Of a DNA stretch of 58,828 nucleotides, positions 1 through 58,828 are shown piece by piece. The translations under genes and the position numbers were made by a program. The stretch comes from Belnapia moabensis DSM 16746 (GTDB lineage Bacteria; Pseudomonadota; Alphaproteobacteria; Acetobacterales; Acetobacteraceae): contig NZ_JQKB01000035.1 in the NCBI RefSeq assembly GCF_000745835.1, positions 1 through 58,828 on the forward strand, given 5' to 3'. Within the stretch, counting starts at the first letter, position 1, and each line of letters begins with the position of its first letter. Below the pieces are notes generated by a model. It had not been told where the DNA came from. It did not search any database and saw only the letters and a program-made list of their open reading frames with translations.

Positions 1-1
1 C

Positions 2-733
2 TCACACCTCGCCCAGCACCTCTGTGACGGCGCCATCCTGTGCGATGCGTCCGGCGTCGAGCCGGATGACGCGGGTGCACCACTCGCGGACGATGGCCAT
101 GTCGTGGGTGGCGAGCACCAGGATCTCCGCCTTGCTGACCAGCGCCTCGAGCTTGGCCCTTGCCCGCTGCATGAAGTCCGCGTCGCCCGCGAGGAACCAC
201 TCGTCCATCAGCAGCACCTCGGGGTCCATCACGGTGGCCATGGCGAAGGACAGCCGGACCGACATTCCCGCCGAGTAGGTCCTGACCGGCACGTCGAGGA
301 ACTCGGCGAGGCCCGAGAAGGCCCCCACCTCCTCGGCGAGGCTGGCGCTCTCCGCCTCGCCGAGGCCGCGGAACAGCCCGCGGAGGACGATGTTCTCCCG
401 CCCCGTCGCATGCGGGTCCATCCCCGCCGCCGGGTCGATCAGCGCGCCCACCGAGCCCGCCACCTCCAGCCTGCCGCCGACCGGCTCATAGACCCCGGCC
501 AGCGTCCTGAGCAGCGTCGTCTTCCCCGCCCCGTTGTGCCCGACGAGTGCCACCCGCTCGCCGGGGGCGATGCGGAAGCTCAGCTCGCGCAGCGCCGAGA
601 CCACGATGCGGCTGGCCTCGTCCTGGCGCAGCCGCAAGGGCGAGTTGGCGAGGATGCGCTTCTTCAGCGAGCGCGCGCCCAGATGGTAGAGCGGGAACTC
701 GATGGTCACCGCCTCGGCATGAATGTGCGGCAT
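2..733 (-). CDS. ABC transporter ATP-binding protein, polysaccharide export type
   Basis: This 243-residue ATPase probably powers export of a capsule, O-antigen or teichoic-acid-like polymer. The Walker A motif GHNGAGKTT is near residue 65, the signature region reads YSAGM, Walker B is EVLLMDEW, and the H-loop is LATHDM. The KpsT/Wzt/TagH subfamily shows these spacings and this short N-terminal extension. The start was placed at the ATG at 733, two bases after the permease stop; longer readings upstream would overlap the permease. It forms a two-gene operon with the permease. No glycosyltransferase lies inside the window, but the operon runs to its left edge, so polymer genes may lie just beyond. 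The polymer itself cannot be identified. Confidence 0.9.
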   Translation of the reverse strand: MPHIHAEAVTIEFPLYHLGARSLKKRILANSPLRLRQDEASRIVVSALRELSFRIAPGERVALVGHNGAGKTTLLRTLAGVYEPVGGRLEVAGSVGALIDPAAGMDPHATGRENIVLRGLFRGLGEAESASLAEEVGAFSGLAEFLDVPVRTYSAGMSVRLSFAMATVMDPEVLLMDEWFLAGDADFMQRARAKLEALVSKAEILVLATHDMAIVREWCTRVIRLDAGRIAQDGAVTEVLGEV

Positions 734-735
734 GA

Positions 736-1593
736 TCAAACCCAGAAGGCGATACGGCCGCGGAAGCGGATGAAGAAGCCGAGCGCGAGGCCGGCCGTGG
801 CGGCGGTGAAGAGGCAGGCCGAGACCCAGACCGCCGCCGAGGCGCCGCCCTCGACCAGCGGCCCGCGCACCGTCTCCATCACCACGTAGAAGGGGTTGAG
901 CACCAGCCACTCCGCCTTGCCCGGCCCCAGCAGCTCGGGCTTCCACAGCACCGGCGAGAGGAAGAAGGCAAGCTGCATGACGCTGCCGACGATGGGGGGG
1001 ATGTCGCGGAAGCGGGCACAGAGCATGCCGAGGAACAGCGCCAGCGCGCAGGCATTGATGCCGATCAGCGCCAGCCCGGGCAGCGCCCAGAGCGCCTCCC
1101 AGCCCGGCCAGACGCCGGTGACGGCGAAGACGGCGAGGATGATGGGCAGGCTGTGGGCGGCGATGACGGCGTTGCGCCAGACGCAGCGCAGCACATGCAC
1201 CGTGTAGGGCAGGGGGAGCTGGCGGATGATGCCCTCGGCGCTGGTCAGGCTGGTGCAGGCATCGCCGACGACGGCGTTGATGGTGTTCCAGGTGATCAGG
1301 CTGACGGCGATGAAGGGCAGGTAGTCGGCCAGGCTCATCTTGAACAGCGAGGAGTAGAGCAGCCCGAGCCCGACGATCATCACCGCGTTCGACAGCGTCA
1401 GCCAGAACGGCCCGAGCACCGAGCCGCGGTAGCGGTTGCGGATGTCGAGCGCCGCCAGCGCGAAGCTCAGCCGCCACCGCCGAACCCCCGTGGCAATGTC
1501 CCCCAGCGCCGCCGCACGGCGACGAGGGACGCGAGCGTCGAAGACGTAGAGCGCTTCGGGCCGCGCCCCGGGCATGGCAGTTCCATCCGGCAT
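736..1593 (-). CDS. ABC-2 type polysaccharide export permease
   Basis: This 285-residue inner-membrane protein is the channel half of the exporter. The N-terminus is cytoplasmic and contains the short motif RNRYRGSVLGPFW, typical of KpsM/Wzm-type ABC-2 permeases. About six hydrophobic helices follow. The start at 1593 gives MPDGTAMPGARPEA; a longer in-frame extension upstream has no membrane-protein character and overlaps other sequence. The stop sits two bases before the ATPase start, so the two are translationally linked. The substrate polymer is unknown. Confidence 0.88.
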   Translation of the reverse strand: MPDGTAMPGARPEALYVFDARVPRRRAAALGDIATGVRRWRLSFALAALDIRNRYRGSVLGPFWLTLSNAVMIVGLGLLYSSLFKMSLADYLPFIAVSLITWNTINAVVGDACTSLTSAEGIIRQLPLPYTVHVLRCVWRNAVIAAHSLPIILAVFAVTGVWPGWEALWALPGLALIGINACALALFLGMLCARFRDIPPIVGSVMQLAFFLSPVLWKPELLGPGKAEWLVLNPFYVVMETVRGPLVEGGASAAVWVSACLFTAATAGLALGFFIRFRGRIAFWV

Positions 1594-1870
1594 GACCGGG
1601 CCTATAGACCGGAAATCCGCCCCGCCGCCAGGGCGGTGCAACTTTCGGTAGCAATCCGAAACAGGCAAGCGTATGCATGCGCACAGTATTGCGATGCCAA
1701 AGCAGTCTTGCCGTCGGACCGGACGAACGTGTAGGGCTAGTGCTTCAGGACGTAGAACGTCCGCCAGGTCTTCGGGGCAAGCCTGGGATTCCGCGCCGTG
1801 GGGACGGCAGGGGTCCGTGGGGGGCAGGCTTCGGAACCCGGTGGTCCCAGACCCGGTGGAGCGAATGGGG

Positions 1871-3301
1871 ATGCCCGAAGGGAACAGGACATCGCGTGAC
1901 GGCATGGCCGGCGGGGCAGGGCGCGTTGCGCGCCTGGCACAACCGGCGATGGCGCTCTCGATGTTGGCCATGCTGGCGGCCTGTGGCCAGCAGCAGGCGA
2001 GTCGGCCAAGCACCGGCCATCATGTCGCCGTCACGCATGGCAGCTATAACCGCCCGGCGAGCTACAACCCGCCGGGCCCGCCCGGTGATCCATGGGGGCC
2101 CTATATCCGCGAGGCCGCCCGTCGGTTCGACGTGCCGGAGCGCTGGATCCGCGAGGTGATGCGCCAGGAGTCCGGCGGCCGCAGTTCCGCCACCAGCCCG
2201 GTCGGCGCCATGGGGCTGATGCAGGTCATGCCCGGCACCTACCGCGAACTCCAGGCACGCTACGGCCTCGGCGACGACCCCTACCACCCGTATGACAGCG
2301 TCATGGCGGGCGCGGCCTATATCCGCGAGATGTACGACCTCTACGGATCGCCGGCCTTCCTCGCCGCCTACAATGCGGGGCCGCGGCGACTCGAGGACTA
2401 TCTCTGGAACAGCCGGGGCCTGCCGGCCGAGACGCGCAACTACGTTGCCCGCATCGGCCCCAACATCGTGGCCCATCACCCGAGCCGCCGCGCGGCGCCG
2501 GAGATCTACGCCGCGGCCGAGATTCCGCTGAGCATCCCGGCCGGCCCGCGCCGCATGGATCAGGCGACGATGATCGCGCTCCGCGAGCAGCGCCAAGCGG
2601 TCGATCCGGGCGTGCAGGTGGCCCGGCTCCCGGCTGGCCCGGTCGTCCGGATGGAGCCCATCCCCGATGGCAGCACCTATGCGGCCCAGGCCGCGCCGGT
2701 GCAGCTCGCCTCGCTCGACAACAGCTCGGTCGTGCGGATGGACCCGATCCCGGACGGCTCGACCGCCCAGGGCGCCCAGCGGCTGATGGAGTCGGAAGCC
2801 CGCGCCGCCGCCGAGCCGCCCGCCGCGCCGCGCGAGCCGGTGCTCGCCACCCCGGCCCCGCGCGCTCCGGCGGCTGTCGCCCCGCCGCAGCGCCCGACCC
2901 TTCTCGCCTCGGCCAATGCGGCGCCTGCGCCTCGGCCGGTGGCGATGACGAGTCGCGGTCTTGCGCCGCAGCTCCAGGGCTTCGGCGGCCTCGTGTCGAG
3001 CGCCCATGCCAGCAGCCTGCCCGTCTCGCTCCGCCCCGGCGCCGCCCGCCCGTCGGTGACGACCGGCGCCTGGGCCGTCCAGGTCGGCGCCTTCGCCAGC
3101 GAGAACCTGGCCCGCAGCGCCGCCAATGCCGCCCGCGAGGCCGGTGGCGGCCAGGCCCAGGTGCAGCCGGTCGCCGCCGGCCGCGGCAGGCTCTACCGCG
3201 CCCGCGTCATCGGCCTCTCGCAATCTTCCGCCCAGTCGGTCTGCGAGCGGATGCGGCGCAACGGTGCCTGCATGGTCCTCTCCCCCGACGCCCAAAGCTG
3301 A
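1871..3301 (+). CDS. Lytic transglycosylase lipoprotein with SLT and SPOR domains
   Basis: This protein of about 476 residues should cleave peptidoglycan glycan strands in the periplasm. The N-terminus is a lipoprotein signal ending in the lipobox LAAC. The SLT domain contains the catalytic-Glu segment RQESGGRSS, followed by GAMGLMQVMPGTY and AAYNAGP, the standard soluble lytic transglycosylase signatures. A long Pro/Ala-rich linker, in which PIPDGST occurs twice, leads to a C-terminal SPOR domain starting WAVQVGAFAS. SPOR domains bind denuded septal glycan, so a division-site role is likely. The start is uncertain: ATGs at 1865, 1871 and 1904 share the frame, and 1871 is best placed behind GGTGGAG. 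Confidence 0.87.
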   Translation: MPEGNRTSRDGMAGGAGRVARLAQPAMALSMLAMLAACGQQQASRPSTGHHVAVTHGSYNRPASYNPPGPPGDPWGPYIREAARRFDVPERWIREVMRQESGGRSSATSPVGAMGLMQVMPGTYRELQARYGLGDDPYHPYDSVMAGAAYIREMYDLYGSPAFLAAYNAGPRRLEDYLWNSRGLPAETRNYVARIGPNIVAHHPSRRAAPEIYAAAEIPLSIPAGPRRMDQATMIALREQRQAVDPGVQVARLPAGPVVRMEPIPDGSTYAAQAAPVQLASLDNSSVVRMDPIPDGSTAQGAQRLMESEARAAAEPPAAPREPVLATPAPRAPAAVAPPQRPTLLASANAAPAPRPVAMTSRGLAPQLQGFGGLVSSAHASSLPVSLRPGAARPSVTTGAWAVQVGAFASENLARSAANAAREAGGGQAQVQPVAAGRGRLYRARVIGLSQSSAQSVCERMRRNGACMVLSPDAQS

Positions 3302-3382
3302 CGACCCGGAGCTGAGCGGCGCGGGGGAACCCGCCCGCTTTCCGGTGGTTGTCCGCAACCACCGTTGTCGCAGGGAGCCATC

Positions 3383-3607
3383 ATGCCCAGCCTCGACCCC
3401 GATCTCCTGCACCGCCTCGACGGCACCTTCGACATCCTCCTTGCCGCCCGCCCGGTCCTGGGCGGCGACCCGGACGAGGAGGACGAGGACGACTTCGACG
3501 AGGAGGATGAGGACGAGGAGGAAGACGACTACGACAAAGACGAAGACGAAGACGAAGACGACGAGGAGGATGACGACCTCGACGAGGAGGACGACGAGGA
3601 AGTCTGA
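3383..3607 (+). CDS. Small highly acidic protein (Asp/Glu tail)
   Basis: This 74-residue protein has an ordinary 28-residue N-terminus (MPSLDPDLLHRLDGTFDI...) followed by a 46-residue tail in which 40 residues are Asp or Glu. The start is set by GGGAG five bases upstream of the ATG. It follows the transglycosylase by about 80 bases and precedes the acyl-CoA ligase. No catalytic motif is visible. Such tails occur in nucleic-acid mimics, metal-binding proteins and chaperone-like acidic proteins, but nothing here decides between them. The tail is coded by near-repetitive GAC/GAG runs and may vary in length between strains. Confidence 0.65.
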   Translation: MPSLDPDLLHRLDGTFDILLAARPVLGGDPDEEDEDDFDEEDEDEEEDDYDKDEDEDEDDEEDDDLDEEDDEEV

Positions 3608-3681
3608 CCCCCTCTTGCCCTCGGCGCCCCGCTACCCCAGGCTGCGGCCAGCCAAGGGATAACAAAGGGGAAGGGTCGAGG

Positions 3682-5814
3682 ATGTCTGCCGCTGCCGTGC
3701 CATCGGGGCTTTCGGGCTTCGCTTCCCTCGACCCCCTGGTGCGGCCCCGCTCCGTCGCGGTGATCGGTGCCTCCGACGAGCCGGCCCGCATCGGCGGCCG
3801 CCCCATCGCCTACATGAAGGAACGCGGCTTCGCCGGCCCGATCTGGCCGGTGAACCCGAAGCGCCCGACCGTCCAGGGCCTGCCCGCCTTCGCGTCCATC
3901 GCCGAGCTGCCTGCCGCACCCGACGTCGCCATCATCGCCGTGCCGTCAGCCCTGGCGATCCAGGTGCTCGATGAGCTTGGCACCAAGGGATGCCGCGCCG
4001 TCATCTGCTTCACCGCCGGCTTCGCCGAGATGGACGAGAAGGGCGCCGCCGCCCAGGTGCAGATGACCGAGGTCGCCCGCCGCCACGGCATCCGCCTGCT
4101 CGGTCCCAACTGCCTCGGCGTCTTCAACGACGCGATCCGCTTCTACGGCACCTTCACCGCGAGCTTCGAGAAGGGCTGGCCCATCCCCGGGCGCATCGGC
4201 ATCGCCTCCCAATCCGGCGCCTACGGCACGCACATCTTCTCGGCGGCGCTCGACCGCGGCATCGGCACCCAGGTCTGCATCACCACGGGCAACGAGGCCG
4301 AGGTCGCGCTCGGCGACGTGCTCGGCTGGATGGCCCAGGCGCCCGAGGTGGACGTGATCTGCGCTTATGCCGAGGGCATCCGCGAGCGCGAAAGCTTCCT
4401 CGCCGCCCTCGACCTGGCGCGGCGCAACCGCAAGCCGATCGTGATGATGAAGGTCGGCCGCAGCCAGTTGGGCGGCGCCGCGGCCCAGTCCCACACCGCC
4501 TCCATCGCCGGCGACGACGCGGTGACGCAGGCGGTGCTCGACGAATTCGGCGTGGTGCGGGCGCGGACGACGGAGGAGATGCTCGACATCGCCTATGCCG
4601 CCACGCGCCGCATCTACCCCGCGCGGAACACACTCGGCGTGCTGACCGTCTCCGGCGGCGCCGGCGTCCTCATCTCCGACGCTGCCGAGGCCGCCGGCCT
4701 GCCCATGCCGCCGATGCCGGAGGAGGCGCAGGCCAAGCTTCGGGCGCTGATCCCCTTCTGCGCCCCACGCAACCCGGTTGACTGCACCGCCCAGGTGACC
4801 AACGACCTGAAGCTCATCTCCACCTTCGTCGAGAGCGTCGCGGTGGATGGCGGCTACAGCTCCATCCTCTCCTTCTGGTCGCAGACCGCGGCCGGCCGCA
4901 GCCTCGGGCCCAAGCTGCACCAGGAGATGCGCGCCGTCCGCGAGGCGCATCCCGACCGGCTCTGGGTGATGTCCATGCTCGCACCCAACAAGGTGCGCGA
5001 CTACGAGGCCGATGGCTGGCTCTGCTTCGAGGACCCGTCCCGCGCCGTCGTCGCCATCGAGGCGATGGGCCGCTTCGGCGCCGCCTTCGCCCGTGCCGAG
5101 GCGCCGCAGGCCGACATCCCGCTGCCAAGCGTCGAGCTGCCCACGACGACCCCGAGCGAGGCGGTGGCGAAGTCGCTGCTCGCCGGCGCCGGCATTCCAG
5201 CCGTCCCCGAGCATGCCGCCCCCGACAGCGAGGCCGCCGTCGCCGCGGCCGAGTCCATCGGCTACCCGGTGGTGCTGAAGATCCTGAGCCCCGACATCTT
5301 CCACAAGAGCGAGATGGGCGGCGTCCTGCTCGACATCGCCGATGCGTCCCAGGTGCGCCATGGCTTCGCCACCCTGCTCGACCGCGCCCGCCACCACGCC
5401 CCCGCCGCGCGCATCGAGGGCGTGCTGGTGGCAAAGCAAATCAAGGGCGCCGTCGAGATGGCGCTCGGCGTCTTCCGCGACCCGGTCTTCGGCCCGGTGG
5501 CGATGGTGGGCCTCGGTGGCATCTTCATCGAGGTGCTGAAGGACGTCGCCTTCCGCCGCTGCCCCTTCGACACCGCGGAGGCGGAGCGGCTGATCCGCTC
5601 GCTGCGCGGCTTCCCCCTGCTCGACGGCGCCCGCGGCCGCCCGAAGGCCGATGTGGCCGCGTTGGCGAAGGCCCTCTCCGCCCTCTCCGCCTTCGCCGTG
5701 GCCGCCGGCCCGCGCCTCGCCGGCGTCGATGTGAACCCGATGCTGGTCCTGCCGGCGGGCCAGGGTTGCTTCGCGGCCGACGCGGTCATCGAACTCGAGG
5801 GAGGGAAGCACTGA
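3682..5814 (+). CDS. NDP-forming acyl-CoA ligase (acetate-CoA ligase family), fused alpha and beta parts
   Basis: This 710-residue enzyme should make an acyl-CoA from a free acid, using NTP to NDP plus phosphate. Domains in order: a CoA-binding Rossmann domain (SVAVIGASDEPARIGG, near residue 20); a succinyl-CoA-ligase-like region with the phospho-histidine segment SQSHTASIAGDD; and a C-terminal ATP-grasp half starting near residue 490 (GYPVVLKILSPDIFHKSE). This alpha-beta fusion is the usual bacterial arrangement. It starts the acyl-CoA catabolic run and is one base from the MaoC gene. The acid it activates cannot be told; pimeloyl, feruloyl and acetyl variants share this architecture. Confidence 0.88.
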   Translation: MSAAAVPSGLSGFASLDPLVRPRSVAVIGASDEPARIGGRPIAYMKERGFAGPIWPVNPKRPTVQGLPAFASIAELPAAPDVAIIAVPSALAIQVLDELGTKGCRAVICFTAGFAEMDEKGAAAQVQMTEVARRHGIRLLGPNCLGVFNDAIRFYGTFTASFEKGWPIPGRIGIASQSGAYGTHIFSAALDRGIGTQVCITTGNEAEVALGDVLGWMAQAPEVDVICAYAEGIRERESFLAALDLARRNRKPIVMMKVGRSQLGGAAAQSHTASIAGDDAVTQAVLDEFGVVRARTTEEMLDIAYAATRRIYPARNTLGVLTVSGGAGVLISDAAEAAGLPMPPMPEEAQAKLRALIPFCAPRNPVDCTAQVTNDLKLISTFVESVAVDGGYSSILSFWSQTAAGRSLGPKLHQEMRAVREAHPDRLWVMSMLAPNKVRDYEADGWLCFEDPSRAVVAIEAMGRFGAAFARAEAPQADIPLPSVELPTTTPSEAVAKSLLAGAGIPAVPEHAAPDSEAAVAAAESIGYPVVLKILSPDIFHKSEMGGVLLDIADASQVRHGFATLLDRARHHAPAARIEGVLVAKQIKGAVEMALGVFRDPVFGPVAMVGLGGIFIEVLKDVAFRRCPFDTAEAERLIRSLRGFPLLDGARGRPKADVAALAKALSALSAFAVAAGPRLAGVDVNPMLVLPAGQGCFAADAVIELEGGKH

Positions 5815-5815
5815 C

Positions 5816-6676
5816 ATGCCCATCAACCACGACCAGCTGATGAACTACCCCATCCCGGAGGTCCGCCAGACCCTCCGCTGGCAGGATGTGGCGCTCTACA
5901 ATTTCTCCGTCGGCCTCGGGCAGGACCCGATGGACGAGCAGCAGCTCGACTTCCTCTACGAGCCGCGGCTGAAGGTGATGCCCTCGATGCCCGTGGTGCT
6001 CGCCTCGCCCGGCTTCTGGTCGCGCAACCCGGATACCGGCATTGTCTGGCAGCAGATCCTGCACGGCGAGCAGGGGCTCGTCCTGCACAAGCCGCTGCCG
6101 ACCGAAGGCGAGCTGATCGGCCGCTCGCGCATCACCGGCCTCGTCGATCGCGGCGAGGGCAAGGGCGCGCTGATGTATTCCGAGCGCGAGATCCTCGACG
6201 CCAGGACCGGCGAGCTGCTCGCCACCTCCACCTCCACCAGCTTCATGCGCGGCAATGGCGGCTTCGGCGGCCCCACCGGCCCGGTGAAGCAGCCGCACCC
6301 GGAGCCCGAGCGCGCCCCCGACATCACCCTCGACCTGGCGACGCGGCCGGAGCAGGCCCTGGTCTACCGCCTCAACAGCGACCTCAACCCGCTGCACATC
6401 GACCCGGAGGTGGCGAAGCAGGCCGGCTTCCCCCGCCCGATCCTGCACGGGCTCTGCACCTTCGGCACCGTCTGCCATGCTTTGCTGAAGTCGCTCTGCG
6501 ACTACGACACAACCCGCTTCGGCTCGATGGACCTGCGCTTCTCCTCCCCCGTCTTTCCCGGCGAGACCATCCGCACGGAGATCTGGAAGGAGGAGGGCGG
6601 CGCCGCCTTCCGCGCCCGCGTCGTCGAGCGCGACAAGCAGGTCATCAGCAACGGGCGCTTCCGCTTCGCCGGCTGA
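5816..6676 (+). CDS. MaoC-family (R)-enoyl-CoA hydratase
   Basis: This 286-residue double hot-dog protein should hydrate 2-enoyl-CoA. The C-terminal half carries the hydratase-2 signature as YRLNSDLNPLHIDPE, with the Asp, Asn and His of the active site present. The N-terminal half is a degenerate MaoC repeat, as in eukaryotic-type multifunctional hydratase 2. The start is one base after the acyl-CoA ligase stop, and the next gene starts one base after its own stop, so it is mid-operon. It complements the crotonase-type hydratase further downstream. The natural substrate is not evident. Confidence 0.87.
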   Translation: MPINHDQLMNYPIPEVRQTLRWQDVALYNFSVGLGQDPMDEQQLDFLYEPRLKVMPSMPVVLASPGFWSRNPDTGIVWQQILHGEQGLVLHKPLPTEGELIGRSRITGLVDRGEGKGALMYSEREILDARTGELLATSTSTSFMRGNGGFGGPTGPVKQPHPEPERAPDITLDLATRPEQALVYRLNSDLNPLHIDPEVAKQAGFPRPILHGLCTFGTVCHALLKSLCDYDTTRFGSMDLRFSSPVFPGETIRTEIWKEEGGAAFRARVVERDKQVISNGRFRFAG

Positions 6677-6677
6677 C

Positions 6678-7268
6678 ATGGCTTGGTCACCCGGGGCCTG
6701 GACGCTCGGCCCCATCACCGTCTTCGACACCGAGACCACCGGGGCCGGCGCGGGCGACCGCGTCGTCTCCCTCGGCGCCGTGCGGCTCAACGCGACGCTG
6801 GAGCCGGAGGCGACGCTGCATCTGGCCTTCTCCCCCGGCATCCCCTGCCATTGGGGCGCCATCCGGGTGCATGGCATGTCGGATGCCTTCCTTGCCTGCC
6901 ATCCGCCTTTCGAAGCGCATGCCGACGAGGTCGCCGCCTTCTTCGGCGGCCATGCCGCGGCGGCGCACAACTTCGCCTTCGACCGGCGGATGCTCGGCGG
7001 CGAGTTCGAGCGGCTTGGCCTCGAGGCACCCTGGGGTACCGGGCTCTGTACCATGCAGGCCTGGCGCCGCGCCTATCCCGGCGAGCGGGTGGGCCTCGCC
7101 CGCGCCGCCGCCGCCTGCGGCTTCGAGCGGGAGACGTCGCTGCACGGCGCGCTGGAGGATGCCTGGCTCGCCGTCCAGCTGCTCCGCCACCTGCACGGCC
7201 TGCCGCCGGTGCCGATGCGCCTCCACGGCATCACCAACGGCCCGGCGCACTCCCTGGCCGAGGCCTGA
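6678..7268 (+). CDS. DEDDh 3'-5' exonuclease, DnaQ-like
   Basis: This 196-residue protein has the exonuclease motifs FDTETTG (ExoI, near residue 16), HNFAFDRRML (ExoII) and HGALEDAW (ExoIII, with the general-base His and metal Asp). It is shorter than the true replicative epsilon subunit, which is also in this window (32859-33581), and lacks the C-terminal polymerase-binding tail. It begins one base after the MaoC gene, which is unusual for a nuclease in a lipid-type catabolic run. A role in DNA or RNA trimming is likely; the substrate is unknown. A hairpin follows its stop. Confidence 0.82.
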   Translation: MAWSPGAWTLGPITVFDTETTGAGAGDRVVSLGAVRLNATLEPEATLHLAFSPGIPCHWGAIRVHGMSDAFLACHPPFEAHADEVAAFFGGHAAAAHNFAFDRRMLGGEFERLGLEAPWGTGLCTMQAWRRAYPGERVGLARAAAACGFERETSLHGALEDAWLAVQLLRHLHGLPPVPMRLHGITNGPAHSLAEA

Positions 7269-7277
7269 GGCCGGTGT

Positions 7278-7302
7278 CCTTCCGCGGCTTCGCCGCGGAA
7301 GG
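7278..7302 (+). terminator. Perfect 11-bp hairpin after the exonuclease gene
   Basis: CCTTCCGCGGC is followed by the loop TTC and then the exact reverse complement. The stem starts ten bases after the exonuclease stop and has no U-tract. It may stabilise the 3' end of the first transcript or act as a weak terminator; the CoA-transferase genes probably have their own promoter in the remaining 150 bases, where I see no clear -35/-10 pair. Confidence 0.45.
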
Positions 7303-7450
7303 CGGGACGATGCCTCGGTAAGGAGGCCGACCTTCCGGGGCCCCCGCGGCCCGCGCAGCGGTGTCGTGGGGAGAGAATCGGTAGCACGCTAAGGGGCTGG
7401 ACCGGCGGCCCTGGTGGCAGTACTGCAATGCACCCCCGGGAGGGACAAGG

Positions 7451-8146
7451 ATGATCAACAAGATCGTGCAGTCGGTGGCCGATGCTCTGGCCGGCGTGAA
7501 GGATGGCTCCACCGTGCTGATCGGTGGCTTCGGCAGCGTCGGCCAGCCCGACGTGCTGATCGAGGGCCTGATCGAGCAGGGCGCCAAGGACCTCACCATC
7601 GTGCTGAACAATGCCGGCTCCGGCCGCATCGGCGTCGCCAAGCTGATGGACCAGGGTCAGGTCCGGAAGATCGTCTGCTCCTTCCCCCGCAGCAAGGACC
7701 CGGTCGTCTTCGAGACCCTCTACCGCGAGGGCAAGATCGAGCTGGAACTCGTCCCCCAGGGGACCCTTGCCGAGCGCATCCGCGCCGCCGGCGCCGGCAT
7801 CCCCGCCTTCTACACCGCGACCGCGGCCGGCACGCTGCTCGCCCGCGGCAAGGAGAGCCGGGAGTTCGATGGCAAGACCTATGTGATGGAGCGCGCCCTC
7901 AAGGCCGACGTGGCGCTGGTCGAGGCCTGGGAGGCGGACCGCTGGGGCAACCTCGTCTACCGCGGCTCCGGCGGCAACTTCAACCCGATCATGGCGATGG
8001 CCGCCGAGCTGACCATCGCCCAGGCGCAGCACATCCGCGAACTCGGCGAGCTGCACCCGCATATGATCGGCACGCCCGGCGTCTATGTGAACCGCGTGGT
8101 CCAGGTGGACCGCGGCGGCGACTGGCTGAAGCCTGAGCAGAACTGA
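7451..8146 (+). CDS. 3-oxoacid CoA-transferase, subunit A
   Basis: This 231-residue alpha subunit of a family I CoA-transferase moves CoA between succinyl-CoA and a 3-oxo acid. The family motif GGFGSVGQPD lies near residue 26, and the region continues with NNAGSGRIGVAKL. The ATG follows GGGAGGGACAAGG. Subunit B starts 12 bases downstream. The sequence resembles both ScoA (acetoacetate) and PcaI (3-oxoadipate), and no protocatechuate genes are nearby, so the substrate is left open. With the dehydrogenases and hydratase downstream it fits degradation of a carboxylic acid through CoA thioesters. Confidence 0.9.
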   Translation: MINKIVQSVADALAGVKDGSTVLIGGFGSVGQPDVLIEGLIEQGAKDLTIVLNNAGSGRIGVAKLMDQGQVRKIVCSFPRSKDPVVFETLYREGKIELELVPQGTLAERIRAAGAGIPAFYTATAAGTLLARGKESREFDGKTYVMERALKADVALVEAWEADRWGNLVYRGSGGNFNPIMAMAAELTIAQAQHIRELGELHPHMIGTPGVYVNRVVQVDRGGDWLKPEQN

Positions 8147-8158
8147 GGAGGAGCCGTC

Positions 8159-8797
8159 ATGCCCTTCAACCGCGACCAGATGGCCGCCCGCCTCGCCGAT
8201 GACGTGCCGGAAGGCTGGTGCGTCAACCTCGGCATCGGCATGCCGACCATGGTGGCCAACCATGTCCCACCGACGCGGGAGGTGATCTTCCAGTCCGAGA
8301 ACGGCGTCATCGGCATGGGCCCGGCGCCAAAGGAGGGCCAGGAAGATCCCTGGCTCATCAACGCCGGCAAGCAGCTCATCACCCTGGCGAAGGGCGCCAG
8401 CTTCGTCGGCCATGCCGACAGCTTCGCCATGATCCGCGGCGGCCATATCGACCTCTGCGTCCTCGGCGGCTTCGAGGTGGCGGAGAATGGCGACCTCGCC
8501 AACTGGGCAACCAGCGAGAACGACACCGCGCCCGCCGTTGGCGGCGCCATGGACCTCGCCGCCGGGGCCAAGCGCCTCTGGGTCATCATGGAGCACACGA
8601 CTAAGGACGGCCGCCCGAAGATCGTCGAGCGCTGCGGCTACCCCCTGACCGGCCTCGCCTGCGTCAACCGCGTCTACACCAACCTTGCCGTGCTCGACGT
8701 GGTGGAAGGCAAGGGCTTCGTCGTCCGCGACCTGGCACCCGGTGTGACGCTGGAGGAGGTGCAGGCCAAGACCGGCGCCACGCTGCACACCCAATGA
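8159..8797 (+). CDS. 3-oxoacid CoA-transferase, subunit B
   Basis: This 212-residue beta subunit carries the catalytic glutamate in SENGVIGMGP (near residue 43), which forms the enzyme-CoA thioester. The substrate-pocket segment GIGMPTMVANHV precedes it. A strong AGGAGG ribosome-binding site lies just ahead of the ATG. Its end overlaps the next gene by four bases (ATGA). It works as a heteromer with subunit A. The substrate may be acetoacetate, 3-oxoadipate or a related 3-oxo acid. Confidence 0.9.
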   Translation: MPFNRDQMAARLADDVPEGWCVNLGIGMPTMVANHVPPTREVIFQSENGVIGMGPAPKEGQEDPWLINAGKQLITLAKGASFVGHADSFAMIRGGHIDLCVLGGFEVAENGDLANWATSENDTAPAVGGAMDLAAGAKRLWVIMEHTTKDGRPKIVERCGYPLTGLACVNRVYTNLAVLDVVEGKGFVVRDLAPGVTLEEVQAKTGATLHTQ

Positions 8798-9864
8798 GCG
8801 CCGCGCTCAGCGGGGAGGACCGCGCCGAATCCATCCGCATGATCCGGGACAGCGCCGCCGCGGTGGCGCCCCCGGGCGGCGACATGAAGCGGGTGCGCGA
8901 CCTCCGCTTCCAGACCCCCGGCTTCGACCCGGCCATCCTCCGCCAAATGGGCGAGATGGGCTGGATCGGCCTCCGCCTGCCGGAAGAGGCCGGCGGGGCC
9001 GGCCTCGGCCTTGGCGAGGCCTGCGCCCTGGCCGAGGAGTTGGGCGGCGCCCTGGTGCCGGAGCCGCTGATCCCCGCGATGCTCTCCGCCTCCCTGCTCG
9101 CCGCCGTCGGCGCCGGCCCGCTGGAGCGCTTGGTCTCCGGCGAGGCCCTGGTGCTGACCGCCTGGCAGGAGCGTCCCGATACGCTGGAGGTGCCCGGCAG
9201 CCCCGACGCCCCCCGACGCTTCCTGCCCATGGCCGCCGGCGCCGCCTCCTTCCTACTCCCGGTCCGCGAGGGCGGCCGCATCGCCCTCTACGAGCAGCAG
9301 GCCGGCGCCGGCCTCACCACCGAGCAGACCCAGGATGGCGGCCATCTCGGCACGCTGGAGCCGAATCTCGGCATGGCCACGCGCATTGCCGACGACATCG
9401 GCGAGGCGCTCACGCTCGCCCTCGACGAGGCCGCGCTGCTGACCAGCGCCTACCTCCTCGGCGGCATGGACCGCGCCTTCGCCATGACGCTCGACTACCT
9501 GAAGACGCGGCAGCAATTCGGCCGCATCATTGGCACCTTCCAGGCCTTGCAGCACAAGGCCGCCGATGTGCGGATGCAGATCGCCCTGACCCGCGCCAGC
9601 ATCGAAGCCGCGGCCGCGACGCTCGATGCCGGCGCCACCGGCGATGCCCGCCGCGCCGCCGTCTCCCGCGCCAAGGCCCGCGGCGCCGCCTCCTCCATGC
9701 TGGTGACGCGCGAATGCATCCAGCTGCATGGCGGCATCGGCTACACCGACCAGTATGATGTCGGCCTCTACCTGCGGAAGGCCATGGTGATGGCCAGCCA
9801 GTATGGCAGCGCCGCGCTGCACCGCCGCCGCTTCATGGCCGTGAGCCCGGAGGTCGAGGAATGA
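8794..9864 (+). CDS. Acyl-CoA dehydrogenase family protein (divergent N-terminal half)
   Basis: This 356-residue FAD enzyme introduces a 2,3 double bond into an acyl-CoA. The C-terminal helical domain is clear: KTRQQFGRIIGTFQALQHK for FAD contact and ECIQLHGGIGYTDQYDVG for the end of the active site. The N-terminal half is Ala/Gly-rich and lacks a well-kept beta-domain flavin motif. That resembles the shorter subunits of heteromeric acyl-CoA dehydrogenases, which pair with a second dehydrogenase gene such as the one at 10639. Start and stop both use four-base overlaps with neighbours, so the whole block is one operon. Confidence 0.87.
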   Translation: MSAALSGEDRAESIRMIRDSAAAVAPPGGDMKRVRDLRFQTPGFDPAILRQMGEMGWIGLRLPEEAGGAGLGLGEACALAEELGGALVPEPLIPAMLSASLLAAVGAGPLERLVSGEALVLTAWQERPDTLEVPGSPDAPRRFLPMAAGAASFLLPVREGGRIALYEQQAGAGLTTEQTQDGGHLGTLEPNLGMATRIADDIGEALTLALDEAALLTSAYLLGGMDRAFAMTLDYLKTRQQFGRIIGTFQALQHKAADVRMQIALTRASIEAAAATLDAGATGDARRAAVSRAKARGAASSMLVTRECIQLHGGIGYTDQYDVGLYLRKAMVMASQYGSAALHRRRFMAVSPEVEE

Positions 9865-10634
9865 GCGAAGCGATCGCCCGCATCGTCTCGGAGCGTGAGG
9901 GCGGCGTCCTCGTCCTCACCCTCGACCAGCCGGCGCGGCGCAACGCGCTGGCCATGCCGCTCCGCGTGCAGATGATCGAGGCGCTGCACGCCGCGCAGGG
10001 CGACAAGGCGACGCGCGCCATCGTCGTCACCGGCGCCGGCGGGCATTTCTGCTCCGGCGGCGACATCTCGGGAATGGACGTGAACTCCGCCATGGAAGGC
10101 CGCGAGCGCATGCGCCTCTCGCATGAGCTGATCCGGCTGATGGTTCTCGGCAGCGTCCCCGTCGTCGCCGCCATCGAGGGCTATTGCGTCGGCGCCGGCC
10201 TCTCCATCGCCTGCGCCTCCGACACCGTTATCGCCGCCGAGGATGCCCGCCTCGGCGCCGGCTTCGGCAAGATCGGGCTGATGGCCGATCTCGGCCTACC
10301 CCACACCCTGCCGCTGCGAGTCGGCCAGGGGAAGGCGCGGCAGATCCTGCTCTACCACAACCAGATGACGGCGACGGAGGCGGAGCGTATCGGCCTCGTC
10401 GACCATGTCGTGCCCAAGGGCCATGCCCTGGCGACGGCCATGGAGAAAGCCCGCTTCCTCGCCGAGCAGGCCCCCGCGCCGATGGCATTGACCAAGCAGA
10501 TGCTCGGCGAAGGCCTCGACCGCGCGCTGGAACAGGAGCGCCACTTCCAATCGACGCTCTTCCTCACCAAGGATTTCGCCGAAGGCCGCGCTGCCTTCCT
10601 CGGCAAGCGCACGCCCGCCTTCAAGGGAGACTGA
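9861..10634 (+). CDS. Enoyl-CoA hydratase/isomerase (crotonase family)
   Basis: This 257-residue crotonase hydrates or isomerises an enoyl-CoA. The oxyanion-hole segments are GAGGHFCSGGDISGMD (near residue 55) and EGYCVGAGLSIACASD. The position of the usual second catalytic Glu falls in LGAGFGKIGLMADLG and appears not to be Glu, so isomerase or another crotonase chemistry is possible. It lies between two acyl-CoA dehydrogenases, overlapping the first by four bases and ending four bases before the second. Substrate unknown. Confidence 0.88.
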   Translation: MSEAIARIVSEREGGVLVLTLDQPARRNALAMPLRVQMIEALHAAQGDKATRAIVVTGAGGHFCSGGDISGMDVNSAMEGRERMRLSHELIRLMVLGSVPVVAAIEGYCVGAGLSIACASDTVIAAEDARLGAGFGKIGLMADLGLPHTLPLRVGQGKARQILLYHNQMTATEAERIGLVDHVVPKGHALATAMEKARFLAEQAPAPMALTKQMLGEGLDRALEQERHFQSTLFLTKDFAEGRAAFLGKRTPAFKGD

Positions 10635-10638
10635 GCCG

Positions 10639-11808
10639 ATGGACGCCATCCGCATCCCCGCCCCGGCAGAGCTCGACGCGCTCGACGACGAGCATTTCCG
10701 CCAGGTGGTCCGCAGCTTCCTGCATGAGAACTACCCGGAGGAGCTGCGCAACCCTCCGAAGCGCCTCCATTGGGACGAGAACCGCCCCTGGTACATGAAA
10801 CTGGCGGAGAAGGGGTGGCTCTGCCCCGGCTGGCCGAAGGAGCATGGCGGCCTCGGCCTATCGCCCGCCAAGCAGATCATCCTCACCGAAGAATACGAGC
10901 GCTACGGCGTGGCGCGGACCAACGACCACGGCATCGTCATGCTCGGCCCGCTCGTCATCAAATACGGGACGGAGGAGCAGAAGCAGCGCTTCCTGCCGAA
11001 GATCCTGACCGGCGAGCATATCTGGTGCCAGGGCTATTCCGAGCCCAATGCCGGCTCCGACCTCGCCGCTCTGCGCACGGAGGCGGTGCTCGATGGCGAC
11101 GAGTATGTCGTCAACGGCCAGAAGATCTGGACCACGCTGGCGACCGATGCCAACTGGATCTTCCTCCTCGTCCGCACCGACAAGCAGGCGAAGAAGCAGG
11201 AGGGCATCTCCTTCCTCCTCGTCGACATGAAGACGCCCGGCATCACCGTGCGGCCGATCATCAACCTCGAGATGCATGACGAGTTCTGCGAGGTCTTCTT
11301 CGACAATGTCCGCGTGCCGAAGGAGAACCTGGTCGGCCAGCTCAACAAGGGCTGGGACATGGCCAAGGCGCTGCTCGGCTTCGAGCGCATCTTCCTCGGC
11401 TCGCCGCGCCAGTCCGGCTACGCCCTCTCGCGCCTCAAGATCCTCGCCGAGCGCATGGGCGTCTGGGAAGATGCCGAGTTCCAGGACCGCTACGCCCGCC
11501 TCCGCCTGGAGTTCGAGGACCTGAAGGCGCTCTACGGCACCTTCGTCGAGAAGCTGAAGCGCGGCGAGAGCCTCGGCCCCGACGTCTCCATGCTGAAGAT
11601 CCTGCAGACCGAGCTGTTCCAGGCCATCACCGACACCATGCTCGAGATCGCCGGCGAGAATGCCGGGCTGCTGGAGCCGATGGAGGGCAACCGCGACCTC
11701 AATATCGGCGGCCTCTTCATCCAGGCCCGGCCGGCCACGATCTATGGCGGCTCGAACGAGATCCAGCGCAACATCCTGGCGAAAAACGTGCTCGGCCTGC
11801 CCGGCTAG
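10639..11808 (+). CDS. Acyl-CoA dehydrogenase
   Basis: This 389-residue enzyme has the complete family layout. There is an N-terminal helical domain with GWLCPGWPKEHGGLG, a middle beta domain with WCQGYSEPNAGSDLA and NGQKIWTT for flavin contact, and a C-terminal domain ending ATIYGGSNEIQRNILAKNVLG. It resembles the larger partner of two-gene dehydrogenases acting on branched, cyclic or sterol side-chain acyl-CoAs. The smaller, divergent dehydrogenase upstream may be its partner. It is the last gene of the run; its TAG is immediately followed by two palindromes. Confidence 0.92.
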   Translation: MDAIRIPAPAELDALDDEHFRQVVRSFLHENYPEELRNPPKRLHWDENRPWYMKLAEKGWLCPGWPKEHGGLGLSPAKQIILTEEYERYGVARTNDHGIVMLGPLVIKYGTEEQKQRFLPKILTGEHIWCQGYSEPNAGSDLAALRTEAVLDGDEYVVNGQKIWTTLATDANWIFLLVRTDKQAKKQEGISFLLVDMKTPGITVRPIINLEMHDEFCEVFFDNVRVPKENLVGQLNKGWDMAKALLGFERIFLGSPRQSGYALSRLKILAERMGVWEDAEFQDRYARLRLEFEDLKALYGTFVEKLKRGESLGPDVSMLKILQTELFQAITDTMLEIAGENAGLLEPMEGNRDLNIGGLFIQARPATIYGGSNEIQRNILAKNVLGLPG

Positions 11809-11854
11809 AGCAAACTCTGATCAGGCGGAATCACCTGATCGGAGGTATTTGCTC
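11808..11854. repeat. Nested palindromic intergenic element
   Basis: GAGCAAA (11808-11814) and TTTGCTC (11848-11854) form an outer perfect arm. Inside, GATCAGG (11819-11825) and CCTGATC (11834-11840) form an inner perfect arm with an 8-base loop. The first base overlaps the dehydrogenase TAG stop. There is no T-run, so this looks more like a REP/BIME-type element than a classic terminator, although it could also end the transcript. Confidence 0.55.
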
Positions 11855-11870
11855 GACCGAACAATGAGTT

Positions 11871-11895
11871 GGAGCATGATCCACGATCATGCTCC
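11871..11895. terminator. Perfect 11-bp hairpin, possible terminator or REP unit
   Basis: GGAGCATGATC, loop CAC, and the exact reverse complement. It lies 16 bases after the nested palindrome and 60 bases before the UPF0114 gene. The stem is long and perfect but lacks a U-tract. Similar GAGCATGATC palindromes are frequent between genes in alphaproteobacteria, from general knowledge. Confidence 0.5.
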
Positions 11896-11955
11896 AGGCT
11901 TGGAAATCCAGGGCGTTTCAATTAGAGAGCGGGCGGTCCAAATGACAGGATCGTC

Positions 11956-12510
11956 ATGTCCACACCCATCGAACGCCGTCCGCTCCCTTTTCTGCCGGCC
12001 CTCGTCTTCGGCTCGCGCTGGCTGCAACTCCCGCTCTATCTCGGGCTGATCGTCGCCCAGGTCGTCTACGTGTTGCTCTTCATGAAGGAGCTGTGGCACC
12101 TCGTCAGCCACGCCCACGACTTCGGTGAGCAGGACATCATGCTGATCGTCCTCGGCCTCATCGACGTGGTGATGATCTCCAACCTGCTCATCATGGTGAT
12201 CGTCGGCGGCTACGAGACCTTCGTCTCCCGCCTCAACCTCGAGGGCCATCCGGACGAGCCGGAATGGCTCAGCCACGTCAATGCCGGGGTGCTGAAGATC
12301 AAGCTGGCGATGGCGATCATCGGCATCTCATCGATCCACCTGCTGCGCACCTTCATCGCCGCCAGCAACCTCGGCACGGAGCGCAGCACGACGACGGAGG
12401 CCGGCATCATGTGGCAGGCCATCATCCACGCGCTCTTCATCCTCTCGGCGATCGGCATCGCCGCAGTGGAGCGGCTGTCCCACACGGTGCCCGCGCGCGA
12501 GCATCACTGA
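11956..12510 (+). CDS. UPF0114/TIGR00645 family membrane protein (YqhA-like)
   Basis: This 184-residue inner-membrane protein has four hydrophobic segments, at about 25-45, 60-85, 115-135 and 150-170. The loop with VVMISNLLIMVIVGGYETF followed by SRLNLEGHPDEPEW is characteristic of the UPF0114 family. The function of the family is not established. It stands alone between the palindromes and a small minus-strand gene. The start is the ATG at 11956 (MSTPIERRPLPF). Confidence 0.88.
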   Translation: MSTPIERRPLPFLPALVFGSRWLQLPLYLGLIVAQVVYVLLFMKELWHLVSHAHDFGEQDIMLIVLGLIDVVMISNLLIMVIVGGYETFVSRLNLEGHPDEPEWLSHVNAGVLKIKLAMAIIGISSIHLLRTFIAASNLGTERSTTTEAGIMWQAIIHALFILSAIGIAAVERLSHTVPAREHH

Positions 12511-12514
12511 GCGG

Positions 12515-12724
12515 TCAGGGCTCCTGGTTGCTCCGGCCGCTGGCGCCGCCGGTCACGCCGCCCGCACCACCGGCCCCGCCGCCGCCCATGGCGCCGTCAT
12601 TGGTGGTGTTGGGGTCGTAATCGGTCGGCCCGCCTTCGGCGAAGCTCGGCACCCGGGCCTTCACCTTCTCGTCCGCCGGCTTCACCGGCTCGTCCGGCAT
12701 CAGCCTGTCCTGGTCCTGCGCCAT
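12515..12724 (-). CDS. Small Gly-rich hypothetical protein
   Basis: This 69-residue hydrophilic protein starts MAQDQDRLMPDEPVKPADEKV and ends in a Gly/Ala-rich, probably disordered tail (GGGGAGGAGGVTGG). A GGAGAG ribosome-binding site precedes the ATG. It is convergent with the UPF0114 gene, four bases apart, and has no signal peptide or membrane segment. Function unknown. Confidence 0.55.
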   Translation of the reverse strand: MAQDQDRLMPDEPVKPADEKVKARVPSFAEGGPTDYDPNTTNDGAMGGGGAGGAGGVTGGASGRSNQEP

Positions 12725-12807
12725 GCTCTCTCTCCGATCCTTGTCGAGCGAATGGAACAGGCGAGGGCCCCAAGCGGTTCAGGGCGAGGGGCGCAACGTG
12801 CCGCCGA

Positions 12808-14241
12808 TTACTGCACCTCGCGCCAGGCGCCCTTCAGGTCGCCGAGGAAGCGGGCGTACTCGCGCTCCTTGCTCTCCGGGTCCGGCAGCCGCAACAGGTA
12901 GGAGGGGTGGACGGTCGGGAAGACCGGCACCCCGTCCTCGCTCTTCACCACCTCGCCGCGCACCTTGGTGATGGCGAGCGGCTTGCCGGTCAGCGCGCGC
13001 AGCGCCGTGGCGCCGAGCGAGACCACCAGCCGCGGCCCGACGATCTCGATCTCCCGCCGCAGGAAGGGCCGATAATGCGCGATGTCGCCCGCATCCGGCG
13101 ACTGGTGCAACCGCCGCCGCCCCGTCGGCTTGAATTTGAAATGCTTCACCGCGTTGGTGACATAGGCCTCGGCGCGGGGGATGCCCGCCTCCTCCAGCGC
13201 CCGGTTGAACATCCGCCCGGCCGGCCCGACGAAGGGGCGGCCCGCGATATCCTCCTCGTCGCCCGGCTGCTCGCCGACGAAGAGCAGCGCCGCCCCGATC
13301 GGCCCCTCGCCGAAGACGGCCTGGGTGGCGTGCTCGGCGAGCGGGCCGCGATCGGCGAGCACCTCGGCGCGGAGGGCGGCGAGGGCGGTGGCGGGATCCT
13401 GGGTGAAGAGATCGGCTGACATGGGCGCCTCAACGTCCGCCGCCAGCACCCGTTGCCGCCGCGGCGCGGCCGGGGTCGCCCCGCGCGCCACCATCTCCGC
13501 CACGCGCCGCGGCGCCTCCGCCATCAGCCGGGGAATGTCCTGTGCCTCGGGCAGGTTGCGCCAGTACTTCACCGGCATCTCGGCCCGCATGGCGGCGGGC
13601 TTGAGCCGGGCGGGATTGAAGATGCTGGCGAAATAGGCCCGCCACAGATCCTCCTTGGCATCCTCCGCCGGCGCGTCGGCCCGCCTGCCGCCGGGCCCCA
13701 TCTGTACTTCCTCCCCATCCCAATGCGCGCTCGCCTCCGGCGTCAGGATGGACCAGCGCATGCCCGCGAAGCGGCGGATGAAGAAGCCCGTTTCTGCCTC
13801 CAGGATATGGTGGTCCGGCTCGAACCAGGCGACATAACGCCCCTCCGGCGCCTCACGAAAGCGGACGAAGGCGTGCATCTTGTGGGCATCCCGCCGCACC
13901 GCCTTTGCCATCGCTTGGGCGCGGATCACCTCCGGGTCGGTCGCCATCTCCAGCAGCCCGTGCTCGCCATGGGCGATGCGCCAAAGCAGCCGATAGAGTA
14001 GGGCGAAGCGCTCCCCGTCGCGGTGGCGGATGACTACCTCCGCCAGCTCCGGGAAGGCGCGCGGCACGGTGATCCCGGCCCTTCGCGGCTCCGGCACCGG
14101 CTCATGCGCGAACAGCCCCGCCGCCTCGCCGACCAGGTGCCATGCCACACGCTCCGGTGCGACCTCGGCCGCCAGCAGTCGCCGCGCCGCCTCCCGCCAG
14201 GCCGGGAAGTCGGCGGGGCCGGGGAGGGCGATGCCGATCAC
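12808..14241 (-). CDS. udgX: DUF4130-UdgX fusion: uracil-DNA binding/crosslinking glycosylase
   Basis: This 477-residue protein joins two domains. Residues 1 to about 250 match DUF4130/TIGR03915, a predicted DNA-repair domain usually paired with a radical SAM protein. Residues from about 270 are a family 4-like uracil-DNA glycosylase of the UdgX type: motif A is GEQPGDEEDIAGRPFVGPAG, motif B is VHPSYLLR, and the UdgX loop is present as GRRRLHQSP with the His near residue 379. In characterised UdgX proteins this His forms a covalent bond with the uracil-containing DNA site. The GTG start at 14241 overlaps the radical SAM stop by four bases. Confidence 0.88.
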   Translation of the reverse strand: MIGIALPGPADFPAWREAARRLLAAEVAPERVAWHLVGEAAGLFAHEPVPEPRRAGITVPRAFPELAEVVIRHRDGERFALLYRLLWRIAHGEHGLLEMATDPEVIRAQAMAKAVRRDAHKMHAFVRFREAPEGRYVAWFEPDHHILEAETGFFIRRFAGMRWSILTPEASAHWDGEEVQMGPGGRRADAPAEDAKEDLWRAYFASIFNPARLKPAAMRAEMPVKYWRNLPEAQDIPRLMAEAPRRVAEMVARGATPAAPRRQRVLAADVEAPMSADLFTQDPATALAALRAEVLADRGPLAEHATQAVFGEGPIGAALLFVGEQPGDEEDIAGRPFVGPAGRMFNRALEEAGIPRAEAYVTNAVKHFKFKPTGRRRLHQSPDAGDIAHYRPFLRREIEIVGPRLVVSLGATALRALTGKPLAITKVRGEVVKSEDGVPVFPTVHPSYLLRLPDPESKEREYARFLGDLKGAWREVQ

Positions 14242-15479
14242 AGCAGCGCCATCTGCACCGGCTTGGCGAAGCCGGTGCGCGGCGCCACCAGCGCCCGCAG
14301 GTCGAGCCGATCCGTCACCCTCGGCCGATGATCCTCGGTCACGAGGAAGGGCAGCAGCTTCCCCAGCGGCAACCGCAGCCGCGCCAGGTCCTCGCTGCGG
14401 ATGCTGCGATGCCGCCGCGCCGCCAGCAGCCGGTCCACCGTTTTCGCCCCGAGCCCCGGCACGCGCAGCAGCCGCTCCCGCGGCGCCCGGTTCACATCGA
14501 CGGGGAAGTCGCCACGGTGGCGCAGCGCCCAGGCCAGCTTCGGGTCGATGCCGAGGTCGAGCATCCCGCCCTCGCCCCCGGCCATGATCTCGTCCAGCGA
14601 GAAGCCGTAGAAGCGCAGCAGCCAGTCCGCCTGGTACAGCCGGTGCTCGCGCACCAGCGGCGGCGCCGCCGGCGGCAGCAGGCGCGAGGCATCGGGGATC
14701 GGCGAATAGGCGGAGAAGTAGACCCGCTTCAGCCCGTAGCTGCCATAGAGATTGGCCGTCGTCCCGAGCACCGCCCGGTCGTCCGAGGCGTCGGCGCCGA
14801 TGATCATCTGCGTGCTCTGCCCGGCCGGGGCGAAGCGCGGGGCCGGCGCGCGCCGCTCCGTCTTCCGTGCTTCCTTCGCCTCCTCGATGCGCAGCCGCAT
14901 CTGCCCCATCGCGCGGCGAATTTCGGACAAATCCTTCTCCGGGGCGAGCGCCTTCAGCGCCCCCTCCTGCGGCAGCTCGATATTGATGGAGAGCCGGTCG
15001 GCATGCCGTCCCGCCTCGGCCAGCAATTCGGGAGAGGCGTCGGGGATGGTCTTCAGGTGGATATAGCCGCGGAAGCCATGCTCCTCGCGCAGGATGCGCG
15101 CGACATCGACCAGCCGCTCCATCGTGTAGTCGGGCGAGCGGATGATGCCGGAGGAGAGGAACAGCCCCTCGATGTAGTTGCGCCGGTAGAAGTCGAGCGT
15201 CAGCTCCACCAGCTCCCGCACCGTGAACCGCGCGCGCGGCACATTGCTGGTCGCCCGGTTGATGCAATAGGCGCAGTCATAGATGCAGGCATTGGTCAGC
15301 AGCACCTTCAGCAGCGAGATGCAGCGCCCGTCCGGCGCATAGGCATGGCAGATGCCCATGCCCTCCGTGCTGCCAAGGCCGCCCTCGCGGCTGTCCCGCT
15401 TCTCGGTTCCCGAGGAGGCGCAGGAGGCATCGTACTTCGCCGCATCCGCCAGGATCTCGAGCTTCTGCCGCAACTCCAT
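14238..15479 (-). CDS. Putative DNA modification/repair radical SAM protein with HhH domain
   Basis: This 413-residue protein matches TIGR03916. The radical SAM cluster motif CIYDCAYC gives Cys 65, 69 and 72; further conserved Cys residues near 20, 44 and 53 may bind extra iron-sulfur or metal. A helix-hairpin-helix DNA-binding segment sits near residues 335-367 (RLLRVPGLGAKTVDRLL), as in DNA repair enzymes. It is the first gene of a two-gene operon with the DUF4130-UdgX fusion. The reaction is not established; the pairing suggests reversal or processing of a damaged base. A short AT-richer gap with no clear promoter separates it from the divergent PepSY-like gene. Confidence 0.87.
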   Translation of the reverse strand: MELRQKLEILADAAKYDASCASSGTEKRDSREGGLGSTEGMGICHAYAPDGRCISLLKVLLTNACIYDCAYCINRATSNVPRARFTVRELVELTLDFYRRNYIEGLFLSSGIIRSPDYTMERLVDVARILREEHGFRGYIHLKTIPDASPELLAEAGRHADRLSINIELPQEGALKALAPEKDLSEIRRAMGQMRLRIEEAKEARKTERRAPAPRFAPAGQSTQMIIGADASDDRAVLGTTANLYGSYGLKRVYFSAYSPIPDASRLLPPAAPPLVREHRLYQADWLLRFYGFSLDEIMAGGEGGMLDLGIDPKLAWALRHRGDFPVDVNRAPRERLLRVPGLGAKTVDRLLAARRHRSIRSEDLARLRLPLGKLLPFLVTEDHRPRVTDRLDLRALVAPRTGFAKPVQMALL

Positions 15480-15568
15480 GCACGATCCTCCAGTTCCTTA
15501 TATGTTCTGGTACCGGCGGATTCAAGGCCTGAGTGAACCTTTCCGGTCGCGGGTAGTTATGGCGGCCG

Positions 15569-15973
15569 ATGATGCAGTTCCTCCGCCCCGCCCTGCTCCT
15601 CCTCCTGCTCGCCGGCCCAGCCCTGGCGCAGGAGGCCGCCTTCCTCACCCAGGACCAGCTGGCGACCGTGCTGCGCGCCCGCGGCTTCACCGACCTCGAA
15701 GGGGTGGAGCGCGAGGGCGACAGCTTCCGCATCGCCCGCGCCACGCGCTACGGCGAGCGGGTCGAGAATTTCCGCATCGACGCCGCCACCGGCCTGCCGC
15801 GCGAGCAGCCCCCGCTGACCGAGGCCCAGGCCCGCGAGTTGCTGCGCACCCGCGGATATACCCAGGTGACGGAGCTCGGCCGCGACGGCGATGCCATCCG
15901 CCTGCGCGGCCTGCGCGAGGGCACCCCCATCGAAGTGACCGTCGATGCCCGCACGGGGGCGGTGCGGCAATAG
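15569..15973 (+). CDS. Secreted PepSY-like protein
   Basis: This 134-residue protein has a signal peptide cleaved after ALA (MMQFLRPALLLLLLAGPALA). The mature part holds two copies of a roughly 50-residue unit built as 'TxxQxxxxLRxRGFTxxxxVxRxGDxxRxxxxRxGxxxxxxxDAxTG'. This is the pattern of PepSY-type repeats, which sit in the periplasm and inhibit or modulate partners. It is just upstream of the type III PKS gene (22-base gap) on the same strand, so the two may be cotranscribed. No partner is evident. Confidence 0.7.
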   Translation: MMQFLRPALLLLLLAGPALAQEAAFLTQDQLATVLRARGFTDLEGVEREGDSFRIARATRYGERVENFRIDAATGLPREQPPLTEAQARELLRTRGYTQVTELGRDGDAIRLRGLREGTPIEVTVDARTGAVRQ

Positions 15974-15995
15974 CCTTCAACCCCATCTCAAGCCT

Positions 15996-17051
15996 GTGAC
16001 CCAGGCCTATATCAACCGCATCGGCACCGCCGTCCCCCGGCATGAGGTGCATGACGCCTTCCGCCGCTTCGCCGACCGGCAGATCACCGAGCCGCGCATC
16101 CGCACCGCCTTCGCCCGGCTGGCAGAGCGCTCGCAGATCGACACCCGCCATTCCGTGCTGGAGGCCGAGCCGGATGCCAGTGGCACGGTGGACGGCTTCT
16201 ACCGCACCGACGCCTTCCCCGGCACCGGCGCCCGCATGGCCCGCTACGAGCGCGAGGCCCCGGCCCTGGCCGAAGCCGCCTGCCTGGCGATGGGGCTGGA
16301 AGGGGAGGGGCCGCGCGTCACCCATCTCGTCTTCGCCACCTGCACCGGCTTCGCCGCTCCCGGCCTCGACCACTGGCTGATCCGCCGCTTCGGCCTGCCG
16401 GGGAATGTGGAGCGCAGCATCGTCGGCTTCATGGGCTGCCAGGCGGCGATCAATGCGCTGAAGCTCGCCCACCACATCGTCCGCAGCGACGCGCGCGCAC
16501 GGGTTCTGGTGGTGAATCTCGAGCTCTGCACCCTCCACCTCCAGCCGAGCAGCGAGATCGAGCAGCTGCTCTGCTTTCTCCTTTTCGCCGACGGCGCCAG
16601 CGCCGCACTGGTGACGGCAGAGCCGCGGGGCATCGGGATCGAGGGCTTCCACGCCGCGCTGATCCCCGAAGCCGCCGACCAGATCACCTGGCGCATCGGC
16701 GATGGCGGCTTCGACATGACGCTCTCGGGCTTCGTGCCGCTCACCCTCGCCCGCGCCCTGCCCGACGAGGCGGCGGCCATCCTCGACGGCGAGGCGGCGG
16801 ACGCCTTCGACCTCTGGGCGGTGCATCCCGGCGGCCGCAGCGTGCTGGATGCGGTGACGCACGGCCTCAACCTGCCGGCACACGCGCTGGATGTAAGCCG
16901 GGCGGTGCTGCGCGAGCACGGCAACATGTCCTCCGCCACCGTCATGTTCGTCCTGCAACGGATGATGGCGGCGGGGCGCGGGCAACGCGGCTGCGCGCTG
17001 GCCTTCGGCCCCGGCCTCTCGGCCGAGACCATGCGCTTCCGCCTCGCCTGA
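15996..17051 (+). CDS. Type III polyketide synthase (chalcone/stilbene synthase family)
   Basis: This 351-residue ketosynthase should extend a fatty acyl-CoA starter with malonyl-CoA to give an alkylpyrone, alkylresorcinol or similar. The catalytic triad is complete: Cys148 in GFMGCQAAINA, His277 in AVHPGGRSVLDAV, and Asn310 in EHGNMSSATVMFV. The GTG at 15996 is chosen because the preceding gene ends 22 bases upstream and family proteins begin close to this point; no strong ribosome-binding site is seen. The methyltransferase start abuts its stop. With the following flavoprotein this forms a compact pathway. Confidence 0.87.
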   Translation: MTQAYINRIGTAVPRHEVHDAFRRFADRQITEPRIRTAFARLAERSQIDTRHSVLEAEPDASGTVDGFYRTDAFPGTGARMARYEREAPALAEAACLAMGLEGEGPRVTHLVFATCTGFAAPGLDHWLIRRFGLPGNVERSIVGFMGCQAAINALKLAHHIVRSDARARVLVVNLELCTLHLQPSSEIEQLLCFLLFADGASAALVTAEPRGIGIEGFHAALIPEAADQITWRIGDGGFDMTLSGFVPLTLARALPDEAAAILDGEAADAFDLWAVHPGGRSVLDAVTHGLNLPAHALDVSRAVLREHGNMSSATVMFVLQRMMAAGRGQRGCALAFGPGLSAETMRFRLA

Positions 17052-17731
17052 TGCGCCAGCGCAGCGCCGCCGAGGAGTGGATGGACGACGCGGCCGCGAC
17101 CGAGGCCGAATTCGCCTCCGCTCTGCGCGACCTCGCCCGCATCAACCGGATGAGCCTCGCCTACCGCCCGACTCTCCGCTGGCTCGACGCGCTGGTGGCC
17201 GAAACGGGCGCCCGCCACCTCTCCGTGCTCGATATCGGCTTCGGCGGCGGCGACATGCTGGCCGCCATCGCCCGCTGGGCCGCCCGCCGCGGCGTCACCG
17301 TGGACCTCGTGGGGCTCGACCGCAGCCCCTGGGCCGCCCGCTACTCGGCCGCCGCCGGGGTCAAGGCCCGCTTCATCACCGCCGACCTCTTCGACCTGCC
17401 GGCGGAGGAGCGCTTCGATGTCGTGCTGTGCAGCCTCTTCACCCATCACCTGCGCGATCCGGAGCTGGTGCGCTTCCTCCGCTGGCTGCCGGGGCGCGCG
17501 CGAAGGGGCTGGCTGATCTCCGACCTGCACCGCCACTGGCTACCCTGGAGCTTCGTCTGGGGCGCGGTGCGGCTGCTGCGGATGGACCCGATGGTGGTGC
17601 ATGACAGCACCGTCTCCATCGCCCGCGGATTCACCCGCGCCGATTGGCAGCGGCTGGTGGCCGAAGCCGGCGTCGCGGCGCGGATCGAGTGGGCCTTCCC
17701 GTTCAAATGGATCGTCTCCGCCCGTGCCTGA
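17051..17731 (+). CDS. SAM-dependent methyltransferase, PKS-associated
   Basis: This 226-residue class I methyltransferase has motif I VLDIGFGGGDML near residue 58 and the acidic ribose-binding residue in VGLDRSP. It starts at the last base of the PKS stop (TGATG) and its own stop lies within the next gene, so the three are translationally coupled. The likely task is methylation of the polyketide product. Its sequence resembles methyltransferases commonly found between a type III PKS and a geranylgeranyl-reductase-like flavoprotein. Whether it acts on carbon or oxygen cannot be told. Confidence 0.85.
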   Translation: MRQRSAAEEWMDDAAATEAEFASALRDLARINRMSLAYRPTLRWLDALVAETGARHLSVLDIGFGGGDMLAAIARWAARRGVTVDLVGLDRSPWAARYSAAAGVKARFITADLFDLPAEERFDVVLCSLFTHHLRDPELVRFLRWLPGRARRGWLISDLHRHWLPWSFVWGAVRLLRMDPMVVHDSTVSIARGFTRADWQRLVAEAGVAARIEWAFPFKWIVSARA

Positions 17732-18758
17732 TGTCGTGGTGATCGGCGCCGGCCCGGCCGGCTGCGCGGCGGCGATCACCCTTGCCCGCGCCGGCCGGGA
17801 GGTGCTGCTGCTGGAGCGCAGTCCCGAGCCCCGCGAGAGCGTCTGCGGCGAATTCCTCGGCCCCGACGCGGCGGCAGCGCTGGCCCGCCTCGGCCTCGAT
17901 CCGGCGGCGCTCGGCGGCGCCCCGCTGCGGCGGATGCGGATCGGCCATGGCAGGCGCGAGGCCGATTTGGCGCTGCCCTTCCCCGCCTGGGCCCTGCCGC
18001 GCCGCCTGCTTGACGGCGCCCTCCAGGGGGCCGCCGGCCCGACCCTGCGCCGCGGCACCGCCGTGCTCGGCGCCGTGCCGATGGGGGAGGGGTGGCGCCT
18101 CCGCACCCCTTCAGGCGAGATTGAGGCGCGGCGCATCATCCTCGCCACCGGCAAGCACGCGCTGCGCGGCCATCCGCGCGAGGGCGCCCCGCCGCCCGCC
18201 CTCGGCCTCAAGCTGCACCTCGCCGGGGTGGCGATGGCGGATGCCGTCGCCCTGCTGCCCTTCGACGGCGGCTATGCCGGCCTGCAACCCCTGCCCGGCG
18301 GCGGGGCCAATCTCTGCGCCGCCCTGCACGGCCCGCCCGGCGACCTGCTCGCCCGCGTCCGCGCAGGCTCCGCCCTTGCCGGGCGCCTGCTCCGCGATGC
18401 GCGCCCGCTCTGGGACCGGCCGCTCGCCATCGCCGGCGTGCCCTACGGCTTCCACCAGCCCGCCGCCGGGCCGCCCGGCCTCTACCGCGTCGGCGACCAG
18501 GCGGCGGTGATCCCGAGCTTCACCGGCGAGGGCGTGGCGCTTGCCCTGCATTCCGGCCTGGCGGCGGCCGAGGCAATCCTCGCCGGCCAGGAGGCCGCCG
18601 CCTTCCACGCCGCATGGCGCCGCCGCAGCGCCGGGCCGATGCGCTGGGCCGGCCTTGCCGCGCATGTGCTGCGAGCCTCGCCCCCCGCCTTCGCCGCCCT
18701 CGGCGCGGTCGGCCCGCTGGCGCGCTTCGTTGCTACACGGACCCGGGTAGCCGCCTGA
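17724..18758 (+). CDS. FAD-dependent oxidoreductase, geranylgeranyl-reductase/UbiH-like
   Basis: This 344-residue flavoprotein begins with the FAD dinucleotide-binding motif VVVIGAGPAGCAAA and carries a second FAD-contact motif, YRVGDQAAVIPSFTGEG, near residue 255. The segment ESVCGEFLGPDAAAAL is typical of flavoproteins in this PKS neighbourhood. The GTG at 17724 was chosen because the glycine motif must lie at the N-terminus; it overlaps the methyltransferase by eight bases. Probable role: hydroxylation or reduction of the polyketide. It is the last gene before convergent Bug receptors. Confidence 0.83.
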   Translation: MPDVVVIGAGPAGCAAAITLARAGREVLLLERSPEPRESVCGEFLGPDAAAALARLGLDPAALGGAPLRRMRIGHGRREADLALPFPAWALPRRLLDGALQGAAGPTLRRGTAVLGAVPMGEGWRLRTPSGEIEARRIILATGKHALRGHPREGAPPPALGLKLHLAGVAMADAVALLPFDGGYAGLQPLPGGGANLCAALHGPPGDLLARVRAGSALAGRLLRDARPLWDRPLAIAGVPYGFHQPAAGPPGLYRVGDQAAVIPSFTGEGVALALHSGLAAAEAILAGQEAAAFHAAWRRRSAGPMRWAGLAAHVLRASPPAFAALGAVGPLARFVATRTRVAA

Positions 18759-18771
18759 CCCGCCGCCCGGC

Positions 18772-19743
18772 TCAGTCGATGCTGATGCCGAGCCGCGCCA
18801 CCGTCTCCCGCTCATAGACCACCCGCTCGCGGGCAAAGGCGAGGTATTCGCGCGGGCCGAGATACTCGTTCGGCAGTTCCCAGCGCTTCATGATCGCCTG
18901 GCTGGCCTCGTCCTCGAAGGCCTTCTTCAGCGTGCGGTGGAGGATGTCCACCACCTCCGGCTCCATCCCCTTCGGCCCGGCGAGGCCATAGGGTGAGGTC
19001 ACGCTCATCCCGTAGCCGAGATCCTTCAGCGTCGGCACATCGGGGAAGCTCGGCAGCCGCGTCGGCGTCCAGGCGGCGAGCAGGCGGAGCTCGCCGGTCT
19101 CCACCTGCGGCCGCCAGGACTGGCTGTCGGCGACGATGTCGATCTGCCGCCCCAGCAGGGCGGTCACGCCCTCCTGGCTGCCGCGCATTGGCACATGCGT
19201 CATCTCGGCTCGCTCACGGGTGAGGATGTCCTCCATGGCCAGGTGGTTGGTGGTGGCGATGCCGCTGGTCGAATAGGTCATCCGGCCGGGGGCGCGACGG
19301 GCGGCCTCCATCAGCTCGGCATGCGTCTTCCACGGGCTGTCGCCGCGCACCGCGGTGCCGAAGACGAAGCCGGTGAGCTGCATGATATAGGTGAAGTCGC
19401 CGACCGGGTCCCAGCTCGGCTGCCGCGTCAAGAAGGGGTGGCGGAGGATCGAGAGGTGGTGGTGCGCGATGGTGTAGCCATCCGGCCGTGCCTGCTGGAT
19501 GAGGAAGGTCGCGGCGCGGGTGCCGCGGGCGCCGGCCATGTTCTCGATGATGATGGGCTGGCCAAGGTCCTTGGCGGCGATCTCGAACATCTGCCGGTGC
19601 AGCGCGTCGAGCGAGCCGCCCGGCGGCCAGGGGATGAGGCAGCGGATCTGCCGGTTGGGGAAGCGCCCCTGGCCAAGCGCCGGGGCCGCGAGCAGGCCGG
19701 CCGCCGCGCCGAGGGCGGCGCGGCGGGTGAATGTCGTCTTCAT
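18772..19743 (-). CDS. Bug-family (tripartite tricarboxylate receptor-like) periplasmic binding protein 1
   Basis: This 323-residue binding protein has an N-terminal export signal with twin arginines (TRRAALGAAAGLLAAPALG). The Bug signature IPWPPGGSLDALHRQ is near residue 38, and the C-terminal clamshell motif SPYGLAGPKGMEPEV is present. Bug receptors bind carboxylates in the periplasm, some feeding TctAB transporters; no TctA or TctB gene is in the window. It is the third gene of a three-paralog run, 28 bases after the second. The ligand is unknown. Confidence 0.9.
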   Translation of the reverse strand: MKTTFTRRAALGAAAGLLAAPALGQGRFPNRQIRCLIPWPPGGSLDALHRQMFEIAAKDLGQPIIIENMAGARGTRAATFLIQQARPDGYTIAHHHLSILRHPFLTRQPSWDPVGDFTYIMQLTGFVFGTAVRGDSPWKTHAELMEAARRAPGRMTYSTSGIATTNHLAMEDILTRERAEMTHVPMRGSQEGVTALLGRQIDIVADSQSWRPQVETGELRLLAAWTPTRLPSFPDVPTLKDLGYGMSVTSPYGLAGPKGMEPEVVDILHRTLKKAFEDEASQAIMKRWELPNEYLGPREYLAFARERVVYERETVARLGISID

Positions 19744-19771
19744 TGTGTCCTCCCTGTGTCCCTTGGCCCGG

Positions 19772-20755
19772 TCAGCCGTCGAGGGTGAGGTTCAGCCGCT
19801 TCACCATCATCTTTTCATAGTCGACGCGCCTGGCGACGAAGTCGCGGTAGTCCTCCGTGTTGCGGTAGACCAGCGGCATGTCGAACTGGCCGCGGATGCG
19901 CTCGTTCTCCGGGTCGAAGAGCGCGGCCTTGAAGGCATCGTGCAGCACCCGCACCACGCCCTCGTCCATGCCCTTCGGACCGCTGACGCCATAGGGCGAG
20001 GTGACCTCCATGTCGTAGCCCAGCTCCTTCAGCGTCGGCACGGTCGGGAAGCGCGCCGCGCGCTCGGCGGTCCAGACCGAGAGCGCCCGCATCGACCCCG
20101 CCTCGACGAAGGGCGCCCAGGCGCTGCTGTCGGAGACCATGTCCACCTGCCCGGCCAGCGCCGCCGTCACCCCCTCGTTCGAGCCGCGGAAGGGCACATG
20201 GGTGATCTCCACCTTCTCCAGCTCCAGCAGGGTCTCCATCGCCAGGTGGTTGCTGGTGCCGATGCCGCTGGTCGAATAGGTCAGCTTGCCGGGATTGGCC
20301 CGGGCATAGGCGATCATTTCCTGCCAGGTAGCGAAGCGGCTGTCGGCCTTGACGGCAGTGCCGAAGAGCCAGCCGGTGAGGCCGATGATGTGGGTGAAGT
20401 CCCGCACCGGGTCCCAGAGCGGGGTCTTCATCATCCAGGGCCGGCGCAGCACGGAGAGGTGCATCTGCGTCAGCGTGTAGCCATCCGGCCGCGACTGCTG
20501 GGCGACGGTCATCGGCCCGAGCGTGCCGCCCGCCCCCGGCTTGTTCTCGAGCACCACCGGCTGGCCGAGCGCCCTGCTGGCGATCTCGCCCATGGAGCGG
20601 AGCTGCGCGTCGGCCGAGCCGCCCGCCGGCCAGGGGATGACGAGGCGGATCGGCCGGTCCGGGAAGCGCCCCTGGGCGAGGGCAGGGGAGGCGAGCGCAG
20701 GGGCGAGGCTGGCCGCGGCGAGCGCGAGCGTCCGGCGGCGGGTGATCGATGGCAT
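19772..20755 (-). CDS. Bug-family periplasmic binding protein 2
   Basis: This 327-residue protein has the signal MPSITRRRTLALAAASLAPA and the Bug motif IPWPAGGSADAQLRSMGEI. The C-terminal lobe contains TSPYGVSGPKGMDEGVVRVL. It is much closer to receptor 3 than to receptor 1: the two share SADAQLRS, MHLS, DFTHIIGL and SSAWAPLV/FV patterns. The middle position and 28/31-base gaps suggest cotranscription of all three. Ligand unknown. Confidence 0.9.
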   Translation of the reverse strand: MPSITRRRTLALAAASLAPALASPALAQGRFPDRPIRLVIPWPAGGSADAQLRSMGEIASRALGQPVVLENKPGAGGTLGPMTVAQQSRPDGYTLTQMHLSVLRRPWMMKTPLWDPVRDFTHIIGLTGWLFGTAVKADSRFATWQEMIAYARANPGKLTYSTSGIGTSNHLAMETLLELEKVEITHVPFRGSNEGVTAALAGQVDMVSDSSAWAPFVEAGSMRALSVWTAERAARFPTVPTLKELGYDMEVTSPYGVSGPKGMDEGVVRVLHDAFKAALFDPENERIRGQFDMPLVYRNTEDYRDFVARRVDYEKMMVKRLNLTLDG

Positions 20756-20786
20756 TCTTCAGGCGTCTCCCGGGTACTGTCTTGCT

Positions 20787-21767
20787 TCAGTCAATCCGCA
20801 GCTTCAGCCGTTCCGCCATCGCCTTCTCGTACTGCGCCCGGCGGGCGATGAAGCTGCGGTAGTCCTCAGTATCGTAGTACTCGAGCGGCATGTCGAACTG
20901 CGCCCGCACCGTGGCATTGGCCGGGTCGAACAGCGCCGCCTTGCAGGCATCGTGCAGCACGCGGACTACGCCCGGGTCCATCCCCTTCGGCCCGGCGAGG
21001 CCGTAGGGGGATGTCACGACCATGTCGTAGCCCAGCTCCTTCAGCGTCGGCGCGTCGGGGAAGCGGGGCGAGCGCTCGGCAGTCCAGACGCAGATCAGCC
21101 GGAGCTGCCCGCCATCTACCAGCGGCGCCCAGGCGGAGCTGTCGGCGACGCTCATCACCTCGCCCGCCGCGACGGCCACTGCCGCCTCGTTCGAGGCGCG
21201 GTAGGGCACATGGACCAGCTCCAGCTTCTCGCGCGCCGCCAGCTCCTCCATCGTCAGGTGGTTGGTCGTGGCGATGCCGGAGGTGGTGTAGGTCAGCCGC
21301 CCCGGATTGGCGCGGGCATAGGCGAGGTAGTCCGCCCAGCTCTTGATCGGCCCGTCCGCCTTCACCGCGATGCCGAACATCCAGCCGCAGAGCCCGATGA
21401 TATGGGTGAAGTCGTTCACCGGGTCCCAGGGCGGCGTGCGGGTGATGAAGGGCCGCCGCACGATCGAGAGGTGCATCTGGCTGATCGTGTAGCCGTCCGG
21501 CCGCGCCTGGGTCGTCAGGTGCAGCGCACCCATGGTGCCCGAGGCGCCGGGCCGGTTCTCCACCACCACGCTCTGGCCCAGCGCCCGACCGGCGATCTCC
21601 GCCAGCGAGCGGAGCTGCGCATCCGCCGAGCCGCCCGGCGGCCAGGGGATGATGAGGCGGATGGGGCGGTCCGGGAACCGCCCCTGGGCCAGGGCAGGCG
21701 TCACCAGAGCCGCCCCGCCGAGGGCCAGCGCGCCGCGCCGGCCGAGCCGTGTGCCTTCGAAATCCAT
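20787..21767 (-). CDS. Bug-family periplasmic binding protein 3
   Basis: This 326-residue protein has an RR-containing signal (RLGRRGALALGGAALVTPALA) and the motif IPWPPGGSADAQLRSLAEI. It is the first gene of the tandem receptor run. Its upstream region (21768-21910) is shared with the divergent MHS symporter, so one regulatory region may serve both. Like its neighbours it lacks TctA/TctB partners here and may deliver a carboxylate to another transporter or act as a sensor. Confidence 0.9.
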   Translation of the reverse strand: MDFEGTRLGRRGALALGGAALVTPALAQGRFPDRPIRLIIPWPPGGSADAQLRSLAEIAGRALGQSVVVENRPGASGTMGALHLTTQARPDGYTISQMHLSIVRRPFITRTPPWDPVNDFTHIIGLCGWMFGIAVKADGPIKSWADYLAYARANPGRLTYTTSGIATTNHLTMEELAAREKLELVHVPYRASNEAAVAVAAGEVMSVADSSAWAPLVDGGQLRLICVWTAERSPRFPDAPTLKELGYDMVVTSPYGLAGPKGMDPGVVRVLHDACKAALFDPANATVRAQFDMPLEYYDTEDYRSFIARRAQYEKAMAERLKLRID

Positions 21768-21910
21768 GGCCGTGACCTCCCGTAGGCGGGGGCCGGTTCC
21801 AAGTCCGGCCCCTCATCGTTGCCAGGCCAGTCTGGCGGGACGGCGGGAGAAGGGGAAGCGCCTTGCCACCGCCGGAGCGTCGCTGCGTTGCAGCGGCGAA
21901 GGAGCTCCCC

Positions 21911-23233
21911 ATGCCCAGCGCAACCACCACCATCCCCCTGGATGCGGCCGCAGACCGCCGCCGCCGGATCCTCGCCATCATCGGCGGCTCCTCCGGCAAC
22001 CTGGTCGAGTGGTATGATTTCTACGTCTATTCCTTCTGCTCGCTCTACTTCGCCGCCTCCTTCTTCCCCTCCGGCGACCGCACCTCGCAGCTGCTCGCCG
22101 CCGCCGGGGTCTTCGCAGCCGGCTTCCTGGTGCGGCCCATCGGCGGCTGGATCTTCGGCCGGCTGGCGGACCGGCGCGGCCGCCGCTTCTCGATGATGGC
22201 CTCCGTCCTGCTGATGTGCGGCGGTTCGCTGATGATCGCCGTCCTGCCCACCCATGCGAGCGTCGGCCTGCTCGCCCCCGTGCTGCTGACGGTCGCGCGC
22301 CTCGCCCAGGGCCTCTCGGTCGGCGGCGAGTACGGGACGAGCGCCACCTATATGAGCGAGGTGGCGGAGCCCGGCCATCGCGGCTTCTACGCCAGCTTCC
22401 AGTACGTCACGCTGATCGGCGGCCAGCTGCTGGCCGTGCTCGTCATTGTTATCCTCGAAGCCCTGCTCACCAACGAGCAGATGCGCGCCTTCGGCTGGCG
22501 CATCCCCTTCCTGATCGGCGCGGCGGCGGCCGTGGTCGCCCTCTTCCTTCGCCGCGCCCTGCACGAGACGCAGAGCGCCGACGCCGCGAAGCGCCCGGAG
22601 GCTGGCTCGATCCGCGCCCTGCTGCGGCACCCGAAGCCGCTGCTGCTGGTGCTCGGCCTGACCGCGGGGGGCAGCCTCAGCTTCTACGTCTTCACCACCT
22701 TCATGCAGAAATACCTGGTGAACACCGTCCATTTCGAGGCCCGCACGGTGAGTGCCACCATGGCCTGGGTGCTGCTGGCCTTCATGGTCGCCCAGCCCGC
22801 CTTCGGCGCCCTCTCCGACCGGGTCGGGCGGCGGGCGATGCTGCTCGCCTTCGGCGGCCTCGGCGCGCTGATGACGGTGCCGCTGCTGACGGCCATCGGC
22901 CACGCCGGCTCGCCCCTATCGGCTGGGCTGCTGGTGCTGGCGGGACTCGCGGTCGTCTCCTGCTACACCTCGATCAGCGGGCTGGTGAAGGCGGAGCTCT
23001 TCCCCGCCGAGGTCCGCGCGCTCGGCGTCGGCCTGCCCTATGCGGTGGCTAACGCGCTGTTCGGCGGCACGGCGGAGTATGTCGGCCTCTGGTTCAAGTC
23101 GGTTGGGGCCGAGAGCGGCTTCTTCTGGTACGTCACCAGCTTCTTCGCCCTCGCCTTCGTTACCGCCTGGCTGATGCCCGAGACCCGGGTCGAGAGCCAC
23201 CTGACCCGGGAAGAGCGGGCGCTGGCCGGCTAG
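21911..23233 (+). CDS. MFS metabolite:H+ symporter (MHS/KgtP type)
   Basis: This 440-residue transporter has 12 hydrophobic segments. The MHS family signatures are present: [12 protein letters not shown] near the start, the cytoplasmic loop [14 protein letters not shown], and [21 protein letters not shown] in helix 5. Such proteins import dicarboxylates, 2-oxoglutarate, citrate, shikimate or proline/betaine with protons. The ATG at 21911 has AAGGAG six bases upstream. It is divergent from the three Bug receptors, which also handle carboxylates in most known cases. Confidence 0.9.
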
Positions 23234-23262
23234 CCCAAGCGGGCGGCTTGCCTTGAACCCCG

Positions 23263-23300
23263 CCTCGGGCCAGTTTCCGCCGCGAAATCCCGGCCCGAGG
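23263..23300 (+). promoter_or_regulatory. 9-bp inverted repeat overlapping the lpdA ribosome-binding region
   Basis: CCTCGGGCC (23263-23271) and GGCCCGAGG (23292-23300) are exact reverse complements with a 20-base loop. The right arm includes the GAGG that would serve as ribosome-binding site for the ATG at 23308. It could be a terminator for the symporter gene or a fold that limits lpdA translation. There is no T-run. Confidence 0.35.
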
Positions 23301-23307
23301 ACCCCTT

Positions 23308-24699
23308 ATGCCCGACAGCTTCGACCTCATCGTCATCGGCTCCGGCCCCGGCGGCTATGTCTGCGCCATCCGCGCCGCCCAGCTCGGGCTGAAGACGGCC
23401 TGCGTGGAGAAGCGGGAGACGCTCGGCGGCACCTGCCTCAATATCGGCTGCATCCCCTCCAAGGCCCTGCTCCAGAGCAGCGAGAATTTCGAGGAGGCGG
23501 TCCACAAGCTGGCCGACCACGGCGTCTTGATCGACGGCGTGAAGCTCGACCTCGCCAAGATGCAGGCCCGCAAGGGCGAGGTGGTGAGCGCCAACGTCAA
23601 GGGCGTCGAATTCCTCTTCCGCAAGAACAAGGTCACCTGGCTGAAGGGCGCCGGCAAAATCACCGCCCCCGGCCAGGTCGAGGTCAATGGCGAGACCTAC
23701 GCGACCAAGGCCATCGTCATCGCGACCGGCAGCGACAGCACCCCGCTCCGCGGCGTCGAGGTCGATGAGAAGCGCGTCGTCACCTCGACCGGTGCGCTGG
23801 AGCTGGACAAGGTCCCCGGCCATCTCGTCGTCATCGGCGGCGGCGTCATCGGCCTCGAGCTTGGCTCGGTCTGGAAGCGCCTCGGCGCCCAGGTCACGGT
23901 GATCGAGTATCTCGACCGCCTCATCCCCGGCATGGACGCCGAGCTGGCCAAGCAGGCCGAGCGCCTCTTCGCCAAGCAGGGGATGAAGTTCCGCTTGAAG
24001 TCGAAGGTGGTCGCCGCCGAGCAGGATGCCGAGGGCGTCACCCTCAAGGTGGAGCCCGCCGCCGGCGGCGCCGCGGAGGAGATCCGCGCCGATGTCGTGC
24101 TGCTGGCGATCGGCCGCCGCCCCTATGTCGAAGGGCTCGGCCTCGACGAGGTCGGCGTGAAGCGGGACGAGCGCGGCCGCGTCGTCACCGACGCGCATTT
24201 CGCCACCAGCGTCCCCGGCATCTACGCCATCGGCGACTGCATCGCCGGCGCCATGCTCGCCCACAAGGCCGAGGAGGAGGGCGTCGCCGTCGCCGAGATC
24301 CTCGCGGGCCAGGCTGGCCACGTGAATTACGGCGCCATCCCGAGCGTGGTCTACACCTGGCCCGAGATCGCCTCGGTCGGCGCGACAGAGGATGAGCTGA
24401 AGGCCCAGGGCACCGCCTACAAGTCCGGCAAATTCCCCTTCACCGCCAATGGCCGGGCGCGTGCGATGAACGACACGGACGGCTTCGTGAAGATCCTTTC
24501 GGACGCCAAGACCGACAAGGTCCTCGGCGCCCACATCATCGGCCCGGATGCCGGCACGCTGATCGCCGAGATGACGCTGGCCATCGAGTTCGGCGCCAGT
24601 GCCGAGGACGTGGCCCGCACCTGCCACGCCCACCCGACGCTCAACGAGGCAGTGAAGGAAGCCGCCCTCGCCGCCGACGGACGAGCGTTGCATATCTGA
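23308..24699 (+). CDS. lpdA: Dihydrolipoyl dehydrogenase (E3)
   Basis: This 463-residue flavoprotein reoxidises lipoyl groups of 2-oxoacid dehydrogenase or glycine-cleavage complexes with NAD+. Motifs: FAD site IGSGPGGYVCAIRAAQLG; redox disulfide GGTCLNIGCIPSKALL (Cys43, Cys48); NAD site VIGGGVIGLELGSVW; and C-terminal HAHPTLNEA with the His-Glu active pair. Length and motifs fit the 2-oxoglutarate/pyruvate type. No E1 or E2 gene is adjacent, so it is a stand-alone copy. A hairpin covers its ribosome-binding region. Confidence 0.95.
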   Translation: MPDSFDLIVIGSGPGGYVCAIRAAQLGLKTACVEKRETLGGTCLNIGCIPSKALLQSSENFEEAVHKLADHGVLIDGVKLDLAKMQARKGEVVSANVKGVEFLFRKNKVTWLKGAGKITAPGQVEVNGETYATKAIVIATGSDSTPLRGVEVDEKRVVTSTGALELDKVPGHLVVIGGGVIGLELGSVWKRLGAQVTVIEYLDRLIPGMDAELAKQAERLFAKQGMKFRLKSKVVAAEQDAEGVTLKVEPAAGGAAEEIRADVVLLAIGRRPYVEGLGLDEVGVKRDERGRVVTDAHFATSVPGIYAIGDCIAGAMLAHKAEEEGVAVAEILAGQAGHVNYGAIPSVVYTWPEIASVGATEDELKAQGTAYKSGKFPFTANGRARAMNDTDGFVKILSDAKTDKVLGAHIIGPDAGTLIAEMTLAIEFGASAEDVARTCHAHPTLNEAVKEAALAADGRALHI

Positions 24700-24722
24700 T
24701 GCCGAAGCGCGGCGAATCGGCT

Positions 24723-24748
24723 ACCCTCCCTGGTTGAGAGGGGAGGGT
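24723..24748 (+). promoter_or_regulatory. Perfect 8-bp hairpin enclosing the ribosome-binding site of the toxin-like gene
   Basis: ACCCTCCC (24723-24730) pairs exactly with GGGAGGGT (24741-24748) across a 10-base loop. The right arm contains GGGAGGG, the only good ribosome-binding site for the ATG at 24754. If the RNA folds, translation would be blocked unless a factor opens it. It could alternatively be a T-less terminator of lpdA, which ends 23 bases earlier. Confidence 0.45.
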
Positions 24749-24753
24749 GATCG

Positions 24754-25200
24754 ATGGCCGCAAAGCAACGCACCGGGGCGCAGGAGGCCTTCATGCGCTG
24801 GGCGCTCGCCGCCATCCTGGCGAAGCCCGGCCATCCGCTCGAATTCCTGGTCGACCCGGTGACCAAGGACTGGCATTCCCGCCTCGGCTCCCGCCACAAG
24901 GACGCCTTCAGGAACGAGCATTTTCCGGCCGTCCAGGCCGGGCACCTCGTCAGTTTCCACGGTCTCGACGGCGTGGCGAACGAGCGCCTTGCCCTGCAGG
25001 ACGCGGACTTCAACCAGGAGCAGAATTACAGCGTCGAGACGCATGGCCGCCGCGGCATCGTCATCTCTCCCGCCGTCGAGATCGGCGGCGTCCCGGTCGA
25101 GCTGCGCACGGCACGGATGTGGGAGAATGTCGGCGTGCTGGTGCCGAAGGGCACCGTCGCCAAGGCCAAGCCGCACCAGGGCTGGGCGCTCTCCGGCTGA
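24754..25200 (+). CDS. Free-standing protein resembling the polymorphic toxin type 5 (Ntox5) domain
   Basis: This 148-residue protein has no signal peptide or membrane segment. Its pattern VQAGHLVSFHG, LALQDADFNQEQN, and IGGVPVELRTARMWENVGVL looks, from memory of the family, like the Bacterial_toxin_5/Ntox5 domain, a predicted RNase module normally at the C-terminus of large secreted toxins. Here it stands alone as a cytoplasmic-sized protein with no long N-terminal delivery part and no evident immunity gene. Its ribosome-binding site lies in a perfect hairpin. It could instead be a domesticated homologue with a housekeeping role. The family match needs a profile search. Confidence 0.6.
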   Translation: MAAKQRTGAQEAFMRWALAAILAKPGHPLEFLVDPVTKDWHSRLGSRHKDAFRNEHFPAVQAGHLVSFHGLDGVANERLALQDADFNQEQNYSVETHGRRGIVISPAVEIGGVPVELRTARMWENVGVLVPKGTVAKAKPHQGWALSG

Positions 25201-25240
25201 GCGCTTGCCCCGACTCGCCGCCCCGGCCGATCCTCCCGCC

Positions 25241-26284
25241 GTGATCAAGTATATCGGCTCCAAGCGGGCGTTGCTGACGCAGATCCTCTCGGCCATCGGC
25301 ACCGCCGCGCCGGCAGGGGCGACGGTCGCCGACCTCTTCTCCGGCACCGCCCGGGTCGGCCATGCGCTGAAGGGCGCCGGCTACCGCGTCATCGCCAACG
25401 ACCACAACGCCTACGCCCATATCCTCGCCACCTGCTACGTCCAGGCCGATGTGGAGCGGTGGGCGGAGAAGGCCACCCGCATCCTTGCCGACCTCGGGCG
25501 CCTGCCGCCGCGTCATGGCTGGTTCACCGAAACCTATTGCGTCGCCGCCCGCTACTTCCACCCCGACAACGGCGCCCGGATCGAGGCCATCCGCGAGGGA
25601 ATCGCTGGCCTGGGCGCCGAGCCGGAGCTGGAGGCGGTGCTGCTCACCTCCCTGCTCGAGGCGGCCGACCGCGTCGACAGCACCGCCGGCCTGCAGATGG
25701 CCTATATGAAGCGCTGGGCCGCCCGCGCCCATAACCCGCTGGCCCTCCGCCTGCCCGCCATGCGGCCACGGCCCGCCGCCGGCCCCTGCGCCGCCCTCTG
25801 CGGCGAGGCGGAGGAGGTGGCGGCCACGCTCGACTGCGACCTCGCCTATCTCGACCCGCCCTACAACCAGCACTCCTACCTGCGGAACTACCATGTCTGG
25901 GAGACGCTGGTGCGCTGGGATCAACCGGAGGTCTATGGCATCGCCAACAAGCGACTGGATTGCCGCACGCGGCGCTCCGCCTTCAACAGCCGCCCAGGGA
26001 TAGGCCCGGCGCTGGCGCGCACCATCGCCGCGCTGCGCTGCCCGACCGTCATCATCTCCTTCAACGACGAGGGCTATCTCGGCCGTGCCGCGTTGGAGGC
26101 GATGCTCAGGCCGCGCGGCCCGCTGCGGGTGATCGAGATTCCCTATGGCCGCTATGTCGGCGCCAAAATTGGCATCCACAACCCGAAGGGCGAGAAGGTC
26201 GGCACCGTGGGCCGCCTGACCAATGTCGAATACCTCTTCGTCTCCGGCGAGCGCGCCCTCGCCCTGCCGCCGAGGGCCGCCTGA
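25241..26284 (+). CDS. DNA adenine methylase, D12/Dam-like class
   Basis: This protein of about 347 residues methylates adenine N6 in DNA. It starts MIKYIGSKRALL, the N-terminal substrate-binding lysine segment of D12 methylases. The SAM motif LFSGTARVGHALKGAG follows near residue 32, and the catalytic motif DPPYNQHSYLRNYHVWETL lies near residue 206. The GTG at 25241 is used because homologues begin at this IKYIGSK segment. No restriction endonuclease is adjacent, so it is a solitary methylase. The next gene overlaps its stop by one base. The recognition sequence cannot be read from the protein. Confidence 0.85.
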   Translation: MIKYIGSKRALLTQILSAIGTAAPAGATVADLFSGTARVGHALKGAGYRVIANDHNAYAHILATCYVQADVERWAEKATRILADLGRLPPRHGWFTETYCVAARYFHPDNGARIEAIREGIAGLGAEPELEAVLLTSLLEAADRVDSTAGLQMAYMKRWAARAHNPLALRLPAMRPRPAAGPCAALCGEAEEVAATLDCDLAYLDPPYNQHSYLRNYHVWETLVRWDQPEVYGIANKRLDCRTRRSAFNSRPGIGPALARTIAALRCPTVIISFNDEGYLGRAALEAMLRPRGPLRVIEIPYGRYVGAKIGIHNPKGEKVGTVGRLTNVEYLFVSGERALALPPRAA

Positions 26285-26547
26285 TGAGCCCGTTCCAGAG
26301 GAAGGTGCTCGGCTTCGCGCTGCTGGCGCTGGGTGTCGCCGGGGTGGTGCTGCCGATCCTGCAAGGCGCGCTCTTCCTCGCCCTCGGCCTCTTCGTGCTG
26401 CGCGACCAATACGCCTGGGCGCGGCGCTGGATGGGCAAGCTGGAGGCCCGCTTCCCCAGCCAGATGGCGCGGGTCGAGGCGATGGAGGCGCGGCTGATCG
26501 GCTGGACGCGCCGCCAAGGCGAGAGGCTGCGCCGCCTGCTGTCCTGA
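26284..26547 (+). CDS. Small PGPGW/DUF454-like membrane protein
   Basis: This 87-residue protein has one long hydrophobic region, probably a helical hairpin (GFALLALGVAGVVLPILQGA and LFLALGLFVLRD), followed by a basic, helical cytoplasmic tail with many Arg residues. The pattern resembles PGPGW/YbaN-type small membrane proteins of unknown function. Its ATG shares the last base of the methylase stop (TGATG), so the two are translationally coupled. Confidence 0.7.
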   Translation: MSPFQRKVLGFALLALGVAGVVLPILQGALFLALGLFVLRDQYAWARRWMGKLEARFPSQMARVEAMEARLIGWTRRQGERLRRLLS

Positions 26548-26649
26548 TTGCGTAATAGTGATCGGATTGTTACCGTAAAGATGACCAAAGTATTAACCGG
26601 CTGACGTTCAGCCCTTGGTGCTTTTATCAACCTGCACGAGAAAAGCCGT

Positions 26650-27855
26650 ATGGCTGATCTCCGCACAGATTCTCGATTCGTCGCCTTGCTGCTCGGCATC
26701 GGCCAGACCCTGGCCTGGGCCACCAGCTACTACCTGCCGGCCCTGCTGGCCCCGGTGGTGGTCGAGGACCTCCAGGCCGACCGGATGCTCGTCTACGGCG
26801 CCTTCTCCCTCGCCCTGCTGATCTCGGGCCTCGCCGCGCCGCGCATCGGCCGGACGATCGAGCGCCTCGGCGGAAGGCCGGTGCTGATGGCCTCCGCCCT
26901 TACCCTCGCCGCCGGGCTGGCGCTGCTCGGCCTGCTGCCGGGGCTGGCGGGGTGGTTTATCGCCTGGGTCGTGCTCGGGATCGGGATGGGGCTCGGCCTC
27001 TACGAGGCGGCCTTCGCCACGCTGGGTGCGCTCTACGGCCGGGCGGCGCGGCGGGGCATCACCATCGTCACCCTGCTCGGCGGCTTCGCCAGCACCATCG
27101 GCTGGCCGCTGGCCGCGGCGCTGATGCCGGCCATCGGCTGGCGCAACACCTGCCTCGTCTTCGCCGCCGTCAACCTGCTGGTGCTGCTGCCGGTCTACGC
27201 GCTGCTGCCGCGCGCCGGCACGGGCGGCGAGGCAACCGCCGCCGCTATCGACCCCACCGAGATTCCCCTGCCGGCCGATTGGGTGCGGCGCAGCTTCCTC
27301 TTCCTCGCCGCCTTCTTCACGCTGCGGGCGCTGATCAGCACGACGATGTCGGTGCAGCTGCCGGTGATGCTGGCCGGGCTCGGCCTCTCGGTCGCCGCCG
27401 CGGTGGCCGCTGCCTCACTGATGGGCCCGGCCCAGGTCGCCGGCCGGCTGTTCGAATTCACCATGGGTAAGGCCGTCCACCCGCTGCGCGTCGCCTGGCT
27501 CGGTGCCGGGCTGCTGCCCGTCGCCACGCTGCTGCTGGTGCTGGTCGGGCCGGTGGCCGCGGTGCCCTTCGTGCTGATGCACGGCGCCAGCAACGGTATC
27601 ATCACCATCTGCCGCGGCTCGGTGCCGCTCGCGCTCTTCCGCCCGCGCGGCTACCCGGTGCTCATGGGCAAGCTGGCGCTGCCGGTGCTGATGGCCCAGG
27701 CCGCGGCGCCGATGGTGACCGCGCCGCTGCTCGCGCATCTGCCGGCGATGGCGGTGCTCGGCCTGGCCGGGCTGGTCGGCCTCGCCGCCATGCTCTGCCT
27801 GCTGCCGCTCCGCGCCGCCCCGCCGCCGCGCGTCGCCGAAGCCGTGCAGGGCTGA
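26650..27855 (+). CDS. MFS transporter
   Basis: This 401-residue protein has 12 hydrophobic segments. It starts MADLRTDSRFVALLLGIGQTL, with helix-1 residues TLAWATSYYLPALLAPVV typical of one YbfB/oxalate-formate-like MFS group. The conserved loop between helices 2 and 3 is GRTIERLGGRPVLM. The 100 bases upstream (26548-26649) are unusually AT-rich for this window and probably hold the promoter; I see no clear operator. Substrate unknown. It is convergent with a small membrane-protein gene. Confidence 0.87.
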   Translation: MADLRTDSRFVALLLGIGQTLAWATSYYLPALLAPVVVEDLQADRMLVYGAFSLALLISGLAAPRIGRTIERLGGRPVLMASALTLAAGLALLGLLPGLAGWFIAWVVLGIGMGLGLYEAAFATLGALYGRAARRGITIVTLLGGFASTIGWPLAAALMPAIGWRNTCLVFAAVNLLVLLPVYALLPRAGTGGEATAAAIDPTEIPLPADWVRRSFLFLAAFFTLRALISTTMSVQLPVMLAGLGLSVAAAVAAASLMGPAQVAGRLFEFTMGKAVHPLRVAWLGAGLLPVATLLLVLVGPVAAVPFVLMHGASNGIITICRGSVPLALFRPRGYPVLMGKLALPVLMAQAAAPMVTAPLLAHLPAMAVLGLAGLVGLAAMLCLLPLRAAPPPRVAEAVQG

Positions 27856-27885
27856 GGACCGCAACCGGCGCAAAGGAGACCTTCG

Positions 27886-28107
27886 CTAGCCGGCGACCGA
27901 GCCCCGCCGTACCGCTGTCGCCCGCGCAGGCTCCTGCCGGGCGCGGCCAAGGGCGACCCAGGCCCCGAGCCCGGCAACCAGCAGGGTGGAAAGCGCGGCC
28001 CAGACCGCCAGGTATTCCAACGCCATCCAGAGCCAGGCCATCGGGACCGGCCCGAGCCAAACCAACGTCGTGACCATCACAGCGCCAAGAAGGGCGGTGC
28101 CAAGCAT
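27886..28107 (-). CDS. Small two-helix membrane protein
   Basis: This 73-residue protein starts MLGTALLGAVMVTTLVWLG and has two hydrophobic segments at about 2-22 and 30-50, then a basic tail. GGAG lies ten bases before the ATG. A longer in-frame reading upstream lacks a ribosome-binding site. It lies between an MFS gene and an AraC regulator. Function unknown. Confidence 0.55.
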   Translation of the reverse strand: MLGTALLGAVMVTTLVWLGPVPMAWLWMALEYLAVWAALSTLLVAGLGAWVALGRARQEPARATAVRRGSVAG

Positions 28108-28204
28108 CAGGGGGGAACTCCTGGCGTTGTCCTCGGGCACGAGGGGGGTGTGCCGCATCACATTCGTACATTGCACGCGGAGTTGATGCAAGTGTTTCCG
28201 CGTA

Positions 28205-29035
28205 TTACACGCCACCAATTCCGTCCACGGACCGACCGCCACCCGGCGTGACCCCGAAGGCCGCCCGAAACGCCGCCCCGAAGGCCGGCGCGCTGGCATA
28301 GCCGACGCGCGCCGCCGCCCGCGCCGGCGGCACCCCCTCGGCCAGCAGCGCCGCCGCCTCGGCCAGCCGCAGCGCCTGCCGCCAGCGGCCGAAGCTCATC
28401 CCCGTCTCCTCGCGGAAGAGGCGGGTGAGGGTGCGCGGGCTCGCCCCACACTGCCGCGCCCAGTCATCGAGGCCGAGCGGCTGCGCCGGGTCCGCCTGGA
28501 GCGCCGCCGCCAGCCGCCGCAGCCGCGGGTCGCGCAGCGCCGGCAAGCCGAGCGGCAGGCGCGGCGCGCGGGCGATCTCGTCGAGGATCAGCGCCGTGAT
28601 ATGTCCGCCGCGCCCGGCCTCGTCCCATTCCAGGGGCTCGGCGCAGGCGGCGAGCACCAGCTCCCGCAGCAGGGGCGAGACGGCCAGCACCGTCACCGCC
28701 CCCGGCCCCGCCGCGGCTGCATCGGCGCGGAGGAAGAGCGCCCGCATCGCGACTGGCCCCCGCATCGCCGTCACATGCGCGACGCGCGCCGGCATCCACA
28801 GCGCCCGCCCCGGCGGCAGGACGAAGGCCGCCGTGTCGGTGGCGATCCGCATCACCCCCCGGGTCGCGTAGAGCAGCTGCGCCCGGGTATGCGCATGCCG
28901 CTCCACGCTCTCCCCGGCGCGGTAATCACGGGTGAAGCCGGCCAGCGGGCGGTCGACGCCGTCCTGCGGCAGGTTGCGCAGCGGCGCCTCCGGCAATTGG
29001 CCGGATGCCGACAGGGTTTGGCCAGCCATCGTCAT
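28205..29035 (-). CDS. AraC-family transcriptional regulator
   Basis: This 276-residue regulator has an N-terminal cupin-like sensing half (VERHAHTRAQLLYATRGVMRI, then PPGRALWMPARVAHVT) and a C-terminal double helix-turn-helix. The first HTH is near WARQCGASPRTLTRLFREETG, and the second is GVPPARAAARVGYASAPAFGAAFRAAFG. This layout fits small-molecule-responsive regulators that control an adjacent, divergent transporter. The divergent MFS gene starts 47 bases away and is the likely target. Confidence 0.92.
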   Translation of the reverse strand: MTMAGQTLSASGQLPEAPLRNLPQDGVDRPLAGFTRDYRAGESVERHAHTRAQLLYATRGVMRIATDTAAFVLPPGRALWMPARVAHVTAMRGPVAMRALFLRADAAAAGPGAVTVLAVSPLLRELVLAACAEPLEWDEAGRGGHITALILDEIARAPRLPLGLPALRDPRLRRLAAALQADPAQPLGLDDWARQCGASPRTLTRLFREETGMSFGRWRQALRLAEAAALLAEGVPPARAAARVGYASAPAFGAAFRAAFGVTPGGGRSVDGIGGV

Positions 29036-29082
29036 CCGGCCAGGCTAGTCTGCCGCCACGGTCCAGGGAATTGGAAAGCGCC

Positions 29083-30333
29083 ATGCACGACCCAGCCAGG
29101 CGGCAGATCGCCTTCGTCAACATCGCCCATGTCTTCACCCACTACTCGCTGCTGATCCTGGCGACGGCGGTGCTCGGCATGGTGGCCCAGGCGCCGGAGG
29201 CCTTCGGTCGGGAATACGGCCCGATCCTCGCGCTGGGGACGGGGATGTTCGTGCTCTACGGCCTCGGCTCCCTGCCCATGGGCTGGCTCGCCGCCCGCTT
29301 CGGCCGCAAGGCGATGATGGCCGGCTTCTTCCTCGGCACCGGCGGGGCGATGATGCTCGCCGGCCTCGCCGAGCGCCCGCTGACCCTTGGCCTCGCGCTC
29401 GCGCTGATGGGCGCCTTCGCCGCCATCTACCACCCCATCGGCACGGCGATGCTGGTCGAGGCGGCGAGCGCCGCGCCCGGCGGCAAAGTCGGCCGCGCGG
29501 TCGGCATCAACGGCGTCTTCGGAAATATCGGGGTCGCCTGCGCCCCGGTGGTGACGGCCCTCGTCGCGGCCCGGCTCGGCTGGCACTGGGCCTTCATCCT
29601 GCCCGGCGCGCTCTGCGCCCTCGCCGGCCTCGCCTGGCTGCGCGAGCCCGCCTTCGACGCCGAGAAGGCCGCCGCCGGCGCCAAGCCCTTCCCCGAGATC
29701 CCGGCCGCCATCGTCCGCCGCGCCGTCGCCGTGCTGCTGAGCATCGCCGCCGTCTCCGGCCTCATTTTCAACGCCTTCACCCTGCTGATCCCGAAGCTGA
29801 TGGAGGAGCGGCTGGCGACCTCGCCCGGCCTGCTGCCGGTGGTCGGCATGCTCGCCTTCGCCGCCACGCTCTGCGGTGGCCTCACCCAGTTCACCGTCGG
29901 CCGCCTGATCGACCGACACACGCTGAGGCGCGTCTTCCTGCCGCTGGCCCTGCTGCAACTCCCCTGCCTGCTCGCCCTGTCCTTCGCGCAAGGCTGGTGG
30001 GTGCTGCCGCTCTCGGCGCTGATGGCCGCTTCCATCTTCGGGCAGGTAACGGTGAACGAGACGATGACGGCGCGCTACGTGGCGCCGGCGCTGCGGGTGA
30101 AGCTCTACTCCATCCGCTTCACCATCGGCTTCCTCGGGGCGGCGGCGGCCTCGCCCCTGGTCGGCTTCCTGCACGAGGCGACGGGCAGCCTCGCCGCGCC
30201 GATGCTGGTGCTGGCTGGCTTCGGCGCCGTCACCTTCCTCTGCGCGCTGCTCTTCCCCGACCGGCCGGAGGAGCTGCAACCGGAACTCTGGGCGCAGCCG
30301 CGCCAGACGGCTGGCCTCGCCGCCGCCGAGTAG
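29083..30333 (+). CDS. MFS transporter, likely target of the divergent AraC regulator
   Basis: This 416-residue protein has 12 hydrophobic segments and the helix 2-3 loop GWLAARFGRKAMMAGF. The N-terminus HDPARRQIAFVNIAHVFTHYSLL resembles efflux/permease MFS members of the fosmidomycin-resistance-like group. The ATG at 29083 follows GGAAAG. It is divergent from the AraC regulator with only 47 bases between, which points to control by that protein. Substrate unknown. Confidence 0.88.
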   Translation: MHDPARRQIAFVNIAHVFTHYSLLILATAVLGMVAQAPEAFGREYGPILALGTGMFVLYGLGSLPMGWLAARFGRKAMMAGFFLGTGGAMMLAGLAERPLTLGLALALMGAFAAIYHPIGTAMLVEAASAAPGGKVGRAVGINGVFGNIGVACAPVVTALVAARLGWHWAFILPGALCALAGLAWLREPAFDAEKAAAGAKPFPEIPAAIVRRAVAVLLSIAAVSGLIFNAFTLLIPKLMEERLATSPGLLPVVGMLAFAATLCGGLTQFTVGRLIDRHTLRRVFLPLALLQLPCLLALSFAQGWWVLPLSALMAASIFGQVTVNETMTARYVAPALRVKLYSIRFTIGFLGAAAASPLVGFLHEATGSLAAPMLVLAGFGAVTFLCALLFPDRPEELQPELWAQPRQTAGLAAAE

Positions 30334-30369
30334 GTTGACCGCTGCCGCCTGGGCGGCGACGCTCCGGGC

Positions 30370-31209
30370 ATGACCATCCTCACGGGCCATGCCCGCCTCG
30401 CCGGGATCATGGGCTGGCCCGTCGCCCACTCCCGCTCGCCGCGCCTGCACGGGCTCTGGCTGCGCCGCCACGGCATCGACGGCGCCTACCTCCCCCTGCC
30501 GGTGCGGCCGGAGCGCTTCGCCGATGCGGTGCGCTCGCTCGCCGATCTCGGCTTTCGCGGTGCCAACGTCACCATCCCGCACAAGGAGGCCGCCTTCGCC
30601 GTCTGCGACCGGGTAGAGCCCTCGGCCGAACGCGCCGGCGCCGTGAACACGCTGGTCTTCAGCGACGGGCGGATCGAGGGCTCCAACACCGACGGCTTCG
30701 GCTTCCTCGCCAATCTCCGCGAGGGCGCGGCGCACTGGCGGCCCGAGGCCGGCCCCGCCGTGCTGCTCGGCGCCGGCGGCTCGGCGCGGGCCATCGCCGC
30801 CGCGCTGCTCGATGCCGGCTGCCCCCGCATCACCCTGGTCAACCGCACCCCCGCCCGTGCGGAGGCCCTGGCCCGGGCGCTGGGCGGCCCGATCGATGTC
30901 GCGGATCGCGCACCGCTCGGGGATGCGGCCTTGCTGGTCAACACCACATCCCTCGGCATGCAAGGCCAGCCGCCGCTCGAGATCGACCTCGCCCCGCTGC
31001 CCGCCGCTTCGGTGGTCGCCGACATCGTCTACGTCCCGCGCGAGACCGGGCTGCTCGCCGCCGCCCGCGCGCGCGGCCTGGGGGCGGTGGACGGGCTTGG
31101 CATGTTGCTGCACCAGGCGCGGCCCGGCTTCACCGCCTGGTTCGGCGCCGAGCCCATGGTCGATGACGAGCTGCGCGACTTCGTCGGCGGGGACATCCCC
31201 GCCCAATGA
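30370..31209 (+). CDS. aroE: Shikimate dehydrogenase
   Basis: This 279-residue enzyme reduces 3-dehydroshikimate with NADPH in the aromatic amino acid pathway. Motifs: substrate loop GWPVAHSRSPRLHG; catalytic Lys72 in NVTIPHKEAA; Asp108 in SNTDGFGF; NADP site LLGAGGSARAIAAALLD with NRTPARAE. The C-terminal DGLGMLLHQARPGFTAWFG is the usual substrate-binding helix. It precedes coaE by ten bases, an order common in alphaproteobacteria. Confidence 0.95.
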   Translation: MTILTGHARLAGIMGWPVAHSRSPRLHGLWLRRHGIDGAYLPLPVRPERFADAVRSLADLGFRGANVTIPHKEAAFAVCDRVEPSAERAGAVNTLVFSDGRIEGSNTDGFGFLANLREGAAHWRPEAGPAVLLGAGGSARAIAAALLDAGCPRITLVNRTPARAEALARALGGPIDVADRAPLGDAALLVNTTSLGMQGQPPLEIDLAPLPAASVVADIVYVPRETGLLAAARARGLGAVDGLGMLLHQARPGFTAWFGAEPMVDDELRDFVGGDIPAQ

Positions 31210-31219
31210 GGCCCGCCCG

Positions 31220-31813
31220 ATGAAGATCGTAGGGCTGACCGGCAGCATCGGCATGGGCAAGTCGACCGCCGCCAACACCTTCCGCCGCCTTCAAGTCCCC
31301 GTCTTCGACGCCGATGCCGCCGTCCACGCGCTGCAATCCCGCGGTGGCCGTGCCGTCGCCCCCATCGGCGCCGCCTTCCCCGGCACCGTGCGCGACGGCC
31401 GCGTCGACCGCGAGGCACTCCGCCACGCCGTCCTCGGCAAGGACGAGGCGCTGACGCGGCTGGAGCGCATCGTCCACCCGCTGGTGCGCGATGCCGAGCG
31501 CCGCTTCCTCGCCGCCGCCCGCCGCCGGGCGGAGCCGCTGGTCGTGCTCGACATCCCGCTGCTCTTCGAGACGCGGGAGGAGGGCCGCTGCGACCTGGTG
31601 GTGGTGGTCTCCGCCCCGGCGGCGGTGCAGCGCATCCGCGTCCTCCGCCGCCCGGGGATGACCGAGGCCCGCCTCGCCGCCATCCGCGCCCGGCAGATGC
31701 CCGACCGCGAGAAGCGCCGCCGCGCCGACCTCGTCGTGGAGACGGGCCTCTCCCGCCACGCCGCCCAGCGCGCCATCCGCGCGCTGGTGCGGGAGATTCG
31801 CGGCCGCCGCTGA
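31220..31813 (+). CDS. coaE: Dephospho-CoA kinase
   Basis: This 197-residue kinase phosphorylates dephospho-CoA in the last step of CoA synthesis. The P-loop is GLTGSIGMGKST, followed by VPVFDADAAVHAL with the catalytic Asp. The lid region DIPLLFETREEGRCD and the RRPGMTEARLAAIRARQMP helix match the family. The start is the ATG at 31220. It completes the aroE-coaE pair; dnaQ lies about 1 kb downstream with rlpA and a small gene between. Confidence 0.94.
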   Translation: MKIVGLTGSIGMGKSTAANTFRRLQVPVFDADAAVHALQSRGGRAVAPIGAAFPGTVRDGRVDREALRHAVLGKDEALTRLERIVHPLVRDAERRFLAAARRRAEPLVVLDIPLLFETREEGRCDLVVVVSAPAAVQRIRVLRRPGMTEARLAAIRARQMPDREKRRRADLVVETGLSRHAAQRAIRALVREIRGRR

Positions 31814-31820
31814 GCCCCGG

Positions 31821-32417
31821 CTACTGCGCCGAGGCCTGGGTAGTGCCTTGGGTCGATCCCTGGGCTGAGGCCTGGGCCGGAGCCTGGGCCGCGCCCTGGC
31901 CCGGACCCTGCCCCGAAGCCGGCGCCGCGCCCTGGCTCGTCGTCCCGGTCGTGGCCTCGATCCGCTCGCGCGGTACGCCCAGCGCCGCCGCCGCCTCGCG
32001 CTCCTTGCCCGGCGGCACGGCGACCGGTCGGACTTCCACCGGCGCCACGCCCTGCTGCTTCATCCCGAGCCGGTCCGCCGTCCGCGGGCTGAGATCGACC
32101 ACCCGCCCGCGCACATAGGGCCCACGGTCGCGGATGGTGACGCGCGCGGTGCGCCCGGTCTCGAGGTTCTTCACCTCGGCGACGGTGCCGAGCGGCAGGG
32201 TCCGATGCGCCGCGGTGTCGGAGTTGGGGTCGAAGCGGGCACCGCTCGCGGTCTGACGCCCGTTGAACTGCGGGCCGTAATAGGAGGCCTGCCCAACCTG
32301 GGTCGGCGCGGGCTCCGGCGCGGCGGCCTGGGGCTCCGGCGCGGGCGGCGGCGTGGCGCAGGCCGCGAGGCCGCAGAGGATCAGGCTCGGCAGGGCGAGG
32401 CGGAGGCCGTTCCGCAT
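31821..32417 (-). CDS. rlpA: RlpA-family septal lipoprotein with Gln/Ala/Gly-rich tail
   Basis: This 198-residue lipoprotein has the signal MRNGLRLALPSLILCGLAAC with lipobox LAAC. The double-psi beta-barrel domain reads GQASYYGPQFNGRQTASG, then AHRTLPLGTVAEV, VTIRDRGPYVRGRVVDLS, matching RlpA, which acts on or binds denuded glycan strands at division sites. Unlike the Pseudomonas protein it has no SPOR domain. It ends in about 30 residues of imperfect QG/QA repeats. GGAGA precedes the ATG. It is convergent with coaE, seven bases apart. Confidence 0.87.
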   Translation of the reverse strand: MRNGLRLALPSLILCGLAACATPPPAPEPQAAAPEPAPTQVGQASYYGPQFNGRQTASGARFDPNSDTAAHRTLPLGTVAEVKNLETGRTARVTIRDRGPYVRGRVVDLSPRTADRLGMKQQGVAPVEVRPVAVPPGKEREAAAALGVPRERIEATTGTTSQGAAPASGQGPGQGAAQAPAQASAQGSTQGTTQASAQ

Positions 32418-32635
32418 GACGTCGTCTCCATGCTTGTTGCGACCAGGTTGACGCCACGGATCGATGCCGGTTGTGCATCGCAACGGCTCCGTCAGGCCGT
32501 CTCGCGGCCTCGTGTCCGGCCCTTGCCGCTTGGCGCGAGCGGCCTCGCTGGTCGCCCCACCGCCCGGCGAGGTCGCATCCAGCGGCCCTGCCCGGCGTTG
32601 TCACAAGCCCATGTCAGCCAGAAGGAGGTACGAGC

Positions 32636-32833
32636 ATGAACGGCAAGGACATGCACCGCATCGTCGGCCGCTGGATGGAAGGCAAGCCGACCCGCGACAG
32701 CCTCGCCGAGCTGCACCGCCAGCAGCAGGCCACCCCGCCCGCCACCGCGGCCGAGCTGCATCGCCGCCGCCGCGCCGAGGCTGCCGAGGCGGGCCTGCCG
32801 GCCAGTCAGCCCGCCCGCCGCATGGTAAGGTAG
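32636..32833 (+). CDS. Small basic hypothetical protein
   Basis: This 65-residue protein starts MNGKDMHRIVGRWMEGKPTR and is hydrophilic, helical and Arg/Ala/Gln-rich. AAGGAGG seven bases before the ATG is one of the strongest ribosome-binding sites in the window, which supports real translation. It sits between rlpA (divergent) and dnaQ (same strand, 25 bases downstream). Function unknown. Confidence 0.6.
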   Translation: MNGKDMHRIVGRWMEGKPTRDSLAELHRQQQATPPATAAELHRRRRAEAAEAGLPASQPARRMVR

Positions 32834-32858
32834 GCGCCGAATCGAGGCGGAGGCGCGG

Positions 32859-33581
32859 ATGAGCCAGTCGGGTCGGGATGCGCGGCAGCGCGCGGTGGTG
32901 CTGGATACCGAGACCACCGGCCTCGACCCCGCCACCGGCGACCGCGTCATCGAGGTGGCGGCGATCGAGCTGGTCAACCTGATGCCGACCGGCGCCACCT
33001 ATCACACCCTCATCGACCCCGAGCGGGACGTCCCGCCGGAAAGCACCAAGGTCCACGGCTTCACCGCCGAGATGCTGAAGGGCCAGCCGAAATTCGCCGA
33101 GATCGCGGAGGGGATGCTCGGCTTCATCGGCGATTCGGCGATCATCGCCCACAACGCGCCCTTCGACTTCGGCTTCCTCGATGCCGAGCTGGTCCGCGCC
33201 GGCCACCCCCCGCTCGACCGGGCGCGGATGGTGGACAGCCTGGCGCTCGCCAAGCAGCGCTATCCCGGCATGCCGAACAACCTGGACGCGCTCTGCCGCC
33301 GCCTCGGCATCGATAACTCGATGCGCACCAGCCACAACGCCCTGCTCGACGTGAAGCTGCTCGCCCAGGTCTATCTGGAGCTGATGGGCGGCCGCCAGCC
33401 CGGCTTCGTCCTGGCGCTGAACATCGGCGGCGGCACCCGCGCCCTGGCCGGGCTCGACCGCCCCCGCACGCCCCGCCTCGTCACGCCGAGCGAGGAGGAA
33501 CTTGCCGCCCACGCCGCCTTCCTGAAGAAGGTGAAGGACCCGCTCTGGCTCCAGCCGCCCTTCGCCGCCGGAACCCCCTGA
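32859..33581 (+). CDS. dnaQ: DNA polymerase III epsilon subunit (proofreading exonuclease)
   Basis: This 240-residue 3'-5' exonuclease proofreads DNA replication. DEDDh motifs: VVLDTETTGLDPATGDRVIE (ExoI), IAHNAPFDFGFLDAEL (ExoII), and SHNALLDVKLLAQVYLEL (ExoIII, with His and Asp). The C-terminal tail after residue 180 (GGRQPGFVLALN) and the Pro-rich end fit the polymerase-binding region of true epsilon. It follows the aroE-coaE pair, the usual alphaproteobacterial neighbourhood. Confidence 0.93.
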   Translation: MSQSGRDARQRAVVLDTETTGLDPATGDRVIEVAAIELVNLMPTGATYHTLIDPERDVPPESTKVHGFTAEMLKGQPKFAEIAEGMLGFIGDSAIIAHNAPFDFGFLDAELVRAGHPPLDRARMVDSLALAKQRYPGMPNNLDALCRRLGIDNSMRTSHNALLDVKLLAQVYLELMGGRQPGFVLALNIGGGTRALAGLDRPRTPRLVTPSEEELAAHAAFLKKVKDPLWLQPPFAAGTP

Positions 33582-33627
33582 CGCCCCGCGCCTTCTCCCG
33601 GCTCGCCCCAAGAGCCGGAAAAGCCCC

Positions 33628-34608
33628 ATGCCCCGCATCCCGAACGCCGTCACCGTCATCACCGGCGCCTCCTCCGGCATCGGCAAGGCGACGGCCCTGG
33701 CCTTCGCCCGCGAGGGCGCCCGGCTGGTGCTCGCCGCCCGCCGCCCCGAGGCGCTGGAGGACACCGCCCGCGAATGCCGCGCCCTCGGCGCCGAGGCCAT
33801 CGCCGTCCCGACCGACGTCTCCGACGGCGCCCAGGTCGAGGCGCTGGCCCGCGCCGCCATCGACGCCCATGGCCGCATCGATGTCTGGTTCAACAATGTC
33901 GGCACCGGCGTCTTCGGCCCCTATTGGGAGGCCTCGGCCGAGATGCAGCGCAAGGTCGTCGAGATCAACCTGATCGGCACCATGCAGGGCAGCTCCGCCG
34001 CGCTGCCGCATTTCCTCCGCCAGAACAGCGGCGTGCTGATCAACATGTGCTCGATGGGCGGCTGGTCGCCGACGCCCTTCGCCGCCTCCTACGCCGCCAG
34101 CAAATTCGGCATCCGCGGCTTCAGCGCCAGCCTCCGCCAGGAGCTGACGGCCAAGCCCGGCATCCATGTCTGCGTCGTCTTCCCCGCGCTGGTGGACACG
34201 CCCGGCCTCGACCGCGCCGCGAACGTCTCCGGCCGCCGGCTGGAGCCGAAGGCCCTCTACCTGACGCCGGAGGCGGTGGCCGCAGTGGTGCTGGACCTCG
34301 TCCGCCGCCCGCGCGCGGAGGTGGCGGTCGGCTGGGAGGCAACGGCGGCGCGCCTCGCCTACGGCCTTGCCCCCGGCCTGACGGAGACGGTGTCGGGCGC
34401 GGCGATCCGCGCCGCCCTCCGCCGCGCCAGCCGGGTGCCGCGCAGCGAGGGTGCTGTCGCCCGCCCCATCGCCGCCGGCACCACCCCGCGCAGCGGCAAG
34501 CCCGTCCCCCATTCGCGCGGCCCGAGCCTTGGCACGCTGGCCTTAGGCGGCCTCGGCCTGCTGCTCGGGGCGGAGCTGCTGAGCGGGGCCATGACGCGGC
34601 GCCGATAG
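33628..34608 (+). CDS. SDR-family oxidoreductase with C-terminal membrane helix
   Basis: This 326-residue short-chain dehydrogenase has the cofactor motif ITGASSGIGKAT, NNVGTG in place of the usual NNAG, and the catalytic Ser in INMCSMGGW with SYAASKFG for Tyr and Lys. Beyond the normal core of about 250 residues it carries an Arg/Pro-rich linker and a hydrophobic segment (LGTLALGGLGLLLGAELL) near the C-terminus. This suggests membrane attachment and a lipid-like substrate. The next gene is another SDR, 41 bases downstream. Substrate unknown. Confidence 0.85.
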   Translation: MPRIPNAVTVITGASSGIGKATALAFAREGARLVLAARRPEALEDTARECRALGAEAIAVPTDVSDGAQVEALARAAIDAHGRIDVWFNNVGTGVFGPYWEASAEMQRKVVEINLIGTMQGSSAALPHFLRQNSGVLINMCSMGGWSPTPFAASYAASKFGIRGFSASLRQELTAKPGIHVCVVFPALVDTPGLDRAANVSGRRLEPKALYLTPEAVAAVVLDLVRRPRAEVAVGWEATAARLAYGLAPGLTETVSGAAIRAALRRASRVPRSEGAVARPIAAGTTPRSGKPVPHSRGPSLGTLALGGLGLLLGAELLSGAMTRRR

Positions 34609-34649
34609 CTGACTAGGCTTCCCACCGGGACAAGAACCGGAGGAAACGA

Positions 34650-35462
34650 ATGGCCCAGCTCCAAGGCCCCCAGCTCCAAGGCAAGATCGCGCTCGTCACC
34701 GGCGCGGCCGCCGGCATCGGCGCCGCCTGCGCCGCGACCCTGGCGCGGGAGGGGGCGAAGGTCCTCCTCACCGATCTCGACGATGCCCGCGGCGAGGCCA
34801 TGGCCGGCCGCATTCGCGAAGCCGGGGGCGAGGCCCACTACCTCCACCAGGACGTCACCGACGAGGCCCGCTGGTCCGAGGTGGTGAAGGAGGCCGAGAC
34901 CCGCTTCGGCCGGCTCGACGTGCTGGTCGCCAATGCCGGCATCGCCATCCTGAAGCCGATCCTCGAGATGTCGCTGGAGGAATGGCGCAAGCAGATGGCC
35001 GTCAACGTGGACGGCGTGTTCCTCTCGGTGAAGCACGCCGTGCCGGCGATGAGGCGCGCCGGCGGCGGCTCCATCATCCTGCTCTCCTCCGTCGCCGGCA
35101 TCCGCGGCTCGGCGGGGCTCGCCGGCTACTCGGCGACGAAGGGCGCCGTCCGCCTCTTCGCCAAGTCGGTGGCGCTCGAATATGCGCGGGAGAACATCCG
35201 CTGCAACAGCGTCCATCCCGGCATCATCGACACCGAGATCTGGGACAAGATGCCGATCGGCCCTGGCGGCCGGAACGCCCCGCTCGACGCCCGCGCCATC
35301 GCCGCCGCCAGCGTGCCGACCGGCAAGCTCGGCACGCCGCAGGACATCGCCAACGGCGTGCTCTTCCTGGCCTCGGACCAGTCGAGCTACGTCAACGGCT
35401 CCGAACTCATCATCGATTCGGCGCAGACAGCCGGCCGGGTCGGCAGCCTCAAGCAGGACTGA
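34650..35462 (+). CDS. SDR-family oxidoreductase (3-oxoacyl reductase type)
   Basis: This 270-residue classical short-chain dehydrogenase has the cofactor motif VTGAAAGIGAACAA, VANAGIAIL, and the catalytic Ser in ILLSSVAGI with YSATKGA for Tyr and Lys. The C-terminal end with IANGVLFLASDQSSYVNG is typical of FabG-like enzymes. Asp in LLTDLDD after the second strand suggests preference for NAD(H) over NADP(H). The substrate is not evident from neighbours. Confidence 0.87.
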   Translation: MAQLQGPQLQGKIALVTGAAAGIGAACAATLAREGAKVLLTDLDDARGEAMAGRIREAGGEAHYLHQDVTDEARWSEVVKEAETRFGRLDVLVANAGIAILKPILEMSLEEWRKQMAVNVDGVFLSVKHAVPAMRRAGGGSIILLSSVAGIRGSAGLAGYSATKGAVRLFAKSVALEYARENIRCNSVHPGIIDTEIWDKMPIGPGGRNAPLDARAIAAASVPTGKLGTPQDIANGVLFLASDQSSYVNGSELIIDSAQTAGRVGSLKQD

Positions 35463-35537
35463 GCGCTTCGAGATTGCCAGCGGCGAAGGCGGCCCATAAG
35501 ACCGCCCGAGCCGAGGCAGCCAGGGCCACCATCCGCG

Positions 35538-35786
35538 ATGAATCTGTTCCGTATTCCGGGCATCTGGTCGCTTCTGGCGAAGACCCTGGCGGCCGCCCTC
35601 ATCGGCGCCGCCCTGTTCGGCGCCGCCGTCTCCAGCATGGCGATGCTCGACGCCGGCACCAATGACCGGGGCCTCGCCGCCGGCACCGCGGCAGCCGCCA
35701 TAGCCGCCCCGGTCCTGCTGGTGCTGGGCCTCGCCTGGATCGTGGTCCGCGCCCGTCGCCGGCCTACGCCTGGGCAATCCCCCTGA
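35538..35786 (+). CDS. Small two-helix membrane protein
   Basis: This 82-residue protein starts MNLFRIPGIWSLLAKTLAAA and has two hydrophobic segments at about 12-36 and 47-68, with a basic cytoplasmic tail (RARRRPTPGQ). Its 3' end overlaps the convergent aldolase gene by 23 bases. The ribosome-binding site is weak. Function unknown. Confidence 0.55.
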   Translation: MNLFRIPGIWSLLAKTLAAALIGAALFGAAVSSMAMLDAGTNDRGLAAGTAAAAIAAPVLLVLGLAWIVVRARRRPTPGQSP

Positions 35787-36540
35787 GCCGCCCCACCCCC
35801 TCGGCCACCGCCGCCTGCAACAGCCAGGCATCCCCGCCCCAGGCCAGCAGGCGGAAGCCGTCCTGCCAGGCCCGCTCAGCCTCCTCCGCCCCCGTCACCA
35901 GCCGCCCCAGCCCCTTGCCGTGCTTCTGCGCCGCCGCGCAGACCCGCCGCGTCGCCTCGCGGAAGGCCGGATGGTCGAACTCCCCCGGAATGCCGAGCGA
36001 GGCCGAAAGATCGAAATGCCCGACCCAGAGCGCATCGACGCCATCGAGCGCTGCGATCGCCTCCGCCTGCTCCACCCCCTCCGCCGTCTCGATCATCAGC
36101 ACCAGCACGGTGCGCTCATTGGCCGCCGCCAGCTTCGCCGCCGCCGGCCCCGCCCGGTAGTTGTCATGCGCGATCTGAAGCGCGACGCCCCTCCGCCCCT
36201 GCGGCGGATATTTCAACGCCGCGACGGCGGCCTTCGCCACCTCCAGGCTGCCGACCAGCGGCAGCATCACCCCCTCCGCCCCTACATCGGCGAGGCGGGC
36301 GATGTCATGCGCATCGCGCGAGGGCACCCGCACCAGGGTCGGGATGCCGCCCGCTTCCAGGTAGCGCAGCGCCGACTTCACCGTCTCGGTCGAGAAGCCG
36401 CTATGCTCCATGTCGAGGAAGGCGAAGTCGCAGCCCGCACCGGCCAAGATGTGCCCGATCCCCGGCGTCACGAATTCGACGAGGAAGGTTCCGGCAGCGA
36501 GTTGCCCCGACTGCACGAGTCCCTTGAGGCTTTGCGGCAT
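35764..36540 (-). CDS. HpcH/HpaI-family aldolase/citrate lyase-type enzyme
   Basis: This 258-residue class II aldolase cleaves or forms a C-C bond next to a 2-oxo acid such as pyruvate. Family motifs: FLDMEHSGFSTETV, the metal-binding Glu in VLMIETAEGVEQ, and VDALWVGHFDLSASLGIPG with its metal Asp. Known members cleave 4-hydroxy-2-oxoheptanedioate or 2-keto-3-deoxy sugar acids. The ATG at 36540 follows GGGAGGAG. It is divergent from the molybdenum oxidoreductase operon, 77 bases away. Substrate unknown. Confidence 0.88.
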   Translation of the reverse strand: MPQSLKGLVQSGQLAAGTFLVEFVTPGIGHILAGAGCDFAFLDMEHSGFSTETVKSALRYLEAGGIPTLVRVPSRDAHDIARLADVGAEGVMLPLVGSLEVAKAAVAALKYPPQGRRGVALQIAHDNYRAGPAAAKLAAANERTVLVLMIETAEGVEQAEAIAALDGVDALWVGHFDLSASLGIPGEFDHPAFREATRRVCAAAQKHGKGLGRLVTGAEEAERAWQDGFRLLAWGGDAWLLQAAVAEGVGRLRGIAQA

Positions 36541-36617
36541 GGACTTCTCCTCCCGGTTTGCCCAGAACAGGGCGTCATGGCTTACTGACATTTCAGGGTA
36601 AGGGAGAAGGCCAGTCT

Positions 36618-39488
36618 ATGCCCGAAGCGCCGATGCCGCTGGCGACGGAAAGGCCCGACCGGGCGGTGGACTACTCGCCCCCCGTCGGCGATGAGGTGAA
36701 GACCACCACCTGCTACATGTGCGCCTGCCGCTGCGGCATCCGCGTCCACCTGAAGGATGGCCGCATCCGCTACATCGAGGGCAACCCGGACCATCCGGTG
36801 AACAAGGGCGTGCTCTGCGGCAAGGGCAGCGCCGGGATCATGACGCAATACTCGCCCGCCCGCTTGCGTGCGCCGCTGAAGCGCGTCGGCCCCCGCGGCT
36901 CCGGCGAGTTCGCCGAGATCTCCTGGGAGGAGGCGCTGGAGACCGCGACCGGCTGGCTCCGCCATGTCCGCGCCACCGATCCGCGCCAGCTCGCCTTCTT
37001 CACCGGCCGCGACCAGTCGCAGAGCCTCACGGGCTTCTGGGCCGCGCAATTCGGCACGCCGAATTTCGCCGCGCATGGCGGCTTCTGCTCGGTGAACATG
37101 GCCGCCGCTGGCCTCTACTCCATCGGCGGCAGCTTCTGGGAATTCGGCGAGCCCGACTGGGACCGCGCCAAGTACCTGCTGATGTTCGGCGTCGCCGAGG
37201 ATCACGACAGCAACCCGATCAAGATCGGCCTCGCCAAGATGAAGGGCAGGGGGGCGAGGGTCGTCTCCATCAACCCCGTCCGCACCGGCTATTCCGCCAT
37301 CGCCGACGAATGGATCGGCCTCCGCCCCGGCACTGACGGCCTCTTCGCGCTCGCCATCGCGCATGAGCTGCTGCGCACTGACCAGATCGACCTCGACTTC
37401 CTCGCCCGCTACACCAACGCCTCCTGGCTCGTGGTGCGCAACCCGGGCGGCGAGGATGACGGCCTCTTCGCCCGCGACGAGAACGGCAAGCCCCTCGCCT
37501 GGGACCGCGAGCGCGGCGCCATCGACGCCTCGCTGATGGACCTTTCCGCCGTCATGGTGGGCGAGGTCTCCCTGCCCGACGGCCGCCGCGCCCAGCCCGT
37601 CTTCCACCTCATGGCCGAGCGCTACCTCGCCCCCGAATACGCGCCGGACGCGGTCGCCGAACGCTGCGGCCTCCCCGCCGAGCGCATCCGCCGCATCGCC
37701 GCCGGGATCGCCGATGTCGCCTTCAATCAGGCGATCACGCTGGACCAGCCCTGGACCGATGTCTGGGGCCGCCGCCACGAGACGATGACCGGCCGCCCCG
37801 TCGCCTTCCACGCCATGCGCGGCATCAGCGCGCACAGCAACGGCTTCCATACCTGCCGCGCGCTGCACCTGCTGCAGATGCTGCTCGGCGCCGTCGATAC
37901 CCCCGGCTCCTGGCGCTACAAATCGCCCTTCCCACGGCCGATCCCGCCCGGCCCCGGCCCCGCCGGCCGCGGCGCCAAGCCGAACACCCCGCTCGCCGGC
38001 AACATCCTCTCCTTCCCGCACGGGCCGGACGACCTGCTGGTCGATGACGACGGCAACCCGATCCGCATCGACAAGGCCTTCTCCTGGGACGCGCCGCTGT
38101 CGCTGCACGGGATGATGCACACCGTCATCGGCAATGCCGGCGCGGGCGACCCGTACAAGATCGACACGCTCTTCATGTTCATGGCCAACATGGCCTGGAA
38201 CAGCGCGATGAACCCCGGCGAGGTCATCCGCATCCTCACCGAGACGCAGCCGGACGGCAGCTACACCATCCCGCACGTCATCTACTCGGACGCCTATTTC
38301 TCCGAGACGGTGCCCTATGCCGACCTGATCCTGCCCGACACCACCTATCTCGAACGGTGGGACTGCATCTCCATCCTCGACCGGCCGATCGGCAGCGCGC
38401 ATGGCGCGGGCGACGCCATCCGCCAGCCCGTCATCAAGCCCGACCGCGACGTGCGCCCCTTCCAGGACGTGCTGATCGAGCTCGGCGCCCGCCTCGGCCT
38501 GCCCGCCTTCACCAAGCCGGACGGTACGCCCAAGTTCAAGGACTACCCCGACTACATCACCAACCATGAGCGCATGCCCGGCGTCGGCCCGCTCGCCGGC
38601 TTCCGCGGCGCGGATGGCAGCAAGAGGGGCGTCGGCGAACCCAACCCCGACCAGCTCCAGCGCTACATCGAGAATGGCTGCTTCTGGCGCGACCACCTGC
38701 CGCCGGAGCAGGGCTACTACAAGCACGCCAACAAGGCCTATCTCGAGCAATCCAAGGCCATGGGCCTGATGGGCAAGTCGGACCAGATCGTCATGCAGAT
38801 CTGGTCGGAGCCCTTGCAGAAATTCCGCCTCGCCGCCGAGGGCCATGGCGCGAAGCAGCCGCCGGATCGCCTCCGCGAGCGCATCCGCACCTATTGCGAC
38901 CCGCTGCCCATCTGGTACCCGGCGCTCGAGCATGAGGGCCAGGACCTCAACCGCTTCGGCCTCTCCGCCATCACCCAGCGCCCGATGGCGATGTATCATT
39001 CCTGGGGCTCGATGAATGCCTGGCTGCGGCAGATCATCGGCGCCAACAAGCTCTATATGGCGCGCAGCCGCGGCACGGCGCTCGGCCTCGCCCAGGACGA
39101 CTGGGTCTGGGTCGAGAGCCGCGCCGGCCGCCTCAAATGCCAGGTCTCGCTGATGGAGGGCGTGAACCCCGACACGGTCTGGACCTGGAACGCCATCGGC
39201 AAGCGCGCCGGCGCCTGGAACCTCGACGAAGGCAGCCCGGAATCCACCCGCGGCTTCCTGCTCAACCACGTCATCAGCGAATGGCTGCCCGCCCAGGGCG
39301 GCTTCCGCCAGGCCAATGCCGACCCGGTGACCGGTCAGGCCGCCTGGTACGACCTCCGCGTCTCGGTGACGAAATGCGCCCCGGGCGAGGAGGGCATCAC
39401 CAGCCCCCACCCGGACGCACCCGCCCTGCCGCCGCACATGCCGGCCCGTCCCGACATCCTCCGCTATTCGACGAAGGCAACCCCGTGA
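36618..39488 (+). CDS. soeA: Molybdopterin oxidoreductase catalytic subunit, SoeA-like sulfite dehydrogenase
   Basis: This 956-residue protein of the DMSO-reductase superfamily binds bis-MGD molybdenum and an N-terminal [4Fe-4S] cluster (Cys32, 35, 39 and 67; motif starts CYMCACRC). A likely molybdenum ligand is the Cys in GGFCSVNM. There is no twin-arginine signal: the protein starts directly before the cluster, so it should face the cytoplasm. That agrees with SoeA, which oxidises sulfite to sulfate, and argues against PsrA/PhsA reductases, which are exported. An FeS subunit and DmsC-type anchor follow with four-base overlaps. Substrate assignment is inference. Confidence 0.78.
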   Translation: MPEAPMPLATERPDRAVDYSPPVGDEVKTTTCYMCACRCGIRVHLKDGRIRYIEGNPDHPVNKGVLCGKGSAGIMTQYSPARLRAPLKRVGPRGSGEFAEISWEEALETATGWLRHVRATDPRQLAFFTGRDQSQSLTGFWAAQFGTPNFAAHGGFCSVNMAAAGLYSIGGSFWEFGEPDWDRAKYLLMFGVAEDHDSNPIKIGLAKMKGRGARVVSINPVRTGYSAIADEWIGLRPGTDGLFALAIAHELLRTDQIDLDFLARYTNASWLVVRNPGGEDDGLFARDENGKPLAWDRERGAIDASLMDLSAVMVGEVSLPDGRRAQPVFHLMAERYLAPEYAPDAVAERCGLPAERIRRIAAGIADVAFNQAITLDQPWTDVWGRRHETMTGRPVAFHAMRGISAHSNGFHTCRALHLLQMLLGAVDTPGSWRYKSPFPRPIPPGPGPAGRGAKPNTPLAGNILSFPHGPDDLLVDDDGNPIRIDKAFSWDAPLSLHGMMHTVIGNAGAGDPYKIDTLFMFMANMAWNSAMNPGEVIRILTETQPDGSYTIPHVIYSDAYFSETVPYADLILPDTTYLERWDCISILDRPIGSAHGAGDAIRQPVIKPDRDVRPFQDVLIELGARLGLPAFTKPDGTPKFKDYPDYITNHERMPGVGPLAGFRGADGSKRGVGEPNPDQLQRYIENGCFWRDHLPPEQGYYKHANKAYLEQSKAMGLMGKSDQIVMQIWSEPLQKFRLAAEGHGAKQPPDRLRERIRTYCDPLPIWYPALEHEGQDLNRFGLSAITQRPMAMYHSWGSMNAWLRQIIGANKLYMARSRGTALGLAQDDWVWVESRAGRLKCQVSLMEGVNPDTVWTWNAIGKRAGAWNLDEGSPESTRGFLLNHVISEWLPAQGGFRQANADPVTGQAAWYDLRVSVTKCAPGEEGITSPHPDAPALPPHMPARPDILRYSTKATP

Positions 39489-40225
39489 CCTGCCTGCCCG
39501 AGATCACCCCAGGCCAGAAGAAGCTTGGCCTCGTCATCGACCTCGACACCTGCGTCGGCTGCCAGGCCTGCGCGACCAACTGCAAGGAGTGGAACGCCTC
39601 AGGCCATAGCGGCCCGCTGCCGGACACCAAGCCCTATTCGGCGGGCGCCGAGGGCGTCTGGTTCAACCGCGTCCACAGCTACGAGGCAGGGGAGGGGGAG
39701 CGCGGCCGCACCGTCAACTTCCCCCGCTCCTGCCTCCATTGCGAGACGCCCGACTGCGTCACCGTCTGCCCGACCGGCGCCTCCTACAAGCGCATCGAGG
39801 ACGGCATCGTCCTCGTCGACCACGACCTCTGCATCGGCTGCGGATTATGCGCCTGGGCCTGCCCCTACGGCGCGCGCGAGATGGACGAGGACGAGGGGGT
39901 GATGAAGAAATGCACCCTCTGCATCGACCGCATCTACAACACCAACATCCCCGAGGCGCAGCGCCAGCCCGCCTGCGTGCTGACCTGCCCGACCAGCGCC
40001 CGCCATTTCGGCGACCTGGGCGACCCTGACAGCAAGGTCAGCAAGCTCGTCGCCGAGCGCGGCGGCCAGCCGCTGATGCCCGAGCTCGGCTACAAGCCGG
40101 TCAACAGCTACCTGCCGCCGCGCAACCGCAGCAGCGTCGCGGCGAAGCCGGATGAGGCGGTGCCGACGCCGATGGACATCAAGAACCCGCTGCTGCGCTG
40201 GATGGACAAGGTCCTCACCCGGTGA
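39485..40225 (+). CDS. soeB: Iron-sulfur electron-transfer subunit, SoeB-like
   Basis: This 246-residue protein has four cysteine-rich cluster motifs in DmsB/NrfC order: CVGCQACATNC, CLHCETPDCVTVCPTG, CIGCGLCAWACPYGARE and CTLCID plus ACVLTCPT. It should carry four [4Fe-4S] clusters linking the catalytic subunit to the membrane anchor. The GTG at 39485 overlaps the catalytic subunit stop in GTGA and is the only start that removes shadow sequence. No signal peptide, consistent with a cytoplasmic complex. Confidence 0.82.
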   Translation: MTCLPEITPGQKKLGLVIDLDTCVGCQACATNCKEWNASGHSGPLPDTKPYSAGAEGVWFNRVHSYEAGEGERGRTVNFPRSCLHCETPDCVTVCPTGASYKRIEDGIVLVDHDLCIGCGLCAWACPYGAREMDEDEGVMKKCTLCIDRIYNTNIPEAQRQPACVLTCPTSARHFGDLGDPDSKVSKLVAERGGQPLMPELGYKPVNSYLPPRNRSSVAAKPDEAVPTPMDIKNPLLRWMDKVLTR

Positions 40226-41142
40226 ACCCCGCTCCTTCGATCGTCTTCTTCACCACCGCCTCCGGCGCCGGCTACGGGTTGCTCTTCTGGCTCGGCCTGC
40301 TGCGCCCGCTCGGCCTCGTCCCCGGCCAGGGCCTCGTCGCCCTGGCGCTGGCGCTGGTGCTGATCACCGCCGGGCTCCTGTCCTCCACGCTGCATCTCGG
40401 CAACCCGCAGCGTGCGTGGCGCGCCGTCTCGCAATGGCGCTCCTCCTGGCTCTCGCGCGAAGGCGTGGCGGCCATCCTCACCTACATCCCCGCTTTGCTG
40501 CTCGGCCTCGCCCTCTGGGTCGATGCCCCCGCGCTCGCGCTCATCGCCGGCCTGCTCGCCGCCGCCGGGGCGGTGGCTACCGTCTACTGCACCGGCATGA
40601 TCTACGCCTCGCTGAAGCCCATCCGCCAATGGCACCACCCGCTGGTCGTGCCCGGCTACCTGGCGCTCTCCGCCTTCAGCGGCGCCGTGCTTCTGGCGAT
40701 GCTCGCTGCCTTCGCCGGCGGCGGCGCGGTGCCGGCCCTGCTCGCGGTGCTGACCGGCGCCGCCGCGCTGCTGCTGAAGCGCGCCTACTGGCAGGCCATC
40801 GACTCTGGCCCGCCCATCGCCACCATCGAGAGCGCGACGACCCTCGGCTTCATCGGCAAGGTACGCCAGCTCGACCCGCCACATACCGAGCAGAACTACC
40901 TGCTGCGCGAGATGGGCTTCCGCATCGCCCGCAAGCATGCGGCGAAGCTCCGCCTCATCGCCCAAGGCGCCGGCTTCGCACTGCCGGTGCTGCTGGCGCT
41001 GCTGGCAGTCCTGGTCGGCGGCACGCCGGCGGTGCTGGCGCTGACCCTCGGCGCCGTCCTCGCCATCGGCGGCCTGCTGATCGAGCGCTGGCTGATGTTC
41101 GCCGAGGCGACCCATACAGTAATGCTCTACTACCGCGGCTAG
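40222..41142 (+). CDS. soeC: DmsC-type membrane anchor, SoeC-like
   Basis: This 306-residue membrane protein has about eight hydrophobic helices. It starts MNPAPSIVFFTTASGAGYGLL and includes STLHLGNPQRAWRAVSQWRSSWLSRE, a DmsC-family signature around the quinone side. It anchors the FeS and molybdenum subunits and passes electrons to or from quinone. The GTG start overlaps the FeS subunit stop by four bases, so the complex is one operon. Confidence 0.82.
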   Translation: MNPAPSIVFFTTASGAGYGLLFWLGLLRPLGLVPGQGLVALALALVLITAGLLSSTLHLGNPQRAWRAVSQWRSSWLSREGVAAILTYIPALLLGLALWVDAPALALIAGLLAAAGAVATVYCTGMIYASLKPIRQWHHPLVVPGYLALSAFSGAVLLAMLAAFAGGGAVPALLAVLTGAAALLLKRAYWQAIDSGPPIATIESATTLGFIGKVRQLDPPHTEQNYLLREMGFRIARKHAAKLRLIAQGAGFALPVLLALLAVLVGGTPAVLALTLGAVLAIGGLLIERWLMFAEATHTVMLYYRG

Positions 41143-41182
41143 AGCGGCGGAGCTGGGGGACGCGGCCGGTCGAGGGCCGCTC
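41142..41182. terminator. Weak inverted repeat between convergent genes
   Basis: GAGCGGC (41142-41148) and GCCGCTC (41176-41182) are exact reverse complements with a 27-base loop that is itself GC-rich. It sits between the soeC stop and the stop of the convergent reductase, so it could end both transcripts. No T-run is present. Confidence 0.3.
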
Positions 41183-41185
41183 CGC

Positions 41186-42247
41186 TTAGGGGATCAGCCG
41201 GTCGGCGCGCAGCCGCCCGAACAGGTCGAAGAACGCCTCGTCCGTCGCCTGGTAGGCGGTGAAGCCCAGGCGCCGGCTCTTGCCCATGTCGGTCACCACC
41301 TCGATCGGGCGGCCGAGATCGGCATCGGTGTGCCAGGGCGAGGCAAGCCGGCCGAGTTCGGCCTCCGCCAGCCCCTCGCGCTCGGCGATGCGCCGCCAGA
41401 CGGGTGCATCCTCCGCCATCTGCTCCTCGAGCGGCCGCACCGTGCCGTCGAAGGGCGCCGGCTCCAGCCCGAACCAGCCGGCGATGCGGCCCCACATCCA
41501 GCTCCAGCGGAAGATGTCGCCGTTCACCACGTTGAAGGCCTCGTCGTGCGCCGCGGGCGTGGTCGCCGCCCAGAGCAGGTGCCGGGCCAGCAGCCGCGCA
41601 TCCGTCATGTCGGTCAGCCCATTCCACTGCGCGGCCGAGCCCGGGAAGCGGAAGGGCCGCCCCATTTCGCGGCAGAGCGTGGCGTAGACCGCCAGCGTGC
41701 TCCCCATGTTCATCGCGTTGCCGACCGCCTTGCCGATCACCGTATGCGGGCGGAGCACGCTCCAGCCGAAGCCGTCGCGCGTGGCTGCGGCGAAGACCTC
41801 GTCCTCCTGCGCGTAGTAGAAATTCTCGACATCAAGCCGGCCCTGCTCCTCGCGGAACGGCGTCTGCGGCAGCGCGCCCTTCCCATAGGCCTCGAAGGGG
41901 CCGAGATAGTGCTTCAGCCCGGTGACCAGCGCGACGTGCCGCAGGCTGCCGGCGGGGCGCAAGCCGTCGAGCAGGTTGCGCACCATCGCCGCGTTGACCC
42001 GGATGTTCTCCGCCTCGCTCTCCTGCCGCAGCCAGGTAGTGACGAACACGACCTCCGGGCGAATCCTGGCGAGCGCCGCAGCGACGCCGGCTGCATCCTG
42101 CAGGTCGGCGACGACCGGCAGCACGCCCTCCTGCCCGGTCGGCCGGCGCGCAAGGCCATGCACCGTCCATCCCTCCGCCGCCAGCAGCGCCGCCGTCGCG
42201 CCGCCGACGATGCCGCTCGCGCCCGCGACCAGTGCCGTGCCTGCCAT
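41186..42247 (-). CDS. PRISE-type NAD(P)H reductase (progesterone 5-beta-reductase/iridoid synthase-like SDR)
   Basis: This protein of about 353 residues is an extended SDR with the cofactor motif VAGASGIVGGATAALL. The atypical PRISE features VTGLKHYLGPFEAYG, NFYYAQED (catalytic Tyr, no YxxxK) and VLRPHTVIG are present. PRISE enzymes reduce activated C=C bonds of enones, as in plant steroid and iridoid pathways; bacterial members have unknown natural substrates. The ATG at 42247 (MAGTALVAG) has AGGAG seven bases ahead; an in-frame ATG five codons upstream is less likely. It is divergent from an HxlR regulator. Confidence 0.85.
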   Translation of the reverse strand: MAGTALVAGASGIVGGATAALLAAEGWTVHGLARRPTGQEGVLPVVADLQDAAGVAAALARIRPEVVFVTTWLRQESEAENIRVNAAMVRNLLDGLRPAGSLRHVALVTGLKHYLGPFEAYGKGALPQTPFREEQGRLDVENFYYAQEDEVFAAATRDGFGWSVLRPHTVIGKAVGNAMNMGSTLAVYATLCREMGRPFRFPGSAAQWNGLTDMTDARLLARHLLWAATTPAAHDEAFNVVNGDIFRWSWMWGRIAGWFGLEPAPFDGTVRPLEEQMAEDAPVWRRIAEREGLAEAELGRLASPWHTDADLGRPIEVVTDMGKSRRLGFTAYQATDEAFFDLFGRLRADRLIP

Positions 42248-42297
42248 CCCCAACTCCTGCATCCGTTGGCGGCGGAACTGGGCCCGGGGGCAGCGGC

Positions 42298-42311
42298 GTT
42301 CCAGACGGAAC
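42298..42311. promoter_or_regulatory. Candidate HxlR operator
   Basis: GTTCC-AGAC-GGAAC is a perfect 5-bp inverted repeat in the 99-base gap between the PRISE gene and the HxlR gene. A third GGAAC lies 20 bases to the left (42274-42278). HxlR-family proteins commonly bind inverted repeats in such divergent gaps. Binding is not shown. Confidence 0.35.
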
Positions 42312-42346
42312 CGAATTGGGACATAGGCACCAGGAGGTCACCACCC

Positions 42347-42739
42347 ATGCAGCCCGGCAGCCCAAAGGAGGACCGGCAGGAGGAATGGCGGGAGGATTGC
42401 GCGCCGCGGCGCGTGCTCGGCCTGTTCACGACCAAGTGGACGAGCATGGTGCTGCACACGCTGCACGCCCGGCATGGCGGCGCGGCCCGCACCGGCGTCC
42501 TGCAGCGCAGCCTGCCCGGCATCTCGAAGAAGATGCTGATCCAGACTCTGCGGGAGATGGGGGAGAGCGGCCTCGTCACCCGCCATGTCCGGGGCACGGT
42601 GCCGCCGGCGGTGGAGTACCGGCTCTCGGCGCTGGGGCGGCGCTTCGTCGAGCCGGTGGAACTGCTCTATGCCTGGGGCCGCGCCAATGCCGAGGCGCTC
42701 GACCAACTCGGAAGCCGCCCCACCTCGCGCCGCGGCTGA
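42347..42739 (+). CDS. HxlR-family winged-helix regulator
   Basis: This 130-residue regulator has the family fold: REDCAPRRVLGLFTTKWTSMVL at the start, the recognition region RTGVLQRSLPGISKKMLIQTLREMGESGLV, and the wing with YRLSALGRR. The conserved N-terminal Cys in DCAP may sense aldehydes or electrophiles, as in HypR and YodB. AGGAGGT precedes the ATG. It is divergent from the PRISE enone reductase, which is probably its target. Confidence 0.9.
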   Translation: MQPGSPKEDRQEEWREDCAPRRVLGLFTTKWTSMVLHTLHARHGGAARTGVLQRSLPGISKKMLIQTLREMGESGLVTRHVRGTVPPAVEYRLSALGRRFVEPVELLYAWGRANAEALDQLGSRPTSRRG

Positions 42740-42834
42740 GCAACCCGGCCGCCGGCGGATCGGCCCGCCCCTTGCATGTCCTCCCCCCGATCCGCCACGC
42801 TGCGAAGCAGGGACGGCATAAGGGAGACAAGCGG

Positions 42835-44403
42835 ATGCGACACAGCGCGCGATGGGCCATCGCGGCCATGGCCCTGACCCTACCGGCGAAAGCCGCCGAC
42901 CTCACCATCGCGGTGGGCGGCGCCTTCACCTCGATGGACCCGCATTTCTTCGACCTCTCGCCCAACCACGCGCTGACCTGGCACGTCTTCGACCGCCTGG
43001 TTCACCCCGATGCCGAGCAGCGCCCATCGCCCGGCCTCGCCACCTCCTGGCGCGTGGTCGACGAGCGCACCTGGGAGTTCAAGCTGCGCGAGGGCGTCCG
43101 CTGGCAGGACGGCACGCCCTTCACCGCCGACGACGTGGTCTACACCTTCGCCCGCGCGCCGAACGTGCCGAACAGCCCGACCTCCATGGGCCAGTACATC
43201 CGCCCGGTGACGCGGCTCGAGGTGGTCGATGCCCACACCATCCGCATGCACACCGCCGAGCCCATCCCGCTCATCCCGCAGATGATGATGTCCTTCTCCA
43301 TCATCGGCCGGAAGCAGGGCGAGGGGATGAGCACCGCCGATTACAACAGCGGCAAGGCGGCGGTTGGCACCGGCCCCTACCGCCTCGTCTCGCTGGCCCT
43401 CGGCGACCGCGCCGTTTTCGCCCGCAACCCGAACTACTGGGGCCGCACCCAGCCCTGGGAGCGCGTCACCTACCGGATGATCACCAATGACAGCGCCCGC
43501 GTCGCCGCCCTGCAATCGGGCGACGTGGACGCCATCGACACGGTGCCCACGCGCGACGTCGCCCGCATCTCGCGCGACAACCGCCTCACCGTCACCTCCC
43601 GCCCCGGCCTCCGGCTGATCTACCTCTATGTCGATGCCAACCGCCCAGTCTCGCTGTTGGTCACCGACCGCGAGGGCAAGCCCATCCCCAATCCGATGCG
43701 CGACGTGCGCGTGCGCCAGGCTCTCTCCATCGCCATCAACCGCGAGGGCATCCAGCGACAGATCATGGAAGGCTACTCGAAGCCCACCGGCCAGGCCCAG
43801 CCGGAAGGCGCCATGGGCTACGACCCCTCGATCGCCGTCCCCGCCTACGAGCCCGACCGCGCCCGCCGCCTGCTGGCCGAGGCCGGCTACCCCGACGGCT
43901 TCAACATCACCCTCAGCGGCCCGAACGACCGCTACGTGAATGACGACGCCATCGCCCAGGCCATCGCCCAGATGTGGGCGCGCATCGGCGTCCGCACCCA
44001 GGTCGCCACCAGCCCGGCCAGCGTCTTCTTCACCGCCGGCGGCGTGCGCGACGAGCACAGCATCGCCCTCACCGGCTGGAGCACCTCCACCGGGGAGCCC
44101 GACACGCATCTCTCGCTGATGCTGGCGACGCCGGAGCCCGAGCGCGGCCGCGGCACCCGCCTCCGCCCCAGCCACTACAGCAACCCCTCGCTCGACCGCC
44201 TGATCGACCGTGCGCTGACGACGATCGACCAGGAAGCCCGCGAGAAGCTCTATTTCGAGGCCATCCGCATCGGCTACCAGCAGGAGCTGGCGGTCATCCC
44301 GATCCACCACCAGGTCAACATCTGGGCGATGCGCAAGGGCATCTCCTACACGCCCCAGCTCTCGGAGCAGACCCGCGCCATGGAGTTCGCCCCGGCACGC
44401 TGA
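42835..44403 (+). CDS. Peptide/nickel-type ABC transporter solute-binding protein (SBP_bac_5)
   Basis: This 522-residue periplasmic protein has a signal peptide cleaved after AKA (MRHSARWAIAAMALTLPAKA). Family motifs are DGTPFTADDVVYTF (near residue 88), GTGPYRL (near 180), the lobe-2 region RVRQALSIAINR and the C-terminal IPIHHQVNIWAMR. Members bind oligopeptides, nickel or plant-derived opines. No permease or ATPase is adjacent, so it must use a remote transporter. It is convergent with an EF-hand gene. Confidence 0.9.
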   Translation: MRHSARWAIAAMALTLPAKAADLTIAVGGAFTSMDPHFFDLSPNHALTWHVFDRLVHPDAEQRPSPGLATSWRVVDERTWEFKLREGVRWQDGTPFTADDVVYTFARAPNVPNSPTSMGQYIRPVTRLEVVDAHTIRMHTAEPIPLIPQMMMSFSIIGRKQGEGMSTADYNSGKAAVGTGPYRLVSLALGDRAVFARNPNYWGRTQPWERVTYRMITNDSARVAALQSGDVDAIDTVPTRDVARISRDNRLTVTSRPGLRLIYLYVDANRPVSLLVTDREGKPIPNPMRDVRVRQALSIAINREGIQRQIMEGYSKPTGQAQPEGAMGYDPSIAVPAYEPDRARRLLAEAGYPDGFNITLSGPNDRYVNDDAIAQAIAQMWARIGVRTQVATSPASVFFTAGGVRDEHSIALTGWSTSTGEPDTHLSLMLATPEPERGRGTRLRPSHYSNPSLDRLIDRALTTIDQEAREKLYFEAIRIGYQQELAVIPIHHQVNIWAMRKGISYTPQLSEQTRAMEFAPAR

Positions 44404-44422
44404 CGACATCCCTGGCGTCCGG

Positions 44423-44439
44423 GGAGGGCAGCGCCCTCC
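44423..44439. terminator. Hairpin between convergent genes
   Basis: GGAGGGC (44423-44429), loop AGC, GCCCTCC (44433-44439): a perfect 7-bp stem. It sits in the 42-base gap between the convergent binding-protein and EF-hand genes, so a bidirectional terminator is the simplest reading. No U-tract. Confidence 0.4.
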
Positions 44440-44445
44440 TCGGCA

Positions 44446-45261
44446 CTACTTCAGCAGGCTCAACCCGCGCAGCACCTCCAGCCCCGGCCCCGCCGCCTCG
44501 CTGTGCAACGGCCGCCCTTGGGCATTGCCCCGCGCCACGCTGAACCGCCCGCGATCCTGCGCCAGCTCCTCCGCCGAGAGCCGCCCATCCCCGTCAAAGT
44601 CGAGGCTCTCGACGGTCAGCTGCGCCGCAAGCTGCCCTGCCAGCGCGCCCGCCGCGACGGCGCCGGCCAAGTTCTCCCCGGTCACCCCCCCCTGCACCGC
44701 CACCAGCTAGGCCGCCCCGCGCGCCAGCCGCGCCAGCTCCGCCCGCGTCAGCCGCCCGTCGCCCGAGACATCCGCCTGCGCCACCACGGCGCCGAAGCAG
44801 CCGGCGGTATCGGCCCCGCCGCAGGCCGCCTCGGCATGCTCGAGCGCCGCCATCACCGCGACGCCCTCGCCATGCAGCAGCGCCACCTCCGGCGGCACCG
44901 CCTCGCAGCGATGCCAGCGGGTGAGGGGAGCCTCGCCCGGCAGCCGGTCCTCGCGCGCCTTGGCCTCGGGCTCCGCCGTCTCCAGCGCATCGCCCGCGGC
45001 GCGCAGCATCAGCCGAGGCGCCTCCGCCCCGCGCCCGGTGCCGACCAGCCAGTCCCCCTGTTGCCGCAGGACAGAGAAGCGCAGCAGCCGCCCAGCCCCC
45101 TCGCGCGGCACCCGCGCCGCGGCGCGATGGGTCAGGTGCAGCAGCGCATCCGGCCGGGCGCATTCGCCCTGGAACCAGGCGCCCTGCAAGACCTCCGGCA
45201 CCGGCTGCGCCAGGGCGAGCCCCGGCGCCAACAGGAGAAGGGCAACCAGCAAGCGCCTCAT
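44446..45261 (-). pseudogene. Secreted EF-hand protein interrupted by an in-frame TAG
   Basis: Reading from the ATG at 45261, the frame codes a signal peptide (MRRLLVALLLLAPGLALA), a roughly 120-residue domain with Cys residues, and an EF-hand DVSGDGRLTRAEL near residue 163. It stops at TAG (44709-44707). The same frame then continues without shift for 86 more codons from CTG, including a second EF-hand, DFDGDGRLSAEELAQ. EF-hands work in pairs, so the two parts belong together. A single base change from TGG (Trp) to TAG would explain it. The 184-residue first part may still be made. A sequencing error or stop readthrough cannot be excluded. It overlaps the repeat-protein stop by four bases (ATGA). 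Confidence 0.72.
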
Positions 45262-46697
45262 TGCAGCACCACCTCCCGCCCGGCGCAGAGATCCGTGCCC
45301 GGCAGGGCGACCTCCCGCCCGTCGCGGAACACCGCCACCAGATCCACCCGGCACTCGCCGGGACCGCCGGGCGGGGCGAAATCCATCGCCTCCCCGGCGC
45401 CGAGCACGGTCCGGCCGAGCCGGTCCTCGCCGCGCTTCCCGCCCGGCGGGTCGGCATAGAGCTCCACCACCGGCTGCCCGCCCGCGTTGCGCAAGCGGAT
45501 GCTGCCCGGCTGCGGCTCCTTCGCATCCTCCGCCGGCGCCGCCAGCTCATCCACCGTCCAGCCCGGCCGCAGCGCGATGGTGCCGAGCACGCAGATGTCG
45601 ATGTCCCGCCGCTCCTCCGCCGAGTTGTTGTCGAAAAGGATGCGCAGATCGGCCCGGCAGCCGCCCTCCATCGCCACCGCGCGCCGCGCGCCGGGGGCGA
45701 TCACCTCATCGCCCAGCGCATCCTCGCCCCATTCGTCGCTCTCGGCCGGGGAGAGGAAGACCCGCTCCACCGTGCGGCTGAAGCCATTGATCAGCGTCAC
45801 CCGCCGCGACCCGCCTTCGCCGGCCACCGGCGCGCCGAAGCCGACCTGCCGCTGCGCGCAGAGATCGAGCCCGCGCTGCACCTCCTCGCGGTCATTGTCG
45901 AAGACGGCGCGCAGGTCGAAGCGGCACGCCTGCCCGCGCAGCCGCAGGCGGAAATCACCCTGCGGCTCGATTGTCTCGGAGCCCAGCCGATCCGCCCCCC
46001 ACTCCTCCCGCCCGGTGGCGCGGGCATAGAGCTCGCGCAGCATCCGCCGGCCGCGGTTGCTCACCGTAACCTCCCGCACCGGCAGGCTCGGGTCGCCGAA
46101 GGCGAGGCGCGGCGTGCGGCAGATATCGTGGCGTTCGCGCACCTCCTCCTCGTCATCGGCGAAGACGGCGCGCACATCGACGCTGCACCCCGCCATGTTG
46201 CGGAGCCTCAGGCGGAAATCCTCCCCTGCGCCCACCACGTTGCTGCCGAGCCAGTCCGGGCCCCACTCCCGCGCCCGCACGGCGCGGCCGCCGGCCGGGG
46301 CGATATAGAGCTCGCGCAGGGCCTGGTCGGACTGGTTGTCGACGGTGACATCGCGCACCGGCCCGCTATCGGCGAAGGCGATGCGCCCGCCGCGGCAGAG
46401 ATCGACCCGCCGCCGCATCTCGTCGCCGCCCTCAAAGACCGCCCGCGCCTCGAACTGGCAGTCCCGGGTGCGGCCGAGCGGCACCCGCAGCGTCGCCCGC
46501 GGCGGCAGCACGGCGCTGCCGAGCCGGTCCGGCCCATCCTCCGCGCCAGGGCGGAAGACATAGAGCTCCTGCATGATGCGATCCGTGTCATTGGCGACCG
46601 CCGCCTCCCGCACCGGGACGGGGGCCGGCTGGGCGAGGACTGGCCCGGCCAAATTCGGGGCGATGGCCAGCAGGGCCGCCAGGAGCAGGCGATGCAT
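45258..46697 (-). CDS. Secreted protein with five tandem two-cysteine repeats
   Basis: This 479-residue protein has a signal peptide (MHRLLLAALLAIAPNLAGPVLA). The mature part is five copies of a module of about 82-91 residues, at roughly 29-110, 113-203, 206-289, 297-378 and 398-479. Each copy has a V-x-N start, RELY-like segment, WGxDxLG, an R-rich strand, and a Cys pair: 80/101, 171/193, 258/280, 347/369, 449/471. The spacing is 21 or 22 in every copy, so one disulfide per module in the periplasm is likely. It is translationally coupled to the EF-hand gene. I do not recognise the family; a binding or scaffold role is inference. Confidence 0.8.
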   Translation of the reverse strand: MHRLLLAALLAIAPNLAGPVLAQPAPVPVREAAVANDTDRIMQELYVFRPGAEDGPDRLGSAVLPPRATLRVPLGRTRDCQFEARAVFEGGDEMRRRVDLCRGGRIAFADSGPVRDVTVDNQSDQALRELYIAPAGGRAVRAREWGPDWLGSNVVGAGEDFRLRLRNMAGCSVDVRAVFADDEEEVRERHDICRTPRLAFGDPSLPVREVTVSNRGRRMLRELYARATGREEWGADRLGSETIEPQGDFRLRLRGQACRFDLRAVFDNDREEVQRGLDLCAQRQVGFGAPVAGEGGSRRVTLINGFSRTVERVFLSPAESDEWGEDALGDEVIAPGARRAVAMEGGCRADLRILFDNNSAEERRDIDICVLGTIALRPGWTVDELAAPAEDAKEPQPGSIRLRNAGGQPVVELYADPPGGKRGEDRLGRTVLGAGEAMDFAPPGGPGECRVDLVAVFRDGREVALPGTDLCAGREVVLQ

Positions 46698-46790
46698 CGG
46701 GACTCCGCGATCGATTCGCCCGGACAGTGCCGCCCCACCACCCCCGGTTGCAAGCCCTGCGCGGATCACGGTCAGCCGGAAGGATGCGGC

Positions 46791-47480
46791 TCAGCGCCGT
46801 TCCGCGCTCTCCTGCGCATAGCCGCGGCCGTAGCGCCGCTCCAGCCGCCGCTGCACCAGGTCCCAGAGCGTCGTCATCACTAGGTAGTAAAGCGCCGCGA
46901 CCGCGAAGAGCTCCAGCACCAGGAAGCGCTCCTGGATCAGAATCTGCGTCCGCCGCAGCAGCTCGTCGACGGAGATGACGCTGGCGACGGAGGTGGTCTT
47001 CAGCAGCCCGTTGACGCTGTTGCCGAGCGGCGGGATGACGATGCGCAGCGCCTGCGGCCAGGTCACCAGCCGGAACACCTGCCCGCGCCGGAGGCCGAGC
47101 GCCAGCGCCGCCTCCCGCTGCCCCTTCGGCACGGACAGGATGCCCGCCCGCAGGATCTCGCTCAGATACGCCGCCTCGTTGAGCGACAGCCCGAGCAGCG
47201 CCGCCTCCCAGACCGAGAAGCGCAGCCCGAAGAGCGGCAGCCCGGTATAGATGACGAGCAGCTGCACCAGCAGCGGCGTGCCGCGGAAGATCCAGCAATA
47301 GAAACCTGCCGCCCCCCGCAGCACCCGGCTGGTGGACAGCCGCATCACCGCGATGCCGAGGCCGATCACCAGCCCGCAGGCGAGCGAGGCCACGGTGAGC
47401 GCGACCGAGATCGCCGCGCCCTCCAGCAGATAGGCATTGAAGAGGTAGTCGAGGAACCCGTCCCAGCGCCAGGCTTGCAC
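46791..47480 (-). CDS. Polar amino acid ABC transporter permease
   Basis: This 229-residue inner-membrane protein belongs to the HisM/HisQ permease family. It has five hydrophobic segments and the ATPase-contact EAA-type loop EAALALGLRRGQVFRLVTWPQ. The helix-2 region FRGTPLLVQLLVIYTG is the family signature. The GTG start lies one base after the binding-protein stop (TAA). No second permease or ATPase follows; the next genes are exported proteins. It must form a homodimer or borrow an ATPase from elsewhere. Confidence 0.9.
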   Translation of the reverse strand: MQAWRWDGFLDYLFNAYLLEGAAISVALTVASLACGLVIGLGIAVMRLSTSRVLRGAAGFYCWIFRGTPLLVQLLVIYTGLPLFGLRFSVWEAALLGLSLNEAAYLSEILRAGILSVPKGQREAALALGLRRGQVFRLVTWPQALRIVIPPLGNSVNGLLKTTSVASVISVDELLRRTQILIQERFLVLELFAVAALYYLVMTTLWDLVQRRLERRYGRGYAQESAERR

Positions 47481-47481
47481 C

Positions 47482-48303
47482 TTATGCGGGACCGACTACC
47501 TCGAAGGCCCCGCCGTATTCCTTCACCCCGTACCGGTCCAGCAGCGCCTTGAGCGCCCCATCCGCCCGCATCTCCGTCAGCACACCCGCGACCGCCTCCG
47601 CCAGCGCCTTGCTGCGGAAGCCGAAATTGATCGGCGTGCCATAGAGCCCGCTGATGGCGCGGCTGAAGTCGCCGCGCTCCTCATACTCCTTGCCCGTGCT
47701 GTCGATGGAGATCGCCGCATCGAGCTGCCCGACGCGCAGCGCCTGGAAGGACACCGCGAAATTGTCGAAGGGCCGGATGGTGATCGGCCGCAGCTTCTTC
47801 TCCTCCAGCGCCTTGGCGATGTCCTGCGTCCGCCGGAACTCGAACCCACCCTGCTCCACGCCGACGGTGAGCCCCGCCATGTCCTCGATGCGGGCGATCT
47901 TCTTCGGGTTGCCACGCGGCACGCTGACGGTGATCGCTTGCTCCTCGTAGCGGACGAGGTACATCAGCTTGGCGCGTTCCTCGGTGTAGAACATGCCGGT
48001 GTTGATCATGTCCCAGCGCCGCGCCGCGAGACCCGGGATCATCGCCGCGAACTCGACGCGCACATGCTCGACGCCGAGGCAGAGCCGCTTGGCGATCTCC
48101 GCCCCCAGCTCCACCCGCATACCGACGAGCTGCCCTTGCGCATTGACGAATTGCATCGGCGGCAGGGTCGGGTTGGTCGAGAGGGTGAGCGTCCGCGCTT
48201 TCACCAGCTCGCCATCGGCCACTTTCGGCGCACAGCTTTGCCCGAAAGCGGGCAGGCTGACGGCGGCGCAGGCGGCACCCAGCAGGGAACGGCGAAGCAT
48301 CAT
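47482..48303 (-). CDS. Amino-acid-type periplasmic binding protein
   Basis: This 273-residue binding protein of SBP family 3 has a signal MMLRRSLLGAACAAVSLPAFG. Family motifs: LSTNPTLPPMQFVNAQGQLVGM with VELGAEIAKRL, and the segment MAGLTVGVEQGG linking the lobes. It delivers an amino acid to the adjacent permease. Its position between a DapA-family lyase and the permease, with a hydroxyproline-dehydrogenase-like gene divergent, suggests hydroxyproline or a related imino acid as ligand; this is inference. Confidence 0.9.
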   Translation of the reverse strand: MMLRRSLLGAACAAVSLPAFGQSCAPKVADGELVKARTLTLSTNPTLPPMQFVNAQGQLVGMRVELGAEIAKRLCLGVEHVRVEFAAMIPGLAARRWDMINTGMFYTEERAKLMYLVRYEEQAITVSVPRGNPKKIARIEDMAGLTVGVEQGGFEFRRTQDIAKALEEKKLRPITIRPFDNFAVSFQALRVGQLDAAISIDSTGKEYEERGDFSRAISGLYGTPINFGFRSKALAEAVAGVLTEMRADGALKALLDRYGVKEYGGAFEVVGPA

Positions 48304-48311
48304 CTATCTCC

Positions 48312-49220
48312 TCACTCGGCCGCCGCGCGGGCGTCCGCAATCGCGCCCATCGCTTGCAAGACCGAGGCCAGCGCCGGCACATCCCGCTCCGGCAGCGGCA
48401 GGCGCGGCGGCCGAGGGTCGCCCATCTCCATCCCCATCAGCCCGAACCCCGCCTTGGTGCCGGAGACGTAGCGCGGCCCGCCCACCCAGGGCAGCAGCGG
48501 CGCCAGTTTTCTGTAGAGCGGCAGCGCCTTCTCCCGGTTGGCTTCAAAGGCAGCGGCCGCGAACATGTCCCGCGACAGCCGCGGCACCAGGTTGCTGCAC
48601 ACCGCCACCCAGCCGATCGCGCCGAGCCAGGCGCTCTCATACCCAAGCACGCCCGCGAACACCTCCATCCGGTCGCCGCAGAGCGCGATGATGTCGCGCA
48701 CCCGCGTCGCCTCGAGCGTGCTCTCCTTGACGTATTTGCAGTTGGGGATGGTCGAGAGCCGCGCCAGCGTTGCCGGCAGCAGGTCGACATTCGCCGTCGC
48801 CGGGTTGTTGTAGACCATGATCGGGATGCCGATCGCATCCGCCACCGTCTTGTAGTGATGGAACAGCTCGTCCTCTGTCGGCACGGCGTAGAAGGGCGGG
48901 ATGATCATCACCCCATCCGCGCCAAGCGCCTCCGCCTCGCGGCTCAGCGCGACGACTTCCCGCGTATCCTCCGCCCCCGTGCCCATCAGCACCGGCACGC
49001 GCCCGGCGGCGGTCTTCACCACCGTCTCGGTGATCGCCGTCCGTTCCTCGCGGCTGACGCTCAGGAACTCCCCCGTCGAGCCGAGCGGGATCAGCCCGTC
49101 GATCCCCTCCGCGATCTGGAACTCCACCAGCCGCTCCAGCGCCTGGAGATCGACGGCGGCGCCATCCGCGGTGAAGGGGGTGATGAGGACGGTATAGGTC
49201 CCGCGGAACGTCCCGGCCAT
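48312..49220 (-). CDS. DapA-family lyase, candidate hydroxyproline-pathway deaminase
   Basis: This 302-residue (beta/alpha)8 enzyme belongs to the dihydrodipicolinate synthase/N-acetylneuraminate lyase family. The substrate loop PLGSTGEF, the Tyr in VYNNP, and the Schiff-base Lys in YVKESTLEA are all present. True DapA is possible. However, the position next to an amino acid transporter and divergent from a D-hydroxyproline-dehydrogenase-like gene fits 1-pyrroline-4-hydroxy-2-carboxylate deaminase, a member of the same family. It starts the minus-strand operon. Confidence 0.87.
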   Translation of the reverse strand: MAGTFRGTYTVLITPFTADGAAVDLQALERLVEFQIAEGIDGLIPLGSTGEFLSVSREERTAITETVVKTAAGRVPVLMGTGAEDTREVVALSREAEALGADGVMIIPPFYAVPTEDELFHHYKTVADAIGIPIMVYNNPATANVDLLPATLARLSTIPNCKYVKESTLEATRVRDIIALCGDRMEVFAGVLGYESAWLGAIGWVAVCSNLVPRLSRDMFAAAAFEANREKALPLYRKLAPLLPWVGGPRYVSGTKAGFGLMGMEMGDPRPPRLPLPERDVPALASVLQAMGAIADARAAAE

Positions 49221-49270
49221 GCTGCTTGCCCCTTCGGTCCTGCATGCGATGATGCCGGACTGAACAGGAA

Positions 49271-52141
49271 GTGGCGGACCCCGGCAAGCGCATGCGCCTC
49301 ACCCATCCCGATATCCGCCCCACCTCCGCCCCCATCCGCATCAGCTTCGACGGCCAGGCGCTGGAGGCGCTGCCGGGCGAGACCATCGCCGCCACCCTCT
49401 CCGCCGCCGGCATCCTCGCCTACCGCACCACGCCATCCGGCGCCCCGCGCGGCCTGCATTGCGGCATGGGCGCCTGCTTCGACTGCCTCGTCACGGTCGA
49501 TGGCCGCCCCGGCCAGCGCGCCTGCCTGACCAAGGTGCGGGACGGCATGGCGGTGACCGGCGCCCCGCCCGAAGCACCCGCCCCCCTCGCCACCGCCCCC
49601 GAGTCCATCCCCGAGCGCGACTGCGACGTGCTGGTGATCGGCGCCGGCCCCGCCGGCCTCTCCGCCGCCCGCGCCGCCGCCGAGGCCGGCGCCCGCACCC
49701 TGGTCCTCGACGAGCGCGCCGACGCCGGCGGCCAGTACCTCAAGCCGCTCGCCGCCTCCCACAGCCACGCCGCCCCCGACGCCCAGTTCCGCAAGGGCGA
49801 AACCCTCCGCGCCCTCGCCCAGGCCGCCGGCGCCGAGATCCTGACCGGCGCCACCGTCTGGGGCGGCTTCGCCCCCGACGAGATCGGCGCCCTGGTGGAC
49901 GGCGCCGCCGTCACCCTCCGCCCGCGGCGCCTCATCCTCGCCCCCGGCGCGCATGAGCGCCCCGTCCCCGTCCCCGGCTGGACCCTGCCGGGGGTGATGA
50001 CCACCGGCGGCATGCAGACCCTGGCCCGCGCCAACCGCGTCTCCCCCGGCCGGCGGATCGTCATCGCCGGCAACGGCCCGCTGAACCTGCAGCTCGCCTG
50101 CGAGCTGCTCGACGGCGGCGCCGAGGTGGTCGCGGTGGCGGAGGCCGCCCCCCGCCCTGGACTCGCCCAGTGGCGCGACGCCGCCCGCATCCTCCGCGCC
50201 TCGCCTGACCTCGCCTGGGACGGCCTCCGCTACCTCCGCCGCCTCCGCCGCGCCGGCATCCCCGTCCTTTGGGGCTCGTCGATCCTCGCCTGCGAGGGCG
50301 ATAGCCGCTTCACCGCCCTCCGCCTGATGACGCCCACGGGCGAGCGCCGCATCGAGGCCGATGCCTGCGCCCTCAATCTCGGCTTCCAGCCGGAGACCGG
50401 CCTCGCCCGGGCGCTGGGCGCCGAGCACCGCTTCACCGGCGAGCGGCTGGAGACGGTCACGGCCGAGGACGGCCGCACCTCCCTCGCATCGGTCTTCGCC
50501 ATCGGCGACGGCGCGGCCATCGGCGGCGCCCGCATCGCCCTAGCCCGCGGGCGCCTCGCCGGGCTGGCGGCGGCGGCCGATCTTGGCCTTGCCGTTCCCG
50601 ACGCCGCCCCCGCCCGCGCCGCCCTCCGCCGGGCATTGGCTTTTCAGTCCGGCCTCTGGCGCCTCTTCGCCGCCCCGCCCCTCGACCTCACGGCGGTGCC
50701 GGACGACACCATCCTCTGCCGCTGCGAGGAAGTGACTGCCGGCCGCCTCCGTGCCGAACAGGCCGCCGGCCTCCGCTCGCTGGCGGCCCTGAAGAAGGCA
50801 ACCCGCGCCGGCATGGGCCGCTGCCAGGGCCGCATGTGCTCCATCTCCGTCGCCCGCCTCTGCGGCGTCGCCGAGGAAGCCGGCTTCGCCGCCCCCCGCG
50901 CCCCGGTGAAGCCCGTCCCCGCCGCCGCCCTCATGCTGGAACTGGGGGAGGGCGGCGACTGGCCCATCGTCCCGCTCCCGCACTACAACCAATGGACCGC
51001 CCGCCCCGCCGCGCCCCTGGCCGAAACCTGCGACGTGCTGGTGATCGGCGGCGGCGTCCTCGGCCTCTCGACGGCGATGTACCTCGCCCGCGACGGCGCC
51101 GACGTGCTCCTCGTCGAGCGCGGCGAGGCCGGCATGGCCGCCAGCACCGCCAATGCTGGCAGCCTGCATGTCCAGCTCCTCACCTACGACTTCGGCGGCG
51201 ATCAGAAGACCGGCCCCTCGCTCGACCGCCTCCCCCTCGGCCCGCGAAGCATCGCCCTCTGGCGCGAGATCGCCGCCGAGGCGGGGGAGGGGCTTGGCAT
51301 CCGCACCGAGGGCGGCCTCATGCTCGCCGAGACGGAAGACCAGTTCCGCTGGCTCCGCGCCAAGGTCGCGGCCGAGAAGGCGAGGGGGATCGAGAGCCAC
51401 CTCCTCGGCGCCAACGAGCTGATGAGTCTCGCCCCCTATCTCGGCCCTCACTTCATCGGCGCCGGCTTCGCCCCCGCCGAGGGCCAGATCGACCCGCTGC
51501 GCGGCACCCTCGCGCTCCGCCGCCTCGCTGCCCGAGCCGGCGCCCGCCTGCACGAGGGGGTGGAGGTCCAAGCCATCGCCCGCGAGGACTCGGGCTTCAC
51601 CGTGACGACGCCCGGCGGCGCCATCCGCGCCGGGCGGGTGGTGAATTGCGCCGGCGCCCATGCCGGCCGCATCGCCGCCATGCTCGGCGTCACGCTGCCG
51701 GTGATCGGCTCCGTCCAGCAGGTCATCGCGACCGAGGGCGTGGCGCCGACCATGCGCCACCTCGTCGCCCATGCCGGCCGCCACCTCTCGCTGAAGCAGG
51801 GCGATGGCGGCCATGTGCTGGTCGGCGGCGGCTGGCCTGGTGTGCTCGATGCCCGCGGCGCCCCGCGCAACCTGCGCCGCTCCATCGAGGGCAATCTCTG
51901 GGTCGCCGGCCGCGTCCTGCCCGGCCTTGCCGGGATGCATGCCATCCGCGCCTGGACCGGCCTCGCGGTGGAGGTGGACCGCGCCCCGTTGCTCGGCGAG
52001 ACGCCTGGGGTGCCCGGCCTCTTCCACGCCGTCACCAGCAACGGCTACACCCTGGCCCCCATCGCCGGCCGGATGACGGCGGATGCGGTTCTGGGTCGTG
52101 GCACGGTCCCGCCGGAATTCACCTTGGCTCGATTCGAGTAG
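49271..52141 (+). CDS. Three-in-one FAD/[2Fe-2S] amino acid dehydrogenase, D-hydroxyproline dehydrogenase-like fusion
   Basis: This 956-residue protein joins what are usually three subunits. Residues 20-100: a [2Fe-2S] domain with Cys64, 69, 72 and 85 (HCGMGACFDC...C). Residues 115-450: a pyridine-nucleotide-type FAD domain (VLVIGAGPAGLSAA, then IVIAGNGPLNLQL). Residues 480-530: a BFD-like [2Fe-2S] site (CRCEE, then GRCQGRMC). Residues 585-956: a DAO-type FAD domain (VLVIGGGVLGLSTAMYL). These match gamma, alpha and beta subunits of heteromeric D-hydroxyproline dehydrogenase and related octopine/nopaline oxidases. The GTG at 49271 is taken as start; the ATG at 49292 is equally possible. A terminator-like hairpin follows. 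Confidence 0.87.
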   Translation: MADPGKRMRLTHPDIRPTSAPIRISFDGQALEALPGETIAATLSAAGILAYRTTPSGAPRGLHCGMGACFDCLVTVDGRPGQRACLTKVRDGMAVTGAPPEAPAPLATAPESIPERDCDVLVIGAGPAGLSAARAAAEAGARTLVLDERADAGGQYLKPLAASHSHAAPDAQFRKGETLRALAQAAGAEILTGATVWGGFAPDEIGALVDGAAVTLRPRRLILAPGAHERPVPVPGWTLPGVMTTGGMQTLARANRVSPGRRIVIAGNGPLNLQLACELLDGGAEVVAVAEAAPRPGLAQWRDAARILRASPDLAWDGLRYLRRLRRAGIPVLWGSSILACEGDSRFTALRLMTPTGERRIEADACALNLGFQPETGLARALGAEHRFTGERLETVTAEDGRTSLASVFAIGDGAAIGGARIALARGRLAGLAAAADLGLAVPDAAPARAALRRALAFQSGLWRLFAAPPLDLTAVPDDTILCRCEEVTAGRLRAEQAAGLRSLAALKKATRAGMGRCQGRMCSISVARLCGVAEEAGFAAPRAPVKPVPAAALMLELGEGGDWPIVPLPHYNQWTARPAAPLAETCDVLVIGGGVLGLSTAMYLARDGADVLLVERGEAGMAASTANAGSLHVQLLTYDFGGDQKTGPSLDRLPLGPRSIALWREIAAEAGEGLGIRTEGGLMLAETEDQFRWLRAKVAAEKARGIESHLLGANELMSLAPYLGPHFIGAGFAPAEGQIDPLRGTLALRRLAARAGARLHEGVEVQAIAREDSGFTVTTPGGAIRAGRVVNCAGAHAGRIAAMLGVTLPVIGSVQQVIATEGVAPTMRHLVAHAGRHLSLKQGDGGHVLVGGGWPGVLDARGAPRNLRRSIEGNLWVAGRVLPGLAGMHAIRAWTGLAVEVDRAPLLGETPGVPGLFHAVTSNGYTLAPIAGRMTADAVLGRGTVPPEFTLARFE

Positions 52142-52173
52142 CCGGCGGACTCGGAGAAATAGGTGAGGGGCTT

Positions 52174-52207
52174 GGGGAGAATACCTTCTCCCCAATCTCC
52201 TCTTTTT
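52174..52207 (+). terminator. Rho-independent terminator-like hairpin
   Basis: GGGGAGAA (52174-52181), loop TACC, TTCTCCCC (52186-52193): a perfect 8-bp stem, followed after a short spacer by six T residues (52202-52207). It lies 33 bases after the fused dehydrogenase stop and just before the 6-phosphogluconate dehydrogenase ribosome-binding site. This is the best terminator in the window. Confidence 0.6.
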
Positions 52208-52224
52208 TGAGGGAGTTTGGACGG

Positions 52225-53202
52225 ATGCAACTCGGCATGGTCGGCCTCGGCCGCATGGGCGGCAACATCGTGCGGCGGCTGCTCCGCGCCGGCCATGACT
52301 GCGTGGCCTATGACCGCGACCCCGCCCCCGGCGCCGCGCTCGCCAAGGAAGGCGCCCGCGCCGTCGACAGCCTCGAGGCCATGGTCGCCGCCATGCAGGC
52401 CCCCCGCGCCATCTGGATCATGCTCCCCAACGGCGCCCCGACGGAGGCCGCCATCGATGCGCTGGCCGCCCTGCTCTCCCCCGGTGACGTGCTGATCGAC
52501 GGCGGCAATTCCATGTGGAAGGACAGCGTCCGCCGCGGCACCGCGCTGCGGGCCAAGGGCCTCCACTTCCTCGACATCGGCACCTCCGGCGGCGTCTGGG
52601 GCCTGGAGCGCGGCTATTCGATGATGATCGGCGGCGAGGACGAGGTCGTTCGCCGCCTCGACCCCATCCTCGCCGCCCTCGCCCCCGGCAAATCCGCTGC
52701 CGCCCCGACGCCAGGCTACAGCGGCGACCCGCGCCCGGAGCAGGGCTATGTCCATGCCGGCCCCAACGGCGCCGGACACTTCACCAAGATGATCCACAAC
52801 GGCATCGAATATGGCATGATGCAGGCCTTCGCCGAGGGCCTCGACATCCTGAAGCATGCCGACAGCGACGCCCTCCCCGAGGACCAGCGCTTCACCCTCA
52901 ACCTCGCCGAGATCACCGAGGCCTGGCGCCGCGGCAGCGTCGTCGCCTCCTGGCTGCTCGACCTGACCGCCCAGGCGCTCGCCAGCGACCCGCAGCTGGA
53001 GAGCTTCTCCGGTCATGTCTCCGACAGCGGCGAGGGCCGCTGGACCGTGCAGGCCGCGGTGGAGACGGCCGTCGCCGCCCCCGTCCTCTCCGCGGCGCTC
53101 TACGCCCGGTTCACCAGCCGCGACGAGGGCCGCTTCAGCGGCAAGGTCCTCTCCGCCCAGCGCAAGGGCTTCGGCGGTCACCTCGAGACCCCGAAGAAAT
53201 GA
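52225..53202 (+). CDS. gnd: 6-phosphogluconate dehydrogenase, decarboxylating (short form)
   Basis: This 325-residue enzyme oxidises 6-phosphogluconate to ribulose-5-phosphate and CO2. Motifs: cofactor site GLGRMGGNIV, the substrate loop IDGGNSMWKDS, GTSGGVWGLERG, and catalytic Lys in HFTKMIHNGIEYGMMQ. At about 325 residues it is the short, usually NAD-preferring bacterial form rather than the 470-residue type. The ATG at 52225 follows GGGAG. It overlaps the gluconokinase start by four bases. Confidence 0.93.
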   Translation: MQLGMVGLGRMGGNIVRRLLRAGHDCVAYDRDPAPGAALAKEGARAVDSLEAMVAAMQAPRAIWIMLPNGAPTEAAIDALAALLSPGDVLIDGGNSMWKDSVRRGTALRAKGLHFLDIGTSGGVWGLERGYSMMIGGEDEVVRRLDPILAALAPGKSAAAPTPGYSGDPRPEQGYVHAGPNGAGHFTKMIHNGIEYGMMQAFAEGLDILKHADSDALPEDQRFTLNLAEITEAWRRGSVVASWLLDLTAQALASDPQLESFSGHVSDSGEGRWTVQAAVETAVAAPVLSAALYARFTSRDEGRFSGKVLSAQRKGFGGHLETPKK

Positions 53203-53696
53203 GCCACTTGGTCCTGGTGATGGGCGTCTCCGGCGCCGGCAAGAGCACGGTCGGCAGCCTCCTCGCGGAACGCCTCGGCGTTCCCTTCGCCGATGCCGAC
53301 AACTTCCACCCGCCCGCCAACATCGCCAAGATGAGCCGCGGCGAGCCGCTGACGGATGAAGACCGCTGGCCCTGGCTCGACGCCATCGGCGCCTGGCTCG
53401 ACGCGCACGCGCCGGGCGGCGGTGTCGCCACCTGCTCGGCGCTGAAACGGGCCTATCGCGACCGCCTGCTCGCCGGCCGCCCGGCGGTGCGCCTGCTCCA
53501 TCTGAGCGGCGACCCGGCGCTGATCGGCGCACGCCAAGCGGCGCGGCCCGACCACTTCATGCCGCCGAGCCTCATGGCCAGCCAGTTCGCCACGCTGGAG
53601 CCGCCGGCGCCGGACGACCGCACCATCGTCCTCTCGGTCGAGCCGCCGCCCGAGGACATCGTAAAGGCCGCACTGGCAGCCCTGGCCAATCCGTGA
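53199..53696 (+). CDS. gntK: Gluconokinase
   Basis: This 165-residue P-loop kinase phosphorylates gluconate to 6-phosphogluconate, the substrate of the enzyme coded just upstream. Motifs: GVSGAGKSTVGSLLAERLG, the substrate loop FADADNFHPPANIAKM, RGEPLTDEDRWPWL, and ALKRAYRDRL. The ATG overlaps the upstream stop by four bases and its own end overlaps the glycosyltransferase start. The pair forms a gluconate shunt into the pentose phosphate pathway. Confidence 0.94.
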   Translation: MSHLVLVMGVSGAGKSTVGSLLAERLGVPFADADNFHPPANIAKMSRGEPLTDEDRWPWLDAIGAWLDAHAPGGGVATCSALKRAYRDRLLAGRPAVRLLHLSGDPALIGARQAARPDHFMPPSLMASQFATLEPPAPDDRTIVLSVEPPPEDIVKAALAALANP

Positions 53697-54733
53697 AGCT
53701 CCGCTTTATCCTTTGCCACCCCGCGCCGGAACTCTATGGCGAGCGGCGCGAGGGCCTGCTGGCGGCGGAGCTGCGCGCCCTCGGCCATGACGCCGCCGTG
53801 CTCCGCGCCGAGGCCGCCCCGGCGCCGCGCGTCACGCAGGCCGAGGGCGGCGCGCCCTTCCTCCACTTTCCTTCCGACGCGCCTGGGCTGCAGGCCCACC
53901 GCCAGGGCTCTGCCGCCATGGTGGAATGGCTGCGCGCCGACGCGCCGGATGTCGTGCTGTTCAAGGGCATGGACTACGACATCGTCGCGCATTGCCTGGA
54001 AGCCCTCGACCGCACGCGCTGCCGCATCGGCTTCGTCATCGGCGGCACCAGCATCCACCGCAACCTGGCCGCGGCCGATTTCGTCCTGGCCGAGAGCGAG
54101 TGGCAGGTCGAGGCCGTCACCCGCCATCTCGGCCGCGCCCTGCCGGCGGCGCGGCTGCCGAAGCACATCGACTGGCCAGCCGTCGATTCCGCCCATGCCG
54201 CCACCCGCGCGGAGGAGGCCAAGCTCTACGACCTCTGCAATGTCGGCGGTTTCGAGCCGCGCAAGAACCAGGCGGCGCTGGCGCCCCTCTTCCCCGACTG
54301 CCGCATCGCCCTCGTCGGCGACGGCGGGACGCGCGCCGCCGTCGCCGCCCTGGCCGAGCCCCACCCCGCGGTCCATCTCACCGGCCATCTGTCCCAGCCG
54401 GAGGCCTTCCGCGTCGTGGCGCAATCCTGGCTCATGGCGCATGCCTCTACTTGGGAGGGGGTGCCGCGCGTGATCGTCGAATCGCTCGCCTGCGGCACGC
54501 CCGTCGTCGCGCATGACTTCGCCATCCAGGCCCGCTTCGACACGCCCGCCGTGCGCCTCGTCCCAGCCGAGGAATTCCTCCCAACCATCCGCGCCCTGCT
54601 CGCCGACCGCCCCGCCCTGCTGGCCCTCGGCGAGGAGGCCCGCCGCTACGCGCTGGAGCGCCACGGCCCCGGCCTGCTCGCCCCCGCCGCCGCGACGCTG
54701 CTGGCCCTGGCGCAGGGCACCCCGCGGGGCTAG
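53693..54733 (+). CDS. GT-B glycosyltransferase (GT4-like)
   Basis: This 346-residue protein has a weakly conserved acceptor half and a clearer donor half: VGGFEPRKNQAALAPLF, then GHLSQPEAFRVVAQSWLMAH, and EGVPRVIVESLACGTPVVAHD, the E-x7-E-type region of family GT4. It has no signal peptide or membrane helix. It overlaps the gluconokinase gene by four bases but has no obvious metabolic link to it. Acceptor and sugar are unknown. Confidence 0.78.
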   Translation: MKLRFILCHPAPELYGERREGLLAAELRALGHDAAVLRAEAAPAPRVTQAEGGAPFLHFPSDAPGLQAHRQGSAAMVEWLRADAPDVVLFKGMDYDIVAHCLEALDRTRCRIGFVIGGTSIHRNLAAADFVLAESEWQVEAVTRHLGRALPAARLPKHIDWPAVDSAHAATRAEEAKLYDLCNVGGFEPRKNQAALAPLFPDCRIALVGDGGTRAAVAALAEPHPAVHLTGHLSQPEAFRVVAQSWLMAHASTWEGVPRVIVESLACGTPVVAHDFAIQARFDTPAVRLVPAEEFLPTIRALLADRPALLALGEEARRYALERHGPGLLAPAAATLLALAQGTPRG

Positions 54734-54768
54734 AGCGGTCCCATCATCCTATGGAAGGGACGCCGCCC

Positions 54769-55476
54769 ATGGCCCTCGACGCCGCCACCCGCGCCAAGCT
54801 GGAGAAGATCACCACCGCCACCATCACCACGGTGCTGCTGAAGCGGGGCCTCCGCAACATCTGGCTCCGCGGCACGCCACCCTTCACCCCGGCCGCCAAG
54901 GGCAAGCGCCTCGTCGGCCCTGCCTTCACCCTCCGCTTCGTCCCCGCCCGCGAGGACCTGGCGACGCCCGAGAGCTGGTCCTCGCCGAAATCGACGCGCG
55001 CCGCCATCGAGGCCATGCCGGAAGGCGTCATCGTCGTCGCCGACGCCATGGGCGTCACCGATGCCGGCATCTTCGGCGACATCCTCTGCGCCCGGCTGGT
55101 GAAGCGCGGCGTCACCGCCCTGGTGACGGATGGCGCCGTGCGCGACGTCGCCGGCGTCATCGGCACCGGCCTGCCGGTCTACTGCTCCGGCGGCGCCGCC
55201 CCGCCTTCCGTCGCCGGCCTCACCTTCGTCGATTGGGAGGAGCCGATCGGCTGCGGCGGCGTCGCCGTCTTCCCTGGCGACGTGATCGTCGCCGACGACG
55301 ACGGCGCCGTCTGCATCCCCGCCGCCTTCGTCGACGAGGTCGCCAATACCGGCGAGGAGCAGGAGCGGCTCGAGGCCTGGATCGTCGGCAAGGTCGAAGC
55401 CGGCGAGACGCTCCCCGGCCTCTACCCGCCGAACGCCGAGAACAAGGCCCGCTACGAGTCCGAGAAGGGCAAGTGA
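54769..55476 (+). CDS. RraA-family protein (HMG/CHA aldolase-like)
   Basis: This protein of about 235 residues has the family signature ALVTDGAVRDVAG with the metal-site Asp of RD, preceded by GDILCARLVKRGV. Family members are 4-hydroxy-4-methyl-2-oxoglutarate or oxaloacetate lyases, or RNase E inhibitors. At 235 residues it is longer than RraA itself and more like the catabolic group. The ATG at 54769 has GGAAGGGA seven bases ahead; an in-frame ATG at 54751 is less likely. It overlaps the thioesterase start by four bases. Confidence 0.85.
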   Translation: MALDAATRAKLEKITTATITTVLLKRGLRNIWLRGTPPFTPAAKGKRLVGPAFTLRFVPAREDLATPESWSSPKSTRAAIEAMPEGVIVVADAMGVTDAGIFGDILCARLVKRGVTALVTDGAVRDVAGVIGTGLPVYCSGGAAPPSVAGLTFVDWEEPIGCGGVAVFPGDVIVADDDGAVCIPAAFVDEVANTGEEQERLEAWIVGKVEAGETLPGLYPPNAENKARYESEKGK

Positions 55477-55916
55477 AGCCCACCCCGCCCGGTCCCGAGC
55501 ATTTCCCCTTCTGGACGGAGGAGAAGCTGCGGATCGCCGATACCGACCTCAACGGCCATATCAACAACGGCGCCTATGGCGCCTTCTTCGAGGCCGGGCG
55601 GGGGGAGCTGCTGACCGAGATCGCCGGGCCACCGCAGACACGTATGGTGGCCATGGCGCTGGCCCGCGTCGAGATCGACTACCTGCGCGAGCTGCACTAC
55701 CCCGGCCGGGTGCGGATCGGCACCTGCGTGGCCCGCATCGGCGGCAGCAGCTTCTCGCTGCAGCAGGCCCTCTTCGCCGGCGAGGCCTGCCACGCCGCCG
55801 CGCTCTCGGTCATGGTGGTGCTCGACCGCGAGACGCGCCGCGCGACGGCCATCCCGCCCGCGCTGCGCGTCGCATTGGAACGGCTCACGGGAGGCCACGC
55901 GCGCCCGGAGGCGTGA
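55473..55916 (+). CDS. Acyl-CoA thioesterase, 4HBT hot-dog family
   Basis: This 147-residue hot-dog protein should hydrolyse an acyl-CoA. The catalytic Asp region reads DTDLNGHINNGAYGAFFEAGR, where the Asp and the GHINN turn match 4-hydroxybenzoyl-CoA-type thioesterases. The GTG at 55473 overlaps the RraA-family stop by four bases, so the two are coupled. Substrate unknown; pairing with an RraA-like lyase suggests a short acid-CoA. Confidence 0.85.
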   Translation: MKPTPPGPEHFPFWTEEKLRIADTDLNGHINNGAYGAFFEAGRGELLTEIAGPPQTRMVAMALARVEIDYLRELHYPGRVRIGTCVARIGGSSFSLQQALFAGEACHAAALSVMVVLDRETRRATAIPPALRVALERLTGGHARPEA

Positions 55917-56053
55917 ATCCGTCCCACGGCAACCCCTCGTATCGCGGGCGTCAATCCGCCCCATAATGAGCCGGCGAATCACGGAAGGGCACGAGCGCCC
56001 GAACCTTGATCCGCCCGCCAACAAGGAAATGTCCGGGAGGAACCGCAACCGCC

Positions 56054-57007
56054 ATGAAGCGCCGTACCCTGCTCGCCGCCGCCAGCCTCCTCGCCACCCC
56101 CAGCCTGGCGGCCGAGCCCTGGCCCGCACGTCCGGTGCGCATCGTCGTGCCCTTCCCGCCGGGCGGCACGGTCGACATCCTCGGCCGCCTCACCGCGAGC
56201 TGGCTGCAGGAGGCGACGGGCCAAAGCTTCGTCGTCGAGAACCGCTCGGGCGCCGGCGGCAATATCGGCGCCCAGGCGGTCTCCCGCGCCACGCCGGATG
56301 GCTACACCCTGCTGATGGGCTCGCCCGGCACCCAGGCCATCAACGCCCATCTCTATCCGAACCCCGGCTATGACGGCATCGCCGACTTCGCCCCCATCTC
56401 GCTCGTCGCCGAACTGCCGAACCTCCTCGCCGCCCATCCGTCCCTCGGCCTGAAGACGATCCCCGACCTCATCGCCCGCGCCAAGGCGGAGCGCCTGGCC
56501 TATGGCGAGACGAGCATCGGCGGCAGCACGCATCTCTCGGCCGAGCTCTTCCGCCTCCAGGCCGGGATCGAGGGCGAGCACATCACCTATCGCGGCAGCG
56601 CGCCGATGCTGGGCGACCTGCTGCCCGGCCGCATCGCCTGGGGCGTCGACAACCTGCCCTCCATCCTGCCGCATGTCCGCAGCGGCGCGCTGACGGCGCT
56701 CGGCGTCACCAGCAAGGCCCGCTGGTCAGGCGCCCCCGACATCCCCGCCATCGCCGAAAGCCTGCCCGGCTACGAGGTCACCGCCTGGTTCGGCCTGCTC
56801 GCCCCGCGCGGCACGCCGCCCGAAGTGATCTCGGCAGCCAACGCGGCCCTGCAGCGCATGCTCGCCACCCCGACGGCAGCGCAGCGCCTGGCGGAAATGG
56901 GCGCCACCCCCATCCCCGGCACGCCGGAAGCCTACGGCGCCCACATCGCCGCCGAACACGCCAAATGGGGCGAGGTGATCCGCCGCGCCGGCATCCGCCT
57001 CCCGTGA
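56054..57007 (+). CDS. Bug-family periplasmic binding protein 4
   Basis: This 317-residue protein has the signal MKRRTLLAAASLLATPSLA, the Bug motif VVPFPPGGTVDILGRLTAS, and RATPDGYTLLMGSPGTQAIN. It is more typical of the family than the three tandem receptors at 18.8-21.8 kb and has a different loop where they carry MHLS. GGGAGGAA precedes the ATG. It stands alone after a 137-base gap, with no TctAB genes. The ligand is likely a small carboxylate. Confidence 0.9.
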   Translation: MKRRTLLAAASLLATPSLAAEPWPARPVRIVVPFPPGGTVDILGRLTASWLQEATGQSFVVENRSGAGGNIGAQAVSRATPDGYTLLMGSPGTQAINAHLYPNPGYDGIADFAPISLVAELPNLLAAHPSLGLKTIPDLIARAKAERLAYGETSIGGSTHLSAELFRLQAGIEGEHITYRGSAPMLGDLLPGRIAWGVDNLPSILPHVRSGALTALGVTSKARWSGAPDIPAIAESLPGYEVTAWFGLLAPRGTPPEVISAANAALQRMLATPTAAQRLAEMGATPIPGTPEAYGAHIAAEHAKWGEVIRRAGIRLP

Positions 57008-57173
57008 GGTCCCCACAAGATCGCGGGATGTCTCACGCTTTCATACACAAACCCGAGATGTCTTAAATAAACGACAAAACTCGCATATCAGTGATTGGTG
57101 CAGATGTGTCTCAACCGGTAGATGATATTCCCAAGGCAGCCTGAACCGCCGAAGCCCCCCGCCGGAGATCCAC

Positions 57174-57893
57174 ATGTCCGCCCTTCGCCAGATCCTCATC
57201 GTCGAGGACGACGCCGCGCTGCGCGCCACCCTTGCCGAGCAGCTCCTGCTCGCCGGCGAGTTCAGCGCCGACGAGGCCGAGAGCGCCGCCGAGGCCGAGG
57301 CCAAGCTGGCCCGCGCCGATGCCCGCTACGACGCCATCCTGCTCGATGTCGGCCTGCCCGACGCCGATGGCCGCGACTTCTGCGCCAGCCTCCGCCGGGC
57401 CGGCCGGAACATGCCCGTCATCATGCTGACCGGCGCCGATGCCGAGTCCGACGTGATCCGCGGCCTCGATTCCGGCGCCAACGACTACCTGGCGAAGCCC
57501 TTCCGCCTGCCGGAGCTGCTGGCCCGCGTCCGCGCCCAGCTCCGCGTCTACGACAACACCGAGGAAGCCACCTTCCTCATCGGGCCCTATGTCTTCCGCC
57601 CGAGCGTCCGCCTGCTGACGGACACGGCGCGCAACCGCAAGATCCGCCTGACCGACAAGGAATGCGCGATCCTGAAATTCCTCTACCGCGCCGGCGGCAA
57701 GGCCGTGCCCCGCCCGGTCCTGCTGAACGAGGTCTGGAACTACAGCAGCTCCGTCTCCACCCACACGCTCGAGACGCATGTCTACCGCCTGCGCCAGAAG
57801 ATCGAGACGGACCCGGCCCAGCCGCGCCTCGTCATCACCGAGCATGGCGGCTACAGGCTCGACGCCGCCAGCCTGGCCCCCGCCGAGCGCTGA
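57174..57893 (+). CDS. OmpR/PhoB-family response regulator
   Basis: This 239-residue regulator has a receiver domain with VEDDAALRATL, phosphorylation site Asp58 in LLDVGLPD, MLTGAD and the Lys in LAKPFRLPE. A winged-helix domain follows (KIRLTDKECAILKFLYR, HTLETHVYRLRQKIE). No histidine kinase is nearby, so its partner is remote. The 166 bases upstream are AT-rich and hold a direct repeat GATGTCT (57027 and 57057). The 3' end overlaps the convergent receiver gene by 43 bases. Confidence 0.93.
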   Translation: MSALRQILIVEDDAALRATLAEQLLLAGEFSADEAESAAEAEAKLARADARYDAILLDVGLPDADGRDFCASLRRAGRNMPVIMLTGADAESDVIRGLDSGANDYLAKPFRLPELLARVRAQLRVYDNTEEATFLIGPYVFRPSVRLLTDTARNRKIRLTDKECAILKFLYRAGGKAVPRPVLLNEVWNYSSSVSTHTLETHVYRLRQKIETDPAQPRLVITEHGGYRLDAASLAPAER

Positions 57894-58273
57894 CGCCGCG
57901 GCGCAGGCCGTCCCGCGCCGCCCTCCAGCGCGAGCACGGCCTGCGTCAGCGCCACCGGGTCGAAAGGCTTGTGGAACACCCGCTCCCAGTCGGCGAAGGC
58001 ATGGCCGACGAACAGCTCCGGGCTGCCGGTCTCGTAGATCACCAGCAGCCCTGGCCGCAGCAGCCGCGCCGCCTTCGCCAGGGCGAGCCCATCCTCGCCC
58101 GGCCCGAGATCGAGATCGGTGACGAGCACATCGATGCATTGTGCCTCATCCTCGACGATCGTCATCGCGTCCTCGGCATTCTCCGCCTCGAGAACATCGA
58201 GCCCGGCCGCCTCGAAGAAGTCGGCAAGGGTGACGCGAACCATGGCGTCATCCTCCACCAGCAGCACCGTCAT
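57851..58273 (-). CDS. Stand-alone receiver (CheY-like) response regulator
   Basis: This 140-residue protein is a single receiver domain with LLVEDDAMVRVTL, phosphorylation site Asp53 in VTDLDLGPGEDG and Lys in FHKPFDPVAL. There is no output domain, only a short basic C-terminal tail. It probably works in a phosphorelay or modulates a kinase. It is convergent with the OmpR-type gene and their 3' ends overlap by 43 bases, so antisense effects between the transcripts are possible. Confidence 0.88.
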   Translation of the reverse strand: MTVLLVEDDAMVRVTLADFFEAAGLDVLEAENAEDAMTIVEDEAQCIDVLVTDLDLGPGEDGLALAKAARLLRPGLLVIYETGSPELFVGHAFADWERVFHKPFDPVALTQAVLALEGGAGRPAPRRQRSAGARLAASSL

Positions 58274-58532
58274 CGTCCTCGCCCCTTGTCTCCTGAAGCC
58301 ATCATGACTTCAGGTTGAAATCATGCGCCGTCGCCCAGGCCAGGAGTCATCACGGAGTCGCAATCTTACATCGTCGTTACCCGCGTAGGTTGTAGAAATA
58401 TTAACGAACACTCGTTAGTTCGAGCTGGTCCGTCCACCTCCGGCCTGTCCGCTGCCATCCCAGGCAAGTCCCGATTGCGGAACGCCCGGTCTTGTCGAGC
58501 GGCAGCGCTGGAACTTCAGAGTCCATCCGGGA
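58274..58532. other. Intergenic region between receiver gene and IS end
   Basis: This 259-base region has no supported gene. Its left part is AT-richer than the surroundings (for example AAATATTAACGAA) and probably holds the receiver-gene promoter. The right part, from about 58440, is GC-rich and likely belongs to or borders the IS element; I could not fix the terminal repeat. A palindrome at 58402-58417 is listed separately. Confidence 0.4.
58402..58417. promoter_or_regulatory. Candidate operator palindrome upstream of the receiver gene
   Basis: TAACGA-ACAC-TCGTTA is a perfect 6-bp inverted repeat in AT-rich sequence, about 130 bases upstream of the receiver gene start. The shape resembles binding sites of dimeric regulators such as TetR-type proteins, but no such gene is in the window. 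It might instead be part of an IS target region. Confidence 0.3.
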
Positions 58533-58828
58533 TCATTCTGTTCTCTGACATAGCCTTCGAAGCATACGTCGGACGGAGGCCCATTGCAGGAAGGCAAGCG
58601 CGCGACGGTTCAGGCACTCCCAATCCTTGGCCAATCGTCGGCAGCGGTTGAGCCAGGCGATGGTGCGCTCGACGATCCAGCGCTTCGGCAGCACGACGAA
58701 CTTGCGTAACTCGGATCGCTTGACGATCTCCAGGTTGATGTGGCGGCAGGTCGCGCGCAGCCCGGCCTGGAAGTTGGCGCCCTGGTACCCGCCATCGGCG
58801 TAGAGCTTCAGCAGGAAAGGGTAGAGGC
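58533..58828 (-). CDS. IS5-family transposase, C-terminal part cut by the window edge
   Basis: The last 98 codons of a DDE transposase read in from the right edge and end at TGA (58535-58533). The reading includes LYADGGYQGANF (second catalytic Asp region), LPKRWIVERTIAWLNRCRRL with the catalytic Glu, and AKDWECLNRRALAFLQ, all standard for IS5/IS427-group elements. The start is beyond the window. The reading is open and looks intact to its stop. It is the only mobile-element gene here. Confidence 0.88.
   Translation of the reverse strand, partial: LYPFLLKLYADGGYQGANFQAGLRATCRHINLEIVKRSELRKFVVLPKRWIVERTIAWLNRCRRLAKDWECLNRRALAFLQWASVRRMLRRLCQRTE

Follow-up and report, generated by a model that had tools for sequence, protein, structure and literature searches.

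The radical SAM gene and its DUF4130-UdgX partner

The window, by which we mean the whole stretch of 58,828 nucleotides that was analyzed, hosts two overlapping genes on its minus strand. The upstream gene (positions 14238-15479) starts with ATG and encodes a radical SAM protein of 413 amino acids. The downstream gene (12808-14241) encodes a protein of 477 amino acids in which a DUF4130 domain is fused to a UdgX domain, and its GTG start codon overlaps the stop codon of the radical SAM gene by four nucleotides within the sequence GTGA (14238-14241, minus strand). This is the overlap that a first-pass annotation of the same DNA had reported. A GGAGG ribosome-binding site, recognized by eye, is found at positions 15487-15491 of the minus strand, between a LexA-type box and the radical SAM start codon. 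Among the matches listed, the closest named relative of the contig is Belnapia sp. F-4-1, whose radical SAM protein is 96% identical to that of the window. The radical SAM family was found in 50 of 120 genomes sampled from the same family as Belnapia moabensis.

We compared the two proteins with the profiles TIGR03914, TIGR03915 and TIGR03916, the search that the first-pass annotation had proposed, and all three profiles were matched above their curated cut-offs. The radical SAM protein scores 558.9 bits against TIGR03916 of NCBIfam (cut-off 343.5) and 35.1 bits against the Pfam family Radical_SAM (PF04055; cut-off 29.5). Its cluster motif CIYDCAYC (C65, C69 and C72; 15264-15287, minus strand) is where it had been described, and the three cysteines are invariant across 67 sequences. 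The helix-hairpin-helix attributed to the same protein is less firm. Residues 310-354 (14418-14552, minus strand) match HHH_5 with 24.3 bits, under the cut-off of 27, and the same region returns weak matches to ComEA and RuvA (E 0.02-0.08). A helix-hairpin-helix is therefore likely, though not over threshold. On the N-terminal side of the cluster motif, three further cysteines (C20, C44 and C53, together with H45; 15321-15422, minus strand) are invariant in two alignments, in 12 out of 12 and 67 out of 67 sequences, respectively. They lie in a low-confidence part of the predicted structure and are a candidate second metal or Fe-S site. The folds nearest to the radical SAM protein include HydE, lipoyl synthase, biotin synthase, MqnE and pyruvate formate-lyase activating enzyme; such neighbors say little about the substrate. 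Spore photoproduct lyase is absent among the 50 fold matches listed in either of the two lists for this protein, an absence that excludes nothing.

The second protein is the fusion that had been annotated, since both of its parts exceed the cut-offs of the corresponding profiles. Residues 10-233 (13543-14214, minus strand) match TIGR03915 with 224.8 bits (cut-off 112.25), and the protein matches DUF4130 of Pfam (PF13566) with 145.4 bits (cut-off 27). The structure of residues 1-235 is predicted with a mean pLDDT of 90.6, and comparisons of DUF4130 by structure and by sequence returned no confident relative. Residues 236-470 (12832-13536, minus strand) match the UdgX profile TIGR03914 with 288.9 bits (cut-off 189.95), and the fusion also matches UDG of Pfam with 110.9 bits (cut-off 24.3).

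When the UdgX domain was compared with the PDB, UdgX of M. smegmatis came first (6ajo, E 1.6e-45). The segment GRRRLHQSP reads as given in the first-pass annotation. It includes the R-loop GRRRLH (13105-13122, minus strand), whose predicted cross-linking histidine, H379 (codon 13105-13107), aligns with H109 of 6ajo. The domain keeps counterparts of E52, Q53, D56, D59, F65, N91, K94, R107, H109, H178 and R184, and all UdgX signatures are aligned, namely the GEQPG motif A, R107 and H109 of the R-loop and the HPS motif B. For the signature residues we followed the accessible text of PMC10359453, and for the numbering and roles of the catalytic residues in M. smegmatis UdgX that of PMC10359453 and PMC10776899. 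Among the named loci, every fused UdgX domain (66 of 66) keeps the R-loop histidine, as do 21 of the 22 family loci read.

The UdgX domain of the window contains no cysteine, while 60 of the 67 domains compared have at least one; cysteine-free domains also occur in L080-L083, L102 and L135. The positions left without cysteine comprise the CxxC before TQAV and the C of ACRPW, which we take to be the 4Fe-4S cluster ligands of characterised UdgX. A cluster of that kind is therefore not expected in this protein. By signature and model the domain is of the UdgX type, in a variant without the cluster cysteines, and the conserved residues suggest that the fusion can probably cross-link to DNA via H379.

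LexA-type box and clamp-like tail

The radical SAM start codon is preceded, at a distance of 13 nucleotides, by the LexA-type box GTTC-CTTATAT-GTTC (15493-15507; GAACATATAAGGAAC on the coding strand). This is the only exact match to GTTC-N7-GTTC in the whole window, and it adjoins the GGAGG. Shuffles of the window gave an expectation of 0.55 matches on average, with at least one match in 45 out of 100, and in the whole genome the pattern is hardly commoner than its reversed control (91 and 80 matches, respectively). Since a chance match in the window is likely and the genome-wide excess is weak, the argument for the box rests on its position and conservation. Upstream of the genome's own lexA, a box of the same type lies at -75, with a further copy at -51 that has one mismatch; its own recA has a one-mismatch site only.

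Upstream of the radical SAM gene, the box is conserved in relatives and its type changes with the lineage, where the box type proper to each lineage is what we take from general knowledge. We counted boxes in a family, a phylum and a named sample, which overlap and in which L004, L012 and L020 (contigs of L089, L083 and L094) were retained, measuring distances from start codons chosen by script. In loci of the same family, a perfect GTTC-N7-GTTC lies at most 83 nucleotides upstream of the radical SAM start in 23 out of 30, and four of the seven loci without a perfect box have a one-mismatch site within 200 nucleotides. The phylum sample (29 loci) has the same box within 97 nucleotides in all 21 other alphaproteobacterial loci and CTGT-N8-ACAG in six of the eight non-alphaproteobacterial ones; L031 and L045 have neither box. 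In the named loci, the top 80 of at least 589 that were confirmed and hence biased to near relatives, 64 of the 68 classed as alphaproteobacterial have the box within 120 nucleotides. As a control, the flanks of the named loci contain 21 boxes in 679,820 nucleotides, corresponding to 0.004 per 120 nucleotides. In the 12 non-alphaproteobacterial named loci, CTGT-N8-ACAG is perfect in four (L111, L141, L150 and L153) and has a mismatch in three (L093, L095 and L120), and the Verrucomicrobiota locus L121 carries a perfect TGTTC-N4-GAACA. We found no box near the radical SAM start in L092, L097, L140 and L152; the three Xanthomonadaceae loci have none with the patterns tried. Boxes of LexA type are also kept by pairs that lack UdgX, for example in L010, L011, L033, L035, L104 and L109. 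From the position and conservation of the box we infer that the operon is under LexA/SOS control, with LexA presumably binding at this site.

The radical SAM protein ends with the pentapeptide QMALL (residues 409-413; 14241-14255, minus strand), which resembles a beta-clamp-binding motif and belongs to a tail predicted with low confidence (pLDDT < 50 for residues 402-413). We take a QLSLF-type pentapeptide in a flexible tail to be a short linear motif that binds the beta-clamp (DnaN), and the consensus of the relatives at this position is Q-L/M-S/E-L-F. The strict pattern Q[LM]xL[FLW] occurs within the last 22 residues of 94 out of 136 radical SAM proteins, a set that contains near-copies and omits L004, L012 and L020, compared to 1 out of 462 control ORFs, which are mechanical and not annotated genes. 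A looser pattern raises these counts to 126 out of 136 and 22 out of 462, respectively. The enrichment suggests that the radical SAM protein is probably tethered to the clamp via its QLSLF-like tail, through binding to DnaN.

The first-pass annotation had mentioned neither the box of LexA type nor the clamp-like tail, nor the extra cysteines of the radical SAM protein and the lack of cysteines in UdgX.

Core pair and detachable UdgX

Among 200 Pseudomonadota genomes, that of Belnapia moabensis included, TIGR03916 is matched over the cut-off in 31. DUF4130 is found in 32, that is, the same 31 plus G189, which has a remnant of 35 residues; the domain is intact in no other genome. In all 31 the radical SAM and DUF4130 genes lie on the same contig and strand, within 1 kb of each other. 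The two genes are thus conserved together in relatives, and the lack of such conservation, which the first-pass annotation had given as grounds for refutation, is not observed. UdgX is over the cut-off in 29 genomes, and it is distributed over 23 of the 31 genomes with the radical SAM protein and 6 of the 169 without, so that eight genomes of the phylum sample have the radical SAM protein and no UdgX over the cut-off. We read three of the six genomes with UdgX and no radical SAM protein (L075, L077 and L079): the end of a DUF4130 precedes UdgX in each, and there is no LexA-type box upstream of the UdgX with this DUF4130 scar. In the family loci L010, L011, L015, L020, L026 and L028 the second gene consists of DUF4130 alone, and L009 has a degenerate UDG part that no longer carries the histidine. 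A Spirosoma plasmid and an Acinetobacter record also have only the radical SAM protein and DUF4130, phyla beyond Pseudomonadota being covered by single records. DUF4130 is present in 78 of the 80 named loci; the sequences of the other two (L129, L137) break off soon after the radical SAM gene. A Caulobacter genome is positive for all three families, and CC2333 of Caulobacter crescentus is described as a gene of the UDG family (PMC1839093).

To follow UdgX on a tree of 129 radical SAM proteins, we scored it as absent when there was none in or beside the second gene, irrespective of the rest of the genome. UdgX is present in 105 of the rows and absent in 24, 23 without the domain and one, L009, with the degenerate form. 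Parsimony requires 17 changes of state, at least 11 of which are forced by starred branches, on a tree that was built with a quick method and whose changes cannot tell gain from loss. The presence of UdgX is clustered on the tree, as none of 500 shuffles gave a number as low. Near-copies remain in the tree, such as L053 and L096, which do not differ over the part used, and the closely similar L001, L013 and L080. The loci L004, L012, L020, L007, L043, L044, L125, L129, L132 and L137 were omitted from it, the last seven being cut by the end of the locus or contig. Given the co-occurrence of the two genes and the gaps in UdgX both ways, the constant unit is the radical SAM-DUF4130 pair, and UdgX is an optional add-on that is detachable in both directions.

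Proposed function and comparison with known systems

We propose that the locus is an SOS-induced, probably clamp-tethered radical SAM-DUF4130 operon for DNA lesions, to which UdgX adds an optional trap for uracil, and we assign to this reading a probability of roughly 0.55. Upon DNA damage LexA would be cleaved, and the radical SAM protein and its partner would be made together, as the promoter and the gene overlap suggest. The C-terminal QLSLF-like tail would bring the radical SAM protein to the replication sliding clamp, and the helix-hairpin-helix-like region would touch DNA. Together with DUF4130, the enzyme would then perform 5'-deoxyadenosyl-radical chemistry on a DNA lesion, with DNA as its presumed substrate, possibly aided by a second metal center at C20, C44 and C53. 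UdgX, the third module, carried on the DUF4130 polypeptide, would probably excise uracil and stay covalently on the abasic site via H379, and would cap sites of deamination or misincorporation at stressed forks. A more specific version is offered only tentatively: in an SOS-induced and clamp-tethered form, and with a second Fe-S center at C20, C44 and C53, the radical SAM-DUF4130 pair may reverse or remodel a DNA lesion by a route distinct from that of spore photoproduct lyase, accompanied by a self-cross-linking UdgX that would have been repeatedly gained or lost and would work in this lineage without its Fe-S cluster.

The first-pass annotation had offered another division of labor, in which uracil sites are trapped by UdgX in covalent adducts that the radical SAM protein, together with DUF4130, then repairs or releases. 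The strong association of UdgX with the pair, its fusion to DUF4130 and the histidine kept in every fused domain of the named loci all agree with this proposal. However, the pair lacks UdgX in eight of the 31 genomes, in 24 of the 129 tree rows (counting the degenerate UDG of L009) and in the Bacteroidota (Spirosoma) and Acinetobacter records, and such pairs retain LexA-type boxes, as in the loci named above. UdgX in turn is found without the radical SAM protein, with a DUF4130 scar in the three genomes read, and in M. smegmatis it is a stand-alone protein. As UdgX is optional and the pair is constant, there is no support for adduct release as the general role of the radical SAM protein, and we consider it very unlikely. 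A published proposal, UDG-based base excision repair (accessible part of PMC8565304), would make the radical SAM protein and DUF4130 accessories, and the intact catalytic residues of the UdgX-type domain and the LexA-type promoter are in line with it. It strikes us as quite improbable, since UDG is the dispensable part and the pair persists without it. Moreover, UdgX remains bound after excision and does not turn over, according to the available text of PMC10359453, and would therefore be a poor enzyme for ordinary base excision repair.

The target of the radical SAM protein may also be something other than a lesion, if the enzyme installs a DNA base modification or acts as a protein maturase on DUF4130 or the clamp. 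This is unlikely in our judgment, because control of the LexA type favors damage processing over constitutive modification, even if several features would suit such a role: the nearest folds reported above, the extra N-terminal cysteines, which are reminiscent of auxiliary-cluster radical SAM enzymes, and the name of TIGR03916 at NCBI, 'putative DNA modification/repair radical SAM protein'.

TIGR03916 and DUF4130 are named, yet so far unexplained families. A constant radical SAM-DUF4130 unit under LexA-type control, with a clamp-like tail and a detachable UdgX, turns this unexplained repair family into specific testable questions. If DNA is what the radical SAM protein works on, organisms other than spore formers would have a widespread enzyme for radical DNA repair, and the cysteine-free UdgX offers a test of the purpose of the UdgX Fe-S cluster.

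The families and their linkage were already known from NCBIfam, and the literature already places the COG1573-COG4277 pair under LexA control; the present analysis adds the position and conservation of the box, the clamp-like tail, the three extra cysteines, the modularity of UdgX and its cysteine-free form. In the open-licence literature we recognized no functional study of the linkage between UdgX, DUF4130 and the radical SAM protein, and no paper that brings a clamp-binding motif together with SOS and radical SAM. The physiological role of UdgX is described as largely unknown, despite its use as a tool, in the accessible text of PMC10359453.

Compared to the linked families TIGR03916, TIGR03915 and TIGR03914 (COG4277-COG1573), the window shows the same linkage, with all its proteins well above the cut-offs, and no family-level difference; only its UdgX departs from most domains in having no cysteine. 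According to the part of PMC8565304 available, COG1573 and COG4277 form a two-gene unit of Bacteroidetes with predicted LexA regulation; for Verrucomicrobia and Alphaproteobacteria the paper cites SOS control of a UDG-based system. The window shares the COG pair and the LexA-type promoter with this Bacteroidetes operon, but its UDG is of the UdgX type and forms one protein with DUF4130. In the one Spirosoma operon read, DUF4130 occurs without a UDG domain, so the term 'UDG-based' may not fit some members. All catalytic residues of M. smegmatis UdgX have counterparts in the window, where the domain is fused to DUF4130, whereas the mycobacterial protein stands alone (PDB chains of 205-229 amino acids). 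The DHH/DHHA1 phosphoesterase superfamily (RecJ, Cdc45 and PAP phosphatase) is also named among the comparison systems. Spore photoproduct lyase (SplB) is the known DNA-repair radical SAM enzyme. It has the radical SAM core in common with the protein of the window, and both are tied to SOS in the literature; radical SAM proteins associated with DUF4130 have been called 'SplB-like' (PMC3765255). Unlike SplB, the radical SAM protein of the window has extra N-terminal cysteines, a helix-hairpin-helix-like region and a clamp-like tail.

Loss of residues in the UdgX domain

The UdgX domains of the window fusion (12808-13536) and of the homologous loci L080-L083, L102 and L135 contain no cysteine at all, and they fall in two separate parts of the tree of radical SAM proteins (rSAMs). 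Their sequences suggest that the Fe-S ligands were lost while the cross-linking residues were kept. A degenerate UDG part, with VDEQPGE and without the R-loop His predicted to cross-link, was found in the fusion of L009 (genome G117), beside an intact rSAM, DUF4130 and LexA-type box.

Genes within and next to the operon

A hemerythrin-domain gene (PF01814, 51.8-64.2 bits in the profile search) lies between the rSAM and DUF4130-UdgX genes in four loci (L112:6268-6756, L130:6309-6788, L144:6494-6967 and L154:4153-4635), hosted by three named Sphingomonadaceae and one unplaced Pseudomonadota MAG. Perhaps its product handles oxygen or iron in the service of the radical enzyme. In the window itself, consecutive genes at 15945-18758 (+) were read by eye: one resembles type III polyketide synthase genes, and the others would encode a methyltransferase and an FAD-dependent oxidoreductase. 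Together they possibly form a small biosynthetic cluster.

Plasmid and virus-labelled records

The rSAM is present in 158 plasmid records, including Phaeobacter, Paracoccus, Azospirillum, Leisingera and Agrobacterium. Of these, 142 are typed non-mobilizable; the module often sits on large replicons. Virus-labelled records with the rSAM include two IMG/VR contigs (L160, L161) and one named Acinetobacter phage MD-2021a (L165), which is probably chromosomal DNA because glyS/glyQ adjoin the rSAM.

A distant rSAM homologue (38.5%) is encoded on a Gemmatirosa kalamazoonensis plasmid (L163:4001-5263), in a locus where DUF4130 was not found. It lacks the three extra N-terminal Cys of the window protein (C20, C44, C53), carries QLSLW close to its end, and may represent a sister family.
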